Source of the DNA: Methanoregula sp.
GTDB taxonomy: Archaea; Halobacteriota; Methanomicrobia; Methanomicrobiales; Methanospirillaceae
Assembly: GCA_026625165.1 (NCBI GenBank)
Contig: CP112999.1
Span: forward strand, 1,765,288 to 1,829,287
Direction: 5' to 3'
Length of the DNA stretch: 64,000 bases
The position numbers were made by a program, and so were the translations under genes. The notes below the pieces were generated by a model, which searched no databases, was not told the origin of the DNA, and saw only the letters and a list, made by a program, of their open reading frames with translations. Positions 1 to 64,000 of this stretch are shown in pieces; the first letter of the stretch is position 1; every line of letters starts with the position of its first letter.

Positions 1-164
1 TTGATGAGAAGACTATCTCGCTCATCAAACAACTGATGACGGGCGTTATTGAAGTCAAAGTCGAGCAGAATGTTCACTACATGCGCATCCAGGGGATCAA
101 AGGCCTGACCTCAGACTGGCTGCAATTCTCAGTCCAGAAAGGACAGGTGACCGTCATCCCATGA
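1..164 (+). CDS. C-terminal end of a RAD55/KaiC-like ATPase (partial)
   Basis: The reading frame enters from the left edge and stops at TGA 162-164. The visible ~53 residues include 'HYMRIQGIKGLTSDWLQF', which resembles the last strands of RAD55/KaiC-type RecA-fold ATPases. The stop overlaps the next gene's ATG (ATGA), so the two are probably co-translated. The catalytic part lies outside the window, so the family call rests on the tail and on the RAD55-like neighbour. Confidence 0.55.
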   Translation, partial: DEKTISLIKQLMTGVIEVKVEQNVHYMRIQGIKGLTSDWLQFSVQKGQVTVIP

Positions 165-1324
165 TTTCCACGGGGATCAACGGGATCGATGATATGCTGG
201 GGGGAGGTATCCCCAAAGGCAGCTGGGTGCTGTACAGCATGGAGCCTGGCGTTGACGGGCAGCTCTTCACGATCTCGACCCTTTTCTCGGCATTGAAAAA
301 AGGGCTCTCCTGCCTCGTCGTGCTCCCCCACACCACATTTGACATTTTCAAACACGATGCTGCACTAAAACTGGGGTGTCCGCTTGAAATTTTTAACAAA
401 AAGATCGTGTTTATCGATGCAGTCGACCGCGAACGGATCGAAAAAAGCAGCCGGAAACGAAAAGAGGTGCAAAAGAAGTGGGAGGCGCGGATCGCAAAGC
501 TCTGCACCGAGAACGAAGTCGAAGTTGTCTTCATCTATGTCGACCTGATCAATGAAGACCTGGGGCTTGAGGGCGCACTCTCTGTTGCAAATACCGCAAA
601 GACCAGCAGCAAGACCACCGTGATCCTTGAGCACCTGAACCTCAATGGCAAGCTCTGTATCGAACGCTTCATCAAAAAATATACATTTGACCTGATCATC
701 TCCATCTCCTCCGCGTTCCGCTCGCACCCCCATTTCGATTACTTTACCCTGCTGCATACTTCGTGGTCAACAGTACCAAAAAGGTCGGTGCCGTTTGTCA
801 TCACGGAAGGTAACGTGGTGCTGTACATCCCCAAGATCGTTGTCACCGGTCCTGCCCGGTCGGGGAAGTCCACATTTATCACTAGCGCCTCTGATTTCGG
901 TGTCTCTATTGACCGACGGAGCACTACGGGAGACCCGACTACGGTTGCCATGGACTTTGGCTGGCTGCACTGGAAGGACTTTGATATAACCCTCTATGGT
1001 ACTCCCGGGGAACCTCGGTTTGACCTGGTCGTCCCCAACCTGCTCAACCATGCAATGGGAGCCGTCCTCCTAATCGATGCGACAAAACCCACAACGCTTG
1101 AGCGGGCACAACACCATATCAGGCTTATTAAGGAAAAACATCTGCCGATGGTGGTTGCCGCCAATAAGGCAGACCTCCCGGAAACGATGAGCGACCAGGA
1201 AATCCGCGAAAAATTAAAGCTCGGTGAAGACACGCCAATCTTCTTCATCTCGGCACCGCGCAAATCGGATGTCCGCCTCGTTCTCGAATCGCTCGTTGAC
1301 TCCATAACAAAATTCACGTACTGA
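161..1324 (+). CDS. Degenerate RAD55/KaiC-like domain fused to a Ras-like small GTPase
   Basis: 387 aa in two parts. Residues 1-215 resemble a RAD55/KaiC domain: the family opening '[19 protein letters not shown]' is present, but the Walker A that should follow is lost ('EPGVDGQLF' in place of GxxGxGKT). Residues 223-387 are a Ras-like GTPase of the MglA/archaeal type: G1 'GPARSGKST' (230-238), G3-like 'GTPGEPRF' (280-287), G4 'NKAD' (335-338). The start overlaps the stop of an upstream RAD55-like gene. The inactive RecA half probably serves as a scaffold or partner of the upstream ATPase, with the GTPase as the switch (inference). Family assignments are firm; the role is unknown. Confidence 0.8.
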
Positions 1325-1382
1325 TCATTGGGGCAGAAATTCCCAACCCATTGAATTTGCTCAAAATGAGGGGAAATGCAGC

Positions 1383-2132
1383 ATGCTGACATTTGTCGGG
1401 CTTGGTCTCTTTGATAAACATGATGTCTCGGAAAAAGGGCGGGCATGCATTGCCAGAGCAGATAAAGTATTTCTTGAATGTTATACCTCGCGTCTGATGG
1501 GCTCATCCATCGGGGAACTCGAACAGTATTATAACAAAAAGATTCACCTGCTCTCGCGGGAGGATGTTGAACAGAACCCTGACAGGATATTACAGAGCGC
1601 GGAGTCAGCCCATGTCGCATTTCTCACAGCAGGCGATCCCATGGTTTCCACCACCCATATCGACCTGCGGATACGGGCGGCAGAGCGGGGGATCGGGACA
1701 TCAATCATCCATGGTCCTTCGATCTCCAGCGCCGTCTGCGGGTTGACCGGTCTCCAGAATTACCGGTTCGGCAAATCCTGCTCGCTGCCGTTCCCGCACA
1801 AGAACTGGGCTCCCACAACCCCGATCGATGTAGTTGCCGGGAACCTTGCCCAGAACCTCCATACCCTTGTATATCTCGATATTCAGGATGACCGTCACAT
1901 GACCATCCATGAAGCAGTGGACCTCCTCGAAGACATGGCAGCGACAAAAAGGCTGACCATTCCCCTCTATGTCGGGGTAGCCCGTGCAGGTTCCGATCAA
2001 CCCGTCATTGGTGCCGGCCCGGCAGACCGGATCCGGGCATTCGATTTCGGGCCCCCGCTGCATATCCTTATCATTCCTGCCGGATTACACGACATGGAAA
2101 AAAAGTACCTTGAGGTGTTTGCAGGACTATGA
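1383..2132 (+). CDS. dphB: Diphthine synthase
   Basis: 249 aa, the usual length. It is a SAM-dependent methyltransferase that methylates the modified histidine of translation elongation factor 2 during diphthamide synthesis. The tetrapyrrole-methylase fold is recognisable: N-terminal '[11 protein letters not shown]', '[13 protein letters not shown]' around residues 80-92 and '[21 protein letters not shown]' split over residues 115-135. Its last codons overlap the ATG of the DUF357 gene (ATGA), suggesting coupled translation. Confidence is high because this family is conserved across archaea and eukaryotes. Confidence 0.95.
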
Positions 2133-2701
2133 GGGTCGCAGAATGCAGGGATTTTCTTTCAAACCATCTCGGTTTTGCCCGTATCACAGCGCCGGAAAAA
2201 ACACCCTTGTATGCAACAGCAGAAGATATCCTCGGGATGGCTGCCGCATATCTCCATGACGGGACCACGTTCCTCTCTTCAGGGGACTGGGTAAATGCCC
2301 TTGCTTCATTCTGTTACGGGTACGGGTGGCTCCATTTCGGTGCAATCACAGGGTATGTTGAGATGCCGTCCTTGTCCTGCCCGTTCAGCACCCCGTTTGA
2401 ACATGCACCCGCTGCCCTTCGTGGCAGACTTGAGGAAAAATGTGCACGGTACGCCCGCATGCTGGACACTGCCCGTTTGGCGGTTGTCCCCTCCCCGGAG
2501 CAGGGAACGGTAATGCATGCTGCAGCAGACCGTGTCCTTGCCATTACAGCCGTGTATGGCCGGCAGGGCGGCCGGTTTGAGGCTGATGGGCACACTGAAG
2601 ACGCCCTTGCCTGTTTCAGCTACGGGCACGGCTGGCTTGATGCTGCGGTCCGGGCCGGGATTTTTACCATAGTTTCTGACCGGGATCTGTTCACGGTTTG
2701 A
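2129..2701 (+). CDS. DUF357 protein with two tandem copies
   Basis: 190 aa. Two similar halves are visible: '[19 protein letters not shown]' near residue 60 and '[20 protein letters not shown]' near residue 160, each preceded by a helix containing 'AAAYLHDG' or '[10 protein letters not shown]'. This matches the archaeal helical family DUF357, usually a single ~80-residue domain. Function unknown. The 4-nt overlap with dphB suggests a link to translation or protein modification (inference). Confidence 0.8.
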
Positions 2702-2814
2702 CCTGATGTGAACATCCTTCCCGAAAGGCAGACCATACAAGCGTTTATACTTTGTTTTCTAACCTCTAACGATACAAAACAGCGGGATCATCACATACAT
2801 TTCCGGGGATAAAC

Positions 2815-3831
2815 GTGGACAGGGCAACATGGAAATGGCTCCTGATATCGGTTGCATTCTCTATTGTCGTACTTGCCATTGTCCTGCTGTTTACCATCAA
2901 TGACCAGACAATTTATTCATTGCAAAAGATCAACCCGTTATTCCTTGCACTGGCATTTATCGCCCACCTTCTTACTCTCTGTTTTTGGGCATGGCGCGTG
3001 CAGATGATGTCCGGTTCGCTGGGATACCGGGTCGGTTTTTTTTATTCCCTCAACCTTGTCTTTGCCAACCTGCTCGTTGCAGCGGTAACCCCGTCACAGG
3101 CAGGGGGGGAACCGGTCCGGATCCATGAGCTCTACAAGGCAAACGTCCCTCTGGGTGATGCGACCGCAATCGTTATCATGGAGCGGGTGCTCGACGGGAT
3201 CGTGCTCGTGATCCTTGCCGCTTTCGCCATGCTCGCACTTAACCGGGAATGGAAGAGCATTGGAGTTACATCCGGCATTATCATGTACGTCACGGCAATC
3301 TTCATCACCGGCTGCTTTGTCCTGTTCATTGTTTTTGCCACCCGCCCCCACATCCTAAAAAGTGCGATGATCCGGGGGGCCCGGTTTTTCACAAAACACT
3401 GGGATTCTGCCCGTTTTGATGAGGTTGCTGTCCGGATCAATCAGGAGGTCGATAACTTTCACGGTGCCCTTAAAAAGTTTGTCCACAGTGCAAAAGGAGG
3501 GGTGTTGTGGGGCCTGCTCTTTACCATGCTGTACTGGGTCTCTGAATGTGTGACTGCTTCGCTCATCCTTGTCGGGCTGGGACAGCCCCCGCTCATCTTT
3601 GAGTCATTTGTCATCAACCTGATCCTCGCGATCTTAATGATGATCCCGCTCACTCCGGGAAGTTCCGGTATTGCGGAGGTAGGCGCAACTTCGATGTACG
3701 CCCTTTTTATCCCTTCCTCAATCCTTGGGATTTTCGTTGTCATCTGGCGGCTTGTGCTCTATTACTTCAATATCGCACTCGGCATTATCTCAAGCGTCCT
3801 CATCGTCCAAAGGGAAGCAACGGCAAAATAA
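2815..3831 (+). CDS. UPF0104 / LPG-synthase-type membrane protein
   Basis: 338 aa from a GTG start, with about eight hydrophobic segments. It carries the family motif region 'AAVTPSQAGGEPVRIHELY' (residues ~84-102) and a C-terminal 'TPGSSGIAEVGATSMYALF'. These place it in the lysylphosphatidylglycerol synthetase/UPF0104 transmembrane family, which includes archaeal AglD-like proteins. Likely in the cytoplasmic membrane, acting in lipid or polyprenyl-linked sugar handling. The substrate cannot be read from sequence. Confidence 0.8.
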   Translation: MDRATWKWLLISVAFSIVVLAIVLLFTINDQTIYSLQKINPLFLALAFIAHLLTLCFWAWRVQMMSGSLGYRVGFFYSLNLVFANLLVAAVTPSQAGGEPVRIHELYKANVPLGDATAIVIMERVLDGIVLVILAAFAMLALNREWKSIGVTSGIIMYVTAIFITGCFVLFIVFATRPHILKSAMIRGARFFTKHWDSARFDEVAVRINQEVDNFHGALKKFVHSAKGGVLWGLLFTMLYWVSECVTASLILVGLGQPPLIFESFVINLILAILMMIPLTPGSSGIAEVGATSMYALFIPSSILGIFVVIWRLVLYYFNIALGIISSVLIVQREATAK

Positions 3832-3874
3832 ACCTCCTCTTTTAGACCTACCTCAACCATTATCAGGGCGCGGG

Positions 3875-4345
3875 ATGATGTCTATCTCACCTATGGCACC
3901 TGTTCCCTGCACTGTCAAGGGAGTCTTTATTGTCGAGAACCCGTCTGGTACCGTCCCTGTAGTAGTGCTTGTGGATGGCAGCGGGCTGGCGCTGCCGATC
4001 TTTGTTGGGCTCTGGGAAGCGATTTCCATTAAAAGTGCGATAAACAAAGAAGTACTCCCGCGCCCGTTTACCCATGACCTTTTTTTAGAAACGTTCGGAA
4101 AATTCGGGATTATAATGCAGTCGCTACAGATCGATACGGTTCTTGACGGCGTCTATTATGCACAGCTCGTCCTTTCAAATGGAGTAAAAGAAGTACAGAT
4201 AGACTGCCGCCCCAGCGACGGTATCGCGCTTGCCCTGCGTGGGGATGTGCCCATCTATGCCGATGAAAGCGTCCTTTCCGGCGGGGGGCAACAGGAAAAT
4301 GAACTATCTCCGATGACAGATCTTGCAGCGTACTTACAAAAATAA
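3875..4345 (+). CDS. Bifunctional nuclease (BFN/DUF151) family protein
   Basis: 156 aa from the ATG ATG pair at 3875; a further ATG at 3893 is also possible. The reading frame is open upstream into the preceding gene, but that part is only frame shadow. Core features are 'PIFVGLWEAISI', the helix '...RPFTHDLFLETFGKFG' and 'IDCRPSDGIALALRGDVPIYA', typical of DUF151 (residues ~30-125). The acidic Ser/Pro C-terminus is low complexity. Family members have weak nuclease activity in plants; the archaeal role is unknown. Confidence 0.85.
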   Translation: MMSISPMAPVPCTVKGVFIVENPSGTVPVVVLVDGSGLALPIFVGLWEAISIKSAINKEVLPRPFTHDLFLETFGKFGIIMQSLQIDTVLDGVYYAQLVLSNGVKEVQIDCRPSDGIALALRGDVPIYADESVLSGGGQQENELSPMTDLAAYLQK

Positions 4346-4354
4346 AAGGAAGGG

Positions 4355-4657
4355 TTATTTTCTCCGGTGTTCGAGCTCACAAAAAACATCTGCAATGTCG
4401 ACATTTGCTGCACGGAGTGCGACCAGAATGTGGAAGAGCAGGTCTGCCGCTTCTTCGCTGGTGCGTTCCGGTATGCCATTTTTTACTGCGAGAATGAACT
4501 CGGTTGCCTCCTCGCCGACCTTTTCCAGTACCCGGTCAATCCCTTTCTCATCGGTGAGCAGCCGGCTCGTATAGGACTGCTCCGACGGGCGTTCTGCCCG
4601 CTCATTAATCACGCTCCAGATCTCGGCAATGACGGAAGGATCGATTGTCTTTTTCAT
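4355..4657 (-). CDS. hisE: Phosphoribosyl-ATP pyrophosphatase
   Basis: 100 aa, normal length. It hydrolyses phosphoribosyl-ATP to phosphoribosyl-AMP and PPi, the second step of histidine synthesis. Diagnostic residues are in the all-alpha MazG-like core: 'KVGEEATEFILAVKN' (~46-60) and 'EEAADLLFHILVAL' (~67-80), with Glu/Asp metal ligands. The start overlaps the end of the NusA-like gene by 4 nt. hisC and hisD lie elsewhere in this window, so the his pathway is scattered. Confidence 0.95.
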   Translation of the reverse strand: MKKTIDPSVIAEIWSVINERAERPSEQSYTSRLLTDEKGIDRVLEKVGEEATEFILAVKNGIPERTSEEAADLLFHILVALRAANVDIADVFCELEHRRK

Positions 4658-5097
4658 GGTTCCACAGGTGCAAGGAGCACCTCTCCTACATCAATCCCAA
4701 AGAACCTGCGGCAGAGAATCCGTGCTTTTTCGATATTGCACCCGCCCTTGCCGATCGCAATCCCAAGATCGTTTTTCTTTTTCAACAGCACATGGACCGG
4801 GCCGTTGTCAGATGTACGATCGATCCCGGCCACCTCCGCGGGTTTGAAAATGTTTGCAATAAACGTGTCGGGAGCATCGTCATATTCCACCATCTCGATT
4901 CTCTTGCCCAGCACGTTCTGGAGCCGTTTGATGTTCTCACCTTTCTTCCCGATTGCAAGCCCCATATCACCCCGCCGGATCACGTAGATGACCCTCTCGA
5001 ACCGGTCGTCTATGACGCAGTCAAGCGCGGTGGATTTGGTGAGGATCCTTAATTCCTCAATATACCTGCGTTCCTTAAAACCGATATTGCGCTCCAT
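4654..5097 (-). CDS. nusA: NusA-like transcription factor with two KH domains
   Basis: 147 aa, the short archaeal form without S1 or acidic repeats. Two KH modules are visible with GxxG loops: 'GLAIGKKGENIKRLQ' (~46-60) and 'GIAIGKGGCNIEKAR' (~111-125). The family binds RNA and acts in transcription elongation or termination. In many archaea it sits beside RNA polymerase genes; here it is paired with hisE instead, overlapping it by 4 nt. Confidence 0.9.
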   Translation of the reverse strand: MERNIGFKERRYIEELRILTKSTALDCVIDDRFERVIYVIRRGDMGLAIGKKGENIKRLQNVLGKRIEMVEYDDAPDTFIANIFKPAEVAGIDRTSDNGPVHVLLKKKNDLGIAIGKGGCNIEKARILCRRFFGIDVGEVLLAPVEP

Positions 5098-5253
5098 TCT
5101 TCGATCATTCCTATTGTATCCGCGGTTTTTTTAAGATATTCGATACTTGGATGAACCGTATTGATGCCGGAAGTGTCCGGATTCAAAGTCATTGTTTTTA
5201 TGAAATATTCACACACTGCTTGGGTAAAAAGATTGTGAAAAGAGTTCTGGGGA

Positions 5254-5985
5254 TTATCGGAAGAGGTAGTTGACAGACACGGTAGCACTCACCGTCACAT
5301 CACCTGCCTGGATGGGTGTAGGCGCAGCAGCCTTCATCATATCCCCTGCCATGTAATTCTCGTACAGCACAGTTGTGTACCCGCTGCTGATATCGACATC
5401 CCTGATAGTGGTAACCTGGACACCGAGAGCAGATGCAACGGTATCGGCATCCGCACGGGCGCGGGCAACCGCCTTTTTCAGGGCTTCGGTGCGCAGTACC
5501 TGCGCCTGCTCGTCCGAGAGCATGAACTGGATGGAACTTGCCTGGTTAATCCCGTTTGCCACCCCGATATCGATGACATCGCCGGTCCTGCTGACATCAT
5601 GGAGCGTAACCGTCACGGTATTTGTCACGCGGTACGATCGGATCTTCTGGTCATTCTGCGATTTGTAGATGTCATCATAGACAGGATAGATGTTATACCC
5701 GGTTGTCTTGAGCGCATCCGCGGGAATACCGTCAGCGGCAAGAGCATCAATCACCTGTTTCATGCGGGCAGCGTTCTCCGCTTGTGCAATTTTCACATCG
5801 GGGTTCTCTGTCTCGACTGCAAGGGAGACCTGCGCACGGTCGGGTGTCCCGATGACGTTGCCGTTTCCGCTGGCATGAATAACGCGGTCACTTGCCAAAT
5901 CAAAGGGTGAGGCAGTCGCACTGCCGATCAGGGCTATCGCAACAAGGATGATGGCTATAGAGAGGATAGTAATCCTTCGTATCAT
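5254..5985 (-). CDS. SIMPL (DUF541) exported protein
   Basis: 243 aa from the ATG at 5985, chosen because it puts a compact signal sequence at the N-terminus ('MIRRITILSIAIILVAIALI', then an Ala/Ser/Thr cleavage region). A longer frame reaches 6060. The mature part has 'GNGNVIGTPDRAQVSLAVE' and a helix rich in Ala/Glu ('AENAARMKQVIDAL'), as in the BP26/SIMPL family, which forms oligomeric channels or rings outside the membrane in bacteria. Archaeal function unknown. Monocistronic. Confidence 0.85.
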   Translation of the reverse strand: MIRRITILSIAIILVAIALIGSATASPFDLASDRVIHASGNGNVIGTPDRAQVSLAVETENPDVKIAQAENAARMKQVIDALAADGIPADALKTTGYNIYPVYDDIYKSQNDQKIRSYRVTNTVTVTLHDVSRTGDVIDIGVANGINQASSIQFMLSDEQAQVLRTEALKKAVARARADADTVASALGVQVTTIRDVDISSGYTTVLYENYMAGDMMKAAAPTPIQAGDVTVSATVSVNYLFR

Positions 5986-6215
5986 AATTATCGGAAATAA
6001 TTTGTGATGCAATCTGGTTAAAGATTGCTTTAAGCGCGAAAATTTTTGCATCATGCGCATCCCGCTTATGTTTCCGGAGATGCTTTGTTGTTTATAGTTT
6101 GCTGGCTGTAACAGGCTGGCTCATGCACGCAAAACATGGGAAAACAAGCTGCACCGGAACTCATGTTCGCATAAAATTACAATATCTAATAGCGCCTATA
6201 TTTCAGCGATTGAGC

Positions 6216-7469
6216 ATGGGAGCAACGATCACAGAGAAAATTTTTTCCGGCAAATGCACGCGGGATATCAGGGCCGGTAGTGTCGTGATGGTGCCGGTTG
6301 ATTCAGCGATGATCCACGATATCACAGGACCGCTTGCCATCCAGAAGTTCTACGAGATGGGCGGGAAGCAGGTCTTTGACAAAGAACGGATCGTCATGCT
6401 CTTTGACCACCAGATCCCTGCAGACTCGATCGAAGCAGCAAAGAACCATGTATATATGCGGAAATTCGCACACGAACAGGGGATCCATAACTACGATATC
6501 AACGAGGGAGTCTGCCACCAGGTTGTTGTCGAGAAAGGGCATGCGGCGCCCGGTGAGATTGTGGTAGGTGCCGACTCCCATACCTGCATGTACGGGGCAA
6601 CAGGGGCATTTGCCACCGGCATCGGCTCGACGGACATGGGATTTGTGCTCAAGTTCGGGGCACTCTATTTCAAGGTACCTGACACCATCAGGGCCGAAGT
6701 CCGGGGTTCTTTCCAGAACAGGGTGGGGGCAAAGGACCTTATCCTTTCGATAGCCGCAGATATCGGGGCGGATGGTGCAACCTACAAGGCGATCGAGTTC
6801 TGCGGGGAGACGATGCAGCACATGGACATGGCTGGGAGGATGACCTGCTGCAATATGGCAATCGAGATGGGAGCAAAAGCAGGTATCGTCCCACCCGATG
6901 CCACGACATGGGACTATATCCGCAAGCGCAGGGCTGGTATCAGGCAGTTTGACCTCGCAAGTGATCCCGATGCGACATTTTCAGACCGAAAGATGTATGA
7001 CGTGGCACGCCTCGAACCTCAGGTCGCCGTACCCCACAACGTAGACCTTGGAGTGCCTGTTTCAAAAGTTGCGGGCACGCATGTTGACCAGATCTTCATC
7101 GGGTCGTGCACGAACGGCAGGTTTGAAGACTTTGCACAGGCAGCCGAAGTGCTGGGCACCCAATCATTCTCCCCGTCAGTGAGGGTGATCATCATCCCTG
7201 CATCAAAAGAAGAGTATCTCAAAACCCTGCGTGCCGGGTTGATAGAAAAGTTTGTGACAGCCGGTGCTCTTGTGGAAGCTCCCTGCTGCGGCCCGTGTAT
7301 GGGCGGTGCATTCGGTCTGCTTGCGCCCGGGGAAGTCTCGCTCTCGACCTCAAACCGCAACTTCCGGGGACGTCAGGGAAGCACGGAAGGAAAGGTGTAT
7401 CTCTGCTCTCCGGCAACCGCAGCAGCAAGCGCGATCACCGGTGAGATCACCGATCCAAGGGAGGTATGA
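6216..7469 (+). CDS. 3-isopropylmalate / homoaconitate dehydratase large subunit
   Basis: 417 aa from ATG 6216, which gives the family N-terminus 'MGATITEKIFSGKC'. It is an aconitase-superfamily large subunit carrying the [4Fe-4S] ligands: 'GSCTNGR' (~292-298) and 'CCGPCMGG' (~352-359), plus 'GADSHTC' (~118-124). With the small subunit it isomerises isopropylmalate (leucine) or homocitrate-type acids (2-oxosuberate for coenzyme B). It overlaps the small subunit gene. Methanogens carry both paralogues and this subunit does not by itself decide between them. Confidence 0.92.
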   Translation: MGATITEKIFSGKCTRDIRAGSVVMVPVDSAMIHDITGPLAIQKFYEMGGKQVFDKERIVMLFDHQIPADSIEAAKNHVYMRKFAHEQGIHNYDINEGVCHQVVVEKGHAAPGEIVVGADSHTCMYGATGAFATGIGSTDMGFVLKFGALYFKVPDTIRAEVRGSFQNRVGAKDLILSIAADIGADGATYKAIEFCGETMQHMDMAGRMTCCNMAIEMGAKAGIVPPDATTWDYIRKRRAGIRQFDLASDPDATFSDRKMYDVARLEPQVAVPHNVDLGVPVSKVAGTHVDQIFIGSCTNGRFEDFAQAAEVLGTQSFSPSVRVIIIPASKEEYLKTLRAGLIEKFVTAGALVEAPCCGPCMGGAFGLLAPGEVSLSTSNRNFRGRQGSTEGKVYLCSPATAAASAITGEITDPREV

Positions 7470-7471
7470 TG

Positions 7472-7969
7472 ATGAGGATCTGGAAATTTGGTGACGATGT
7501 CGATACAGACGCGATCATCCCGGGGCGGTTCCTGACAATCTATGATGAGAAAGAACTCTCAAAACACGCGTTTGAGGGGATAAGGGATGATTTCTCACGG
7601 CTTGCACAGGACGGGGATGTCATTGTCGCCGGCAGGAACTTCGGGTGCGGTTCATCCCGTGAACACGCCCCGCTCGCGCTCAAAGGTGCAGGAGTCCGGG
7701 TAGTCCTCGCAAAATCCTTTGCCCGCATCTTTTTCCGGAACGCGATAAACGTGGGACTGCTCCCGCTTGTCTGCTTGGAAACAGACAAGATGAAGGACGG
7801 CAGTGCGATCGTTGTGCGGGAACGGGAGGGAAAGATCACGGTCGATGGCAGGGAGTATTCCGTTGAGCCGGTACCGGAGTTTATGTATCGCATTGTCGAG
7901 GCGGCAGGGCTTGTGGGATATGCCCGGGATTTAAAGGAGGCGCCGGTATGTACAAAATCGCGACGATAG
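7472..7969 (+). CDS. 3-isopropylmalate / homoaconitate dehydratase small subunit
   Basis: 165 aa. Three ATGs follow one another (7466, 7469, 7472); the strong Shine-Dalgarno AAGGGAGG at 7457-7464 is best spaced for the third. Conserved: '[16 protein letters not shown]' and '[14 protein letters not shown]'. The substrate loop after IIPGR reads 'FLTI', which matches neither the YLRT recalled for M. jannaschii homoaconitase nor the YLVY recalled for isopropylmalate isomerase, so specificity is open. The gene ends inside the dehydrogenase gene (22-nt overlap). Confidence 0.9.
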
Positions 7970-9063
7970 GCGGGGACGGCATCGGGCCGGAGATTATCAC
8001 CGAAGGAAAAAAGGTGCTGGACGCAGCAGGCGAAAAATTCAATTTTGATATCACGTGGACGGACTTTGATATCGGGGCAGACCGGTACCTTACCCAGGGG
8101 ACCCTGCTTACCGAGGACGACTTGAAGGATCTCTCGAAGTTCAGGGCGATCTACTTCGGTGCAATCGGCGATGAACGGGTGAAACCCGGTATACTGGAGA
8201 AAGGCATCCTGCTTGCGCTGCGGTTTCACTTCGACCTGTATGTCAACCTCCGGCCGATCAAACTGCTGGACGGCGTCGAGACGCCGCTTGCAGGAAAAGG
8301 ACCAGAAGACATTGATTTTGTTGTCGTACGGGAGAACACCGAGGACTTCTATGTGGGAATCGGTTCCCGGTTCAAAAAGAGCCAGAAGATAATTCTCAAC
8401 GTTGACCGGGAACTCTATTCCGTGAAATTCGGGCTGGACATCGAGAGCGATGCCGAGGAGATCGCATACCAGATCGGGGTCATCACCCGGGAAGGCACAC
8501 GACGTGTCCAGAAATATGCCTTCGACCTCGCACAGAGGCGCAGGAAAAAGCTCACATCAGTTGACAAGGCAAACGTGCTCTCGGATGTGTACGGCCTCTG
8601 GCGAGAAGTCTTTACCGAGACCGCAAAGGGATATCCTGATGTCGCCACTGAATTTAACTTCGTAGACGCGATCACGATGTGGTTTGTGAAAAACCCGGAA
8701 TGGTTCGATGTCGTGGTCACGCCCAACATGTTCGGCGATATCATCACTGATCTCGGGGCGATGATACAGGGTGGGCTTGGCCTCGCCCCCGGAGGCAACA
8801 TCAACCCGAAGGGTACCTCTATGTTCGAGCCTATTCACGGTTCGGCACCGAAATACAAGGGCTTGGGAGTCGCAAACCCGATCGCAACTATCTGGGCTGG
8901 CTCACTCCTGCTCGATCACCTCGGCGAGCATAAGGCCGCAGAGGCTGTTGTCTCTGCGATTGAGAAAAGCATCAAGGATGGCGTAGTGACGAAGGATATG
9001 GGCGGTTCAGCGGGGACGGCGAAGGCTGGATCGTACATCGCTGAATATGTCAGGCGTTTGTAA
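7948..9063 (+). CDS. Isopropylmalate / homoisocitrate-type dehydrogenase
   Basis: 371 aa; the SD AAAGGAGG precedes ATG 7948. It is a beta-decarboxylating dehydrogenase: '[12 protein letters not shown]' at the N-terminus, '[15 protein letters not shown]' (~124-138), Asp-rich metal site '[14 protein letters not shown]' (~258-271) and '[13 protein letters not shown]' (~292-304). It would oxidise and decarboxylate the product of the preceding isomerase, giving 2-oxoisocaproate (leucine) or chain-extended 2-oxo acids (coenzyme B). The three-gene operon clearly makes one pathway segment; which one is unresolved. The N-terminal substrate region '[15 protein letters not shown]' resembles the LeuB/tartrate dehydrogenase branch. 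Confidence 0.9.
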
Positions 9064-9168
9064 ACTGGCCTGAACGACCCGCTTCCCGTTTTCCTTTTTG
9101 AGGGGTACCTTCCATGGTCCACAGGAGTACCCAACTATTATAACAATGATTTTCTGATTGTTTTAATC

Positions 9169-10086
9169 CTATTTCTGAATAATTTCCGGGGATCTAGGAT
9201 CCAAGGATTCCCTTTCTTTCTTTTTTAGTACCTGCCGGAAGTAATTCAGAGGGGATTGCGTTCCATACCCGGACTCCTGGTGCCCGTTCATTCCCGAACG
9301 GGACCCTTTGATCAGGATGTCGGCCTCGGCAAACCCCTCCTCCACCTGCTTTTTCTCGGTCACATCAACAAGAGAGCCGACAATCGCGACAGTCTTCCCA
9401 TCCTTAACAACCGGTATCTCATTGACCTCGACCCATATGGTGTCGCCCTGTGCGGTCACAAATTCCAGCCGGTACACAGGTTCGCGCCGGCCGGATGAGA
9501 TCGCCCGCAGCGTCCGTTCGAGCCCTGCCGCGTTTGCAGGGTTTTGTGAGAGGTAATCGGTCCACAACCGTTTTCCCACACGGGGGCGGCACCCAAGCAG
9601 CGAGCGTATCCGCGGGCTGACATAGTCCATCACATGGTCGGGAGTATGCGAATAGTACATCGGGCTTCCGCTCTCGACAAGGAGCATCAGTTCACGGTCA
9701 CGCTTCTGGATCGCTTTTTCCCTCTTTTTCTGAGCGGTGATATCCCGTCCCGACGCAACAATCGCACGGACAGAACCGGTTCCTTCAAGGAGCGACCTCG
9801 CTGACCAGTTGATACATCTCGTCCCTTTCCGTGTCGGCATCCATTGCTCGACATAACAGGAGTGCGGCGGGCGGAACAGCTTCACCATTTGGGTTGCGAT
9901 CACATCGGCATACTGCCGTTCGGTGACCGGCATGAAAATGCTGCCCAACAATTGCTCAGCGGATTTTCCCACCAGTTCACAGTACGCGGGGTTTGCGTAA
10001 AGTATACGACCTTCAGGAGAGATCTTGACGATAAGATCCTGCTGGTGTTCCACAAGCTCGCGAAATATATCGTCAGCTGGCTCCAT
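9169..10086 (-). CDS. Two-PAS-domain sensory protein without an output domain
   Basis: 305 aa, no membrane segment. PAS 1 spans residues ~5-115 ('GRILYANPAYCELVGKSAEQLLG', ending 'ASGRDITAQKK'). PAS 2 spans ~125-250 ('HVMDYVSPRIRSLLGC', 'GDTIWVEVNEIPV', 'SLVDVTEKKQ'). The last 55 residues are Lys/Ser-rich with no histidine kinase or cyclase motif. Methanomicrobiales carry many PAS proteins; this one probably hands its signal to a separate partner (inference). Confidence 0.85.
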   Translation of the reverse strand: MEPADDIFRELVEHQQDLIVKISPEGRILYANPAYCELVGKSAEQLLGSIFMPVTERQYADVIATQMVKLFRPPHSCYVEQWMPTRKGTRCINWSARSLLEGTGSVRAIVASGRDITAQKKREKAIQKRDRELMLLVESGSPMYYSHTPDHVMDYVSPRIRSLLGCRPRVGKRLWTDYLSQNPANAAGLERTLRAISSGRREPVYRLEFVTAQGDTIWVEVNEIPVVKDGKTVAIVGSLVDVTEKKQVEEGFAEADILIKGSRSGMNGHQESGYGTQSPLNYFRQVLKKKERESLDPRSPEIIQK

Positions 10087-10236
10087 ATCGGCACTACCGC
10101 CCGCACCATCGTATCAGGTATGTTCCCCGATGAAAAGAATGGGATGCATCAGTTGCTAGAAGATCTGTCTGTGAGAGTATTAATGTTGAACGATATTGTC
10201 AGGAAAAAGAGGATGTAATACCTGTCATGAATGCAA

Positions 10237-10253
10237 CAGGAACGGGGTTCCTG
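10237..10253 (-). terminator. Hairpin just after a hypothetical gene
   Basis: A perfect 7-bp inverted repeat (CAGGAAC, GGG loop, GTTCCTG) begins 3 nt beyond the TAG of the minus-strand gene ending at 10256. Position suggests a transcript-end structure; there is no long T tract next to it. Confidence 0.4.
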
Positions 10254-10255
10254 AA

Positions 10256-10669
10256 CTATGCCTTCACGCTGATCTTCTGCTGACCATAGGGATATTTTGT
10301 TTGACGTGCATGATTCTGAGTGTCTTCCGGTATCTTTACAACAACAGCGCTTCGGTCCCTGCCATACATCACTGCCCGCAGGGATTTAAGCGAGACTGTA
10401 AAGCTGCCACCGGAAAAGAGATCAATATTGAGCGCCTTTCCTGAACCTGACACCTGTGCAAGCCCGCCGACGCTTCCCAGATAATATTTCCAGTTGTGTG
10501 CAAGGGATTCCACCTGCACATGGATTCTGCCTGCCAATGCCCGTGCAAGGTCAGCAAGCCGGATCGCAAACCGGTCGCCCTGAATATGCAGTTCTATGAC
10601 CATGTGGGGTTTGCCATCGGAATCGTACGCGATACACCCCGTTTTCTGGAAATACCCTGATTTTTGCAT
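10256..10669 (-). CDS. Hypothetical protein, possible remote paralogue of the 21764 gene
   Basis: 137 aa, soluble, rich in beta-type strands. An RBS-like AGGTGG precedes the ATG and a TATA-like 'CTTAAATA' lies ~50 nt upstream, so expression is plausible. Not recognised. Its N-terminal 'SGYFQKTG' and following 'RFAIRLADLARAL' pattern resemble 'AGILKKTG...FFVLKEDLSALM' of the protein at 21764-22096, hinting at a small lineage family. It follows the nitrogenase-like operon on the same strand, separated by 134 nt with its own promoter. Confidence 0.6.
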   Translation of the reverse strand: MQKSGYFQKTGCIAYDSDGKPHMVIELHIQGDRFAIRLADLARALAGRIHVQVESLAHNWKYYLGSVGGLAQVSGSGKALNIDLFSGGSFTVSLKSLRAVMYGRDRSAVVVKIPEDTQNHARQTKYPYGQQKISVKA

Positions 10670-10803
10670 TATACCCGACCACCTTTTAGTCGTAGTATGG
10701 CGTTGCCGGACTGTGTATTTAAGCGTTCAATCTGCGCGGTGTGAAAGTGATGAGCATGGGGTTAGTGGTTGGCGTTAAAATTGAAAGAGAACAGCGAGGG
10801 GAT

Positions 10804-11928
10804 TTATGTTTTGCGGTCCATGCAGGCATTCAGTACATCTTCGATAAAACCCAGCGTCCCCTCGATACCGGCAATCGGGCGTGATGCAAGCCTTACTTTT
10901 CCCCGCAATGGCGGTGTGAGCCCCACAAATGCCGCATCCCCGCACACGGACCGTTCAAACGAGGACCCGATGACAAGGTCGGGTTTATGTTTTTCGATAA
11001 GTGCCTTCACCTGATCAAGCCCCTCCGCCCGTACAGCCGCAAACGGATACTCTGCCGGGATAGTTGTACGGGTCCCGATGCAGGCAATCTCTGCGTCAAG
11101 ACAGGATCGGAGGGTGTCAGCGGCATATGCTGCATAAGATGCCCATGAAAGGACTGCTACACGGGGTGGATCGAACCTGCGAAGGAACTTGTCACATACC
11201 TGAATTATTCGGTTCTCCTCACGTGCAATCTCGTGCAGCACCGGGCCGATATCTGAACCATCAAAGGTATTGCCTATCCGGCAAAACGTATCACGGAGTT
11301 CATTTATGCCAAGCGTACCGCCAAGGTTCTCCCCAACACCGCTGGCGATATCCCGGTTTGTCCCTATCGTAAACGGGGACGCTTCCCGGACCCTGCCAAG
11401 TACATCCGAACAAAAAACCGTTGCAACCGGGACATTGGCTTTGTATAATAACCGGGAGAGTTCCCGCACATTCCCCTTATAAAAGGGGTCAAAGAGGCAT
11501 GCCCCGTCGATATTCACACCCGTATTTTCTGTGTCGATCCGGGGCCTGAGGGCAGAGAGCGCTGTGCGGTATCCAGCTTCAAAATCACCGGAAAATCCCG
11601 GGCTGTCGACAAGGAGGACATCATATGAGGAGAGCACCGCTTTGATATCCTCGCCAAGAATTGAGGGGACGCACGTGGTCAGGACTGCAATCCTCTGACC
11701 GGATGACGCGATGTCTTCAATCACCTGTACAAGACGCTGCTCTGACCCGAAGATGACCTCCTCTTCAAGGATGAAGGTCCCGTGGAGCGGGGCGTGGAGC
11801 AGAGTGGTGGGATAGTAATAACAACCGCTTGATCCATGGATGACAACCGTCATGCCATCGAACCCGGCAAGGCAGGCTGCCGCCCCGGTCATCGCACAGG
11901 GCCAGAGAGGATTTATGCATTCAGGCAT
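10804..11928 (-). CDS. Nitrogenase-like component-1 subunit A (NifD/K/E/N family)
   Basis: 374 aa, shorter than true NifD/K (440-520). The N-terminus has the cluster-binding pattern: C11 in 'PCAMTGA', C36 in 'HGSSGC', C86 in 'LTTCVPSILGED', with extra C4 and C19. No obvious equivalent of the NifD Cys/His that hold FeMo-co is visible in the shortened C-terminal half. It is the last gene of an overlapping trio with a second component-1 subunit (8-nt overlap) and a NifH-like reductase, so an ATP-dependent two-component reductase is likely. Substrate unknown; a tetrapyrrole or related cofactor is possible by analogy to CfbCD and BchNB. Confidence 0.85.
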   Translation of the reverse strand: MPECINPLWPCAMTGAAACLAGFDGMTVVIHGSSGCYYYPTTLLHAPLHGTFILEEEVIFGSEQRLVQVIEDIASSGQRIAVLTTCVPSILGEDIKAVLSSYDVLLVDSPGFSGDFEAGYRTALSALRPRIDTENTGVNIDGACLFDPFYKGNVRELSRLLYKANVPVATVFCSDVLGRVREASPFTIGTNRDIASGVGENLGGTLGINELRDTFCRIGNTFDGSDIGPVLHEIAREENRIIQVCDKFLRRFDPPRVAVLSWASYAAYAADTLRSCLDAEIACIGTRTTIPAEYPFAAVRAEGLDQVKALIEKHKPDLVIGSSFERSVCGDAAFVGLTPPLRGKVRLASRPIAGIEGTLGFIEDVLNACMDRKT

Positions 11929-12961
11929 GGATCGCCCGCCTCCATCGGTGGAGCATCCGTTGAATTCCTGCTGTACCCACCGGGGGGTCTAAGGGTACCG
12001 GGACATGGCATCCGGTATCTGAAAATCCCATATCAAGGGCGGATGTCACTTCGCGGACAATCGAATAAACCGGCGATGTCATTTTTAATCCATTGGGCGA
12101 AATACTCGAACCGGCAAGGTCGGAAAATCCGTTAAGCACCTCTTCCTGTAACGCAATTTCATCGGCGACTGCAGAACGAAACGGCACCCTGCCTGCTGCT
12201 GCCGCCATTTCAAGAAATTGGATAGTACCGGCAAGGCCGGCAGGAAATGACGGGATGTATGCTGTCCCAAAACGGACCTTGAGATGGTCACCAACAGGGC
12301 AGGCTCCCGGATCCCGGAGCACATTGAACGATGCCCGCCCGATTTGTGCAATATCTTTGTCAGAAATATTATGAACGAACCGTGTATTCACGAATAGACC
12401 AAGCACAGACAGCAGGCGGGATACTTCTTTAAAGTTCTCTTCGACCTCAAATTCAAGATTTTTTTCACCGATTATGTTTACCGTGCCCTCGGAACTCCGG
12501 GGTTCTGCCATGTCCGAGAGCGTGCACAGGGCATTGTTTACCCCCTTCTCAAAAACGCCCCCGAGAAACCCTCCTGTCGGAACCGGAATGACCGGGACCC
12601 CCCAATCCTTCCGGCACACCGCACCGGCATCATCGCCGATTGTCTCAGCAATGCAGGTAGACAGCACAAAAATGCATGACGGGGAGAGCGATACTGCATG
12701 GGAAAGCGCCTGTTCCAGTGCTGCCTCTCCACCGAAAATAATCTCTTTTTCCAAAAGCCCGCTTGACTGGATTGCCGGTGCCCCGATACCATCGTGTTCA
12801 AGCGAGGTGGCATGCAGGAGGGAGAAATTATGGTGGGCACATCCCCGGGGACCGTGCACGACACTGATGCTGTTGCGCACCGATGTGGTGACGGAGAGCG
12901 CCCCGGTGAGCGTGCACCCCTCAAATCTGGAGGTATTCAAGGGCAAGGGCTTCAAGCTCAT
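11921..12961 (-). CDS. Nitrogenase-like component-1 subunit B
   Basis: 346 aa from ATG 12961, chosen because it puts the first cluster cysteine 16 residues in; the frame is open further upstream inside the NifH-like gene. Cys pattern: C16 ('FEGCTLTGA'), C41 ('VVHGPRGC'), C103 ('[11 protein letters not shown]'), the spacing of P-cluster or [4Fe-4S] ligands in component-1 proteins. It overlaps the NifH-like gene by 41 nt and subunit A by 8 nt. It is clearly distinct from subunit A, so a heterodimer or heterotetramer is expected rather than the homodimeric CfbD arrangement (inference). Confidence 0.85.
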
Positions 12962-13739
12962 CAATCTCAAGAGGTATCGGTATGGTGAATGTGGTGTTCT
13001 CCATGACCCGCGATGCAAGCGTCCGGTACCGCTGAGCCTGTTCTGATGCCGGGTCATATTCGATCACGGTCTGCTTATGGATCTCTGCGATCTGGACAGC
13101 CCTGTCCCGCGGTATGTACTGCACGAGTGAACTGTTCACCCGGCGTGCAAATTCTGCAACGAGGTCCTCCTCACCGGGCATGTTCTTCGCATTGCAGATG
13201 ACCCCTGCGAGACGGCAGGTGCTCTTTGACCGTTGCGAAAGGCGCCTGATGGCCTTGCAGATATTGTTTGCTGCATACAGCGACATGAGCTCGCCGGAAG
13301 TCACGAGATAAATTTCCTGCGCATACCCCTCACGCATCGGCATGGCAAAGCCCCCGCAGACCACATCGCCAAGCACATCATAGACAATTACATCACCGGT
13401 CAATGCCCCGAACTTCTCCAGCAGCTGGAAGGTGGCGATGATTCCCCTGCCGGCGCACCCGACACCGGGTTCGGGTCCGCCTGCCTCAACGCACCGGACG
13501 CCATTGAACCCCGTGTAGACAACATCTTTCTTAAAGACCTCAGCATCCCCGCGTTCCCGGACAAGGTCCATGACGGTCGGAATAAAACTGCCGTGCATCA
13601 GCATCCGGGTGCTGTCCCTCTTAGGGTCACACCCGATCTGGAGGATATCGAGCCCCTGAAGGGAGAGCGCTGCGGAAAGGTTTGCGGACGTCGTTGACTT
13701 CCCTATCCCTCCCTTACCGTACAGGGCGATCTGTTTCAT
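12921..13739 (-). CDS. NifH/BchL/CfbC-like ATP-dependent reductase
   Basis: 272 aa from ATG 13739, preceded by AGGATC; a TTG 21 nt upstream is a weaker choice. P-loop '[10 protein letters not shown]' (7-16), switch-region 'GCDPK' (36-40), cluster ligands C95 ('GCAGRGI') and C128 ('VVCGGFAMP'), with Arg98 following. These mark a homodimeric [4Fe-4S] iron protein that passes electrons with ATP hydrolysis. It heads the trio with two component-1 genes; no nifI, nifB, nifE/N or cfbA/B/E lies nearby, so neither classical N2 fixation nor a full F430 cluster is indicated. AT-rich TATA-like sequence sits at ~13755-13792. Confidence 0.9.
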
Positions 13740-13833
13740 CGTGATCCTGTTGGCGGGCAATTTATATTAGATCTCCTGATGTTAACTTAAGAAAAGTTGC
13801 GTAACAGGGCCCCATCAGCCACATTGCCTGACA

Positions 13834-15291
13834 TCATTCAGGACCGCGGAACAGGGCGACCATGAGCATGACGACGGGGATAACCTCGAGCCTTCCCACC
13901 CACATGAGGCCGATAAAGATCCATTTCGAAAGGACCGGCATCTCGTACGATACGTAGCCGGTACTCATGCCACAGGTCGAGAAAGCAGAGACGGTCTCAA
14001 AGACAATATCGGTGGTGGAATACGAAGTGATGTGGAACTGAAGCACGCAGAGGGTCGCAATAAAGATCATCGTTACCGAGAGGATAATGATGAGCATGTT
14101 CTTCGCGGTCTCAAGTTCTGCCGTGGCTTTCGGGATCACCTTCCCTTCAATCCGGAGCGGGATGAGGACTCTTCCGCTCACAAAAACCCGTTTGAACCAC
14201 CAGAGAAGACCACGATAGGCGAGCGCGACCCTGTTGAGTTTGATCCCTCCCGCAGTGCTGCCTGACGCACCCCCGATAAATATCAGCATAGTCAGGAGGA
14301 GGAGTGTGGTACTTGCCCATGCATGCGGGTTCGCATTCTGGAATCCCGTGGTGGTGAGGGCAGACACGGTCATGAAAAGGCCCTGCTCAAGTGCGATGAA
14401 AAAATTCAGGTTGTCAAAAAAAAGGAGGTCTGCCATAATGACAAGCACCCCGATGAATGTGAAAAGGAAAAAGAGTTTGACCTGCTCATCACCAAACAGG
14501 CTCAGGCGCCGGTTCTGGAAGATCAAAAAGTAGAGTTTGAACGGGAGTGCACCGGCGATCATCACCGGGATCAGCAGGAGTTCAAGGGTGATGGACTGGT
14601 AATACTGTATCCCCTCCGGATGTAGCGTAAAACCCCCGGTGGAGATGGTTGTAAGGGCGAGGTTTACTGATTCCCATAATGACAGGCCGGAGAACAGGAT
14701 GAGCCCGATGGCAAGGAATGTGAGCAGCGCATATATCCTGTACAGGGAACGCCCTGTAGAGATCACTGCCGGCATAAGCGGTTCGTCCCTGCCTTCAGTA
14801 CGGAGCAGTTTTGTCGTAAATAGTCCGGAACTGCTCGCCATCGCTATGGAAAAGGCAATGATCCCGATCCCCCCGATCCACTGCATATAGGAACGCCAGA
14901 ATAGCAGGGTTTGGGGAACAGTATCCAGTGCCCGTATCATGGTAAACGCTGTACTTGTCCATCCCGCCATCCCTTCAAAGAGGGCATCGGTAAAACTCAT
15001 ATGAAGCCCGATAACAAAGGGAATCCCACTGATCGCGGCACAGGCAAACCAGAAAAGGGCGACAGAACACATCGCGGTTGAGAGCCTGTGCTCCCGCTCG
15101 CTGCGCGGGAGGCGTTTTAAAATAATGCCGCAGAAAAAGAAGAGGAGTGGCACCGCCGCCATGGGGATAAGCATAGACCACTCGGCAAAGAGGACCGCCA
15201 CGACAAGTGGAACACAGGTAATGGGAGCGACAAAAACAAATGTGTCACCGAGATCTACGGCAATTGTTGAGAGAAATGCGATCCTCTTCAT
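13834..15291 (-). CDS. trkH: TrkH-type potassium transporter membrane subunit
   Basis: About 485 aa from ATG 15291; another ATG lies 24 nt upstream at 15315. Roughly ten transmembrane helices with the pore-loop signatures of the TrkH/KtrB family: 'FEGMAGWTSTAFT', 'LTTISTGGFTLHPEG', 'VSALTTTGFQNANP' and 'VSAFSTCGMSTGY'. It moves K+ (with Na+ or H+) across the cytoplasmic membrane. The usual cytoplasmic TrkA partner is not adjacent. Confidence 0.92.
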   Translation of the reverse strand: MKRIAFLSTIAVDLGDTFVFVAPITCVPLVVAVLFAEWSMLIPMAAVPLLFFFCGIILKRLPRSEREHRLSTAMCSVALFWFACAAISGIPFVIGLHMSFTDALFEGMAGWTSTAFTMIRALDTVPQTLLFWRSYMQWIGGIGIIAFSIAMASSSGLFTTKLLRTEGRDEPLMPAVISTGRSLYRIYALLTFLAIGLILFSGLSLWESVNLALTTISTGGFTLHPEGIQYYQSITLELLLIPVMIAGALPFKLYFLIFQNRRLSLFGDEQVKLFFLFTFIGVLVIMADLLFFDNLNFFIALEQGLFMTVSALTTTGFQNANPHAWASTTLLLLTMLIFIGGASGSTAGGIKLNRVALAYRGLLWWFKRVFVSGRVLIPLRIEGKVIPKATAELETAKNMLIIILSVTMIFIATLCVLQFHITSYSTTDIVFETVSAFSTCGMSTGYVSYEMPVLSKWIFIGLMWVGRLEVIPVVMLMVALFRGPE

Positions 15292-15339
15292 TGCACAAGG
15301 ATAGCTTCTGCTCATCTATGAGTTTTTGCTAAAACGGGA

Positions 15340-15510
15340 ATGCCCGACAGAGCTTTTCAGGCATGTCTGGCAAAAGACAAGCTGTACGAGTATGAGAATC
15401 GGGTGATTTTCATCGCACATCTGGCGAAGAATGAGCCGGATGGGTATGAGAATCAAAGAATTCTCATCGCACGTCAGATGAAGAAGTCAGAACTTTTTCA
15501 AGCCAAATAG
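15340..15510 (+). CDS. Very small ORF with an 18-residue tandem duplication
   Basis: ATG 15340 to TAG 15508-15510 gives 56 aa. It contains two copies of one unit: 'LAKDKLYEYENRVIFIAH' then 'LAKNEPDGYENQRILIAR'. The DNA repeat is 54 bp. Substitutions between copies keep YEN and IA in register, which suggests coding constraint, but there is no good RBS and it lies antisense between trkH and the superoxide reductase gene. It may be a small protein, a fragment of a larger repeat protein, or a non-coding repeat. Confidence 0.35.
   Translation: MPDRAFQACLAKDKLYEYENRVIFIAHLAKNEPDGYENQRILIARQMKKSELFQAK
15364..15485 (+). repeat. 54-bp imperfect direct repeat, about 2.3 copies
   Basis: The clearest 42-bp parts are 15390-15431 and 15444-15485 (32 of 42 identical). 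Each copy also holds an inverted pair: ATGAGAAT...ATTCTCAT is perfect in the second copy and has one change in the first. The period is a multiple of three and matches the small ORF above. Confidence 0.7.
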
Positions 15511-15526
15511 AAGAGTGATTTTAGGA

Positions 15527-15907
15527 TCAGGGCTTGTTTGTCCAAAGCCCGTGTACGTTGCAGTAAGTACGCGCTTTTGCATTCACGTCGTTTATGCAGA
15601 ATTCCGCCTCGGGCTTCTCACCTGGTTTTAACCCCCTGATATATACGGCATTCCCGCTGCGCACCTCAATCCATTCGATGAAATGCTTTTCCTCCATCGG
15701 GTGTGGGATAGAACCGATCCTGACAATGATCCCGTTCGCCGATTTCTCAACAACCGGGACATGCTTCTCTTTGCCTGCATCCGAAGTCCTCTCCTGCTGT
15801 AGTGTCATGGGTTTGCCGCAGCAGACGAGAGTGCCCCCCGATGCATGGACTACTTTGATAACATTCCCGCAGACCTCACACTTGTACACTTCAAACAGTT
15901 TTGTCAT
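15527..15907 (-). CDS. dfx: Desulfoferrodoxin (two-iron superoxide reductase)
   Basis: 126 aa. Center I (desulforedoxin-like) ligands C10, C13, C29, C30. Center II, the active site that reduces superoxide to peroxide, has H49, H69, H75, H119 and C116. All ligands are present, so it should be active. It is the last gene of an operon with a flavodiiron protein and a rubredoxin, the natural electron donor, so the operon detoxifies both superoxide and O2 in an anaerobe. Confidence 0.95.
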   Translation of the reverse strand: MTKLFEVYKCEVCGNVIKVVHASGGTLVCCGKPMTLQQERTSDAGKEKHVPVVEKSANGIIVRIGSIPHPMEEKHFIEWIEVRSGNAVYIRGLKPGEKPEAEFCINDVNAKARTYCNVHGLWTNKP

Positions 15908-15922
15908 ACAAATCCCTCATGT

Positions 15923-17107
15923 TCATACGATATTGATTTCCTTATGTTTCTTTAAGATATCGTCCGCAAGCCGTTCGAGCCCTTTCATTGCCGCCTCGTC
16001 CGGAAGTCCTTTTGCGATGACCGGATCAAGGATCTCCACGTTGACATGGTCCAGCATTTTAACAATGCCCTCAACCGCTTTGCCCCCCCATCCATATGAC
16101 CCAATCACCGATGCAAACCGCACCTTTGGTCTGAGAAGGTTTGCCAAATACGTGGCATAGATTGCCTGCGGGTGCGGGCCGAACAACAATGTGGGTGTTG
16201 CAATCACGACTGTTGCGGTGTCGACAAGCGACATTGCTAGTTCGCCCACATCGGTTCTCGCGAGGTTAAAAGGTTTAACTGTGATGCCCCGCGCCACCAG
16301 TGCTTCAATGAGCTGCTCAACCATTTTCAATGTGCTGCCGTGCATTGAGATATATGGGATTACCACTTCATTTTTTACGGTATCTGCCGTCCAGTCGCCA
16401 TATGCATTGAGGATGAATGCGGGATCGCGGTAGATCGGGCCATGGCTGGGCGCGATCATGGCAATGGGGAGTGCCCGGACCTTTTCGAGGTGTCCTTTGA
16501 TGCTCCCCCGGAAGGGCATCATAATCTCGGCGTAGTATCGTTTTGCGGAGATATATGTTGCCCGTTCATCCTGCATAAACAGGTCGCTTGATGCGACATG
16601 TGCGCCAAAGAGGTCGCAGGAAAAGAGGACCCGGTCCTCCTTCAGGAAGGTGACCTGGGTCTCAGGCCAGTGCGTCCACGGGGTCAGCAGGAATTCGAGG
16701 GTCCGGTCTCCCAGTGAAAGGGTCTCACGGTCAGCGATTACCTTAAACCTCTCCGGCGGTACATGGAGCAGGGCAACGAGGAGGTCCTTGCATTTTTCAT
16801 TGGTGACTATGACAGCATCCGGAAAGAATTCGAGGATCATCGGCAACGAGCCGGAATGGTCCTGTTCTGCGTGGTTGATGATGATGTAATCTATACGTTC
16901 AACACCCTTCCTGACCAGATTGCTGATCAGCTCATACTCCTTTGCAGGGTCAACAGTATCGATCAGGGCGGTCTTCTCACTTCCCCTGATCAGGTAGGAA
17001 TTGTAGCTCGTACCGTTGGGAAGCGGGATCAACTCGTCAAAAAGCCGCCGGTCCCAGTCGATTGCGCCAACCCAGAAAATTCCGTGGCAAACCTCTCGTG
17101 CAACCAT
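15923..17107 (-). CDS. fprA: Flavodiiron protein (F420H2 oxidase type)
   Basis: 394 aa. The metallo-beta-lactamase part (1-~245) has the full di-iron set: H79, E81, D83, H84 ('HAEQDHSG'), H146, D165 and H222 ('APSHGPIY'). The flavodoxin part (~250-394) has the FMN loop 'ISMHGSTLKM'. It reduces O2 to water; methanogen members use F420H2. It sits between the rubredoxin and superoxide reductase genes with 12-15 nt gaps. Confidence 0.95.
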   Translation of the reverse strand: MVAREVCHGIFWVGAIDWDRRLFDELIPLPNGTSYNSYLIRGSEKTALIDTVDPAKEYELISNLVRKGVERIDYIIINHAEQDHSGSLPMILEFFPDAVIVTNEKCKDLLVALLHVPPERFKVIADRETLSLGDRTLEFLLTPWTHWPETQVTFLKEDRVLFSCDLFGAHVASSDLFMQDERATYISAKRYYAEIMMPFRGSIKGHLEKVRALPIAMIAPSHGPIYRDPAFILNAYGDWTADTVKNEVVIPYISMHGSTLKMVEQLIEALVARGITVKPFNLARTDVGELAMSLVDTATVVIATPTLLFGPHPQAIYATYLANLLRPKVRFASVIGSYGWGGKAVEGIVKMLDHVNVEILDPVIAKGLPDEAAMKGLERLADDILKKHKEINIV

Positions 17108-17119
17108 TTATGACCTCTC

Positions 17120-17278
17120 TTAAACCTTCTCAAATTTGTCTTTACCCGAGAAGCAGACCGGGCACGACCAGTCAGCCGGGAGTTTCTCAAAGGGGATGCC
17201 GGCCGGGATATTCTGCCCGGGCTCGCCTTGTGCCGGATCATAAACATGCCCGCATATTGTACAGGTGAATCGGTCCAT
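17120..17278 (-). CDS. Rubredoxin
   Basis: 52 aa, typical rubredoxin length. The four iron ligands are in two CxxC-type knuckles: 'CTICGHVYDP' near the start and 'CPVCFSGK' near the end, with the signature GEP/GIPFEKLPADW between them. It is a small soluble electron carrier and likely donor to the downstream superoxide reductase and possibly the flavodiiron protein. First gene of the operon, 12 nt before fprA. Confidence 0.95.
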   Translation of the reverse strand: MDRFTCTICGHVYDPAQGEPGQNIPAGIPFEKLPADWSCPVCFSGKDKFEKV

Positions 17279-17314
17279 AAAAATCCTCAACTTTTTCTTT
17301 TAGAGAATAGGAAA

Positions 17315-17368
17315 GGGTCTTCAGATAATCATTTCGATGGTGCACATGAATTGAAAGACTGAAGACCC
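17315..17368. promoter_or_regulatory. 10-bp inverted repeat upstream of the oxygen-defence operon
   Basis: GGGTCTTCAG (17315-17324) and CTGAAGACCC (17359-17368) are exact reverse complements 34 bp apart, starting 37 bp upstream of the rubredoxin ATG. It could be an operator pair or a leader hairpin; the rest of the gap to mntP (17279-17566) is AT-rich with no ORF. Confidence 0.45.
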
Positions 17369-17566
17369 AAAAAAACCTCACTATGAAAGGACTATGCTAC
17401 CTGCAACCCCTTTTTCACTGATACTGATACCAATGAACCCACAATAGTCATCAAGGCAATAATATCTGTTCTCAGATCCCATGGGTTTTTTTATTGCAAA
17501 AAATTGGATAATCAGGACTTATCATTCAAATCCGGCATTAAAAAAATCCGGCCGAAATCGTAGCGG

Positions 17567-18127
17567 TTACGACATATGTTCAAATAAGATCTTAACACCT
17601 ATGCCGATCAGGATGATGCCCCCCAGCAGTTCAATACGGTTGCCAAAAATGCACCCGAGCCGCTTGCCAAGGAGGACGCCGAGAAATGAGATGCAGAAGG
17701 TAACTGTCCCGATAATAAGGGCGGGGGCAATGATATCAGTATCAAGAAACGCAAACGAGAGCCCGACTGCGAGGGCATCCATGCTTGTCGCCACTGCAAG
17801 CAGGAGAAGGACAGATAGTGAGGGCAGGGATGTATTCCGTTCACATTTTTCACCTTCAAGCGATTCATAGCACATCTTTAAACCTATAAAACAGAGGATA
17901 AGGAATGCAATCCAGTGGTCAACTCCTGAGATCATCTGGACAAATGACATGCCGGCAACCCACCCGATTACTGGCATGAGCGTCTGGAACCCTCCAAAAA
18001 AGAGTGCCATCAAAAGGGCAGTCTTAAGACGGTCTTTTTTTAGTGAGATCCCCCAGGCGATGGATACGGCAAGGGCATCCATCGAGAGCCCCGCTGCGAT
18101 CAAAAGAACAGTGGTAACATCCATCAC
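17567..18127 (-). CDS. mntP: Manganese efflux pump MntP
   Basis: 186 aa, six membrane helices arranged as two homologous halves. Each half has the family motif: 'GLSMDALAVSIAWG' (~13-26) and 'TSMDALAVGLSFA' (~114-126), whose Asp residues are the metal site. It exports Mn2+. Its place upstream of the superoxide/O2 defence operon on the same strand fits joint metal and oxidative-stress management, although a 288-bp gap suggests separate transcripts. No yybP-ykoY-type leader could be recognised. Confidence 0.93.
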   Translation of the reverse strand: MMDVTTVLLIAAGLSMDALAVSIAWGISLKKDRLKTALLMALFFGGFQTLMPVIGWVAGMSFVQMISGVDHWIAFLILCFIGLKMCYESLEGEKCERNTSLPSLSVLLLLAVATSMDALAVGLSFAFLDTDIIAPALIIGTVTFCISFLGVLLGKRLGCIFGNRIELLGGIILIGIGVKILFEHMS

Positions 18128-18257
18128 AAGTTCCTGTACAACAACGATCCGAAAATATTAGAGGACTTTGCCATAAATGCAATTTCCGGATTGTTTCCGT
18201 TTCTTCAAAAGATTGGACACCGTGGAACAGGAGATTTGACACCAGCGGCGTTATTCT

Positions 18258-18776
18258 GGGATCTATCCTTCCTGATATGGATTTTGCATCTTTGATGGAA
18301 TGAAATACGCCCTTATACAGTCGCTTTATCACTTCAACGACTTCAGGGAAGATCATCTCACTGGGTTAAGGAATAACTATCTTAACCTGTTTTTTCACCC
18401 CTTGTCGGTAGATATTCATAACCACTTTACACTGAGAGCGCGGACAATTGACCAGATAGAGGGGTTCCTATTTGGAAATGATCCTGATACTGGTGAACCG
18501 CAGTCAGGTCTTTTCCTTGATGAGCATGCCGACAAATGTGCCCATCGCAAACCCGCCCCCATATACAATGCATGAGGCGATGTTGGTGAGTTTGTTCATC
18601 ACCTGCCCGATGGCAAGAAGCCAGATGATCACTTCAAAGAAACCAATAAGCGGGGCAAGATACCTGACACCTTTTGTGATGAATATCACGCGGATCGTCC
18701 CGAGACTCACATCGCAGATACGGGCACAAAAAATGAGAACCGGCAGGATAACCCTTTCAAAAAGTCCTTGTCGATG
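18258..18776 (-). pseudogene. Decayed UPF0316/DUF2179 membrane protein gene
   Basis: One minus-strand frame reads as a whole family member but is broken by TGA (18504-18506), TAG (18468-18470) and TAA (18366-18368), and no start codon precedes the first conserved block. The N-terminal membrane part is well kept ('FCARICDVSLGTIRVIF', 'GGFAMGTFVGMLI'). After the stops the same frame gives 'FPEVVEVIKRLYKGVFHSIK', the usual DUF2179 tail. No frameshift is needed, so decay looks recent. A 68-residue piece could still be made from a GTG at 18710. Confidence 0.75.
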
Positions 18777-18845
18777 TTAACGAGTCAGGTATTTCTGTTA
18801 ATTTCGGATATGCTGACCTAAAAAATAGTTTTTGGGACTTATTCT

Positions 18846-19820
18846 CTATGCTGTTGCGTTCCTGATATTGAATTTGCTCACTGCGGTGCCGTTTTGCTTG
18901 TCTTCAATATTTTTCACTTCGATGTCCCAGAATCCTGTTACCGTTCCACTTGGAATTGCCGGAAGATAACAGGTAATCTGAGTTGCAGAGGTCACCTTGG
19001 TATTCGTGCAATCGAACTGGTTACTCCCATTGTGAAAGATTACCTTTGCCGGATCTTTGAAACTGCTCCCGGTGATGGTAAGGTCGAGCGATTGACCAAT
19101 CATTCCCTCCGCAGGATTAATTCCGGCGACAACTGGACCCGGAGTATTGATGGTAAACCCGCTTGTCAGTGTTGCTGACTTCCCGTCCGGATTTGTGACA
19201 ACGACGGTATATTTCCCCTCTTTGAGGTCATACAGGTTGAAGGTACAGGAGATGGATTTTTCACCGACCACGACATTTGTAGCAGCGACCGAAGACAAAT
19301 CCGTCCCCATTAGCTTCACCGTCGCACCCGTCCGGAAGTTGGTTCCTGCAAGGTTCGTGATGCTCACACTAAACCCGGATGTCCCGGTATTGGGAGTGAT
19401 GCCCGTTATTGTCGGTTCCGGGCCTGATGTGGTCAGAGTTGCAGTAGGGGTTGCCGTTAGAGTTGCAAGAGTGATAGCGGAAATCGAGCTTGTGTGGAAT
19501 ATTTTAACCGGATATAATTTCTCCATGACGGAGCGATCCGCAAGTTCCGTTTTATTATCCTTCCGGTACCAGGTTTCCTTTAATGATCTGAAGATGAGAG
19601 CACGTTCGTAATTGTCGGTCTTTGGATCGTATTTGATGATCAGCCAGTAGGTGTCAACAGAAGTTGCAGTCTTTGCTACAATATCGCCTGCGATAAATTT
19701 CGGCTGAACAGGCATCGTCGTGGGAACCGGTGTTGCAGTACCGGAATCGGACTCGTCAGAACAGCCGGCACACAACACCCCGACAATAAGCATGCCAATT
19801 ATCAGGAAATGATACTTCAT
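18846..19820 (-). CDS. Lipoprotein with a lineage N-domain and two IPT/TIG domains
   Basis: 324 aa from ATG 19820, which gives a clean lipoprotein signal (hydrophobic stretch, then 'VLCAGC' lipobox). A Thr/Pro linker is followed by a ~75-residue domain ('KFIAGDIVAKTATSVDTYWL', ending 'LYPVKIFHTSSIS'). It ends with two IPT/TIG Ig-like domains starting 'PTITGITPNTGTSG' and 'PVVAGINPAEGMIG'. The N-domain also occurs in the next gene upstream, so the two are paralogues. Anchored outside the membrane; probably a surface adhesion or envelope protein. Confidence 0.8.
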   Translation of the reverse strand: MKYHFLIIGMLIVGVLCAGCSDESDSGTATPVPTTMPVQPKFIAGDIVAKTATSVDTYWLIIKYDPKTDNYERALIFRSLKETWYRKDNKTELADRSVMEKLYPVKIFHTSSISAITLATLTATPTATLTTSGPEPTITGITPNTGTSGFSVSITNLAGTNFRTGATVKLMGTDLSSVAATNVVVGEKSISCTFNLYDLKEGKYTVVVTNPDGKSATLTSGFTINTPGPVVAGINPAEGMIGQSLDLTITGSSFKDPAKVIFHNGSNQFDCTNTKVTSATQITCYLPAIPSGTVTGFWDIEVKNIEDKQNGTAVSKFNIRNATA

Positions 19821-20003
19821 TGAAATTACCCGGTATATCGTTCCGGCCATATCCATAATTATTTTGTGTTCCCAATCGATTCACCCGGGATTTTTCATTT
19901 GGATCAGCCTCACATGGAGGACCAATGTCGCCCCTGAAGATTTCTTTATCTAATTTTTGTAGTGAGATAATCACTGCATGATAAAAAGGAAAAAGGATGT
20001 TGA

Positions 20004-21482
20004 TCACGTTACAGTGATGTAATTTGACATCGTTGCAGTATTACTGCCAACGGCATTTGTCGCCGTCAGTGTAACGGTATAGTTACCTGCACTTGTATAT
20101 TGGTGCGACGGATTCTGGATGCTTGATGTTTCGGCATCACCAAAGTTCCATGCCCACGATGTCGGGGAATTGGTCGAAGTATCTGTGAATGCAACCGTAA
20201 TTGGGGCAGTTCCTGATGTAGGTATACCTGTAAAGCTTGCAACAGGTGGTGGCGTCATTACCGTGATATAGTTCGCCCTAGTCTGGGTGTTGGTCCCGGT
20301 CCCATTACTCACCGTTAAACTAACAGTATAGGTACCCGCGTCCGGATACGTATACAGCGGGCCCTGTATGATTGACGTATTGCCATCTCCGAATATCCAT
20401 AACCATGATGTTACCGGCCCGGTAGATACGTCCGTGAACTGCACTGCCAATGGCTTGTTCCCTGATGTCGGGTTGCCGGTGAAACTCGCTGTCACCGGTG
20501 CTGGTGTCAGGGTTGTGACCGTGATATAGTTCGTCCTTGTCTGCGTATTGCTCCCGCTCCCGTTGCTCACCATCAGGCTCACGGTAAAGGTTCCGGCATT
20601 CGGATATGTATATAAGGGGTTCTGTGTGGTTGAGGTATTGCCATCTCCGAATGTCCATGACATTGAAGTTACCGGCCCGGTAGATGCGTCCGTGAACTGA
20701 ACCGCCAGCGGCTTGTTCCCTGACGTCGGGTTGCTGGTGAAATTCGCTATCACCGGGAGTGGCGGAGTCGTCGTCGTATTTGTGATGCTGAAACCACTTG
20801 CCAGACTCTCCGACTGACCATCCGTATTGATCACCGTCACGTTCCATGCACCGGTCGCAGCACTGGAGGGGATGATAAACTGGCAGGTGATATTGGACGA
20901 AGAGACGATAGTGACGCTAGATCCGGCAATCGATGCGGCACCTCTCTCCAACCTGACGGTTGCACCGGAGCGGAAGTTGGTACCAACAATGCCTGTGATA
21001 TTCAAGGTGCTTCCTGCACTACCAGAACTCGGGGTGATGCCGGTGACGGTCGGCGCTGCCAGCGGGGCGGTGGTTGCGGTGACCGTTGTTGAGGTTGTAA
21101 CAGGCACGGTTGTCGCAGTGACGATCGGCACCGCTGATATTGAGCTGACATGGGTGACCTTTGCCGGATAGAGCTTTTCTGTCGTGGCGCGGTCTGCCAG
21201 TTCGGTCCGTTCATCCTTCCGGTACCAGCTCCCGTCGGATTTTTTATACACGAAGGCACGTTCGTATTTGTCGGCTTTTGCATCGTATTTTACGATCAGC
21301 CAGATGGAGTCCGTTGACGATGCGGTCTTTGCGATGATGTCCCCGGCAACAAATTTCGGGCCAACAGCAGTAGTCGTGGGGACCGGAGTCGCTGGTGACG
21401 TTTCCCCGGAACAGCCGGCAAAAATGGCGGAGAGCACCACCAGTCCTACCACAAGAAACCAGAATTCTGCCTTTTTCCTCAT
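20004..21482 (-). CDS. Lipoprotein with N-domain, one IPT/TIG and three PKD domains
   Basis: 492 aa. Lipobox 'AIFAGC' near residue 24. The N-domain (~43-118) has 'KFVAGDIIAKTASSTDSIWL' and 'LYPAKVTHVSSIS', matching the neighbouring lipoprotein. One IPT/TIG domain follows ('PTVTGITPSSGSAG'), then three PKD domains, each with a WxFGDG/WNFGDA core ('SWTFGDGNTS', 'LWIFGDGNTS', 'AWNFGDAETS'). PKD modules occur on archaeal surface proteins and mediate cell or S-layer contacts. The first two PKD repeats are nearly identical, suggesting recent duplication. Confidence 0.85.
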   Translation of the reverse strand: MRKKAEFWFLVVGLVVLSAIFAGCSGETSPATPVPTTTAVGPKFVAGDIIAKTASSTDSIWLIVKYDAKADKYERAFVYKKSDGSWYRKDERTELADRATTEKLYPAKVTHVSSISAVPIVTATTVPVTTSTTVTATTAPLAAPTVTGITPSSGSAGSTLNITGIVGTNFRSGATVRLERGAASIAGSSVTIVSSSNITCQFIIPSSAATGAWNVTVINTDGQSESLASGFSITNTTTTPPLPVIANFTSNPTSGNKPLAVQFTDASTGPVTSMSWTFGDGNTSTTQNPLYTYPNAGTFTVSLMVSNGSGSNTQTRTNYITVTTLTPAPVTASFTGNPTSGNKPLAVQFTDVSTGPVTSWLWIFGDGNTSIIQGPLYTYPDAGTYTVSLTVSNGTGTNTQTRANYITVMTPPPVASFTGIPTSGTAPITVAFTDTSTNSPTSWAWNFGDAETSSIQNPSHQYTSAGNYTVTLTATNAVGSNTATMSNYITVT

Positions 21483-21571
21483 ACATCATCCTTTTTTTAT
21501 ATTCAGATAATCGTATCGAAATTTTCCGCACCCGAACTCTCCGCTCACTTTTCATCGGTTACCCTTTATGG

Positions 21572-21677
21572 TACCGGGGGGGATGAACGGCCCGGGGGTC
21601 CGGTAATTACTTGGTAAGAAGGTGTGGAAATATAATATTACGCGGCCGGGAAAATTGGAATAAAACCCCCGGTTTTA
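21572..21677. promoter_or_regulatory. Upstream region with two inverted repeats
   Basis: Between the PKD lipoprotein (minus) and the gene at 21764 (plus). TACCGG 21572-21577 pairs with CCGGTA 21600-21605 around a GC-rich stretch; TAAAACC (21661-21667) pairs with GGTTTTA (21671-21677) across a CCC loop. TTTTAAAA at 21673-21680 is a plausible TATA box for the plus gene. No ORF. Confidence 0.3.
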
Positions 21678-21763
21678 AAAATACAGCCCGAATTTTTGTC
21701 TGACGCTACCTTTACATGGTTGTACTGGATCTGGTATGTGGTGATGCCATGAGGAAAGCAATG

Positions 21764-22096
21764 GGTGAAACCTACTCAAATGCCGGAATCCTGAAAAAGA
21801 CCGGCAACGGGCTTGTGATGGACATTGCGGGCGCTGAATTTTTCGTGCTTAAAGAAGATCTCAGCGCACTTATGCGCAACCAGATGGCAGACGTCGTGAA
21901 CCATGAGGGGGAAGAGGAAGGGCTGAGCTGGCTGTCGCCTTTAATATCCAGTAGAAAGAGGGATATGACCGCGCTCATTGACCACCATATCTATATCGTG
22001 AATTATCAGGAATTCCACCGGGTGGTCCAAAGGGACCAGCGCCAGACGGTCATAAAGGAGTACCACCCGCAGGAACTTTGGAGTGCCAGAAAGTAA
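21764..22096 (+). CDS. Hypothetical protein
   Basis: 110 aa from ATG 21764, preceded by GAGGAAA at good spacing; ATGs at 21716 and 21749 are in frame. Soluble, mixed alpha/beta. Not recognised. N-terminal 'AGILKKTG' plus 'EFFVLKEDLSALM' resemble the protein at 10256-10669. Flanked by unrelated genes on the opposite strand, with its own TATA-like box and a T-rich end. Confidence 0.6.
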   Translation, partial: GETYSNAGILKKTGNGLVMDIAGAEFFVLKEDLSALMRNQMADVVNHEGEEEGLSWLSPLISSRKRDMTALIDHHIYIVNYQEFHRVVQRDQRQTVIKEYHPQELWSARK

Positions 22097-22100
22097 CAGA

Positions 22101-22116
22101 TTTTTTTGGAATTTTT
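22101..22116 (+). terminator. T-tract terminator
   Basis: T7 at 22101-22107 and a further T5 just after, beginning 4 nt beyond the stop of the 21764 gene. T-rich tracts terminate archaeal transcription. Confidence 0.5.
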
Positions 22117-22167
22117 AGTACTTTAATTTACAAAAATAGTGGATTTGTGAACATACCAAAATGCCTG

Positions 22168-23019
22168 TCACAGGCGGGAATTGAGGAATTCTGCAATGAC
22201 CACTTCCCGGTCTGCCTTTTCGTGAGGCTGCAGGGCCATCCGGTCATCGAACGTCGGGAAAGACCGTTGGTAAAACAGGCCAAGCGCAATCGGGTTATTG
22301 TTGTTATAATCCCATTCACGCGCTTTTTCACAGGCGGCAGAAAAATCCGCCCGGTCATACTCCGGGATCTCGCAGGCATGGGCGTTATAATAGTCGGCCA
22401 TCGGAAAGAATGTCGCACAGATCTGAAGAATATCGATGCATGCAAACCCATGGTGGTCAAGCCCCCCGCGGATGAGGATCTTTAGCTGGTCCATTTTTTT
22501 CGTATAGCCTCGTGCGACATATGTCGCACCACTCGCAAGCATGAGCTCCAGCGGGTTAATCGGATACTCCAGGGTTCCCGCCGGTGTTGAGCGCCCTGCA
22601 AACCCCAACGGGGAGGTGGGGGTGTACTGACCTGTAGTCAGGCCGTAGACACGGTTGTTATGGACAAGGACAGTGATATCGATATTGCGTTTGGCGGCAA
22701 AGATGAGGTGGTCAAGCCCCTCGGCATATGCATCCCCGTCACCAACACAGCAGATTACGGTCAGATGCCTGTTTGCGAGTTTGATTCCTGTTGCAACAGG
22801 AATTGCCCTGCCGTGGATCGCGTAGAAGCTGTTGATATTCAAGTAGTCGGCGATCTTTGCATGACACCCGATTCCTGACACAAGGACGATATCATCTAGG
22901 CTCTTCCCCTGAGATTCCAGATCGGCCAGGATGTTCTTGAGCGCGTGCTGGATGGTGAAATTTCCACAGCCCGGGCACCAGGTATTCTGGGTACTGGTTA
23001 CGAGCTGGCGCCCGGTCAT
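22168..23019 (-). CDS. 2-oxoacid:ferredoxin oxidoreductase, beta subunit
   Basis: 283 aa. Thiamine diphosphate-binding subunit: 'WCPGCGNFTI' (14-23) with cluster-type cysteines, 'GIGCHAKIADY' (~50-60), TPP/Mg motif 'GDGDAYAEGLDHLIFAAKRN' region (~93-112) with the following 'VHNNRVYGLTTGQ'. It oxidatively decarboxylates a 2-oxo acid and reduces ferredoxin. It overlaps its alpha partner by 4 nt. Two-subunit KorAB-type; the acid (2-oxoglutarate, pyruvate or branched) cannot be fixed from sequence. Confidence 0.9.
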   Translation of the reverse strand: MTGRQLVTSTQNTWCPGCGNFTIQHALKNILADLESQGKSLDDIVLVSGIGCHAKIADYLNINSFYAIHGRAIPVATGIKLANRHLTVICCVGDGDAYAEGLDHLIFAAKRNIDITVLVHNNRVYGLTTGQYTPTSPLGFAGRSTPAGTLEYPINPLELMLASGATYVARGYTKKMDQLKILIRGGLDHHGFACIDILQICATFFPMADYYNAHACEIPEYDRADFSAACEKAREWDYNNNNPIALGLFYQRSFPTFDDRMALQPHEKADREVVIAEFLNSRL

Positions 23020-24671
23020 GGGATCACTTCCTTGATTCTGGAACGGAGTATATCCGGAGTAAGCGGGCGCCCGTCGTAATGAAGTACCATGGCATCAACA
23101 GGTATAGTATTGAAGCGCAGGAGTGCCGCAAGCTGTCCCGTTGCATTCTCTTCGACTGCAATCAGCCTGCCGGCCCCCTGCATCGCATCCCTGAATTTAT
23201 CCGCCGGGAACGGGGACATGACAACGGGCTGTATTACCTTAAGCCCCAGCTCATCCGCAACTTCACAGCAGACTCCTTTCGTGGAGCCCCAGCAGGCAAT
23301 CGCAGTTCCGGCATCAGGCAAACCATGGAAAAAGACCGTGTCATAGGTCTCCATTTCCCTGGAAAGCCCGGCTGCTTTGCGTATCCGTTTTTCGGTCATC
23401 CGGACAACAGATTCCGCCTCTTCGGTAGTGATGCCGGATTCATCATGGGCATAGCTGTTCACCTTGACCACTGCGTCCTTTGATCCCGGGAATGCCAAAG
23501 GAGAGATTCCCGATGGGGTGTCTGCATACCTGAGGTATGGCAATGTCCCGTCCCAGCCCACGGGTTCATCAGCCCCGATCTTAGAGAGTTGTAAGGCGTC
23601 GATGCTGTAGGATCCCTCAGACAGGGTCTTGTCAGAAAGGATAAACGCCGGGATCTGGAATTTTGCTGCAATGTTCATCGCACATGCAGACCAGAAGTAA
23701 GCCTCACCTGCGTCACCGGGCGCGACCACAAACCTCGGGAACTCCCCCTGACCTGCGTTCAGGATAAAGTGGAGATCGGACTGGGCAGTGTAGGTGGGAA
23801 GGCCGGTGGATGGCCCGGTCCGCTGCGACACCACGAGCACCAGCGGGATCTCCGCCATGCCGGCAAGGGAGAGTCCTTCGGTCATCAGGCAGAACCCGCC
23901 ACCTGAAGTCCCCACAGCCGCCCGTTTACCGGCATAGGATAACCCGAGCGATATCAGTATCACCGCGATCTCGTTCTCAGGGTGGACCACGGTAATGTCA
24001 AATTGTTGGGCATGCTCGGCAAGGAAATGCAGGAGGCTGGATGAAGGGGTCATAGGGTACGAGACAAAAGCAGATAAACCCCCGGCAAAGAGACCCAGAC
24101 CAATCGCTTCGTTTCCGGTGAGGATCGAATACCGCCTGCCCCCAAGGGGTGGTATCGGGCGGACGGTTGTAACCTGATCATATGCCCGTCGTGCAACCCT
24201 CAAATTTGCATCCACACCCTTGGGGATATGGGCGGAGAAGACATCAGAAACCGTGTCCCAGCCAATACCTGCTCCTTTGGCAAATCCCCCGATGATCGCA
24301 GAATTGCCCATGATAGCGGGCGCATTTTCATCATGGAGGATGGACTGAATCGAGATGCCCTGCCCGCCTGAACGGACAAGATCTGAATTGTAAATGGTCT
24401 CGGTTGTGTCCTTAATCCGCGAGGAATGCTTCCCAACGGTTTCCTGGCTGAGAGCAAGGACAAAGTCGACAGCATCCCGGTGCACACCAACCGGATGATC
24501 TGTTCCCCTGATAATTACAAAGTTATGACCGCCCCGGATCAGGGACGGGTAATCAAAATACATGTAGGTGTGATATCCGAGATGGTTGAGCAACTGGGTG
24601 ACCATTGCACCGGCGCTGTTGATACCATCCCCCGCCTTGCCCCCAACGAGGACTGACACTTCCGTTGGCAC
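23016..24671 (-). CDS. 2-oxoacid:ferredoxin oxidoreductase, fused gamma-alpha subunit
   Basis: 551 aa. N-terminal gamma domain (1-~180) with 'GGKAGDGINSAGAMV'. Alpha domain follows with the catalytic/pyrimidine region 'YPMTPSSSLLHFLAE' (a variant of YPITPSS), 'EIAVILISLGLSYAGKRAAVG' split near residues 240-260, and 'SQRTGPSTGLPTYTAQSDL'. The fused layout is typical of KorA-like enzymes. No delta (ferredoxin) subunit is encoded beside it. Confidence 0.9.
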   Translation of the reverse strand: MPTEVSVLVGGKAGDGINSAGAMVTQLLNHLGYHTYMYFDYPSLIRGGHNFVIIRGTDHPVGVHRDAVDFVLALSQETVGKHSSRIKDTTETIYNSDLVRSGGQGISIQSILHDENAPAIMGNSAIIGGFAKGAGIGWDTVSDVFSAHIPKGVDANLRVARRAYDQVTTVRPIPPLGGRRYSILTGNEAIGLGLFAGGLSAFVSYPMTPSSSLLHFLAEHAQQFDITVVHPENEIAVILISLGLSYAGKRAAVGTSGGGFCLMTEGLSLAGMAEIPLVLVVSQRTGPSTGLPTYTAQSDLHFILNAGQGEFPRFVVAPGDAGEAYFWSACAMNIAAKFQIPAFILSDKTLSEGSYSIDALQLSKIGADEPVGWDGTLPYLRYADTPSGISPLAFPGSKDAVVKVNSYAHDESGITTEEAESVVRMTEKRIRKAAGLSREMETYDTVFFHGLPDAGTAIACWGSTKGVCCEVADELGLKVIQPVVMSPFPADKFRDAMQGAGRLIAVEENATGQLAALLRFNTIPVDAMVLHYDGRPLTPDILRSRIKEVIP

Positions 24672-24976
24672 TCAAAAACCCCCCTAACATTCTGGTGGAG
24701 GAGGAGACGGATATAGGTTGTCATGCTGCTCCTGCTGAAAGGATATGACGACTAAAAAAGATTCAGGATACGGGTTCTGATAGTGGGGATGCATACCGGA
24801 CGGGTTTATTTTATTTGCACAGTTATGTTCAAATAGACGTGCGTCAACCATCAAAATATAAGAATAAGTGGATAACAGCCTCCCGTTGCCCGGACTGGAT
24901 AAACTCCGGTAACCCGGATTCGTCCCGGGAGCATGGGTGACCACATTATGACTGCTATGCCAACGAGTGTGAAAGA
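24672..24976. other. Intergenic gap between divergent genes
   Basis: 305 bp between the oxidoreductase (minus) and the HEAT-repeat gene (plus). AT-rich in its middle, with TATA-like 'TTTATTTTATTT' at ~24816-24827. A GC-rich part near 24895-24930 holds short CCGGGT/CCGGGA segments. No convincing ORF or RNA gene. Confidence 0.5.
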
Positions 24977-25861
24977 ATGAGAACCAACACGATGGTCCCG
25001 GATGTGAAAATTTATTCTGTCCACAGCAAAAGCGGAATGGATCTGCAGAGCCTGGTCAAAGCGATGCGGCATAATAATCTTGGCATCCGCTGGCGTGCTG
25101 CCCTCGTGCTGGGAGAGATCGGTGAACCGGCAATCAAACCCCTTGTCAAGGCTCTCAAGGGGGATGACAAGGATGTCCAGTGGCTTGCAGGTATCGCTCT
25201 TGCAAGGGTAGGGGAGCCGGCAATCCCTCACCTTATCCGTGCGATGACCGAGAAAGATTACGATGTCCGCTGGCGCGCGACGATCATTCTTGCAAAATTC
25301 GGTGAACCTGCGGTAGAACCGCTCATCGACCTCCTCAAGGAAGCTGAGAGCGACCTCAGGTGGCACAGTGCCCTTGCGCTCTCCCTGATCGGGAGACCGG
25401 CGGTCGGACCCCTCATCATTGCGCTCAAGGACAAGGACTGGTTTGTAAGGGTTAGAGCAGCATGGGCGCTTGGGGAGATCGGGGACAGCACGGCAGTCGA
25501 TCCGCTTATCCAGTCGGTAAATGACCAGGACTGGTATGTCCGATGGAGCGCTGCAGATGCTCTCGGCAAGATCGGAGATAAAAATGCAATTAAGACCCTG
25601 ATCGCCGCTCTTAAGGAGCCGGACTCTTTTGTTCAGGTACCGGCATCATGGGCACTGGGCAAACTCGGGGACTCTGCTGCAGTGGACGCTCTTGTCCAGT
25701 CGCTCAAGAGCACCGACTGGTATGTCCGCTGGGGCGCGGTTGAAGCACTCGGGAAGATCGGGGATTCGCGGGCACTGGAATTCCTTAAAAAAGCGCTGGA
25801 CGATAAAGACGAGTATGTCAGGACTGCAGCAGAAGAAGCGCTCGAAAAGATGATGTCCTGA
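24977..25861 (+). CDS. HEAT-repeat (PBS-lyase-like) protein
   Basis: 294 aa, about eight to nine ~31-residue HEAT units from residue ~28 to the end, each with a 'VRWRAALVLGEIGEPAIKPL'-type pattern (for example 'VRVRAAWALGEIGDSTAVDP'). Purely a superhelical binding scaffold; no catalytic motif. Methanogens have many such proteins and partners are unknown. The neighbour downstream is a convergent receiver protein. Confidence 0.85.
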   Translation: MRTNTMVPDVKIYSVHSKSGMDLQSLVKAMRHNNLGIRWRAALVLGEIGEPAIKPLVKALKGDDKDVQWLAGIALARVGEPAIPHLIRAMTEKDYDVRWRATIILAKFGEPAVEPLIDLLKEAESDLRWHSALALSLIGRPAVGPLIIALKDKDWFVRVRAAWALGEIGDSTAVDPLIQSVNDQDWYVRWSAADALGKIGDKNAIKTLIAALKEPDSFVQVPASWALGKLGDSAAVDALVQSLKSTDWYVRWGAVEALGKIGDSRALEFLKKALDDKDEYVRTAAEEALEKMMS

Positions 25862-25876
25862 TCATTTTTTTAATTT

Positions 25877-26269
25877 TCATCCTTTTTTTGGGATGAGCGT
25901 TTCGAGGATCGCTTTGATATTGGCAATCCGGTATGGTTTTGCGAGCACGCCGTTCAGTCCGAACTTTAAGGGATCTGTCATCATGGGTTCGCTGGTATAC
26001 CCGCTGGATATGATAACCTTTACAGACGGGTCAAGGGCACGGAGTTTTCCAAATGTCTCCTGCCCCCCCATCCCCTCTGGTACTGATAGGTCAAGAATGA
26101 CGAGATCAAACGGGCGCCCCGCCAATCGCTCCCTTGAGTATATCTCGATGGCCGTCGCCCCTTCTTGGGCAAATACAACTTCATAACCTAGAAAATTCAA
26201 CACTTCTTTGGTGACATCAAGGATCACCTGTTCATCGTCCATCAGGAGTATTCTGCCTTTGCCGGTCAT
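25877..26269 (-). CDS. Stand-alone response-regulator receiver domain (CheY-like)
   Basis: 130 aa from ATG 26269 (a GTG lies 9 nt upstream). Acidic pair in 'ILLMDDEQVIL', phospho-acceptor Asp in 'DLVILDLSVPEGMGG', Thr/Ser switch in 'VIISSGYTSEP', Lys in 'GVLAKPYRI'. All catalytic residues are present. No output domain. The cognate kinase is not next to it. Confidence 0.9.
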   Translation of the reverse strand: MTGKGRILLMDDEQVILDVTKEVLNFLGYEVVFAQEGATAIEIYSRERLAGRPFDLVILDLSVPEGMGGQETFGKLRALDPSVKVIISSGYTSEPMMTDPLKFGLNGVLAKPYRIANIKAILETLIPKKG

Positions 26270-26474
26270 GCATGCCACTTAAATTAATATAATAAACAAT
26301 CTTTTAACTCCTATAAGATATTTCCTTTTTAAAATCTGATAGTGAACGACCCTATAAAAAATGCCATGTATGAAATAGTCTGAAGGACTGGTCTGAACCA
26401 GAACGCACCAGCTGAGGCTGATTGACCGCAAGCTGTTTCATCTTCAGGGCAGATAAGGGAATCTGATAATACCC

Positions 26475-26747
26475 TCATTTCTTCTTTCGCAACCTGTCCG
26501 CTTCTTCCCTGTCCTCCACCCGCAGGAGGAACGTCCCATGGCAGGGTTTTGTATATGGAAAGATTACAAAATCCCCGTCAAGGCCGATTGTGATTGGCGG
26601 AACCCCGATGATATGCGTATCAAAGATTCTGAAACCCGGTTGGACCTCGACCGATTCCCTGCATTTTTTTTTGATATAGTCCCGGCACTCTTTAAACGAA
26701 CTGCCGCTAAGGACTATTTCGTAGGGTAGGGATTCTATGCAGCCCAT
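26475..26747 (-). CDS. DUF1894 protein
   Basis: 90 aa from ATG 26747, preceded by a good GAGGTGG RBS; the frame is open further upstream inside the DUF1890 gene but that part is shadow. Recognisable stretch 'MGCIESLPYEIVLSGSSFKE' followed by a Cys-containing 'DYIKKKCRE'. It overlaps the DUF1890 gene by 13 nt. Both families are largely restricted to methanogens; function unknown. Confidence 0.75.
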   Translation of the reverse strand: MGCIESLPYEIVLSGSSFKECRDYIKKKCRESVEVQPGFRIFDTHIIGVPPITIGLDGDFVIFPYTKPCHGTFLLRVEDREEADRLRKKK

Positions 26748-27199
26748 GGAGCCACCTCGTCCAGCATTTTTTTGAGCGGCATCGGGTTGTGCACCGCTTT
26801 TGCCGCGATGCTTATGCAGGGGAAATTGATCGATGCGACGATCTCGTCGTAATGCTCGCCGTAGATGATAGAATACAGGCGTGCCCTTGAGATTGCCCCC
26901 ATCGTGGCCGCATAGCTCACGCCCGCATCGTTGTGGATAAAGACAAAACACAGGTCAAAGTCACGCTTTTTATCCATGATCTGGTCGATGGCATGGTCAA
27001 GGTCCAGCGCTTCGCCAAGGTAATGGCGTTTGGGATCGGCAACGACAAGAAGGGTGATTGCCGAGCGGTTGCCTGCCACGACTGGAATGACACCTTCCTG
27101 CCTGAGCCGGTGGATCAGGTAAAGTGCAATGCTCGTCTGCACCGGCACCTGCGGGCAACCGAGGACAAGCAATGCTGACCGTTGAGGGTTATCTTCCAA
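26735..27199 (-). CDS. DUF1890 protein
   Basis: 154 aa, Rossmann-like: 'LLVLGCPQVPVQTSIALYL' at the N-terminus, 'VVAGNRSAITLL', and 'DPKRHYLGEALDLDHAIDQI'. Members are methanogen-associated and of unknown function. Tightly coupled with the DUF1894 gene (13-nt overlap), implying a shared complex or pathway. Confidence 0.75.
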   Translation of the reverse strand: MEDNPQRSALLVLGCPQVPVQTSIALYLIHRLRQEGVIPVVAGNRSAITLLVVADPKRHYLGEALDLDHAIDQIMDKKRDFDLCFVFIHNDAGVSYAATMGAISRARLYSIIYGEHYDEIVASINFPCISIAAKAVHNPMPLKKMLDEVAPWAA

Positions 27200-27300
27200 T
27201 ACCAGATCAACCAGACCCCTTTAATTCACAATAAATATCCCGTGGCAAGAAATAAGCCTGTTTGTTATGGCCTCGTCAGCCTGCAAACGGGATTTTTGCA

Positions 27301-27624
27301 TCAGCCTCGAGTTTCCTCGTACACCCAATCAAGATACGGGGTGTGACCAGCGATGACCGGAATGGCGATGATCTCCGGTATCTCGTACGGGTGCATCTCC
27401 CGTATCGCGGTGATGACTTTTTTTACTTTTTTCCGGGTCGTCTTCAGGATGAGAAGCTGCTCCAAGTCATCGCAGAATTCCCCCTTCCAATGGTAGAACG
27501 ACCGTACCGGAAGGGTGTTGATGCATGCAACGAGCCGTTTGTCAAGGAGAGCCCGTGCCATTTCTTCGGATTTTTCCTGCGGTACGGTTGAGAGGATCAT
27601 CACAATTTCCGGAGACGGACTCAT
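27301..27624 (-). CDS. cutA: Divalent-cation tolerance protein CutA1
   Basis: 107 aa from ATG 27624, with GGTGA RBS. Family core: 'VPQEKSEEMARALLDKRLVACINTLP' split over residues ~14-40, 'SFYHWKGEF' and 'HPYEIPEIIAIPV'. Trimeric ferredoxin-like fold; linked to Cu/metal tolerance in bacteria. It follows the ABC-permease stop... in gene order it lies 10 nt downstream of that permease, so it may belong to the exporter operon. Confidence 0.93.
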   Translation of the reverse strand: MSPSPEIVMILSTVPQEKSEEMARALLDKRLVACINTLPVRSFYHWKGEFCDDLEQLLILKTTRKKVKKVITAIREMHPYEIPEIIAIPVIAGHTPYLDWVYEETRG

Positions 27625-27634
27625 TGCCACTCAC

Positions 27635-29041
27635 CTAAAACCCTGGCTGGTCCCATGCTTCCCATTTCCTGTAGCTCCGTTTTACGAGTATCCAGGCCGG
27701 CAGGAAGAGGAGGACCGCCGCAAACACATAGTACGGGTTAATGAACGCAAGCGCGATCAGGATGCATATTGCCACGCCGACTGCAACAAGATAGAGCAAC
27801 AGGACTTTCGCGTCATATACGAGCACGCTCGGTGAGAGACCGGTGAGCCAGACGGTGACCGCAAGCGCATAAAATGATACCGCAAGGCACAGAACGAGCG
27901 CGGGGGCAAGGTACACCACCCCTCCGGACGCTACGCTGACAAAGACGATGAGTGCCGCAGGGATTACCTGAAGTACGGCAAAACTGCACATCTTGCTTTT
28001 CAGTAGCGAAGGGACATCAACCGGCAGACATGCGTACGAACTGAACGTATCAAACATGGTGAGCCAAGTATACATCGTCGAAGAGATCACTCCGGTAAGT
28101 ATCGCAAAGAGGAGGATGATATTGCCCGGAGGAAGAAACCGTGCAAGCACCGAAAGGAGAAACCAGAGGAGCCCCAGCGGGATAAGAAAGGAGAAGAGGG
28201 TCTGCCCGATGAAGCTGCCGCTGCGCAAAAGGTCGATTAAATCCTTGGCAGCAAGAGGGGGATAGGGAAAGAATGACAGTTTTTTGGTCAGCGGAACAAG
28301 CGTGTTTTTAAACCTCCTTGTTGCATCCGCACCTTCTGATGTGAAAAGGAGAACCGCGATTGCAGAAGGGATGATCACGACAGCGCACGCGGTAAGGAGG
28401 GTCATCCATGAGAACGCGTAAAAGAGCTGCAGCGGGGGGAAGAGTGCAGCCGGGCCGATGCCGGTATACAGGGAGAGAGCAGCCCACCCGATGACCATGA
28501 TTATAAGGAGAAAACCGAGCACCCGCTTCGACCGTGAATAGACCGTGGAGAGCAGGAAGATAAGGGCAAGACCGGTAAGAAATGCAAGGGTGAGTGTGAG
28601 GAGGAGGAGAAGGGGAAGAGAGAGGGGGACTGCAATGAACGGAGACGCGAGGGCAAAACCGGCAACAACCGGCAAGACCCACAGGATCAGGTAATAAACG
28701 GTGTCTTTCACAACAAAGGTGCAGAAGATTTCCTGTTCGGAGATGGGCAGACTTCTTGCAGAGTACGAGAGCAGGCTTGCCTGCCCGAACCGACGGTTCA
28801 TCACCTCCATACCGAGAAGCCCGAATCCCCCGACCATAATACCGAGCAGAAGGAACATGGCGTGGATGATAATCGCAAGATAACCCGGCGGGACAACTGC
28901 CCGGAAGAGAGGAAGAAGAAAAGAGCCCATAAATGCAATCCCAAAGATCATCACCGGAAAGAGTGCAAAAGAGAGGCTCCCGAACATCGTGGAATGAACC
29001 CGCCATTCCTCCTTCATCATATTCGTGAAGAGCTTAAACAT
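27635..29041 (-). CDS. ABC-2-type exporter permease
   Basis: 468 aa from ATG 29041 (GGATGG RBS), overlapping the ATPase gene by 8 nt. About 12 hydrophobic segments with short loops, poorly conserved in sequence. Together with the upstream ATPase it forms an ABC-2 transporter; substrate unknown (small molecules, lipids or peptides are possible). Confidence 0.75.
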   Translation of the reverse strand: MFKLFTNMMKEEWRVHSTMFGSLSFALFPVMIFGIAFMGSFLLPLFRAVVPPGYLAIIIHAMFLLLGIMVGGFGLLGMEVMNRRFGQASLLSYSARSLPISEQEIFCTFVVKDTVYYLILWVLPVVAGFALASPFIAVPLSLPLLLLLTLTLAFLTGLALIFLLSTVYSRSKRVLGFLLIIMVIGWAALSLYTGIGPAALFPPLQLFYAFSWMTLLTACAVVIIPSAIAVLLFTSEGADATRRFKNTLVPLTKKLSFFPYPPLAAKDLIDLLRSGSFIGQTLFSFLIPLGLLWFLLSVLARFLPPGNIILLFAILTGVISSTMYTWLTMFDTFSSYACLPVDVPSLLKSKMCSFAVLQVIPAALIVFVSVASGGVVYLAPALVLCLAVSFYALAVTVWLTGLSPSVLVYDAKVLLLYLVAVGVAICILIALAFINPYYVFAAVLLFLPAWILVKRSYRKWEAWDQPGF

Positions 29042-29777
29042 GACCATCCTTCTCCACGAGCGACAGGAAGAAGTCGTCAAGGTGCTGATTTCTCTCTTTT
29101 AATTCCGCAACAGTGCCGGAATGGAGAAGTTTCCCCTTGTGCAGGATCGCGAACCCGGAACAGATCTCTTCTGCGATCTCGAGGATGTGCGTTGAGATGA
29201 AGATTGTATTTCCCTTCCTGACATAGTCTGTAAGATACTCCTTGACCTTGTGCTGCATGATCGGGTCGAAATTAATAAGCGGCTCATCGATCAGCGCCAG
29301 CACCGGTTCGTGGAGAAACGCCTGGGTAAACATCAGTTTCTGGCGGGTACCGCGGGACAGGTCCTTACAGAGAACGTCCCTTTTATCACCGAAATCCAAA
29401 AAGTCAAACCACCAGTTCGCCTTCTTCTGAACATCCGGAATCCCGCGCACCTCTCCGACAAAATCCAGGTACTCGACGGAGGTCAAAAAACTAGGGGGGG
29501 TCTCCTGTTCGGGGATGATACCGACATGTTCCCGCACGCCAACAGGGTCTTGTACCACATCAATTCCGATTACCCTAGCCGAGCCGCTGGTGGGACGGAT
29601 CTGCCCGGTCAGCATCTTGATCATCGTCGTCTTCCCCGACCCGTTGGGCCCGAGCAGGCCAAAGAGTTCTCCTTTTCCAACGGAGAGCGATATGGTATCG
29701 ACTGCGGTCACATCACCGAACTGTTTGACAAGTCCTCTTGCCTCGATAATGCTCTCTGTTTTCTCCATAACGCTCAT
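29034..29777 (-). CDS. ABC transporter ATP-binding protein
   Basis: 247 aa. Walker A 'GPNGSGKTT' (~39-47), signature 'LSRGTRQKL' (an ABC-2 style LSxGxxQ), Walker B 'ALIDEP' and H-loop 'STHILEIAE'. It powers the permease encoded immediately downstream. ATGs at 29777 and 29768 are both possible starts. Confidence 0.9.
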   Translation of the reverse strand: MSVMEKTESIIEARGLVKQFGDVTAVDTISLSVGKGELFGLLGPNGSGKTTMIKMLTGQIRPTSGSARVIGIDVVQDPVGVREHVGIIPEQETPPSFLTSVEYLDFVGEVRGIPDVQKKANWWFDFLDFGDKRDVLCKDLSRGTRQKLMFTQAFLHEPVLALIDEPLINFDPIMQHKVKEYLTDYVRKGNTIFISTHILEIAEEICSGFAILHKGKLLHSGTVAELKERNQHLDDFFLSLVEKDGHV

Positions 29778-29909
29778 ATTATTACTCTTTGCTAATAAGC
29801 GTATGACCTGCTCAACGATACACGTCTCACTACGTGAAAATCACTACGAAATTCCCGATACCAAAGATCGGTAAATACTAGAGAATTCAGCGCACATGAT
29901 TTACTATCT

Positions 29910-31058
29910 ATGTATGCAGCACGCATGAACAATCTCCCGCCGTACCTTTTTGCACGGATCGACGAGATGAAGCTTGAGCAGCAGAAAAAAGGCACCGATA
30001 TCATCGACCTCGGGGTGGGAGACCCGGACCTCCCTACTCCTGACCATATCGTCGCCTCTCTCTGCAAAGCGGCTCATGACCCGGACAACCACCATTATCC
30101 ATCCTATGCCGGCATGCCCGCGTACCGGAGCGCGGTTGCAGCCTGGTATAAAAAAAGGTTCGGCGTCGGGCTTGATGCAGGAAAAGAAGTCGTCGCTCTC
30201 ATGGGTTCAAAGGACGGGATTGCCCATATCGCCGAGGCGTTTGTGAATCCCGGTGACTATGTCCTCTCCCCGAGCCCTGGATACCCGGTCTACCGGACCG
30301 GTACCCTCTTTGCGGAAGGGAGGGTGCATGAGATGCCGCTTGTCAAAAAGAATGGCTTTGTGCCAGTCCTTGATGAAATCCCGGAAAAAGTTGCAAAAGC
30401 GAGTAAACTCATGTTCATCAATTACCCGAACAACCCGACCGCAGCGGTCGCACCGGCAGGGTTCTATAAAGAGGTCGTGGACTTTGCCCGTGACCACAAC
30501 ATTGTAGTCGTTTCGGACAATGCATACTCCGAGATTGCGTACGATGGCTACCGGGCTCCTTCGTTTCTGGAGACAAAAGGGGCGATGGAAGTCGGCATTG
30601 AGATGCACTCGCTCTCAAAGACCTATAACATGACCGGCTGGCGGATCGGGATGGCGGTTGGCAATGCGGATATCCTGTCCGGGCTCGGGCGGGTCAAGAC
30701 CAACGTGGACTCCGGGGTCTTCAACGCGGTGCAGCATGCGGCAATCACAGCCCTCTCCGGCCCGCAGGACTGTGTAAAGATGGCGTGCGATGTCTACCAG
30801 GAGCGCCGGGACGTAATGATCGCCGGGCTGCGTAGCCTTGGCTTTGATATTCCGGCACCGAAGGCGACGTTCTATATCTGGCTGCCGGTAAATGACTGCA
30901 TGGCATTTGTGGCAAAACTCCTTACCGAGGCAGGAATTGTGGCAACACCAGGTGTCGGATTCGGTTCAAGTGGCGAGGGGTATGTGCGGTTTGCGATTAC
31001 GCGCCCGGTAGGGCGGATCAATGAGGCGATTGAGCGGATGAGGAGGCTTTCCCTTTGA
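29910..31058 (+). CDS. dapL: LL-diaminopimelate aminotransferase
   Basis: 382 aa. Class I/II PLP aminotransferase: PLP Lys in 'SLSKTYNMTGWRIG', 'NYPNNPTAA', 'GSKDGIAHIAEAF'. The DapL type converts tetrahydrodipicolinate directly to LL-diaminopimelate, and lysA follows with overlapping stop and start, which supports the lysine-pathway assignment. A generic AlaT-type enzyme is the alternative. Confidence 0.85.
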   Translation: MYAARMNNLPPYLFARIDEMKLEQQKKGTDIIDLGVGDPDLPTPDHIVASLCKAAHDPDNHHYPSYAGMPAYRSAVAAWYKKRFGVGLDAGKEVVALMGSKDGIAHIAEAFVNPGDYVLSPSPGYPVYRTGTLFAEGRVHEMPLVKKNGFVPVLDEIPEKVAKASKLMFINYPNNPTAAVAPAGFYKEVVDFARDHNIVVVSDNAYSEIAYDGYRAPSFLETKGAMEVGIEMHSLSKTYNMTGWRIGMAVGNADILSGLGRVKTNVDSGVFNAVQHAAITALSGPQDCVKMACDVYQERRDVMIAGLRSLGFDIPAPKATFYIWLPVNDCMAFVAKLLTEAGIVATPGVGFGSSGEGYVRFAITRPVGRINEAIERMRRLSL

Positions 31059-32347
31059 AACTACCCCCCCACCTCATGATACAAAAAGGTCATCTTTGCA
31101 TCAGCGGGCAGGACTGCGTTGCACTTGCGGAGAAATATGGGACACCTCTGTATGTTACAAGCGAAGACCGGATTTGCGAACAGTTCGAAAACTACAGGAA
31201 AGCACTAACGGCCCGGTACCCGAAAGTGCAGGTCCTCTTTGCGGCAAAGGCAAACGGCAACCTCGCTGTGATAAGGGCACTTGCACAGCTGGGCGCCGGG
31301 GCTGATGTCTTCTCATCAGGCGAACTCCGCCTCGCGCTTGATGCCGGCATGAGCCCGGAAAAACTGCTTTTTAACGGCAGCTCAAAGACGCCCGAGGATC
31401 TTGCTCTCGCGGTGGAAAAGGGCGTAAGAGTCTCGGCGGACTCGCTCGATGAGCTCCACCAGCTCGATGCAGCAGCAAAAGCAGCGGGGAAGGTTGCGAA
31501 GATCGCGTTCCGCGTGAACCCGGCGCTCGAAGTGCCAACGCACCCGAAGATTGCCACCGGGCTTGCAACAAGCAAGTTCGGCATTCCCCATAAAGAGATC
31601 CCAACGGCGTACCGTGAGGCGCTTACATGCAAAAACATAAAACCAGTCGGGCTTCACTGCCACATCGGCTCGCAGATCCTTGATGTGGAACCGTTCGCCC
31701 GGGCTGCGGAAGTGATGGTGCGTATCGCCAGGGAACTGACAGACATGGGCGTGCAGCTCGAGTTCATCGATCTCGGCGGCGGGCTTGGCATTCCCTATCA
31801 CCACGACACAGATCCTGCACCGACTCCGGAGGATTATTCTGCAAAGGTTGTCCCTGTCTTCAGGGAGGGGGTCGAAGCATGCGGGATCAGTCCTGAACTC
31901 TGGGTCGAGCCCGGGCGCTCGCTTGTTGCCGATTCCACCGTGCTCCTCACAAGGGTCAACTCAACAAAGAACGCTCACAAGAGGTTTGCCAACGTGGACG
32001 CGGGTTTCAACCTGCTCATACGTCCAGCGATGTACGATGCATACCATGAAGTGATAGTCGCAAACAGGGCAGATGCCCCCCTGTCGACAGAATACACCGT
32101 CACTGGTCCGATCTGCGAGACCGGGGACATCCTCGCACCGGACCGCAGGCTCCCCCCGGTTGCAGCCGGCGATCTCATCGCAGTGCTCGACGCGGGGGCA
32201 TACGGGTTTGCAATGTCGTCCCAGTATAACTGCCGGCCACGCTGTCCAGAGGTGCTTATTCAGGGGACGCGTGCAGCTTTGATGCGGAGGGGCGAGACCA
32301 TCAGCGACATCACTGCCGCCATGGAACTCCCTCCCTGGCAAAAATAG
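31055..32347 (+). CDS. lysA: Diaminopimelate decarboxylase
   Basis: 430 aa from a TTG start at 31055, supported by the SD AGGAGG at 31041-31046 and the overlap with the dapL stop (TTTGA); ATG 31076 is the alternative. PLP-barrel decarboxylase: 'VLFAAKANGNLAVI' (PLP Lys), 'HCHIGSQI', 'EPGRSLVADS' and 'YCRP..' region replaced by 'YNCRPRCPEVL'. It makes lysine from meso-diaminopimelate. Confidence 0.93.
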   Translation: MKLPPHLMIQKGHLCISGQDCVALAEKYGTPLYVTSEDRICEQFENYRKALTARYPKVQVLFAAKANGNLAVIRALAQLGAGADVFSSGELRLALDAGMSPEKLLFNGSSKTPEDLALAVEKGVRVSADSLDELHQLDAAAKAAGKVAKIAFRVNPALEVPTHPKIATGLATSKFGIPHKEIPTAYREALTCKNIKPVGLHCHIGSQILDVEPFARAAEVMVRIARELTDMGVQLEFIDLGGGLGIPYHHDTDPAPTPEDYSAKVVPVFREGVEACGISPELWVEPGRSLVADSTVLLTRVNSTKNAHKRFANVDAGFNLLIRPAMYDAYHEVIVANRADAPLSTEYTVTGPICETGDILAPDRRLPPVAAGDLIAVLDAGAYGFAMSSQYNCRPRCPEVLIQGTRAALMRRGETISDITAAMELPPWQK

Positions 32348-32363
32348 CAGGAGGTTTTGGCCC

Positions 32364-33659
32364 GTGCTCTTCCATTATGCTCTGGTCGATGACCTGATCA
32401 CCCGGGAAGAGTTTGAAGAAAGGGTTGGGACAAAGATCGATTCATGCGGGGACCTTGTAGACGAGTCAACCGCCGCGATGCTTGTCGTAGGGGAACTGGG
32501 CAGGGCGCACGTCAAAATCCAGGGGCTGTCTGGTAGATCCAGCCTCTTTTCTTTTTTTGCAAAAGTCATTGATAAAACAGAACTGAGGGTGTTCGATCGC
32601 CCAGATGGCGAGAAAGGCGCTGTCGCAACTCTGCTGTTGGGAGACGAGACCGGGACCGTTCGGGTTGTACTGTGGGATGAACGGGCCGGGGCAGTTGAGG
32701 AGATAGCAAAGGGGGATGTTCTGGAGGTCATCGGGCGTCACTCGGGTAAAAGTGCAAAAGAGATCTATGCACTTGCGCTGCGCAAAGCAAGCTGCACAAT
32801 AGAATGCAATGTACCGGAAGACAGTGCTGAAAGCCTGAGGGCGGAACCCGTTGACCTCGACGTGCTTCTCATTGATCTTGAAGAGCCCCGTCCGTTTACC
32901 CGGAAGGATGGTACGGGCGGAGAGATGGTGGAAGCGGTGATCGGGGATGCACATGGCACAGCCCGCCTTGTCGCGTGGACTCCGGAGGTACTTGCAGGCA
33001 TCCTCCCGGGAGCCTCCATTCACATTACGGGTGCAAAACCGAACATGCGGGGAGAGGGGCGGGCGTACAGTATAGATGACAAAAGCACTGTGGCAGTCAC
33101 GGATGCGCAGGTGTCCACCCCGCTCACCCCAATCGGCTCTGTGGGCGATCGGGGCACCTATTCTGTGCAGGGGGACGTAAAACGGGTACAGGAACCGCGT
33201 GCGTTCAAAACCCGTGACGGAAGGGCATCATGGGTCAGGAATATTATCATAACTGACGGCAGGGATGATATCAACGTCGTATTATGGGGGGAGAAGGCGC
33301 TGCTCCCAATAACTCCCGGCACCCTGATCGAGATTTATTATTCGAAAGCGAAACCCGGAAGGTTCCATGACATAGAGCTGGGGGTTGGCCGGGGCAGTGC
33401 CATCAGGATTCCGGAGATGCAGTCCGGTGAGATTGTTTTTGAAGGGACGGTAATTATCAGCAACGGGAATACCTTTATTGACAACGGGCGGGTGCGATAT
33501 CTTGTTGAAGGGTGCGATCTCCCCCGTTGGCACGAGGTGCGGGTGAATGGGATGATGTCAGGGAACAGGATCAAGCCGGGTAATTTTGAACCCCTGACCG
33601 TTTCTCCAGAAGAGGTCAGGAAAAAAGCAAAAGACCTGCAGGATATGCTGGTCCGATAA
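32364..33659 (+). CDS. RPA-like single-stranded DNA-binding protein with repeated OB folds
   Basis: 431 aa from GTG 32364; SD AGGAGG lies 9 nt upstream. At least three OB-fold blocks: ~65-145 ('TLLLGDETGTVRVVLWD'), ~165-255 ('AVIGDAHGTARLVAWTPE') and ~270-345 ('NIIITDGRDDINVVLWGEKA'), with a partial fourth near the C-terminus ('EIVFEGTVIISNGNTF'). No zinc knuckle. It coats single-stranded DNA in replication and repair; radA follows closely on the same strand. Confidence 0.85.
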   Translation: MLFHYALVDDLITREEFEERVGTKIDSCGDLVDESTAAMLVVGELGRAHVKIQGLSGRSSLFSFFAKVIDKTELRVFDRPDGEKGAVATLLLGDETGTVRVVLWDERAGAVEEIAKGDVLEVIGRHSGKSAKEIYALALRKASCTIECNVPEDSAESLRAEPVDLDVLLIDLEEPRPFTRKDGTGGEMVEAVIGDAHGTARLVAWTPEVLAGILPGASIHITGAKPNMRGEGRAYSIDDKSTVAVTDAQVSTPLTPIGSVGDRGTYSVQGDVKRVQEPRAFKTRDGRASWVRNIIITDGRDDINVVLWGEKALLPITPGTLIEIYYSKAKPGRFHDIELGVGRGSAIRIPEMQSGEIVFEGTVIISNGNTFIDNGRVRYLVEGCDLPRWHEVRVNGMMSGNRIKPGNFEPLTVSPEEVRKKAKDLQDMLVR

Positions 33660-33745
33660 CACGAATTCACTTTCACGCTGCGCACTCCGAGAGCATATAT
33701 GTATGGATTTAAAATGTTCTTGTGCCACAGGAGATGTTACACAAC

Positions 33746-34720
33746 ATGGCTGAAAAACCAAAAGAGATTGAGGACTTACCGGGTGTAGGCCCGAGTACGG
33801 CAGAAAAACTCCGCGAAGCCGGATATCTCACCATTGAGAGCGTTGCGACAACTTCACCGGCAGAGCTTGCCGAGATCACCGAGATCTCCGAAGCAACCGC
33901 AAAAAAGATCATCAAGGCAGCCCGCGAAAAGGCTGACCTTGACGGGTTCAAGACCGGAAAGGACATCTTTGAACAGAGAAAGGATGTACGGAAAATCTCG
34001 TTCCGCGTCCCCGAACTGGATACGCTGATGGGAGGCGGGCTGGAGACTCAGGCAATTACCGAGATGTACGGTGAGTTTGGTTCGGGTAAGAGTCAGATCG
34101 TCCACCAGATGGCAGTCAATGTCCAGCTTCCGGAAGATGATGGCGGGTTGAACGGGAGTGTCATCTACATCGATACTGAGAACACGTTCCGGCCGGAGCG
34201 AATCGAACAGATGGTCAACGGGCTTGGGATTGACGGGCTTGATGCCCAGGATTTTTTAAACAATATTCACATCGCCCGCGCACATACCTCAGACCACCAG
34301 ATGCTTCTCGTGGATAATTCACGAGAACTTGCGAACGAACTCAAGGACAGCGATAAACCGTTCAAGCTCTTCATCATCGACTCGCTTACTGCCCATTTCA
34401 GGGCGGAATATGCCGGACGGGGCACGCTTGCGACACGCCAGCAGAAGCTGAACCGTCACATGCACGAGCTCTTCAAGCTCATTGATGAGCATAATGCGGT
34501 TGCGCTTGTAACCAACCAGGTGATGTCCAACCCTGCGGTCTTTTTCGGAGACCCGACAAAACCCATCGGCGGCAACATTGTCGGGCACACCGCAACGTTC
34601 CGGATCTACCTGCGCAAGAGTAAAGGCGGCAAACGCATTGCACGCCTTGTTGACAGCCCGAATCTCCCGGAGGGGGAGGCGCCGTTTATCGTTGAAGAGG
34701 CAGGTCTCAAGCCTTGTTAA
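33746..34720 (+). CDS. radA: RadA recombinase
   Basis: 324 aa from ATG 33746 (upstream GTG/ATG at 33722/33734 possible). N-terminal helix-hairpin-helix DNA-binding region ('[17 protein letters not shown]'), Walker A 'GEFGSGKSQ', Walker B '[11 protein letters not shown]', L2-type loop '[21 protein letters not shown]' in pieces. It forms filaments on single-stranded DNA and performs strand exchange. No intein. TATA-like 'TTTAAAA' sits ~35 nt upstream. It overlaps the next gene by 7 nt. Confidence 0.97.
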
Positions 34721-35412
34721 AAGCACTCCTGACCGATATTGACGGGACGATCACCGATCCGTCCCGCCGCATCCACACCGCTGCAATTACTGCAATCCGT
34801 TTATTGCAGGACAACGGCGTAGAGGTTGTGTTTGCGAGCGGGAATACAGCATGTTTCATGGATGCGGTCTGTAAAATGACGGGTACCCGCGGGACATTCA
34901 TTGCGGAGAACGGGGGGGTGTTCCGTATCGGGTATAACGGCCACCTGCACATTAAAGGGGATCAGGCAGTCTGCAAGCAGGCGCTGGGGTTGGTGCAAAC
35001 CCATTATCTTAAAAAAGGGATAGAGCTGGATCTATACAGCCCCACCTACCGGTTTGCAGATCTCGCGTTTGCCCGGACAGTTCCGGTTAAAGAGGTGGAA
35101 AAAATTGTCGCAGGCCTGCCAGTCCGGGTGATCGACACCGGCTACGCAATTCATCTGCAGGCACATGGGACAGATAAAGGATCTGCTCTCGGAGCACTCG
35201 CACAGGAGATGAATCTTCAGGCATCTGATTTCCTTGCCATCGGAGACTCGGTCAACGATGTTTCAATGTTGAGAAAGGCAGGAACCGGAATTGCGGTTGC
35301 AAACGCCCATCCGGACACAAAGGCGGCAGCAGCATTTGTGACAAAAAAAGAATATGGCGACGGATTTGTTGAAGCAGTTGAAAAATATTTTTCTTATCTC
35401 CGTCCAAGGTAG
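34714..35412 (+). CDS. pgp: Archaeal phosphoglycolate phosphatase
   Basis: 232 aa from a TTG start overlapping the radA stop (TTGTTAA). HAD-family motifs: I 'TDIDGTITD', II 'VFASGNT', III 'DKGSALGAL', IV '[12 protein letters not shown]'. Removes phosphate from 2-phosphoglycolate, a waste product of DNA repair or oxygenation; adjacency to radA fits salvage of repair products (inference). Confidence 0.9.
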
Positions 35413-35648
35413 CGGTCAACGACGATATAGTCCTTGATGTCCTTGACTGCCTCAAACGGGAATTTCAGGATCTTGTCATCCTCCATCTCATAATTTGTTG
35501 TGTCAAATGTCTGGTCAGGATGGATGAGCAATTCAATGACCTGCCCGGAATCAAAATCGACCCTGATATTCTTGAGGGTTCCGATGAGCTTCCCGTCATT
35601 GGTCATAACCTTTTTTCGTGAGAGACTGCGGGCAAATACGCGTGTCAT
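35394..35648 (-). CDS. PRC-barrel domain protein
   Basis: 84 aa: 'ARSLSRKKVMTNDGKLIG' then 'VIELLIHPD' and 'FPFEAVKDIKDYIVVD', the PRC-barrel pattern of small archaeal RNA- or cell-division-associated proteins. It overlaps the convergent pgp gene by 19 nt. A strong TATA box sits ~26 nt upstream, so the mRNA is probably leaderless. Confidence 0.85.
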   Translation of the reverse strand: MTRVFARSLSRKKVMTNDGKLIGTLKNIRVDFDSGQVIELLIHPDQTFDTTNYEMEDDKILKFPFEAVKDIKDYIVVDRYLGRR

Positions 35649-35663
35649 AAAAAAATTGACGAC

Positions 35664-35680
35664 GTATAAATATATAAAGT
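35664..35680 (-). promoter_or_regulatory. TATA box of the PRC-barrel gene
   Basis: Minus strand TTTATATATTTATAC, centred ~26 nt before the ATG. That is the TATA-to-start-site distance, so the transcript likely starts at or near the ATG. Confidence 0.55.
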
Positions 35681-35744
35681 GTTCCTAAAAAGGGATTATT
35701 TCGGGCTTTTTCTGAATTTTTCAGGGATTACGGAGGCTTATTCG

Positions 35745-35954
35745 TTATTTGAACATTTCAGCTGCTATTATAACATCAGAACCTCTCACGGTCTTTCTGC
35801 CTGCATGATCTGACATCTTTTTTGCCTCTTTTGCAAGAAACACGCCGTATTCCTCCATAAGGTTGGCAAGTGTTGCTGTTGCATCGGCGCTGACACGCCC
35901 GGCACCAGCTTTTTTCATGATCCGTTCAACAGCGGATTGGGATAATTCAGTCAT
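35745..35954 (-). CDS. Archaeal histone
   Basis: 69 aa, the single histone fold of HMfA/HMfB type. Recognised from 'AVERIMKKAGAGRVSADA', the long central helix 'TLANLMEEYGVFLAKEAKKM' and 'HAGRKTVRGSDVIIAAE'. It wraps DNA as dimers/tetramers and in Methanomicrobiales is a main chromatin protein. Confidence 0.96.
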   Translation of the reverse strand: MTELSQSAVERIMKKAGAGRVSADATATLANLMEEYGVFLAKEAKKMSDHAGRKTVRGSDVIIAAEMFK

Positions 35955-36017
35955 TTTAATTGCGTCCCCTTCTTTGGTTCACTTCTCATGGTATAAAAAT
36001 ATGTCACAACCCGTTCT

Positions 36018-36896
36018 TTATACCGATGGGAAAACCCTGATGATATCGGACTTGGTAAGGATCCCCACGGGTTTTCCGTCCTCAACCACAATGAGCCGGC
36101 CGATCTCCCGTTCCTTGAACTTCCGCACCACCTCAAATAGTTTTGTACTGGACGGGACTTCAACAACATCCGTAGTCATTACGGCAGATACCTTGCTTGT
36201 CATCGGCAGCTCGTTTCCAATCGCCTTGGTGATATCGCTCATGGTGATGATACCCCGTAGATTTCCCCGATCGATGACTGGCGCCCCGTGGATATGACAG
36301 TTATTAAATAGAGCCACCGCATCACGGATGGTGTCAGAGCTCTGCAGGGTTTTTAATGGCGAACTCATGTAATATTTTATTGCCTTTTTCGGGAGGGAGA
36401 CCATCTCTGACGTGGAGATCAATAAAGACTGTTCCGCTTCATCCTTTCCAAACACCTCTCCCTTGATGACCAGCTTGTTTACCGGTGTCGGGCCAATGGC
36501 AATCTGGTCGCCAATCTCAAAAAATTTGGCGCTTCCGACCAGTTTGATGACCGCATGGCAGATATCGGGATGACAGAGGGTGGTGAAATCGATCTCCGTT
36601 ACACTTGCCCCTTTTACGACTTCCCCGTTCCGGCTGATGCTGACTTCATAGTCACCCGCGGCATTACTCAGGTTGAGCGCTTTGTAGGCAAGGGCGGTGG
36701 GTATGTACCCGCCTTTGGGGCCGGGCACGCCATCGACAAGCCCGATTGTTTTTAATGCCTGCATCTGGTTGCGGACAGTGCCGGGGTTCCGCCGGATCAC
36801 ATCCGCGATCTCCTCCCCCTTGATCGAATGGGAGTGCTGGTAATAAAGCGTGATGAGAGTGATGAGGATATCTTTCTGGATAAGGGATAAGTCCAT
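36018..36896 (-). CDS. Winged-helix protein with two C-terminal CBS domains
   Basis: 292 aa from ATG 36896. N-terminal wHTH (~1-65: 'IADVIRRNPGTVRNQMQAL') followed by a linker domain and two CBS domains from ~175: 'VNNCHIHGAPVIDRGNLRGI'-like and 'REIGRLIVVEDGKPVGILTK'. Probably a DNA-binding regulator whose CBS pair senses adenosyl nucleotides (inference). Divergent from the NOG1-like GTPase, with a shared AT-rich promoter region. Confidence 0.85.
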   Translation of the reverse strand: MDLSLIQKDILITLITLYYQHSHSIKGEEIADVIRRNPGTVRNQMQALKTIGLVDGVPGPKGGYIPTALAYKALNLSNAAGDYEVSISRNGEVVKGASVTEIDFTTLCHPDICHAVIKLVGSAKFFEIGDQIAIGPTPVNKLVIKGEVFGKDEAEQSLLISTSEMVSLPKKAIKYYMSSPLKTLQSSDTIRDAVALFNNCHIHGAPVIDRGNLRGIITMSDITKAIGNELPMTSKVSAVMTTDVVEVPSSTKLFEVVRKFKEREIGRLIVVEDGKPVGILTKSDIIRVFPSV

Positions 36897-36942
36897 AACG
36901 ATAAACCGTATAACGTTCCATAAATATATAGGTTGAAGATGC
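36897..36942. promoter_or_regulatory. Shared divergent promoter region
   Basis: 46 bp between divergent start codons contains CATAAATATATAGG (about 36919-36932), which is TATA-like on both strands, and 'CCGTATAACG'. It must serve both the CBS gene and the GTPase gene. Confidence 0.45.
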
Positions 36943-37911
36943 GTGGAGTTTGAAAAGCTACCGACGGTGCCAACGGCGGATGAGATCCTTGACCGGAGTT
37001 TTCGGCGTGCGGCAAAGAAGAGAAAAGAGAAGGTGAACAAGGACCGGGCGAATGAGGAGTTTGTCAGGGCTGTCAGCCATGCGATCCATGACCGTCTGGT
37101 GTATATCATCCGCGGTTTTCCGGAATTTGAAGAACTCCCTCAGTTTTACCGTGATATGGTGGAGATTTTATACGGCCTTGACCGGATCAAGCAGGCGCTG
37201 GGAGCGGTCGGGTGGGCAGCAAAACACACAAAAATGGTCGGGAGCGAGCTGGCATTCCAGTCAAGGAAAGCCCCGGACCCGCTCGTAGTGCGCAAGCGGG
37301 CGGTTGCCCGTCTCGCCTCCATGGTCCACCAGATCGACAAGGACCTGCTGTTTTTGAACGAGGTGCGCAATGTCCTGCGGCAGCTTCCTCATATCGATGA
37401 TGCATTTACCATTGTGATTGCAGGGTACCCGAATGTCGGCAAATCGTCATTCATCCGCCGGGTTTCCACGGCAACCCCGGAAATTGCATCCTACCCGTTC
37501 ACCACAAAGGGTGTGATTGTCGGGCACCGGGATACAGGAAGGGACCGGGTCCAGTTTGTCGATACCCCCGGGATCCTCGACCGCCCGGGTGACGAGCGCA
37601 ACGCGATTGAGCAGCAGGCACTTTCTGCTGTAATGAATGTGGCTGACGTGATCCTCTTTATAATTGACCCGTCGGGACACTGCGGGTATCCCATGGAGGC
37701 GCAGCAGCACCTGCTCGAAGAAGTGAAAGGACTGGTCGGGATTCCCATCGTCATCGTTGCAAACAAATCAGATATCACCCGGACCGATCAGTATGATTCG
37801 ATGTCAACGGAAAGCGGGGAGGGTGTCGATGAGGTGCTCGATCAACTTCTCTCCTACCGTCCCGCGCCTACAAAAGTGACGAAAGCGCCCACCCCAGGGC
37901 AAATCCGGTAA
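36943..37911 (+). CDS. NOG1-like GTPase
   Basis: 322 aa from GTG 36943. N-terminal helical region (1-~155) typical of NOG1, then the G domain: G1 'GYPNVGKSS' (~165-173), G3 'DTPG', G4 'NKSD' (~273-276). NOG1 proteins act in large ribosomal subunit assembly. The last 44 nt overlap the convergent presenilin-like gene. Confidence 0.9.
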   Translation: MEFEKLPTVPTADEILDRSFRRAAKKRKEKVNKDRANEEFVRAVSHAIHDRLVYIIRGFPEFEELPQFYRDMVEILYGLDRIKQALGAVGWAAKHTKMVGSELAFQSRKAPDPLVVRKRAVARLASMVHQIDKDLLFLNEVRNVLRQLPHIDDAFTIVIAGYPNVGKSSFIRRVSTATPEIASYPFTTKGVIVGHRDTGRDRVQFVDTPGILDRPGDERNAIEQQALSAVMNVADVILFIIDPSGHCGYPMEAQQHLLEEVKGLVGIPIVIVANKSDITRTDQYDSMSTESGEGVDEVLDQLLSYRPAPTKVTKAPTPGQIR

Positions 37912-38761
37912 GCGTGCCGCCGTTGAGGGGCGGGAGCCCTGCCTGGGGGCGTCCCGAATTCACAAAATACAGGAGCACCACGAGCCCGGCCAGCGAGCCG
38001 ATGATTGCACCAATGGCTGGCAGGTTGATAAATCCCAGCACCCGGTAGCCCTTCATAAAGACATTGGCAGACACGACGAGGATGGAGGGCATGATAAGAT
38101 CGCCCATCCCCATGATGAATGCAGCCCGCTCTCCTCCTTCTTCCAGCTTCCCGATGCCCTCGCGTATGAACGAATAGTCACGCCTCTTGGGGATCACAAA
38201 GAGGATCGGTGTTTTAAGGTCGATGACCCCTTCAGCAAGCGTGATCATGTGTTTGGTCTTGTACACCGAGATCGCGTCGTAGACTGCAAGAAGAATCAGC
38301 AGGACGACAACCGGGACAATATCGAGCGAAACACCGAAGATGGATGCCACGCCCGCGGCGATGAGTACCCCGAGCGTATCGATCACGTACCATTCAGGGT
38401 ATTTATAGAGCAGGACTGTCGCGCCAAGAGAGAGCGCGAGCATCAGCAGGACCGCGGCATCCGTCATGCCGATAGCGGTATTGACGATCGCCGAGAATAT
38501 ATAGCAGAACGAGAGAAAAATGGAGACGGCGATCACAAGAGCAATAATCTTTTTTAAGCCAAATCTGATGAGCAGGAGCAAAAAGCCGGTGAAGACCAGC
38601 AGGATGAGAACAAATATGCCGATGTTTGCCACTGAAGTTGGGTCCTCAAAGGCCGTGATGCCGGCTTCCTGCACCGGAAGCGAGAGGACGAGCGCCACAA
38701 TCTCGACGAGAATCAGCAGCAGTGGCATGGCAAGGAACGGGATAAGTCGTTTGTAGTCCAT
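37868..38761 (-). CDS. Presenilin-like intramembrane aspartyl protease (A22 family)
   Basis: 297 aa, nine predicted membrane segments. Catalytic aspartates D162 ('AVYDAISVYKTKH') and D221 ('GMGDLIMPS', the GxGD motif) and a C-terminal 'AGLPPLNGG', a variant of the PAL motif. The residue positions nearly match those I recall for the crystallised archaeal homologue of Methanoculleus. It cleaves peptides within the membrane; natural substrates unknown. Confidence 0.88.
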   Translation of the reverse strand: MDYKRLIPFLAMPLLLILVEIVALVLSLPVQEAGITAFEDPTSVANIGIFVLILLVFTGFLLLLIRFGLKKIIALVIAVSIFLSFCYIFSAIVNTAIGMTDAAVLLMLALSLGATVLLYKYPEWYVIDTLGVLIAAGVASIFGVSLDIVPVVVLLILLAVYDAISVYKTKHMITLAEGVIDLKTPILFVIPKRRDYSFIREGIGKLEEGGERAAFIMGMGDLIMPSILVVSANVFMKGYRVLGFINLPAIGAIIGSLAGLVVLLYFVNSGRPQAGLPPLNGGTLTGFALGWALSSLL

Positions 38762-38815
38762 GGGGTGTCTCCAGCTATAGTTAGCTTAATTACTGTATCT
38801 CCATCATCTAAAAGC

Positions 38816-39130
38816 ATGGAGATTCGTGAATACTTCATTGATATCGTTCTCACGGTGGTCATGATCGTCTCCACCCTCGTGCTCATCCTCCGTTTCTGGC
38901 AGGACTTCACCATAGCCGTCGCTGCCATCCTCATGATGCTCTCGCTGGGCGGACTCTTTCTTTCCATGCACGTGAAGGTCAGGAAGCTTGAACGCAGCGT
39001 AATTTCGCGCGAGCGCGTGCTCCGCTCTAACCTCGAAGAGATCTCAAAGAGGATGGCGCAGAAGCATGACATGGCAATCACCCACCTCGATGAACTGATC
39101 GGTGAATATTCCAAACGGGTGTACCGGTAA
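38816..39130 (+). CDS. Small membrane protein with coiled-coil tail
   Basis: 104 aa from ATG 38816. Two hydrophobic segments ('YFIDIVLTVVMIVSTLVLIL' and 'FTIAVAAILMMLSLGGLF') are followed by a charged helical tail ('LERSVISRERVLRSNLEE'). Not recognised; probably a lineage-specific inner-membrane protein. Immediately precedes the FEN-1 gene. Confidence 0.6.
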   Translation: MEIREYFIDIVLTVVMIVSTLVLILRFWQDFTIAVAAILMMLSLGGLFLSMHVKVRKLERSVISRERVLRSNLEEISKRMAQKHDMAITHLDELIGEYSKRVYR

Positions 39131-39157
39131 CTTTTTGTCTGTCAGCCGGGAGTGTTC

Positions 39158-40159
39158 ATGGGCGTCGCACTTAGGGATATCATCATTGATTATAAATCGC
39201 CCGTGAGCTGGGACGCGCTTTCAGGTGTGGCAGCGATTGACGCGAATAACGCGCTCTACCAGTTCCTGACGATCATCCGCCAACCGGACGGCACGCCGCT
39301 GATGGACCGCACAGGGCGGGTGACGTCCCATCTCTCGGGAATCCTTTTCCGTACGACAAACTTCATGGAAAAAGGGATCCGGCCGGTCTTTGTTTTCGAT
39401 GGAGTCCCGACCGATCTCAAGAAGGCAACCATCGACCTGCGCAGGAAGACCAGAACGGATGCACACGAACGGTGGAAGGATGCAGTTGAGCGCGGGGATG
39501 ACGAGGAGGCATATAAGCAGGCGCGGGCGTCCACCCGCGTGGATGCGGAAGTGATACGGACGTCACAGGATCTCCTCCGGCTTATGGGCATTCCTTATCT
39601 CCAGGCACCCGGGGAGGGGGAGGCGCAGGCAGCGCATATGGCGGCAAAGGGGGATGTGCGGTATGTGATATCCCAGGACTATGATACGCTCCTCTTCGGG
39701 ACGCCCACGCTGGTAAGAAACCTTACAGTGAGCGGGAAGCGGAAGATCCACGGGCGCACCATCACTGTCAATCCCGAACGCATCATCCTTGCCGACCTGC
39801 TTGGGGGGATGCAACTCACAAGGGAGCAGCTCATCGAGATCGGGATCCTTATCGGGACGGATTTCAATGAAGGGGTAACCGGGATCGGGCCCAAGACCGC
39901 CCTCAAGATCGTGCAGAAAGGGGAGTTTATGTATAAGTTACGGGAAAAGCTGCCTGACTTTGACCCGGAGCCTATCCGTGACCTCTTCCTCCACCCTGCG
40001 GTGACCGATTCCTATGACCTCTCATGGAACCGGCCGGATGTGGAGGGCATTGTGCAGCTCCTCTGCGGCACCTATGACTTTTCCGAAGAGCGGGTACGGA
40101 AGGTACTCGAAGGGTTCACCGTAAAGGCAGGGCAGAAGACGCTGGAAGGATGGTTTTAA
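39158..40159 (+). CDS. fen: Flap endonuclease 1
   Basis: 333 aa from ATG 39158; the upstream GTG at 39152 is rejected because the mature enzyme must start at Gly2 ('MGVALRDII'). N-domain '[15 protein letters not shown]', I-domain '[13 protein letters not shown]' and '[12 protein letters not shown]', then HhH '[10 protein letters not shown]'. The C-terminal 'QKTLEGWF' is a PCNA-interacting box. Removes 5' flaps during Okazaki fragment processing. Confidence 0.95.
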
Positions 40160-40273
40160 ACCTAAGATAAAAATTTCAGGAATAAGGAAGGCACTGGAAC
40201 GAAGAAACCTAATTCCTCCACCATTAAGGAAACCGGCCCCCATATGAACACATATAAACCCCGGTAAGATGCA

Positions 40274-40283
40274 TTTTTTATAC
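40274..40283 (+). promoter_or_regulatory. TATA-like box before ycaO
   Basis: TTTTTTATAC ~50 nt upstream of ATG 40332; the leader holds GTGAT/ATCAC arms around a 10-nt loop and a GGTGACC ribosome site. The rest of the 172-bp gap after fen holds nothing else clear. Confidence 0.35.
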
Positions 40284-40331
40284 CAGCATTGTGATCCGGT
40301 CAAAAATCACATGATTACCCGGTGACCTCCC

Positions 40332-41543
40332 ATGCAGCTCCAACCCTGTAAAAAAACGTACAACCAAGAGACCCAGCGGGCATTACCGCTGAGTGAAACC
40401 CTTGCCCGGATCGAACCGAAAGTACCTGCAGCAGGGATAACACGGGTCGCCGACATCACAAACCTTGACCGGGTCGGCATCCCGGTCTTTTCCTGCATAC
40501 GGCCGACCGCCGAAGACGGGGCGATTACGGTATACAATGGCAAAGGGGCCACAGTCGAGGAGTCCCGGATCTCGGCGATTATGGAAGGGATTGAGCGGTA
40601 TTGTGCAGAGGTGCATGACCGCAGGGTTGAAAGGGGACATTATTACGAGATGTTCGGGAAAGGGCGGATCGTCGATCCCCGTGATATGATCCTCCCAAGC
40701 GATGCAGATCCTGACCAGATCCTCCCGTGGTTTGAGGGATATGATATTGTAAACGATGAGCAGGTCCTTGTCCCTGCACAGGCAGTCTTCCATCCCCTGC
40801 CTCCCCATTACCGCTCGCTGTTCCGTACCAACACCAACGGCCTTGCATCGGGAAACACCATGGAAGAGGCGATCTTTCACGCCCTTGCTGAAGTGATCGA
40901 GCGGGACGCATGGTCGCTTGTCGAGGCATCGAGAGACACCGGGCAAAACGTGATACATATTGATGATCCGCTCATCAACGACATGCAGAAGAAATTTGCC
41001 GATGCGCAGGTCGAGGTTACTGTCCGCGATATCACATCCGACATCGGCATCCCCACGATGGCGGCAGTCGCCGATGACGTGCTCTTAAAAGACCCCATCC
41101 TCCTCACCATGGGTATGGGGACACACACGAGCAAACGGGTTGCGGTCATGCGGGCGCTCACTGAGGTGGCGCAGAGCAGGCTCACCCAGATCCATGGTGC
41201 GCGTGAAGATACAACGATCGCACAACTGCGCAAGAAGATGGGATATGAAAGGGCAAAACGAATGAATGCGTACTGGTTTAAGGATAACGGGACAGTCGAT
41301 TACAGCACGCTCCGTTCCTGCGACAGCGATGATTTCTTAAAAGATATCCGGATTATGACGGATGCCTTAAAAAAGAGGGGTCTGGACCGTGTCATTGTCA
41401 TCGACCTGAGCCGGGACGAGATAGGCATCCCTGTCGTCCGGGTGGTTGTCCCCGGCCTTGAATCGTACGCGATGGACCAGGAACGCAAGGGGAACAGGGT
41501 AAAATATGCACAGGATCACGGTTTTTCTAGGGCCAAGTCTTGA
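40332..41543 (+). CDS. ycaO: YcaO-family protein (McrA thioglycine formation)
   Basis: 403 aa. YcaO ATP-binding residues are in 'EESRISAIMEGIERYCAE' (~76-93) and 'ALAEVIERDAW' (~184-194), with 'TNTNGLASGNTMEEA'. With TfuA it installs the thioglycine in the alpha subunit of methyl-coenzyme M reductase, as shown genetically in Methanosarcina. Overlaps tfuA by 38 nt. Confidence 0.93.
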   Translation: MQLQPCKKTYNQETQRALPLSETLARIEPKVPAAGITRVADITNLDRVGIPVFSCIRPTAEDGAITVYNGKGATVEESRISAIMEGIERYCAEVHDRRVERGHYYEMFGKGRIVDPRDMILPSDADPDQILPWFEGYDIVNDEQVLVPAQAVFHPLPPHYRSLFRTNTNGLASGNTMEEAIFHALAEVIERDAWSLVEASRDTGQNVIHIDDPLINDMQKKFADAQVEVTVRDITSDIGIPTMAAVADDVLLKDPILLTMGMGTHTSKRVAVMRALTEVAQSRLTQIHGAREDTTIAQLRKKMGYERAKRMNAYWFKDNGTVDYSTLRSCDSDDFLKDIRIMTDALKKRGLDRVIVIDLSRDEIGIPVVRVVVPGLESYAMDQERKGNRVKYAQDHGFSRAKS

Positions 41544-42159
41544 CCGAAAAGAGGCCGAGCAGATCCTTTCCGCCACGTATCTCCCACCCGCAAAGCGCGG
41601 CGACCTCCTCGCTGCTGCCAAAAATGGTGCAACCATCATCTGCCTGATCGATGGCGTGTTCCACCAGGAATCCGCCGTTGCCCACCGTGAAATTCTCAGT
41701 GCGCTACGGCAGGGCATCCGGGTGATCGGCGCATCAAGCATGGGAGCTCTCCGGGCTGCTGAGATGGACACGCTGGGTATGGAAGGCGTCGGTGAGATCT
41801 ATCGTATGTATAAAACCGGCGATCTTGTCTCGGATGACGAAGTGGCATTAATCTTTGATCCGGTCACCGGTGCAGCGCTTTCAGAACCGTTAATCAATAT
41901 ACGGTGCGCCCTCAAAAAGGCCCGTGAGGAAGGGATCATCGACACGAAAGCCCATGACGCACTCCTTGCCGCAGCACGCTCCGTGTTCTACCCGCAGAGA
42001 ACATACAGCCGGATTGTTGCGGTTACCGGCGACAACATCAATGCCGGGATGCGTGAACGGTTCCTGTCATGGGTCAAAACCGAACCCTGCGACCAGAAAA
42101 GGATCGATGCAATCGCTGCCCTGACAAGCCTGAGCCGGATCCCACCTGATAAAAAATAA
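41506..42159 (+). CDS. tfuA: TfuA-like protein
   Basis: 217 aa. TfuA core 'VFLGPSLDRKEAEQIL' at the N-terminus and 'VIGASSMGALRAAEM' (~76-90). Partner of YcaO; presumed to deliver the sulfur for backbone thioamidation. Ends against the stop of the convergent phosphatidyltransferase gene. Confidence 0.93.
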   Translation: MHRITVFLGPSLDRKEAEQILSATYLPPAKRGDLLAAAKNGATIICLIDGVFHQESAVAHREILSALRQGIRVIGASSMGALRAAEMDTLGMEGVGEIYRMYKTGDLVSDDEVALIFDPVTGAALSEPLINIRCALKKAREEGIIDTKAHDALLAAARSVFYPQRTYSRIVAVTGDNINAGMRERFLSWVKTEPCDQKRIDAIAALTSLSRIPPDKK

Positions 42160-42756
42160 TTACTCCACTTTTCTCCAGACAAATAAAAACCGCTGGATCG
42201 CAGTGAAATGCCCGAAAACCCCGAACAGGACAAGGAGCCATCCAAGCCAGCTCAGCCCGTAAATGCTATAGGGCACAAACAGCCCGATGATCCCTACAAC
42301 GAGGATCAAGACGAGGCGATCTGCCCGGCCCAGCAATCCGCCATAATACCGTCCCACACCGACAGCCTGCGCCTGCGTACCGAGATATGATGCCATCAGA
42401 ACCCCGGTAAGTGCGAAAACGCCAATCTGCCAAGGAACCAGTCCCCCTGCGAAGATCCCAGTGATAATGAAGATATCCGCGTAACGGTCGACCGCATGGT
42501 CAAGGAAATCGCCCCTCGTGCTCTGGACCTTCATCTCCCGTGCCACTGCCCCGTCCATCGCATCGCAGAATGCATTGAGGGCGACTGCCACAATTGCCCA
42601 TAACTCCACTCCGAGGTAAAACAGGAACCCGGCGGCAGCCGATGCAATGAGCGCCGCGATTGTAAAAAAGTTCGGCGTCAGCCTGCACCTGATTGCGATA
42701 GAGACCATCGGGTCGAACCAGACTTTTACATAAGACCGGTACTGGTCAAGTGTCAC
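42160..42756 (-). CDS. CDP-alcohol phosphatidyltransferase (archaetidylinositol-phosphate synthase type)
   Basis: 198 aa, about six membrane helices. Full catalytic motif D-x2-D-G-x2-A-R-x8-G-x3-D-x3-D is visible: 'DAMDGAVAR' then 'GDFLDHAVD' (~64-90). It transfers an archaetidyl group from CDP-archaeol to a polar head. Head-group specificity is not decided by sequence alone. Overlaps the kinase gene by 4 nt. Confidence 0.88.
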   Translation of the reverse strand: MTLDQYRSYVKVWFDPMVSIAIRCRLTPNFFTIAALIASAAAGFLFYLGVELWAIVAVALNAFCDAMDGAVAREMKVQSTRGDFLDHAVDRYADIFIITGIFAGGLVPWQIGVFALTGVLMASYLGTQAQAVGVGRYYGGLLGRADRLVLILVVGIIGLFVPYSIYGLSWLGWLLVLFGVFGHFTAIQRFLFVWRKVE

Positions 42757-43265
42757 ATTCCCGCCTCCACAAACATTGACCAGTCGATCCTGCCGAACTC
42801 TGCCGGAATCTCATCGTGTACGAACCGTTCAATCCGGGTGGCGCAATACGCCGGCTTGAGGGCAGTGGTGTCAATTTCAAGGATATGTGAGGGGTCATGC
42901 ATATCGACCGTCTCGATCAGGCAGACATCCAGCGCTTCAGCCTCCACGTTCTCCGAGACCTTTGTTGCAGGGTAGTTCCGTTTCATGAGCCGTTTTTTCA
43001 GTTCGTCGGGGCGGCACCGGAGCACTACGACACGGTCGCAGGACAGCAGGTGTGAAAAATGACCTTCCACAAAACCGTCCACCCGGGGAAACTCGCGGGC
43101 CCACTTTACCGCATCGAACTCCTGTGTATGCCGGTCTTCGTCTTCTCCGGTGATATAGGGTTTTACCGTGTCAACGAGGCGGACAATCGTATGCCCGCGG
43201 CGGGCAAGCTCGTCTGCCACCATGGATTTTCCAGTGCCGGGTGTCCCGGTGATACCGCACATCAT
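42753..43265 (-). CDS. Adenylate-kinase-like (AK6/Fap7-type) protein
   Basis: 170 aa. P-loop 'GTPGTGKS' (~7-14), LID-type 'KRLMKRNYPATKVSENVEAE' in pieces (~90-110). Archaeal AK6/Fap7 homologues link nucleotide kinase activity to small-subunit ribosome maturation. It overlaps hisC by 4 nt. Confidence 0.88.
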   Translation of the reverse strand: MMCGITGTPGTGKSMVADELARRGHTIVRLVDTVKPYITGEDEDRHTQEFDAVKWAREFPRVDGFVEGHFSHLLSCDRVVVLRCRPDELKKRLMKRNYPATKVSENVEAEALDVCLIETVDMHDPSHILEIDTTALKPAYCATRIERFVHDEIPAEFGRIDWSMFVEAGM

Positions 43266-44317
43266 AAACCGTTAATCGCTGAAATGAAGAGTTCGTTCTC
43301 CCAGTCCTCCCCGATGCTGACCCTGATATAATGGTCGGGGAGCCCGGCAAAACTTTTACACGAGCGGACGATAACACCCTTGCGGGCGAGTTTCTCTACC
43401 ATCTGATCACCGGTACAGGGAGATACATCCACCATCACGAAGTTTGCGTCAGACGGCATAACCGGGTACTTCACTTCATGAGAGAACAGTCTTCTCCACC
43501 GTTTCACCTGCGCGATGTAGCGCGCCGCGTGCTCCGAATCCGCAATCGCGTGTGCAGCTGCAGCAGCGGACACAGTATTGACCGTAAACGGGGTACCTGC
43601 TCTCTGGTAGTATGGCACGAGCCATGCGGGCACAAATGCATACCCGATACGGAGCCCGGCAAGTGAGTGCACCTTGGAAAATGTCCGGCCGAGGATCAGG
43701 TTATCAAACTTTTTTGTGAGCGGGAGATAATCCAGATCAGAGAATTCCACGTAGGCGTTGTCAAGGAACAGGACCCCTCCTATCCCTTCGAGCACCTCTT
43801 TTACCCCATCGACCGGCGTCGCATTGCCGGTCGGGTTGTTCGGGGAGCACAGGATCGTGACCTTAGCCTTTTTGCCGGCATGGGCAAGTGCCTTTGCATT
43901 GACTGAAAAATCCTTTTCCCTGGAGACCGTAACAACGTTTGCCCCCTGAGCTCTCGCTGCAAGTGCGTAAAAAGAGAAGGTCGGCGTGGCGATTACGACA
44001 GTCTCACCGGGTTCAACCAGCGTCCTTATGACCGTTTCGATGACCCCGTCCATACCGACACCGGTGACAAACGGGTAATCACCGTAATGTGCTTTAAGTG
44101 CACTTGTAAGGATATCCACATGTTCATCGGGATACCGGTTCGCCTGCCGAAGCGCCGTTTCCGCAGCTGTTATTGCCCGGGGTGACGGGGGCTCCGGGTT
44201 CTCGTTGCTTGCAAGCCGTGCGATGGGGGAGATGTTGTACTCTCCCGCGATCTCTTCTGCCTTTCTGGCAAATACATAACCGCCCTGTTTATAGCACGGC
44301 CTGACCAAGCGCTCCAT
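43262..44317 (-). CDS. hisC: Histidinol-phosphate aminotransferase
   Basis: 351 aa PLP enzyme: 'LASNENPEPPSPRA' (~36-49), PLP Lys in 'LGRTFSKVHSLAGLRIG', 'CSPNNPTGN'. Converts imidazole-acetol phosphate and glutamate to histidinol phosphate. Overlaps argD by 29 nt, forming an amino-acid operon. Confidence 0.93.
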   Translation of the reverse strand: MERLVRPCYKQGGYVFARKAEEIAGEYNISPIARLASNENPEPPSPRAITAAETALRQANRYPDEHVDILTSALKAHYGDYPFVTGVGMDGVIETVIRTLVEPGETVVIATPTFSFYALAARAQGANVVTVSREKDFSVNAKALAHAGKKAKVTILCSPNNPTGNATPVDGVKEVLEGIGGVLFLDNAYVEFSDLDYLPLTKKFDNLILGRTFSKVHSLAGLRIGYAFVPAWLVPYYQRAGTPFTVNTVSAAAAAHAIADSEHAARYIAQVKRWRRLFSHEVKYPVMPSDANFVMVDVSPCTGDQMVEKLARKGVIVRSCKSFAGLPDHYIRVSIGEDWENELFISAINGL

Positions 44318-45431
44318 CGATCACCTCAATCACACGGTCAATCTCTGTATCAGTGATGACGAGTGGAGGGACCAGCCGCAGGTTGCCGTCCGCCGCACAG
44401 TTGACAAGGACTCCCTGCTCCGCACACGCCTTCTGGATCCCCGGGCATGTCTCTCCGGCCGTGACGCCGATCATCAGTCCCCTGACACGGGGATTGTACT
44501 TTGCAAGACCTTTTTTGAATTTCTCCCCTTTCCGGGGTATGTCGGGCAGGACCTGTTCGATCACCCCGATCGTCGCAAGCCCTGCGGCACATGCAAGGGG
44601 TCCCCCGGCAAAGGTGCTGCCATGCTCGCTCTTTGCAAACTCGAGCCCGTCGCGGGCGATGAGCGCTCCCACGGGAAAGCCGCTTGCAATCCCTTTTGCA
44701 AGCGTCACAATATCCGGTTTCACTTTCGTTTGCTGGATCGCAAGCCACGTACCGGTACGGCCCATACCCGTCTGGACCTCATCGGCAATCATGAGCGCCC
44801 CTGTACGGTCGCACACCTCGCGTACCCCTTCAAGGAAGCTGTCGGGTGGAATGATAATCCCCGCCTCGCCCTGGATCGGTTCGACAATGACGCCGGCCGT
44901 ATCATTATCCACTACCTTTTTAAGCCCTTCAAGGTCCCCATAGCCGACAAAGGTGCACGAAATACCGAGCGGTTCGAACGGTTCGCGGATTGCAGGTTTG
45001 TGCGTCACCGCAAGCGAGCCGATCGTCCGCCCGTGGAACCCATGGGTGAAGGCTACGAATTTCTTCTTTTTGGTCCGGACCCGGGCAAGCTTCATGGCGC
45101 CATCGGTTGCTTCAGCCCCCGAGTTTGAGAAGAACGCCTTGTGCATCCCAGTGATCTCCACCAGTTTTTTTGCGAGGAGGCCCTGGTGGGGCACGTAGTA
45201 TAGGTTTGAGCAGTGGATCAGCTCATGCGCCTGGTCGCAGATCGCTTTGACTACCTCAGGGTGGCAGTGGCCGGTGCTGCAGACCGCGATGCCTGCCACG
45301 CAGTCAATGTATTCCTTTCCTTCAGCGTCCCAGACCTTTGACCCTTTTCCTTTGACCAGTGCCATGTCCCTTGAGAAGGCAGGCATGAAATAGCGCTCAT
45401 CAAGATCCCTGAACACTTTTGTTTTTTCCAT
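44289..45431 (-). CDS. argD: Acetylornithine aminotransferase
   Basis: 380 aa from ATG 45431 (a GTG lies 9 nt upstream). Class III PLP enzyme: 'FFSNSGAEATDGAMKLAR', 'EPIQGEAGI', 'MIADEVQTGMGRTG', PLP Lys in 'TLAKGIASGFPVGA'. Acts in arginine synthesis; bacterial homologues also serve lysine synthesis (DAP pathway). Confidence 0.92.
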   Translation of the reverse strand: MEKTKVFRDLDERYFMPAFSRDMALVKGKGSKVWDAEGKEYIDCVAGIAVCSTGHCHPEVVKAICDQAHELIHCSNLYYVPHQGLLAKKLVEITGMHKAFFSNSGAEATDGAMKLARVRTKKKKFVAFTHGFHGRTIGSLAVTHKPAIREPFEPLGISCTFVGYGDLEGLKKVVDNDTAGVIVEPIQGEAGIIIPPDSFLEGVREVCDRTGALMIADEVQTGMGRTGTWLAIQQTKVKPDIVTLAKGIASGFPVGALIARDGLEFAKSEHGSTFAGGPLACAAGLATIGVIEQVLPDIPRKGEKFKKGLAKYNPRVRGLMIGVTAGETCPGIQKACAEQGVLVNCAADGNLRLVPPLVITDTEIDRVIEVIDGALGQAVL

Positions 45432-45475
45432 TTCAACCACGGTTTTTCTTTAAAAGATGTTTTATTTCCCTTGTC

Positions 45476-46393
45476 TTATTCGTATTCGATTGTCGCCGGA
45501 GGTTTTGCAGTGATATCGTACACCACACGGGCGACACTCGGGATATCTGCGGTGATCCTTGATCCGATCTTCACAAGCTGCGCAAACGGGATATCGAGAG
45601 GATCGGCGGTCATGCCATCGCGGGAGTTCACAGCACGGATGGCAACAATCCACCCGTGGATTCGGTTGTCCCCTTTAACCCCGGTGCCAAGCCCAAGAAG
45701 CGCGGCAAAGCACTGCCATGGCCGGTACTGTTCCACCAGTTCATTTTCAACAATCCAGTTCGCTTCGCGGATGACCTCAACTTTCTCCTTGGTAACTTCA
45801 CCTAATACGCGAACGGCAAGCCCGGGGCCCGGGAATGGCATCCGGTGCTGGATCTCCTTTGGCAGCCCAAGAGCCCCGGCCACTTCCCGGACCTCGTCCT
45901 TGTAGAGGTCTCGGATGGGTTCGATGACCCGTGTAAATTCCATGTGAAGCGGCATACCGCCGACATTGTGGTGGCTTTTTATCCCGCCCTCGCTCTCGAT
46001 CCGGTCGGGGTAGATAGTACCCTGCAGCAGGCACCGTGCTCCATGCTTTTTTGCTTCCCGCTCAAAGACACGTATGAACCGTTCGCCTATTGCCTTGCGC
46101 TTTGCTTCAGGATCAGTGATCCCTTTGAGCGCTGCGAGGAATTCATCGCCTGCGTCAACAATCTGGAGGTGAATGGAGCCAAATGTAATCCTGATGCGTT
46201 CGGTCTCTCCTTTCCGCATAAGGCCTGTGTCGATATAAATGGGGATGAGCCGTTCGCTGATCGCCCGGGCAGCAATGGCGGCACAGACAGAACTGTCAAC
46301 GCCACCGGAAAGGGCCATAACGACCTTGTCGTTACCCGCTGCATTTTTGATCTCCTCTGCAGCCTGCTGGATGAATTTTTCCGTATTGACCAT
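45476..46393 (-). CDS. guaAb: GMP synthase subunit B (ATP-PPase)
   Basis: 305 aa from ATG 46393; the frame is open further upstream but overlaps pyrG. PP-loop '[13 protein letters not shown]' (~25-37) and C-terminal dimerisation domain '[16 protein letters not shown]'. In archaea the glutaminase is a separate protein (subunit A), not seen here. Aminates XMP to GMP. Confidence 0.95.
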
Positions 46394-46406
46394 AGGATTC
46401 CCGCCG

Positions 46407-47987
46407 CTATTTTGTCCGCTTGTTTGCCCTGCATGCCTCAACAAAACCAAGATATGGGGGGGAGGGGCGCGTCGGACGGGATTTGAATTCTGGGTGGAAC
46501 TGGGTCGCCAGATAGAACGGGTGGCTGGCAAGTTCGGCACACTCCATCCGGTTTTTGTTCCTTGCAGAAAATACCAGTCCCGCGCGCTCGAACTTTTCAA
46601 TAAATCTCGGGTTTACCTCATACCGGTGCCGGTGCCGCTCGGTGATTATTTTCTGCCCGTACAGCTTCATCGCCAGCGTCCCGTCACGTATCTCGGCAGA
46701 ATAATCTCCAAGGCGCATGGTGCCGCCCAGTTCAGTGACCCCCTCCTGTTCCGGCAGGAGGGCGATCACGTGCGTCCCGCCGCCCATCTCCTCGCTGATT
46801 GCATCCGGAATACCAAGGACATTCCTTGCATATTCGACCACACAGAGCTGGAACCCCAAACACAGTCCAAGGAACGGCACATTATTCTCCCGGGCAAACC
46901 GGATCGCTTCAATCTTGCCTTCGATGCCACGACTCCCAAACCCGCCCGGGATCAACACACCATCAAAATCTTTCAGCTGGCACTTTTCATACCGCTCGGC
47001 ATCCAGCCATACGATCTTCACCTCGGTTGAAAGAGCCCTCCCCGCGTGTTTGAGCGCCTCTTTGATGCTGATATAGACATCCTCGATACCATACTTGCTC
47101 ACGATGGCAACCGTGACCCGGTTTGTATACTCTTTGGTAACGATCCGGTACCAGCTTGAGTCAACCTCCCGTTTCTCTAAGTTTAGGTGAGTCGAGAGTG
47201 CATCGGCAAGCCCCTCCTTTTCCATCTCCATGGGGACTTCGTAGATGTCCGGCACGGTCGCTGCGCTGATAACTCCCGTCTGGGGAAGGTCACAGAACGC
47301 TGAAATCTTGCGTTTGGTGTGGGCACCAATGGGGCGTTCGCTCCTGCCTACAATAATCTCAGCGTGGAGCCCCAGCTCCCTGAGCGCCTTGACCGAGTGC
47401 TGGGTGGGTTTTGTCTTGAGATCCCCCATCGTGTCCTCGGGTATCAGGGTAACATGGATCAGGACATAATCATACTCCGGCAGCTCCCCCCGCATCTGCC
47501 GGATCGCTTCCAAGAACGGCATGCTTTCGATATCGCCAACCGTTCCGCCGACCTCGACAAGGCAGATATCCGCTATTGTCCCATCAGGGAATTCTTCTTC
47601 CGCAGCCTGACGTATACACGTCTTGATCTGGTCGGTGATGTGTGGGATGATCTGGACGGTTTCTCCAAGAAAATCGCCGCGTCGTTCCTTTTCGATAACC
47701 GTGCGGTAGACCTTGCCGGTGGTGATGTTGTGGGGGGATGTGAGTTCGATATCCAGGAACCGCTCATAATTTCCAAGGTCAAGGTCGACTTCTCCCCCAT
47801 CCTTGAGAACAAAAACTTCCCCATGCTGGGCAGGGTTCATCGTTCCCGCATCGATGTTGAGATAAGGATCGATTTTTACCGCAGTGACCCGGTATCCGCG
47901 GTTCTTGAGGATACGACCCACCGATGCTGCTGTAATCCCTTTGCCAAGCCCGCTCATCACACCGCCGGTAATAATGATATACTTCAC
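46407..47987 (-). CDS. pyrG: CTP synthase
   Basis: 526 aa from GTG 47987, chosen for the SD AAGGAGACC and the family start '[17 protein letters not shown]'. Synthetase domain (1-~265) with P-loop 'SGLGKG' and '[13 protein letters not shown]'. Class I glutaminase domain with nucleophile Cys in '[10 protein letters not shown]' (~365) and 'QFHPE' near the end. Makes CTP from UTP, ATP and glutamine. Confidence 0.96.
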
Positions 47988-48102
47988 GAAGGTCTCCTTA
48001 ATTGATGTATCATTTGAGTGCAATCCGTATTATTGTTATCATCCCACCGTCAGGATCTGAGAAATCGATCCAGTCGGTTCCAGTTCGTAAGAACAGAAAA
48101 AA

Positions 48103-48112
48103 CTTAAATTTT
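48103..48112 (+). promoter_or_regulatory. TATA box of the TPR gene
   Basis: CTTAAATTTT preceded by an A-rich BRE-like stretch, centred ~18 and ~24 nt before the two ATGs (48125, 48131). The distance suggests a leaderless transcript starting at the second ATG. Confidence 0.5.
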
Positions 48113-48124
48113 TACGTACAATAT

Positions 48125-48880
48125 ATGGGCATGCAATTCCGACAAATCATTTCATATCTGTGCCTGTTTGCTGCCATGTGCATTTTGATGCAACCTGTGA
48201 CGGCTGTAACGACTCGGGATGATGCGACGACATATTATAACTTAGCTGAGATAAAACTCTCGCAAGGGGAAATCGAGCAGGCTATCTACTATTTCGATAA
48301 AGCACTTGCATCTAATACCTCGATAATGGAGGGAACCGGCACAATTGTCTACATTTACGCTGACAAGGCCGGAGCACTTCTCCAGCTTGAGAGATACAAT
48401 GATGCACTTACAACGGCAGAACAGGGTCTTGCCATCGATAATACATATCCGGTTTTATTGAATAACAAAGGATATGCACTCTATAAACTGGGAAAACCGC
48501 AGGATGCTGTTGATTCTTATGATAAGGCAATCACAAGGGCAACCAGCATCAAGGAATCTCTCAATAAAACCGCAGGTGAAACTGATTCACTGGTTGACTC
48601 CCTTCCCAAGTACCTGACAAACAAGGGAGATGCCTTGTATGATATGGGACGCTACCAGGACTCGATTGCAGCCTATACAAAAGCACTTACAGAGGATCCG
48701 GGGTACACCCGGGCAACGGAAGGGCTCGCCCGTGCACAACAGAAATCTTCTGAAATATCCCCCGTCATGATCATTGCCGTGATTGTCCTGATTCTGGTCG
48801 GATGCGGTGCAGCCTATTACGTGCTGAAGAAAAAACCATCAGGGGATTCTGCATCAGGGAAGACAGGTAATAAAAAATAG
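48125..48880 (+). CDS. Exported, membrane-anchored TPR protein
   Basis: 251 aa from ATG 48125 (or 48131). N-terminal signal ('IISYLCLFAAMCILM'), then about four TPR units ('YYNLAEIKLSQGEIEQAIYY', 'NKGYALYKLGKPQDAVDSYD', 'NKGDALYDMGRYQDSIAAYT'), a C-terminal membrane helix ('VMIIAVIVLILVGCGAAYYV') and a Lys-rich tail inside. The TPR part faces outward: a likely surface scaffold for envelope proteins. Partner unknown. Confidence 0.8.
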   Translation: MGMQFRQIISYLCLFAAMCILMQPVTAVTTRDDATTYYNLAEIKLSQGEIEQAIYYFDKALASNTSIMEGTGTIVYIYADKAGALLQLERYNDALTTAEQGLAIDNTYPVLLNNKGYALYKLGKPQDAVDSYDKAITRATSIKESLNKTAGETDSLVDSLPKYLTNKGDALYDMGRYQDSIAAYTKALTEDPGYTRATEGLARAQQKSSEISPVMIIAVIVLILVGCGAAYYVLKKKPSGDSASGKTGNKK

Positions 48881-48933
48881 AATTAAAAATATCTCTTGTT
48901 TTTATCCCAGTTACGGTCTTTTATTATTTCTTT

Positions 48934-49368
48934 TTAAGAATCTCCATGCTCCGATCTCCTCATCGTCACTGCAAATGCCGCAGATGTTCGTGAGAGAATT
49001 GTCTTTTCCGTGTCATCCACCCTGATCTCTCCTTCTGCAAACGCGACGCGTCGCCCTTTTTTAATCACACGACCTTCCGCGAGGATTGCTCCGTCTTGGA
49101 CTCCCCTGATAAAGCTGGTCGATTCCGAGATGGTTGCGATCCCTTCATGGGGCGAGAGAGCCGGGTAGAGGGCAAGTGCCATAGCTTCATCGGCAAGCGC
49201 AGTAAATATCCCCCCCTGAAGCCATCCCACGCCGTTGCACATATCAGGCCGTACCTTCATGCGGAGCATCGCCTTTCCGGCTTCCACGCGCAAGACTTCG
49301 ATTCCCATCAGGCCGAAGAACGGGTTTGCAAGCATCCCCTGTTTTTTTATCTTTTCAAGATATGACAT
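48934..49368 (-). CDS. PaaI-type hotdog thioesterase
   Basis: 144 aa from ATG 49368 (ATG 49377 also possible; the frame extends to 49413). Hotdog core 'GGIFTALADEAMALALY' (~52-68) and 'ESTSFIRGVQDGAILAEGRV' in pieces. Hydrolyses acyl- or aryl-CoA thioesters in the PaaI/YbgC family. Monocistronic. Substrate unknown. Confidence 0.85.
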   Translation of the reverse strand: MSYLEKIKKQGMLANPFFGLMGIEVLRVEAGKAMLRMKVRPDMCNGVGWLQGGIFTALADEAMALALYPALSPHEGIATISESTSFIRGVQDGAILAEGRVIKKGRRVAFAEGEIRVDDTEKTILSRTSAAFAVTMRRSEHGDS

Positions 49369-49457
49369 TATTCTCATCAATGATCGGGAGCGCCGGACAA
49401 TGAAGGTTGCCATGTTGGGGGGTGTCGTGCCATTTTATACACACCCTGCAAAAATGT

Positions 49458-49694
49458 ATGGTTATGCAAAACGATGAACCCCGACAGATGCTTGCCGACC
49501 TGATCTGGCTCAATTCACTGATTGCAACCGAACTGATCCAGATAACAGAGAATACCTCTGCGATCCTGCACAAATCCGGACCGCCTGAGAGTTGCCTGCA
49601 GGACCATAACTTATTGCGATCGACTGCACTTGCGATTGCGGAGCGGTACAAACCAGGCACCGCCCTGGCCCGGCACCTCGGTGAGCACCAGTAA
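49458..49694 (+). CDS. Small hypothetical protein
   Basis: 78 aa from ATG 49458, with a TATA-like 'TTTTATAC' ~25 nt upstream suggesting a leaderless mRNA. Two predicted helices ('MLADLIWLNSLIATELIQI' and 'LLRSTALAIAERYK'). No recognised family. It is followed closely by the DJ-1-like gene. Confidence 0.5.
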   Translation: MVMQNDEPRQMLADLIWLNSLIATELIQITENTSAILHKSGPPESCLQDHNLLRSTALAIAERYKPGTALARHLGEHQ

Positions 49695-49726
49695 TGTTAT
49701 TCGTGTAGTGATACCACAGGTACTGT

Positions 49727-50242
49727 ATGAAACTCCTCGTCGCCATTGCACCGGAACGGTACAGGGACGAAGAACTGGACGAACCGATCGCGGCATTTAA
49801 GAAAGGGGGGATCGGATTTGATATTGCCTCCACAAAGACCGGCACCTGCAAAGGTATGCTTGGGGGAACAGCACACGCTTCGCTTTCCTTTGAACAGGCC
49901 GGCCCCTCGCAATATGCCGGCCTTGTGATCATTGGAGGGGCAGGCTCACCGCCTCATCTCTGGGGAAATAAAGACCTCATCCAACTGGCAGGCAGTTTTT
50001 ACCAACAGAAAAAAATTGTTGCCGCTATCTGCCTCTCCCCGGTCGTGCTTGCCCGTGCAGGGCTCCTGAAAGGCAAAAAAGCAACATTTTTCAAGACCCC
50101 GGACTCCTTTGCAGAGATGAATGCAGGGGGTGCGATCATAAGTGAGGCTCCGGTTGTAATCGACATCCCGGTTATCACTGCAAACGGTCCCGCCGCTGCG
50201 ACCGCATTCGGGGAAGCAATTGTCGCCCGGCTTAAGCCATAA
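49727..50242 (+). CDS. DJ-1/PfpI family protein
   Basis: 171 aa. 'LVIIGGAGSPPHLW' (~67-80) and the nucleophile elbow Cys in 'AAICLSPVVLA' (~99-109) mark the class I glutaminase-like fold of DJ-1/PfpI. Possible roles are protein deglycation, chaperone or protease; no specific one can be chosen. Confidence 0.85.
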   Translation: MKLLVAIAPERYRDEELDEPIAAFKKGGIGFDIASTKTGTCKGMLGGTAHASLSFEQAGPSQYAGLVIIGGAGSPPHLWGNKDLIQLAGSFYQQKKIVAAICLSPVVLARAGLLKGKKATFFKTPDSFAEMNAGGAIISEAPVVIDIPVITANGPAAATAFGEAIVARLKP

Positions 50243-50258
50243 TAAAAGCAGGTAATCT

Positions 50259-50966
50259 ATGGATGCTCCTCCGGATATCAGGTACAGCCTCGTAATCCCT
50301 GCGTATAATGAGGAGGCGCGGATCGCACCGCTGTTCGACCAGATCGGGGAGTTTACCGGAGAGCTGATCGTCGTTTGTGACGGTAAGGACCACACACCAG
50401 ATGTTGTCATGAGGATTTCTGCCGCACGGCCTGACCTGACCATCCGGTGCCTGACATTTTCCCGGCGGCTGGGGAAGGGCGGGGGAGTTATCGAGGGTAT
50501 AAAAGCGGCACGGGGAGAATTCGTGGGCTATTTTGATGCCGATGGTTCAACCGGCATCGGTGAGATGATGATGCTCTTTAAGCAGCTCTCCGTATATGAC
50601 GGCGCAATTGGATCGCGATGGGTAAGGGGCGCCGTCCTTAATGTAAAACAGGGAGTGCTGCGGCAACTGGAAAGCAGGGTGTTTAACCTGATCATCCGCT
50701 TACTCTTCGGGCTTCGTTACCATGATACCCAGTGCGGGGCAAAGGTATTCAGGAGGCATGCGGTCGGTTCCGTACTGCCACGCATGGTCTCGACAGGGTT
50801 TGAGTTTGATGTCGAACTTCTCTGGAGATTACAAAGGGGGGGATATGTTGTTGGGGAATTTCCCATACAATGGCAGAATACCGGTGACTCGCGGGTCAGG
50901 CGGCGTGATATGATTGGGATGGTTGCAGGCCTGATTAGAGTACGGTTCTGCCCGGAGCGCCCATGA
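50259..50966 (+). CDS. Family 2 glycosyltransferase (dolichyl-phosphate sugar type)
   Basis: 235 aa. GT-A fold: 'SLVIPAYNEEARI' (10-22), 'LGKGGGVIEGIKAARG', DxD motif in 'GYFDADGSTG' (~88-97), 'DTQCGAKVFRR' and 'GFEFDVELLWRL'. Resembles ALG5/Dpm1-type enzymes that load a sugar onto a polyprenyl phosphate. The next gene starts 4 nt inside it. Confidence 0.88.
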   Translation: MDAPPDIRYSLVIPAYNEEARIAPLFDQIGEFTGELIVVCDGKDHTPDVVMRISAARPDLTIRCLTFSRRLGKGGGVIEGIKAARGEFVGYFDADGSTGIGEMMMLFKQLSVYDGAIGSRWVRGAVLNVKQGVLRQLESRVFNLIIRLLFGLRYHDTQCGAKVFRRHAVGSVLPRMVSTGFEFDVELLWRLQRGGYVVGEFPIQWQNTGDSRVRRRDMIGMVAGLIRVRFCPERP

Positions 50967-52777
50967 TTCCTGCCACAATCAAAGACCAGAAAAAAGAGGC
51001 CTTCCGGCTCTTTGAGGACGGGAGGTACCAGGAGTCACTGAACCTCTGCATGCTGGTGCTTGAATCTGAAAAGGACCAGCCCGTGGAAGTGCTTGCCGCC
51101 ACAAACCTGTTTTATACGGGAAAACTGGAAGACGCCCAGGTGCATTTCCGCGACCTTGCCCAGAAGATGCCGGATTCTTCCTATGTGCACAGCTATTTGG
51201 GAAAAGTGCTCGAGGCAGGAGGGGATGAAGGGGCGATTGCCGAGTATGCGACTGCGGTGCACCTTGATCCGACCAACCAGGACGCCCTGCGGAGTTACGC
51301 GGAATACCTGACCTCTCGGAAAGATTACCGTGGGGCAGTCCCGGTCCTTGAGCGGCTCCTGACGTTAAGCAGAAACGAACGTGACATAAAAAACCTTATA
51401 CGGGCGCTTATCGAGACAGGGGAACCAAAAAAAGCGCTCGATACTCACCGCGAACTTCTTGGCGACCGCACATTAAGCCAGGAATACCTCGACGCCCTTA
51501 TCTGCTCCAGGCAGTTCAGGGAGGCTGCACAGGCGGCACTTGATGCATACCGGAATTCCAGGGATCCTGCCATCCTCCGTAAATACCTTGCTTCCCTTGC
51601 GCAGTACGACCTTCCCTCCTCCCTTGATGCGTATGCACTGCATGCCCGTGATGCAGACAACGGGGATATCCTTGTCGATTACATCCTGCTTCTTAAAGCA
51701 TCGGGCAATCACCAGAAGGCTCTTGAAATGAGCAGAAATCTGCTCGCAAAGACAAAACAGCCGGTCCACCGCCTCGTCGCATGCGATATCTGCGCAGACC
51801 TCGGGAGTTCAGAAAACGCACTGGCTGAGTACGAGCGCCTGATAGCCAATGAGATCCGTACAAAAAACAACCCTGATGCTCTCATCCGGATTATTTCCCG
51901 GTACCGGAAATTTATTCAAGAGAAGGTTCCGGAACCTGACGCACTTTCACGGTTCCTGTCGGTTGTCTCAAAGGACATGAATATTGCAAGCCTTCTGGAA
52001 ACCGCACGGTACTACGAGGATCTTGGCAATAAAAACGAAGCACAGAGCTGGTTCTACCGGGCATACCGTGCGGATTTTCTGTCAGGAGGGCTGGAATACG
52101 CAAAGTTTCTTGCCGGGAACCGTGAAGAGCGTGAATGCGAGAAAGTGATGATTTATATTCTCAACAACGTGAAGCGCTCTGCAGATCTTCACCGCGTCGC
52201 TGCTGTCATTGTTGATGAACACCGCCCGATGCACACGATGAGGAGGCTGATGGACCATGTGGTCCGGAGGCTGGAAGAACGCAGGTCAAACCTGAATTCC
52301 GAAGGGCTGGAACTGCTCGCCATCACTCTTTTTGTTGCTGCCCGCCATGCTCTTGAAGATACGGATTTTGCAGACTGCAAACGCCTCTGCCTCCGGGGCA
52401 TCGATGTCCTGCCAGCTCATACCAGGGTAATACAGCTGGAAGATTACCTGAACCTGATCAAATCATGCAAGGACAAGGCGATCGCAGACCGGCCGATCAT
52501 GGACATGCCCCTGCTGAAGCACCGGGCGGTGCAGGTGTCGTCAGCCCGGCAGATCCGTGAAGAACTTGACCTTGATGAACAGGAACAGAAGATAGTTGAG
52601 TTTCTCCGTTCGCATAAGAAAGCGACAGAGGTTGAACTGAGAAAAGCGCTCAATACGCGGAGGGTGGTCGGAATAATGAACCGGCTTATCCAGAAGGCAG
52701 CAGCGCGTGATGTGGAAATCATCGATAAAAAAGGTGTTGGTGATGACGGGGAGGTCTATGAGTATGTCGGAACCTGA
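50963..52777 (+). CDS. TPR protein with C-terminal winged helix
   Basis: 604 aa. Many degenerate TPR-like helix pairs from ~10 to ~520 ('AFRLFEDGRYQESLNLCM', 'AIAEYATAVHLDPTNQDAL' and others). The last ~60 residues read as a winged helix ('EQKIVEFLRSHKKATEVEL', 'RRVVGIMNRLIQKAA'). Soluble. It overlaps the BrxD-like ATPase by 20 nt, so the two probably work together; upstream it overlaps the glycosyltransferase by 4 nt. Confidence 0.75.
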   Translation: MIPATIKDQKKEAFRLFEDGRYQESLNLCMLVLESEKDQPVEVLAATNLFYTGKLEDAQVHFRDLAQKMPDSSYVHSYLGKVLEAGGDEGAIAEYATAVHLDPTNQDALRSYAEYLTSRKDYRGAVPVLERLLTLSRNERDIKNLIRALIETGEPKKALDTHRELLGDRTLSQEYLDALICSRQFREAAQAALDAYRNSRDPAILRKYLASLAQYDLPSSLDAYALHARDADNGDILVDYILLLKASGNHQKALEMSRNLLAKTKQPVHRLVACDICADLGSSENALAEYERLIANEIRTKNNPDALIRIISRYRKFIQEKVPEPDALSRFLSVVSKDMNIASLLETARYYEDLGNKNEAQSWFYRAYRADFLSGGLEYAKFLAGNREERECEKVMIYILNNVKRSADLHRVAAVIVDEHRPMHTMRRLMDHVVRRLEERRSNLNSEGLELLAITLFVAARHALEDTDFADCKRLCLRGIDVLPAHTRVIQLEDYLNLIKSCKDKAIADRPIMDMPLLKHRAVQVSSARQIREELDLDEQEQKIVEFLRSHKKATEVELRKALNTRRVVGIMNRLIQKAAARDVEIIDKKGVGDDGEVYEYVGT

Positions 52778-54059
52778 ACGGATGGACAAGAAAAAACTGG
52801 AGAGCATCAATATTATTAATGCCCTGCGCAGGGGGACGGTGCCGGGCAGCGGGCTTGAAAGGATCGCTGTCGGGCTTGATGTTGAAGAAGGGGTGATGGG
52901 AAAACAGCTCGATTACGTCGCGCAGGGCGGGGGGGACCTGAAGTTTATCCGGGGGGATTATGGGAGCGGAAAGACTTTTTTAGTCGCCCGCACCCTTGAA
53001 ATGGCCCGAATCAAGCGATTTGTCACGTCCCATGTCGTCATCTCACCGGCATCCCCGCTCTATAAGCTCAAGGCACTCTACCAGCAGGTCTGCACAAACC
53101 TGCGGACGATAGAAGAGGATCATGCAATAAAAACCATCGTTGACAACTGGCTCTTTGCTATCGAGGAGCGGATCATGGCAGTGAGCGGCACCGGGATCGT
53201 CGACGCCGCACTTGAAGCGGCAACCGAACGGGAGATAGAGTCAGCTTTAGCCGGGATCTCGGAAATGAACTCGGCTCTTGCCGCGGCGCTCCGCACCTAT
53301 TACCGGGCCAACAATGCCGGCGATTTCCAGCTGGCACAGTCCGCCTTAGGCTGGATCTCTGCTGAACCAAACATCGGCAGGGACTTCAAACAAAAAGCCG
53401 GTATCAAAGGGGATATCGACGATACCATCGCCCTTGTATTCCTCCAGGGGCTTGTCACTGTCATGCAGGGGGCGGGCTACAGCGGGCTTGCAATCGCTGT
53501 TGATGAGATGGAGACCACGCAGGCGCTCCCGAAAAACCAGCGCGACAAGGGCTACCAGACACTCGTCCATATCATTGACGCGCTTGACCGGGGCGCTATG
53601 CCCCGGTGCTTCTTCCTGTTCACCGGTACCCCGGCGATGTTTGACGGATCCCGCGGGATCCGGTCGGTGCCGCCGCTCTATGACCGGATCAGCGTGGTTC
53701 AGACTGACACATTTAAAAATCCCCGCCAGCCCCAGATCATCCTCTCGAAATTCGACACCGCAAAGCTTGAGCAGATCGCACTGAAAGTGGTCGATATCTA
53801 CTCGCAGGCATTTACCGAGGTGGACCGGGAACGTATCTCCCACCGGTTCATACGGGCGATGATCAAGAAGATCACCAGCCGGTTTGGCGGGAGGGTGGAT
53901 GTCATCCCGCGGATCTTTTTAAAGGAGTTTGTCGATGTGCTCGATAAGTGCGAACTCTATGAGGCTTATAACCCGTGGGACACCTACGAGTTTGATGCAG
54001 GGCACCTAAAAGGCGAGCTTAAAAAAGAAGAAGAAGCTGTGATGGTAGTGGAGTTCTGA
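52758..54059 (+). CDS. BrxD-like (DUF2791) P-loop ATPase
   Basis: 433 aa from ATG 52758 (GGAGG at 52749-52753; an ATG at 52764 is also possible). N-terminal 'IINALRRGTVPGSGLERIAVG' in pieces, Walker A 'GDYGSGKT' (66-73), Walker B around D249-E250 ('AVDEMETT') and 'FLFTGTPAMFDG'. This is the DUF2791/BrxD family of STAND-like ATPases found in phage-defence and related gene sets. No PglX, PglZ, BrxA/B/C or Lhr-like BrxHI helicase lies in the window; the only tight partner is the TPR/winged-helix protein. Confidence 0.8.
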   Translation: MSMSEPERMDKKKLESINIINALRRGTVPGSGLERIAVGLDVEEGVMGKQLDYVAQGGGDLKFIRGDYGSGKTFLVARTLEMARIKRFVTSHVVISPASPLYKLKALYQQVCTNLRTIEEDHAIKTIVDNWLFAIEERIMAVSGTGIVDAALEAATEREIESALAGISEMNSALAAALRTYYRANNAGDFQLAQSALGWISAEPNIGRDFKQKAGIKGDIDDTIALVFLQGLVTVMQGAGYSGLAIAVDEMETTQALPKNQRDKGYQTLVHIIDALDRGAMPRCFFLFTGTPAMFDGSRGIRSVPPLYDRISVVQTDTFKNPRQPQIILSKFDTAKLEQIALKVVDIYSQAFTEVDRERISHRFIRAMIKKITSRFGGRVDVIPRIFLKEFVDVLDKCELYEAYNPWDTYEFDAGHLKGELKKEEEAVMVVEF

Positions 54060-54115
54060 TCCGCGCATATGGTTTCCGCCACGTTTAACCCGTCCTGCAT
54101 CCAAAGAGTGATCGT

Positions 54116-54649
54116 ATGCGAAAAGCCCTCCTGTTGACCATCACTGCCTGCCTCCTCTGCGGGATGATGCCGATAGTGAGCGCGATCGCCATAGAAATCA
54201 ATGCTACCCCGTCACAGGTCCATATTGGTGACACTGTCACGCTGAAAGGCTCTGTGACGGGCATCAAGACGATAGCCGTCTACCTTTTTGTGACCGGTCC
54301 TGACCTTGACAACCGCGGTGTCACGCTCGAAAACCTCAATTATCCGGCAGGCCGCGGGCTCTTTACCACGGCGCCGGTCAACCTGAACGACGGGACATGG
54401 GAATATAAGTGGGACACATCGGTGATCCTCGGAACCCTCAAACCGGGCACCTACACGGTCCATGTTGTGAGCACACCTGTCGACAGGCTACGGTTTGCGA
54501 AGGGGGAGTCTGCCCGCACCGATATTGAGTTTTTACCGTCTGATATACCGACAAATGAGGTGCCGCTCAATCCTGTGGTCACCATCGCAGCACTGGTCAC
54601 AGTATCATGTGCCAGTATTTGGCTGGTGCGGCGATCCGAGAAAAAGTAA
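54116..54649 (+). CDS. Exported Ig-like surface protein with C-terminal anchor
   Basis: 177 aa. Signal peptide ('KALLLTITACLLCGMMPIV'), one beta-rich domain ('INATPSQVHIGDTVTLKG', 'LYPYVTGP'-like 'VYLFVTGPDLDNRGV', 'LKPGTYTVHVVSTPVDR') and a C-terminal helix with RR-EKK tail ('VTIAALVTVSCASIWLV'). This domain type recurs in Methanomicrobiales S-layer-like proteins. Monocistronic. Confidence 0.7.
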   Translation: MRKALLLTITACLLCGMMPIVSAIAIEINATPSQVHIGDTVTLKGSVTGIKTIAVYLFVTGPDLDNRGVTLENLNYPAGRGLFTTAPVNLNDGTWEYKWDTSVILGTLKPGTYTVHVVSTPVDRLRFAKGESARTDIEFLPSDIPTNEVPLNPVVTIAALVTVSCASIWLVRRSEKK

Positions 54650-54666
54650 ATTAAAAAACCAAAAAA

Positions 54667-55914
54667 TTATTGCATTTTTCGCCGCACACGCACTGATTCT
54701 GCATGGGCTGAAAGACCCTCGGCATCAGCGATGGTTTCGACGACATCCCCGATTGCCTCCAATCCGTCCCGGCTGATCATCTCAACTGATGTTGTCTTGC
54801 AGAAGTGCTGCACATCAAGCCCTGAATAGGTCTTTGCATATCCCGCTGTCGGAAGCACATGGTTGGTCCCCACCGCGTAATCCCCGCAGGCAACCGCAGA
54901 GTACCGCCCGATAAATATTGCGCCGGCATTCTGAACGCGTGTGACCACAGAAAGGGGATCAGCGACCTGGATGGAAAGGTGCTCTGGGGCAATTGCATCT
55001 GAAGCAGCGATCGCTTCATCCATACCGCTGACAAGGGCATACCCGGAATTTTCAAGCGCCTTTTCAATGATCTCTTTCCTTGGCGCTTTTTTTGTCATGG
55101 CGGCGACCTCTTTTCCGACCCGTTCCGCAAGGGATTTATCCATTGTGATCAGGATGCAGGCAGCATTGGGGTCGTGCTCTGCCTGGGCAAGGATATCAGC
55201 GGCAACGATGCGGGGGTCGGCGGTCTGATCCGCGATGATCCCGATCTCGCTTGGTCCGGCAGGGAAATCGATCTCAACGTTCTCGCGGAGCATCATCTTT
55301 GCCATGGTCACGTACACGTTCCCGGGACCGACGATTTTCTGTACCGGCCGGACCGTTTCCGTACCCAGCGCCATCGCCGCGATTGCCTGAGCTCCTCCGG
55401 CATTATAGATCTCAGTGACACCGGCGATATCCAGCGCAACAAGCGTGAGGGGTTTTATCGGAGGAGGAGAGCAGGCGCAGATCTCTTTTACCCCGGCAAC
55501 GCGTGCCGGGACTGCACACATCAGGGCTGAAGAGGGGTAGGCAGCCCGGCCACCGGGTACATAGATGCCGACCCGGCGGAGCGCGGTTGTTTTTACACCC
55601 AGTACTATACCGGGCTCCACCTCTTCCAGCCATAGGTCCTTGGGGCGCTGGAGCTCGTGGAAGCGTTCAATCCTTACCTCCGCTTCGATCAGGCTCTCGA
55701 CAATTTTCGCATTCACCTGATCATATGCGGATTCGCGCTCTTCATCGGAGACGGCTATATCGGTAAGCTCAACATGTTTTTTCGCGAGCGCCCGCAGTGC
55801 AGAGTCCCCCTCTTTCTGCACCCGGTCAATGATCCCGGTGACGGAGCTACGCACATCCTCAAGGCTGGACTTCCTGCCCGCGATCCATGCATCGACCTCG
55901 ACTGCCTTCCACAT
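54667..55914 (-). CDS. hisD: Histidinol dehydrogenase
   Basis: 415 aa. NAD- and zinc-binding motifs: '[20 protein letters not shown]' in pieces (~107-125), '[16 protein letters not shown]' (~188-203), '[12 protein letters not shown]' and 'APEHLSIQV'. Catalyses the last two steps of histidine synthesis. Convergent with the upstream surface protein; third his gene in this window. Confidence 0.96.
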
Positions 55915-55997
55915 AGTGCGAAAGATTCGGCGGGAAGGCTCGTTAAGGTTTCGACAAAATAACGGTCACCCCTGCAAAAAGAGCATGACTGGTGAAG

Positions 55998-56237
55998 TCA
56001 TGAGTTTGTAGAGGTGCGGATGCCAAGATAAACGCCGATCATTTCCCGAAGTAAAATATGATAGCCCGGCACACGCCAGAGTCTGTATAACACAGATCTC
56101 GCTTGTTCGTTGCCATGGACTGCGAGAGCCCCGAGAGTCCGGATTGCCTCCTTCTGGACATCGTTGATCATCGGTTCCCCGCCGCCACGTGCAAGGATGT
56201 AGAGCGGAAATAATGAATTATCATGGTCTGGTTCCAT
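55998..56237 (-). CDS. Small HEAT-like hypothetical protein
   Basis: 79 aa. A helix pair 'VQKEAIRTLGALAVHGNEQA' then 'RSVLYRLWRVPGYHILLREM' looks like one or two HEAT/armadillo units. It may be a stand-alone small protein or the remnant of a longer repeat protein. No good RBS was seen. Confidence 0.4.
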   Translation of the reverse strand: MEPDHDNSLFPLYILARGGGEPMINDVQKEAIRTLGALAVHGNEQARSVLYRLWRVPGYHILLREMIGVYLGIRTSTNS

Positions 56238-56646
56238 AATTCACCAGAGCTATGTTTATTGTTTCATGTTAAAAAAAATAATTATTAAATTAAAATAGTT
56301 TACATGATGAAGTAAAAGGTCACCATACAGAAAAAAACATCATACAAAATTCGGCCAGAAATGAAAGGGGGGGTGTCCTCCCCTCTGCAACAGTGGCAAC
56401 ATTTTAGGTTAATTCATGGACATTCAACTGCAATAAAGCCTGAAACGTTGAGCCCGAAATGGGCACTCAATCCTATATTTTCAGTTAATATATGTTTTTT
56501 GTTCATTTTAACATGTTGACAATCGTGGATTCCAGAAAATGGAATATAGGATTTTTCTGATATTCTGCAGGGAGAGAGAAGGTTTTAATGAAAACACAAA
56601 ACCTATAGTTTTTTATTAGCTTAAAGGTAAAATTACTCGATCTGAT
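56238..56646. other. 409-bp AT-rich intergenic region with a GC-rich core
   Basis: No ORF. Long A/T runs flank a core at ~56360-56480 holding a G-run/C-run hairpin candidate (GGGGGG then CTCCCC, ~56367-56390) and GCCC-GAAAT-GGGC inside TGAG...CTCA (~56450-56475). A/T-rich stretches near 56265-56300 and 56480-56515 could be promoters. May hold a small RNA; nothing proves it. Confidence 0.35.
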
Positions 56647-57051
56647 ATGGGTTCTTCACAGGATGTTATGAGGTTATACATCACACGGGAAATCTCCGGG
56701 AATTTTTCCCAGACCGATGGATGGTCGGTTGCAAAGTCCCAGACATTGTCGGGATACAACCAGGTTTTTTTCATTGAACGGTTCAACAACGGCATGAAAG
56801 AGCTGGTAAAACTGGGAGTGACCTTTGACCGAATCGTACCGCAAAGCCTGATTGACTCTATGACCACGGGAACACCGGGTCCGCAGCGACAAAACCGGTT
56901 CGAAGTGATCGTTCCGAAAAATACCGATATCTCCGCAGTGCCCGCGTCATGGAAGATCCATTACATGAACACGTTCGGGTACGAAGGGGAGTCTTTGGTC
57001 TGGAATAAAAAGCCGGTCAGAAAGGAGAAAGAGGACCCGGCAAAAAAATAA
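56647..57051 (+). CDS. Hypothetical protein
   Basis: 134 aa, soluble, mixed alpha/beta with a charged Lys/Glu tail. Contains 'VMRLYITREISGNFSQ' and 'FEVIVPKNTDISAVPASWK'. Not recognised. It has its own AT-rich upstream region and a T-tract terminator, so it is probably a monocistronic lineage gene. Confidence 0.55.
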   Translation: MGSSQDVMRLYITREISGNFSQTDGWSVAKSQTLSGYNQVFFIERFNNGMKELVKLGVTFDRIVPQSLIDSMTTGTPGPQRQNRFEVIVPKNTDISAVPASWKIHYMNTFGYEGESLVWNKKPVRKEKEDPAKK

Positions 57052-57079
57052 ATCGTTCCCAGCCCCGCCTGATCATCCC

Positions 57080-57100
57080 TTTTTTAAAAAGTGTTTTTTT
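57080..57100 (+). terminator. T-tract terminator
   Basis: T6 at 57080-57085 and T7 at 57094-57100, about 30 nt after the stop of the preceding plus-strand gene and just before the convergent MOT1 stop. Confidence 0.5.
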
Positions 57101-57116
57101 CATTTCATTTCTGCGA

Positions 57117-58244
57117 TTATTGCCCGGATCCAGGTATTTTAGCAAACCCTGATTTGTGAACCAGGTATGCTGCAATAATCCCGATGAAAAATGCGACCGT
57201 CATTGAACTGATGAGCGCGAGCACTCCAATCAGTATCGTCACCGGCAGCGATTCTGTCCTGAAACTGTGTTTGCCCATCTCCAAGGCAACAAACAAGAGA
57301 AGCGCCCCGAAGAGTCCCACCGGAATGAGCGTGAGCATATCGGCAGAGGCAAAAAAGAGGGCAAGAACGATGAAGATCAGCCCTGCGAGGATGTTTGCCC
57401 CGCCGGTCCGGGCCCCGTAACGGTACTGCCCGGCAAGTCCTCCGGCACCGTGGCACATGGGAAACCCGCCCAGCGGGACAGAGATGAGGTTCATGATCCC
57501 GATGCTCCGGGACAGGTGCGGGGCAGGCACCTCCCGTTTAAAAAGATCTTTTGTCAGGAGCGCTGTCGCGAGAATGGCATTTGTGACCGTGAGGAGTGCC
57601 TGTGCCGGGACAAGGGAATACATCGCATCTATATAATCCGCAGGAGGTGGGATGATGAGTGCCTGAAATGTCAGCACCTGCACCTGCGGCAGCCCGTTGA
57701 TGATAATGCCTGCAGCGACTCCTATAGCGATAATGATCAATGCCGACAGATCAGGGATCCGTTCCTGGTAAAAAATGATGATCAGGAACAAAAGGATAAT
57801 CATGATTCCGATGGCTGAAAAAAGCGGGTCGGAGATGATAAAACCGACAGAAGTCCTGACAAGCAGCAGGGCGAGCCCAAGCTGGATACCTCGGACGACT
57901 GACGTCGGGATGGCCGCTTCCAGCCATCGAAGGAGCGGCCCGTAACTCATCAGCAGGAAGAGAACCCCGAGGATGAGCCCGGCAGCGGCAATCTCACCGG
58001 CACCCAGCCTCTCGGCGATCACGATGACCGCTATTGCTTTCATCGGTTCGATCGGGATCGGAAGCCCGTAATAATACCCGGTAATCATGTACCAGATACC
58101 AAAGAAAAGGAGCATGGCGCCGATATTCATCGTCGTCACGAGCGCGACAGCAACGATGAGCGGGATGATCGTCCCGAAATCACCAAAAGCCCCGGCAAGC
58201 TCGGAGAGCGAGAACTTCAATGCCGGTCTTTCTTCCTCGGTCAT
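57117..58244 (-). CDS. MOT1-type molybdate (sulfate-family) transporter
   Basis: 375 aa from ATG 58244; the frame extends upstream but this start gives the family N-terminus. About ten to eleven membrane helices. MOT1 signatures: 'GAFGDFGTIIPLIV' near the start and 'FPMCHGAGGLAGQYRYGART' (~270-290). The family takes up molybdate in plants and algae. It lies 28 nt downstream of a MoSto-like gene and near a tungstate ABC transporter, so oxyanion uptake is strongly suggested. Confidence 0.85.
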   Translation of the reverse strand: MTEEERPALKFSLSELAGAFGDFGTIIPLIVAVALVTTMNIGAMLLFFGIWYMITGYYYGLPIPIEPMKAIAVIVIAERLGAGEIAAAGLILGVLFLLMSYGPLLRWLEAAIPTSVVRGIQLGLALLLVRTSVGFIISDPLFSAIGIMIILLFLIIIFYQERIPDLSALIIIAIGVAAGIIINGLPQVQVLTFQALIIPPPADYIDAMYSLVPAQALLTVTNAILATALLTKDLFKREVPAPHLSRSIGIMNLISVPLGGFPMCHGAGGLAGQYRYGARTGGANILAGLIFIVLALFFASADMLTLIPVGLFGALLLFVALEMGKHSFRTESLPVTILIGVLALISSMTVAFFIGIIAAYLVHKSGFAKIPGSGQ

Positions 58245-58272
58245 TTGATCACAAAAAAGAGCGGGGAGGAAT

Positions 58273-59082
58273 TTATGCTGCCCTGATGATCGTTCCGACA
58301 TTCCTGCCGTTGATCGCCTTCTCAATCATGCCCCGCTTATGGCAGTTGATGATCCTTACCTCTCTTATATGCACGGCTTTTGAGAGCAGGTCGATTACCA
58401 TCGGCTCGATGACCATATCCTCAAGGCTGAGTTTTACGAGATCTTCTGCCGTGATGTCCCGGATCAGTTCCGAGTCCGGGTTGATCCGGGGATCTTCCAT
58501 ATAGAGACCATCAACATTCTTTCCGATGATGCAGCTTTTTGCCCCCAGAACCTCTGCGATAAGGAATGCACCGGTGTCAGTCCGGTGGGGCGGGATCATC
58601 TCGTTTTTAGCCGGATGCTCGTACAGTCCATAGGGGGGAGTGCCGTGAACAACAGGCAGCATTCCCAGCTTCAGGATTGTTGGAAGATCAAGGAGGTCTG
58701 TGGTATGGATCCGGGTCCCGCTGTATTTCGACAGCAGGATGGAGACCATGATCGCGTTCTGCTCAGAGATCTTTGCCGCAAGCTCCGCAAGCACCCCGGT
58801 CGGCATCCCGAGGTCCATGCCGATGTCCATGATGTGGCGCACCCTTCCGCCGCCACCCGTGACCACGAGGAGCTGGTGCTTTTTTGACAACTCCCCGATC
58901 TCTTCGCAAAGCGGGTACATCACCTCACGGCCATAATCGATCGCGCCATGGCCGCCGATCTTGACCACGTTTAAGTCAGGCGCGATCCGGATCTGCTCCC
59001 CTGCAGGCTTTTTGCGCTTCATGTGCTTTCGTACCAGCGTCTCGCCCATAAGGCCACTCTGTAACTCAAGCCGGTGTTCCAT
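58273..59082 (-). CDS. MoSto-like (molybdenum storage) amino-acid-kinase-fold protein
   Basis: 269 aa. Amino-acid-kinase fold: 'VVKIGG' (39-44), 'VVTGGGGRVRH' (73-83), 'IPPHRTDTGAFLIAEVLGA' (163-181), 'NVDGLYMEDPR' (189-199) and the C-terminal 'VGTIIRAA'. The pattern and order match MosA/MosB of the bacterial molybdenum storage protein (relatives of UMP kinase), as recalled, rather than PyrH. MoSto packs hundreds of Mo or W atoms as polyoxometalates with ATP. RBS GTGAGG precedes the ATG. It shares a promoter block with the tungstate transporter operon. Confidence 0.75.
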   Translation of the reverse strand: MEHRLELQSGLMGETLVRKHMKRKKPAGEQIRIAPDLNVVKIGGHGAIDYGREVMYPLCEEIGELSKKHQLLVVTGGGGRVRHIMDIGMDLGMPTGVLAELAAKISEQNAIMVSILLSKYSGTRIHTTDLLDLPTILKLGMLPVVHGTPPYGLYEHPAKNEMIPPHRTDTGAFLIAEVLGAKSCIIGKNVDGLYMEDPRINPDSELIRDITAEDLVKLSLEDMVIEPMVIDLLSKAVHIREVRIINCHKRGMIEKAINGRNVGTIIRAA

Positions 59083-59118
59083 ATTTCCTCACGTACCTAT
59101 GGGTATCACGATGGGAAG

Positions 59119-59151
59119 TTATAAGCCAATGTAAACCAGTTGGTATACCAG
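59119..59151 (-). promoter_or_regulatory. Conserved operator/promoter block A of the MoSto-MOT1 operon
   Basis: Read on the minus strand: CTGGTATACCA, then ACTGGTTTAC, then ATTGGCTTATAA, which includes the TATA-like TTATAA (59119-59124), 37 nt upstream of the MoSto ATG. It contains the perfect palindrome TGGTATACCA (59141-59150) and overlapping ACCA-N2-TGGT half-sites. A nearly identical block lies before the tungstate transporter. Confidence 0.7.
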
Positions 59152-59218
59152 ACGATAATTCCGCTCCGGCACAAAAGCTGATAAATAACAACGCGGATTG
59201 TCTATGGAGATGATGAGT

Positions 59219-59422
59219 ATGAAGATTTACGTGCGTGAACGCCAGAAAATCGGAGAAGGTGTAGAGTCGCCCAAATACCGCATCGTTGCGGTTACCGGTG
59301 GTCAGCTCCAGATTGAAGCAACACATTTCCGAAAATTCGAGATTGAACAGATAGCTAAAGATGTCGGTGCACAGGTTGTCTTTATGAAACCGGTGCCGGA
59401 TGACCAGAAGAAGAAACACTAA
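59219..59422 (+). CDS. Small conserved-looking hypothetical protein
   Basis: 67 aa from ATG 59219, chosen because GGAG at 59207-59210 is 8 nt upstream; earlier in-frame ATGs/TTG exist from 59198. 'KIGEGVESPKYRIVAVTGGQ' and 'FRKFEIEQIAKDVGAQVVFM' suggest a compact beta-alpha fold. Divergent from MoSto and next to operator block A, so it may belong to the Mo/W regulon. Function unknown. Confidence 0.65.
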   Translation: MKIYVRERQKIGEGVESPKYRIVAVTGGQLQIEATHFRKFEIEQIAKDVGAQVVFMKPVPDDQKKKH

Positions 59423-59493
59423 ATACAACTCTTTTTCCGATAATTGAAATGAAAAAGGGAAGATTTTCTCCCGGCCACAAAAATAATTCCAAG

Positions 59494-59507
59494 TTTAAAA
59501 ATAAGCA
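59494..59507 (+). promoter_or_regulatory. TATA-like box before the winged-helix gene
   Basis: GTTTAAAAATAAGC, about 45-55 nt upstream of ATG 59550, in the 127-bp gap after the small hypothetical gene. Confidence 0.4.
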
Positions 59508-59549
59508 TCTTTATGTGAGTGCATCCAATAATCCCAAAAGAGAATCCCC

Positions 59550-59897
59550 ATGGTCGCGCTCTCAGTCGATGTCCTTTTTGATGCCGCAGTCCGCATCCAG
59601 TTACTGGAACGTTCGATTACGATCTCGTTTTCTAAAGACACAATCAGGATAAAATTCCCGACTACCCGCAGGCTCGCAGAGTTTCTCGAAGTGCCCCATT
59701 ATTACGTGCTCCCCTATTTTGCCATGATGGAGCAGGAGGAACTGGTCACACGCGCTGAACGGATCGGTATCCTCACGACCGCAAAAGGCAGCCGGAAGAT
59801 GATCGGGGTCATGAAGGCGCAGTATGAGGAGGATGTCGTGGGGATCATCGGGCATACGATTTTTACCGAGATTACAAAGAAATGCCAGACTGGATGA
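59550..59897 (+). CDS. Small winged-helix-like protein, candidate Mo/W regulator
   Basis: 115 aa. The middle ('TTRRLAEFLEVPHYYVLPYF', then 'MMEQEELVTRAERIGILTT') has the spacing of an HTH followed by a wing. Not a ModE, DtxR or NikR homologue that I can recognise. It lies between two copies of the conserved operator block and upstream of the tungstate transporter operon, so it is the obvious candidate for the DNA-binding protein (inference from position). Confidence 0.55.
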   Translation: MVALSVDVLFDAAVRIQLLERSITISFSKDTIRIKFPTTRRLAEFLEVPHYYVLPYFAMMEQEELVTRAERIGILTTAKGSRKMIGVMKAQYEEDVVGIIGHTIFTEITKKCQTG

Positions 59898-59949
59898 TGA
59901 TTCTCTTCTCTTCTTTTTTCCATCATTCCGTTTCTTTAAGTATTGTACG

Positions 59950-59983
59950 CTGGTATACCACCTGTTTACCAATTGGTTAATAA
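59950..59983 (+). promoter_or_regulatory. Conserved operator/promoter block B of the tungstate transporter operon
   Basis: CTGGTATACCA (59950-59960), then CCTGTTTAC, then CAATTGGTTAATAA running into an AT-rich TATA region (59978-59993). Contains TGGTATACCA (59951-59960) and a second palindrome ACCAATTGGT (59968-59977). 77 nt upstream of the binding-protein ATG. Same order and orientation relative to its promoter as block A. Confidence 0.7.
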
Positions 59984-60059
59984 AATTTAATTTACAAATT
60001 CAAAAAAGAAATAATATCTATTACTACATCCCAGTTAGATCGCAAAAGGACTGAATTGT

Positions 60060-61979
60060 ATGAGAGGTTCCTTCAAACATTCCATACTCCTGCTTTTATT
60101 CCTCCTCATTATCGGAGGCGTGATCATTGCAGGCTGTACGACACCGAGTGAAACAGCAACCCCGGGCCCGGCCGGTGCAACACCGGTCGCGACGGAAAAA
60201 CCAGCGACTGCTGAAAAGCCAAAGCTCCTGCTTGCGACAACAACAAGCCTGTACGATACCGGGCTGCTCAATTACCTTGAGCCGAATTTTGAGTCAAAGT
60301 ATAACGTCGACCTACAGATCACGTCACAGGGCACGGGTAAGGCAATCGAGCTCGCAAAGAAGGGCGACGCTGATGTCCTGCTCGTCCACTCTCCTTCACA
60401 AGAACAGACATTCCTTGAAGACGGTTACGGGCTGAACCGACGCACATTTGCCTACAACTACTTCGTGATTGTCGGCCCGGCCAGCGATCCCGCGGGCATC
60501 AAGGGCAAGACTCCCGAAGAGGCATTCAAGGCGATCCTGACGCAGGGCAAGGCAGGAAAAGCAGGTGTTATGTTCGTCTCCCGAGGTGACGCATCCGGCA
60601 CACACACGTCCGAACAGAGCGTGTGGAAGGCAGCGAAATACACCTATGCAACGGACGTCCAGAAATCCGGGAACTGGTACATTGAGGCCGGAAAAGGCAT
60701 GGGTGAGACCCTCCAGATGGCAAGTGAAAAGGGAGCCTATACCTACACCGATGAGGGCACATTCCTTGCATACCAGGGAAAACTGAACCTCGTGCCACTG
60801 GTGACCCAGGGGCCTGTCCTGATGAACCTCTATAGCGTCATGACGGTCTATCCGGCAAACCCGCAGCCGGACAAGATTGCGATGTCAAACAATTTTATCA
60901 ACTGGCTAATTTCTCCGGAAACCATGACCGACATCGGCAATTATGGCAAGGACAAGTACGGAAAAGGGCTGTTCACACCCATGACAGCGGGTGTCCCGAA
61001 AGGTGTGACAGCTGACTTTACGACACCTGCAACTGCGACAAAGCCATTGAAGGTGTACCATGCAGGAAGCCTTGCCACCTCGTTTGGCAAGCTCGAGAAG
61101 ATGTTTGAGAAGGCACACCCGGATATTGATGTGCAGTTGTTCTCCGGGGGCAGCGGAGCACTTGTCGACAAGGTAAACAAGCAGAACCAGAAGGCTGATG
61201 TGCTGGCAAGCGCGGACTACTCGCTCATCTCCAAGTACCTGTATCCAGCGAATGCAACATCCTATGTGAATTTCGCAAAGAACACGATAGTACTCTGCTA
61301 TGTGGACCAGAGCAAATATGCACAGGAGATCAACAAGAACAACTGGTACATGATCCTCGGGCGCGATGGCGTGACCTATGCAATCAGCGACCCGAAATCG
61401 GACCCGGCAGGATACCGGTCCCTCATGACCATCGGCCTTGCTGAAAAAGCATACAACTTCCCGTTCATCTTCGACACCCTTGTCACACCCTACAGTAAGA
61501 TCAAAAAGACATCATCCAACAATGTCTGGACAATCGATGTGACAACCACAGAACCTGATGCAAAGAAACTGACGATAACCCCGACAGGGCCGGACATCGC
61601 CCCGCTGCTCAAGGACGGGAAAGTCGATTATGCATTCGAGTACAGCAGCGTCGCAGTCCAGAGCGGACTGAAATACATCGTTCTCCCGCCGGAGATTGAC
61701 CTTTCGGATCCTGCAAGGATGGTGTCTTACCAGACAATGCAGGTGAAACGCCCCTCGGGAACTACCACTGTTACCGAAACCGGAATGCCGATCATTTATG
61801 CGGTCACCGTTCCGGTCAGTGCAAGAAGCCCGGATATGGGAGTTGAGTTTGTAAAACTGCTCATAAGCAGCGATGGCCAGGCGGTGCTCAATGCGGATGG
61901 TCAGACCCCGATTGTGCCGGCGGAGGGATACGGCAGCGTGCCGGATGCCCTCAAACCGGTGGTCACCGTTAAGGTATAA
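60060..61979 (+). CDS. Tungstate-binding lipoprotein: fused TupA and WtpA-like domains
   Basis: 639 aa, double the usual size. Signal and lipobox 'IIAGC' with C26. Domain 1 (~54-320) is TupA-like: 'LLLATTTSLYDTGLL' and 'SRGDASGTHTSEQ' (~173-185). Domain 2 (~328-635) is WtpA/ModA-like: 'LKVYHAGSLATSF' (~329-341), 'SGGSGALVDKVNKQ', 'EYSSVAVQSGLKY'. Both domain families bind tungstate or molybdate with high affinity. The permease and ATPase follow. RBS-like AAGGA precedes the ATG. One chain with two unrelated-family oxyanion receptors is unusual. Confidence 0.85.
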   Translation: MRGSFKHSILLLLFLLIIGGVIIAGCTTPSETATPGPAGATPVATEKPATAEKPKLLLATTTSLYDTGLLNYLEPNFESKYNVDLQITSQGTGKAIELAKKGDADVLLVHSPSQEQTFLEDGYGLNRRTFAYNYFVIVGPASDPAGIKGKTPEEAFKAILTQGKAGKAGVMFVSRGDASGTHTSEQSVWKAAKYTYATDVQKSGNWYIEAGKGMGETLQMASEKGAYTYTDEGTFLAYQGKLNLVPLVTQGPVLMNLYSVMTVYPANPQPDKIAMSNNFINWLISPETMTDIGNYGKDKYGKGLFTPMTAGVPKGVTADFTTPATATKPLKVYHAGSLATSFGKLEKMFEKAHPDIDVQLFSGGSGALVDKVNKQNQKADVLASADYSLISKYLYPANATSYVNFAKNTIVLCYVDQSKYAQEINKNNWYMILGRDGVTYAISDPKSDPAGYRSLMTIGLAEKAYNFPFIFDTLVTPYSKIKKTSSNNVWTIDVTTTEPDAKKLTITPTGPDIAPLLKDGKVDYAFEYSSVAVQSGLKYIVLPPEIDLSDPARMVSYQTMQVKRPSGTTTVTETGMPIIYAVTVPVSARSPDMGVEFVKLLISSDGQAVLNADGQTPIVPAEGYGSVPDALKPVVTVKV

Positions 61980-61999
61980 CCACCCTGGAAAAACAGGTT

Positions 62000-62020
62000 C
62001 TCAGGGATACAGCCCCTGAG
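62000..62020 (+). terminator. Hairpin between binding-protein and permease genes
   Basis: CTCAGGG (62000-62006) pairs with CCCTGAG (62014-62020), loop of 7. 20 nt after the binding-protein stop, in a 133-bp gap. Likely an mRNA stabiliser or partial terminator giving more binding protein than permease (inference). Confidence 0.45.
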
Positions 62021-62112
62021 ATCAGAAGGATTAGGCGGGGATGCTTTCATGCGTCATCACTTTATCCTTCTCTTTTTAATCCATTCTGACCAAAATAGAA
62101 CTAATAATTCGG

Positions 62113-62850
62113 GTGATTACAGTGCAGGAGATCATTGACGGGTTTAATCAGGCGTTCCAGCTGATAGTCTCACTCAATCCGGAACTCCTTGAGGTCACCG
62201 CGCTCTCCCTAGCAATCTCAATTTCTGCTACGGTAATCGCCACGCTTATTGCGATACCTGTTGGAGGGCTGATCCATTTCCGCGAATTTACCGGAAAGCG
62301 TGCCGTGATCACTGTAATCCAGACCCTGTATTCAGTCCCGACAGTCATCATCGGTCTGTTCGTGTACCTGCTCATATCCCGGTCCGGGCCTCTTGGGTTT
62401 TTCGGGCTGCTCTTTACTCCCGTAGGTATGATCATCGGGCAGTCGATCCTGATCCTGCCGATTATGATCGGGCTTACCATCACAGCCCTCTCCGGGGTTG
62501 ACCGGAACATCCGGGACATGCTCATTTCTCTTGGGGCGACCGAATTCCAGAACATAACCCAGATCGTACGGGAGGCCCGGTTTGCGATCCTCGGTGCGGT
62601 GATCCTCGGGTTCGGGAGGGCGATCTCCGAGGTTGGTGTTGCGATGATGATCGGAGGGAATATCCGGGGTGCAACACGCGTTCTTACCACATCGATCGCA
62701 CTCGAGACCGGCATGGGTAACTTCGGGCTCTCTATTGCGCTTGGCATCGTCCTGCTCGTCATCGCGCTGGCCGTAGTTCTGATCATGAACCTGATCACCT
62801 CTGGTGCACTCTCGGATTCCGACAAAATACTAGGGGGCCCGCAGGCATGA
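62113..62850 (+). CDS. tupB: Tungstate ABC transporter permease (TupB type)
   Basis: 245 aa from GTG 62113 (alternative GTG 62122). About six membrane helices and the permease coupling loop 'EAR..LGAVILGFGRAISEVG' (~155-175). The sequence 'MMIGGNIRGATRVLTTSIAL' is typical of tungstate-type permeases. Overlaps the ATPase gene by 4 nt. Confidence 0.88.
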   Translation: MITVQEIIDGFNQAFQLIVSLNPELLEVTALSLAISISATVIATLIAIPVGGLIHFREFTGKRAVITVIQTLYSVPTVIIGLFVYLLISRSGPLGFFGLLFTPVGMIIGQSILILPIMIGLTITALSGVDRNIRDMLISLGATEFQNITQIVREARFAILGAVILGFGRAISEVGVAMMIGGNIRGATRVLTTSIALETGMGNFGLSIALGIVLLVIALAVVLIMNLITSGALSDSDKILGGPQA

Positions 62851-63971
62851 TCAGGATCTCAGGTCTGTCGCGCCGGTTCGGGGATCGCGAAGTCATAAAG
62901 GATATTGATTTGGAGATCCGTCATGGGGAGATCTTTGCCCTTATCGGCCCCTCCGGAAGCGGCAAGACCACGATGCTCCGGCTCATCGATCTTCTTGATC
63001 GCCCGTCTGACGGATCTATCATCTTTGACGGCCTGCAGACAGAGGGTAAAGAATCCGAACGGCGATCCATCCGGAGACGGATGGCGATGGTCTTCCAGAA
63101 ACCCGGTGTGCTGAATACGACCGTTGAGCGAAATGTTGCATTCGGGCTTGAATTCCGGGGAATACCACCTGATATGATTCATCAGCGTGTTGGAGAAGCC
63201 CTGCAGAAGGTGGGACTTTCCGGTTTTGCAAAGCGCCGTGCAACCTCACTCTCCGGAGGGGAGATGCAACGCGTCGCTATCGCCAGGGCAATTGTCACAA
63301 GGCCGGAAGTACTCCTTCTTGATGAACCTACTGCAAACCTTGACCCTATCTCCACCGGGATCATCGAAAATCTCATTGTATGGATCAACAAGGAGAAAGA
63401 AACCACCATCGTTATAGCCACCCACGACATGGGACAGGGGCAGCGTCTTGCCAGCCGTATAGGTGTGATGATGGACGGCCGGCTTGTCCAGGCGGGGGAG
63501 ATGTACGATATATTCTACCATCCTGTAAACCGTGCGATTGCCAGCTTTGTCGGAATCGATCCGGTTCGCGGTGGCATCGTGGAGTCCAATGAAAACGATC
63601 TTGCCACGATTGCGATCAAAAGTTCCCGTATACAGGCAGTCACATCGCTAGAAAAAGGGCAACGGGTGGCTCTCTGCATACGCCCGGAAGAGGTTACGCT
63701 CTCACTACCGGACACCTCCCCCCCGGCAAGCAGCGCCAGGAATTGTCTGGCTGGCATGATAACCCGCCTTCTGCCTTTTGGACCGTTCACACGCGTACAT
63801 ATAGACTGCGGGTTCCCCATTACAGCACTGCTCACCCGGCGTTCGTGCGAAGAGCTCGCTCTTGCCCCCCTGATGCGGGTAAATGCAACAATAAAAGCCA
63901 CTGCGGTTCACGTGATACCTGATCCTGCTGAGACCGACCTGCCTCCTGTTGGACTGGGAGAGACAGGATAG
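62847..63971 (+). CDS. tupC: Tungstate/molybdate ABC transporter ATPase with C-terminal TOBE-like domain
   Basis: 374 aa. Walker A 'GPSGSGKTT' (~34-42), signature 'LSGGEMQRVAIARA' (~135-148), Walker B 'VLLLDEPTA', H-loop 'ATHDMGQGQ'. The C-terminal ~130 residues ('RGGIVESNENDLATIAI' onward, 'ALCIRPEEVTLSL') form a TOBE/MOP-like regulatory part that in ModC binds oxyanion. Energises import by the fused binding protein. Confidence 0.88.
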   Translation: MIRISGLSRRFGDREVIKDIDLEIRHGEIFALIGPSGSGKTTMLRLIDLLDRPSDGSIIFDGLQTEGKESERRSIRRRMAMVFQKPGVLNTTVERNVAFGLEFRGIPPDMIHQRVGEALQKVGLSGFAKRRATSLSGGEMQRVAIARAIVTRPEVLLLDEPTANLDPISTGIIENLIVWINKEKETTIVIATHDMGQGQRLASRIGVMMDGRLVQAGEMYDIFYHPVNRAIASFVGIDPVRGGIVESNENDLATIAIKSSRIQAVTSLEKGQRVALCIRPEEVTLSLPDTSPPASSARNCLAGMITRLLPFGPFTRVHIDCGFPITALLTRRSCEELALAPLMRVNATIKATAVHVIPDPAETDLPPVGLGETG

Positions 63972-64000
63972 AAGGTGTTGTACCCAATAGGATGATGGCA

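Follow-up and report, generated by a model that had tools for sequence, protein, structure and literature searches.

Hydrogenotrophic methanogenesis depends on a Mo/W formylmethanofuran dehydrogenase, and how the supply of Mo and W is controlled in the Methanomicrobiales is, to our knowledge, not known. This question is raised by a locus of Methanoregula sp. (contig CP112999.1, positions 1,765,288 to 1,829,287; this stretch of 64,000 nucleotides is the window, and its first letter is position 1), in which genes for a molybdenum storage protein homolog (MoSto) and a molybdate transporter on one strand and genes for a tungstate transporter on the other are each preceded by a copy of a similar sequence block. 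Are the two blocks operators of a common regulon, and which protein would bind them? The following features were assigned.

57117 to 58250, minus strand: MOT1-type molybdate transporter (PF16983, E 1.6e-50)
58273 to 59082, minus strand: MoSto homolog, molybdenum storage protein beta-like (PDB 2ogx_B, E 2.9e-57)
59119 to 59151, minus strand: operator/promoter block A, in front of MoSto-MOT1, composed of two palindromic units in tandem and a TATA-like TTATAA; read from the sequence, kept in relatives
59119 to 59124, minus strand: TTATAA, TATA-like element of the MoSto promoter, separated from the operator edge by 4 bp, spacing conserved
59129 to 59138, no strand: site A unit 2, degenerate palindrome ATGTAAACCA (minus strand: TGGTTTACAT), 12-bp period
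59141 to 59150, no strand: site A unit 1, perfect palindrome TGGTATACCA
59219 to 59422, plus strand: p67, conserved protein of 67 residues with no known function, encoded between MoSto and HTH115
59550 to 59897, plus strand: HTH115, winged-helix protein of 115 residues without a Pfam family above cut-off, best candidate regulator
59950 to 59983, plus strand: operator block B, 5' of the TupA-WtpA transporter genes; read from the sequence, kept in relatives
59951 to 59960, no strand: site B unit 1, perfect palindrome TGGTATACCA
59962 to 59971, no strand: site B unit 2, degenerate, CTGTTTACCA, 11-bp period
59968 to 59977, no strand: third, overlapping palindrome of site B, ACCAATTGGT, mostly kept as CARTTGRTTAA in the alignment
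59977 to 59983, plus strand: TATA-like TTAATAA, possibly the TATA box of the tup operon (inference)
60060 to 61979, plus strand: fused TupA-like and WtpA-like tungstate-binding protein
62122 to 62850, plus strand: tungstate ABC permease, TupB-like
62847 to 63971, plus strand: ABC ATPase with TOBE domain, WtpC-like

The homology of the MoSto product to MosA/MosB of A. vinelandii is full-length (residues 5-268), and the MOT1 gene lies downstream of MoSto in the same orientation, with 22 bp in between. In the fusion protein, the TupA-like domain comprises residues 49-287 and the WtpA-like domain residues 330-614; in many relatives, just one of these domains or two separate genes were found. The p67 protein is strongly conserved (invariant residues R6, K10, G14, P18, A24, H36, R38, E41, and E43), is found with MoSto in 155 of the 232 genomes analyzed, and is present in Asgard archaea as well, and Pfam, PDB-sequence, and fold searches with it gave no significant match. 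Its size hinted at a Mop-like molbindin, which is not claimed here because the predicted fold lacks a significant match. The nearest named relatives of the genome are Methanoregula metagenome genomes.

Anatomy and specificity of the two blocks

Block A (minus strand, 59151-59119) reads CTGGTATACCAACTGGTTTACATTGGCTTATAA, and block B (plus strand, 59950-59983) reads CTGGTATACCACCTGTTTACCAATTGGTTAATAA. Both contain the perfect palindrome TGGTATACCA, and the shared block reported in the original prediction is confirmed at both places. The palindrome had been described there as being followed by separate words, and this part of the description has to be revised: TGGTTTACAT at site A and CTGTTTACCA at site B represent a degenerate second unit, to which site B adds a third. 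The operator is composed of 10-bp palindromes of the form TGRTATAYCA, arranged in tandem with a period of 11-12 bp. Counts over 101 sites gave the consensus TtGTAwACCA-RY-TGRTATAYCA, in which the TA, CA, and TG steps are near-invariant, and many lineages possess more symmetric arrays, e.g., TGATATATCAACTGATATATCA (locus L143) or TGTTATAACAATTGATATACCA (L231, from an Asgard archaeon). A single 18-bp dyad, GTAWACCANNTGGTWTAC, was considered as the true unit and rejected; it fits the window, yet relatives such as TGATATATCAACTGGTTTAC retain the 10-bp palindrome and not the long dyad, for which reason the tandem 10-bp reading was preferred.

The genome consists of a single contig of 2,174,862 bases, which was scanned by pattern searches. 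TGGTATACCA occurs four times in the entire 2.17 Mb, twice in blocks A and B and twice within genes, one HsdM-like and one for a membrane protein, where the rest of the block is missing. Likewise, six copies of TGRTATAYCA are present genome-wide, and only those at blocks A and B have a tandem partner. With up to two mismatches, the A-type pattern found site A and two weak matches, and with up to three mismatches the B-type pattern found site B and no other match. The block could be expected widely upstream of unrelated genes if it were not specific to the Mo/W genes, and such a distribution was looked for and not found, the tandem form being unique to the two sites; a widespread generic promoter element was ruled out by these scans. 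Alignment of the two intergenic regions gave a Smith-Waterman score of 34, a value reached by none of 400 dinucleotide-shuffled pairs (maximum, 30).

Conservation and promoter position of the operator

Relatives were analyzed in 232 genomes of the order Methanomicrobiales, with a family-level search in 108 genomes. A gapped pattern search of the 232 genomes gave block-like matches in G140, G167, G170, G172, and G177 (G and L denote our genome and locus designations), every one of which precedes a MoSto or TupA-type gene. All 36 exact A-type matches listed for the 108 family genomes are located at MoSto and/or p67. In the neighborhoods fetched around MoSto and HTH115, the operator was present in nearly all genomes of the window's genus and of genus g11, in other genera of the family, and in families f2-f6, and when the intergenic regions of close relatives were aligned, no long conserved blocks emerged other than the operator and the MoSto TATA box. 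These results confirm the assignment of the block to the MoSto-MOT1 and tungstate transporter promoters, as it is specific within the genome and kept 5' of the same Mo/W genes in relatives. At some HTH115-bearing loci the operator is weak or missing (L248, L255). Matches with one or two mismatches at L162-L165, L168, and L169 were treated as chance, since their neighbors show no consistent Mo/W gene. Several rearranged modules were also seen: MoSto and p67 are tandemly duplicated in L190 and L191 (family f5), with the operator at only one of the two p67 copies, and in L158 (4498-4845, G189) and L160 (1260-1538, G178) MoSto is truncated while an exact operator and p67 are retained.

The regions upstream of p67 were scored for the unit TGDTATAHCA occurring twice, 11 or 12 bp apart, with at most three mismatches. 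This two-unit operator was present in 96 of 113 distinct p67 upstream regions, as against 0.14% of shuffled p67 upstream regions and 1 of 1,638 control upstream regions reaching the same threshold. The shuffles and control regions rule out chance similarity as an explanation. One might still argue that the two copies merely share common core-promoter sequence without any dedicated regulator, given that a TATA-like sequence adjoins both and that two palindromes by themselves are short; considering the controls just described and the fact that no other gene of the genome is preceded by the block, we regard the chance that this or a fortuitous match accounts for the blocks as negligible.

The position of the operator relative to MoSto is rather constant. 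It lies 40-49 bp from the MoSto start in 59 of 81 cases and most often 4 bp from the TATA-like element; the proposal that the palindrome is situated just upstream of the TATA region holds at MoSto across the order. At the tup operon, a second TATA candidate is found near 60008-60020. Another feature, which the original prediction did not mention, is that in many relatives the MoSto operator also lies within the leader of the divergently transcribed p67-HTH115 genes; in the conserved module, an overlap with this leader is usual. In lineages with the operator near p67, 10-30 bp remain between the operator end and the p67 start, and a p67-oriented TATA box is situated approximately 30 bp upstream of the operator. 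The spacings at MoSto and p67 imply that a single operator borders the MoSto core promoter on its upstream side and in many lineages also lies in the p67-HTH115 start region. Autoregulation of p67-HTH115 is less obvious in the clade of the window itself, where 68 bp separate the operator from the p67 start. The second operator, between HTH115 and the tup genes, is present in most g1/g11 and Methanolinea-like genomes with tup genes after HTH115 and is missing where other genes come after HTH115; several g11 genomes have a degenerate copy at tup.

A candidate regulator and its possible mode of action

The protein encoded between the two blocks, HTH115, was found in 151, p67 in 155, and MoSto in 152 of the 232 genomes, usually in one divergent module. 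The structure of HTH115 predicted from 51 sequences (pLDDT 94) is a winged helix followed by C-terminal helices, and its best Foldseek matches are proteins of the DtxR/IdeR type, with modest similarity (7b1y, E 9.7e-4, TM-score 0.52). A profile search retrieved SSO2273 (E 0.0014) and, weakly, DtxR chains (E 0.05-0.07), whereas Pfam scans gave nothing above cut-off and NCBIfam no match. Residues P37, R40, H50, Y51, E61, E70, R71, G73, T76, and G80 are invariant in the 51-member alignment. In L030, L036, and L038 of genus g11, HTH115 is duplicated in tandem, the second copy being 48-62% identical to the window protein.

Five genomes that possess MoSto or p67 without HTH115 were checked (G001, G011, G099, G100, and G216), and the operator is missing in all five; G099 is 84% complete and the others are 93-99% complete. 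The reverse situation, an operator without a detected HTH115, was encountered in G142, G190, and G212, which are incomplete genomes (62-74% complete) in which HTH115 perhaps went undetected because contigs are missing. In G190, the contig stops just past p67; in a further genome, G141, HTH115 and p67 are on separate contigs and the p67 operator is retained. Distant HTH115 paralogs with 26-28% identity, encoded elsewhere, have an operator approximately 30 bp 5' of their own start (L166, L172, L173, and L175). The paralog of L173 (4444-4785, in the region 4444-7187 of this locus; G166) is, together with its own operator, divergent from genes that carry molybdopterin-binding and molybdopterin-oxidoreductase domains and were read as fmdD-fmdB, which suggests a role of the HTH115 family in the regulation of Mo/W enzymes as well.

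Predicted fold, co-occurrence, and paralogs thus support the earlier suggestion that the product of the gene at 59550 is the regulator, and both blocks very probably bind this small, previously undescribed DNA-binding protein, although binding data are not available. It appears improbable that another regulator encoded elsewhere, e.g., of the ModE or Tfx type, binds the blocks with HTH115 as a mere passenger. No experiment links HTH115 to DNA, and in the three incomplete genomes operators are present although HTH115 was not detected, both of which leave room for such a protein; however, the ModE model TIGR00637 matches none of the 232 genomes while scoring in the control genomes, HTH115 and the operator were lost jointly in the five genomes retaining MoSto or p67, and HTH115 paralogs have their own operators in unlinked places. 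Even less credible, in our view, is p67 as the DNA-binding regulator. It is the gene closest to the operator in most lineages, and in L167 (214-1251, G142), where p67 is present in three tandem copies, an operator is located just 5' of each; yet G001, G011, G099, and G100, which lack HTH115, retain p67 without an operator, a pattern that argues against p67 as a DNA binder. Moreover, operators are found at HTH115 paralogs having no p67 nearby, and the p67 model is of moderate confidence and without a significant structural match.

Taken together, the two blocks probably are operators of one small Mo/W homeostasis regulon, a conclusion drawn without binding or expression data. Specificity, conservation, location, co-occurrence, and predicted fold are results of this analysis, and the steps that follow are inferred from them. 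HTH115, as a dimeric winged-helix protein, would bind the tandem palindromes as side-by-side dimers. Bound to the operator in the p67 leader, it would repress its own operon, and at MoSto and tup it may block TFB/TBP, the operator edge being approximately 4 bp from the MoSto TATA box; the tup copy is presumed to work like the MoSto copy. Metal status, i.e., molybdate or tungstate, might lift or impose the block, either directly or via p67 or MoSto. We consider this overall scheme, comprising HTH115 binding, repression, and a metal signal, likely as a whole, with neither its sign nor its signal having been demonstrated.

A repressor is favored over an activator, and both the Mo/W response and its sign are inferences; the sign is open to doubt, given that an activator could likewise use a site upstream of the BRE. 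Such a protein would recruit TFB/TBP from just upstream of the BRE under metal limitation, in line with the constant distance, approximately 4 bp in most loci, by which the operator end precedes the MoSto TATA box and with the uncertain tup TATA box, which may be further downstream. Activation is nevertheless rather unlikely, as many lineages have the operator downstream of the p67-oriented TATA box, in the p67-HTH115 leader, a position expected to hinder initiation. A more far-reaching reading, which we offer tentatively and do not expect to hold in all its parts, is that HTH115 is the founder of an undescribed family of archaeal Mo/W regulators. Lacking both a ModE-like oxyanion domain and the metal sites of DtxR, it would use tandem 10-bp palindromes and sense metal via a partner, e.g., p67 or the MoSto cage, filled or empty; genes for Mo/W formylmethanofuran dehydrogenase would likewise be controlled, by paralogs of HTH115, and the system would be common to methanogens and Asgard archaea.

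More widely, HTH115 relatives accompanied by this module and by operator-like arrays were found in Methanocellales (L266) and in a Methanomicrobia genome (L271). Contigs of the Asgard archaea Borrarchaeum/Sifarchaeum (Borrarchaeota; L231, L239, L246, and L257) contain the MoSto / p67-HTH115 module in full, tandem palindromes included. All these occurrences are from metagenome assemblies, for which contig binning is a caveat.

Comparison with known regulatory systems

The case represents a new operator and a new candidate regulator of a familiar type, a transcription factor with a palindromic operator. The literature search, restricted to open-licence papers, found nothing relevant on this operator or on Mo/W regulators in the order. 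The ModE regulon, known from bacteria and Methanosarcinales, resembles the one proposed here in that a DNA-binding protein ties Mo/W availability to transport genes; in Methanosarcinales, modABC and nitrogenases are under the control of ModE (PMC9765008). HTH115 differs in being shorter and in its operator, and Pfam scans detected no TOBE/Mop molybdate-binding domain in it. ModE itself was ruled out as the regulator, TIGR00637 being without a match in any of the 232 genomes of the order, with control matches in M. acetivorans and E. coli. For this order without ModE, a specific operator, its candidate regulator, and a set of target genes are now available. Tfx of Methanothermobacter, likewise an archaeal DNA-binding protein linked to a Mo enzyme operon and to a tungstate response, binds downstream of the fmdECB promoter, and its own transcription is repressed by tungstate (PMC3087415); here, in contrast, a tandem palindrome is located at MoSto and the tup genes. 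General Pfam and NCBIfam scans gave no Tfx match for HTH115.

The DtxR/IdeR/MntR proteins are the source of the best fold matches of HTH115, whose predicted topology, a winged helix followed by helices, fits theirs at modest scores. DtxR/IdeR regulators act on short palindromic operators, on which two dimers can be accommodated, and the metal ligands of DtxR are Cys102, Glu105, His106, His79, Glu83, and His98. This Cys/His/Glu set is not represented among the residues that are invariant in the 51-member HTH115 alignment; HTH115 furthermore lacks an SH3-like domain, and its presumed targets are oxyanion genes. Weak similarity to other winged helices was seen within the family, with 7 of 51 members matching GntR PF00392 (best E 2.4e-4) and a weak match to PF12802 (0.0029), neither of which is matched by the window protein itself; unlike GntR/MarR-type proteins, HTH115 has no effector domain.

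Finally, the product of the target gene is a homolog of Azotobacter MoSto (MosAB; E 2.9e-57). A paper of 2019 described MoSto as without known homologs in databases and found the protein to accumulate alike at all tested Mo levels (PMC6448029). The archaeal homolog differs in belonging to what is probably a conserved regulon, and MoSto, which the literature had presented as almost unique to Azotobacter, is thereby placed in a widespread archaeal regulon that includes Asgard archaea.
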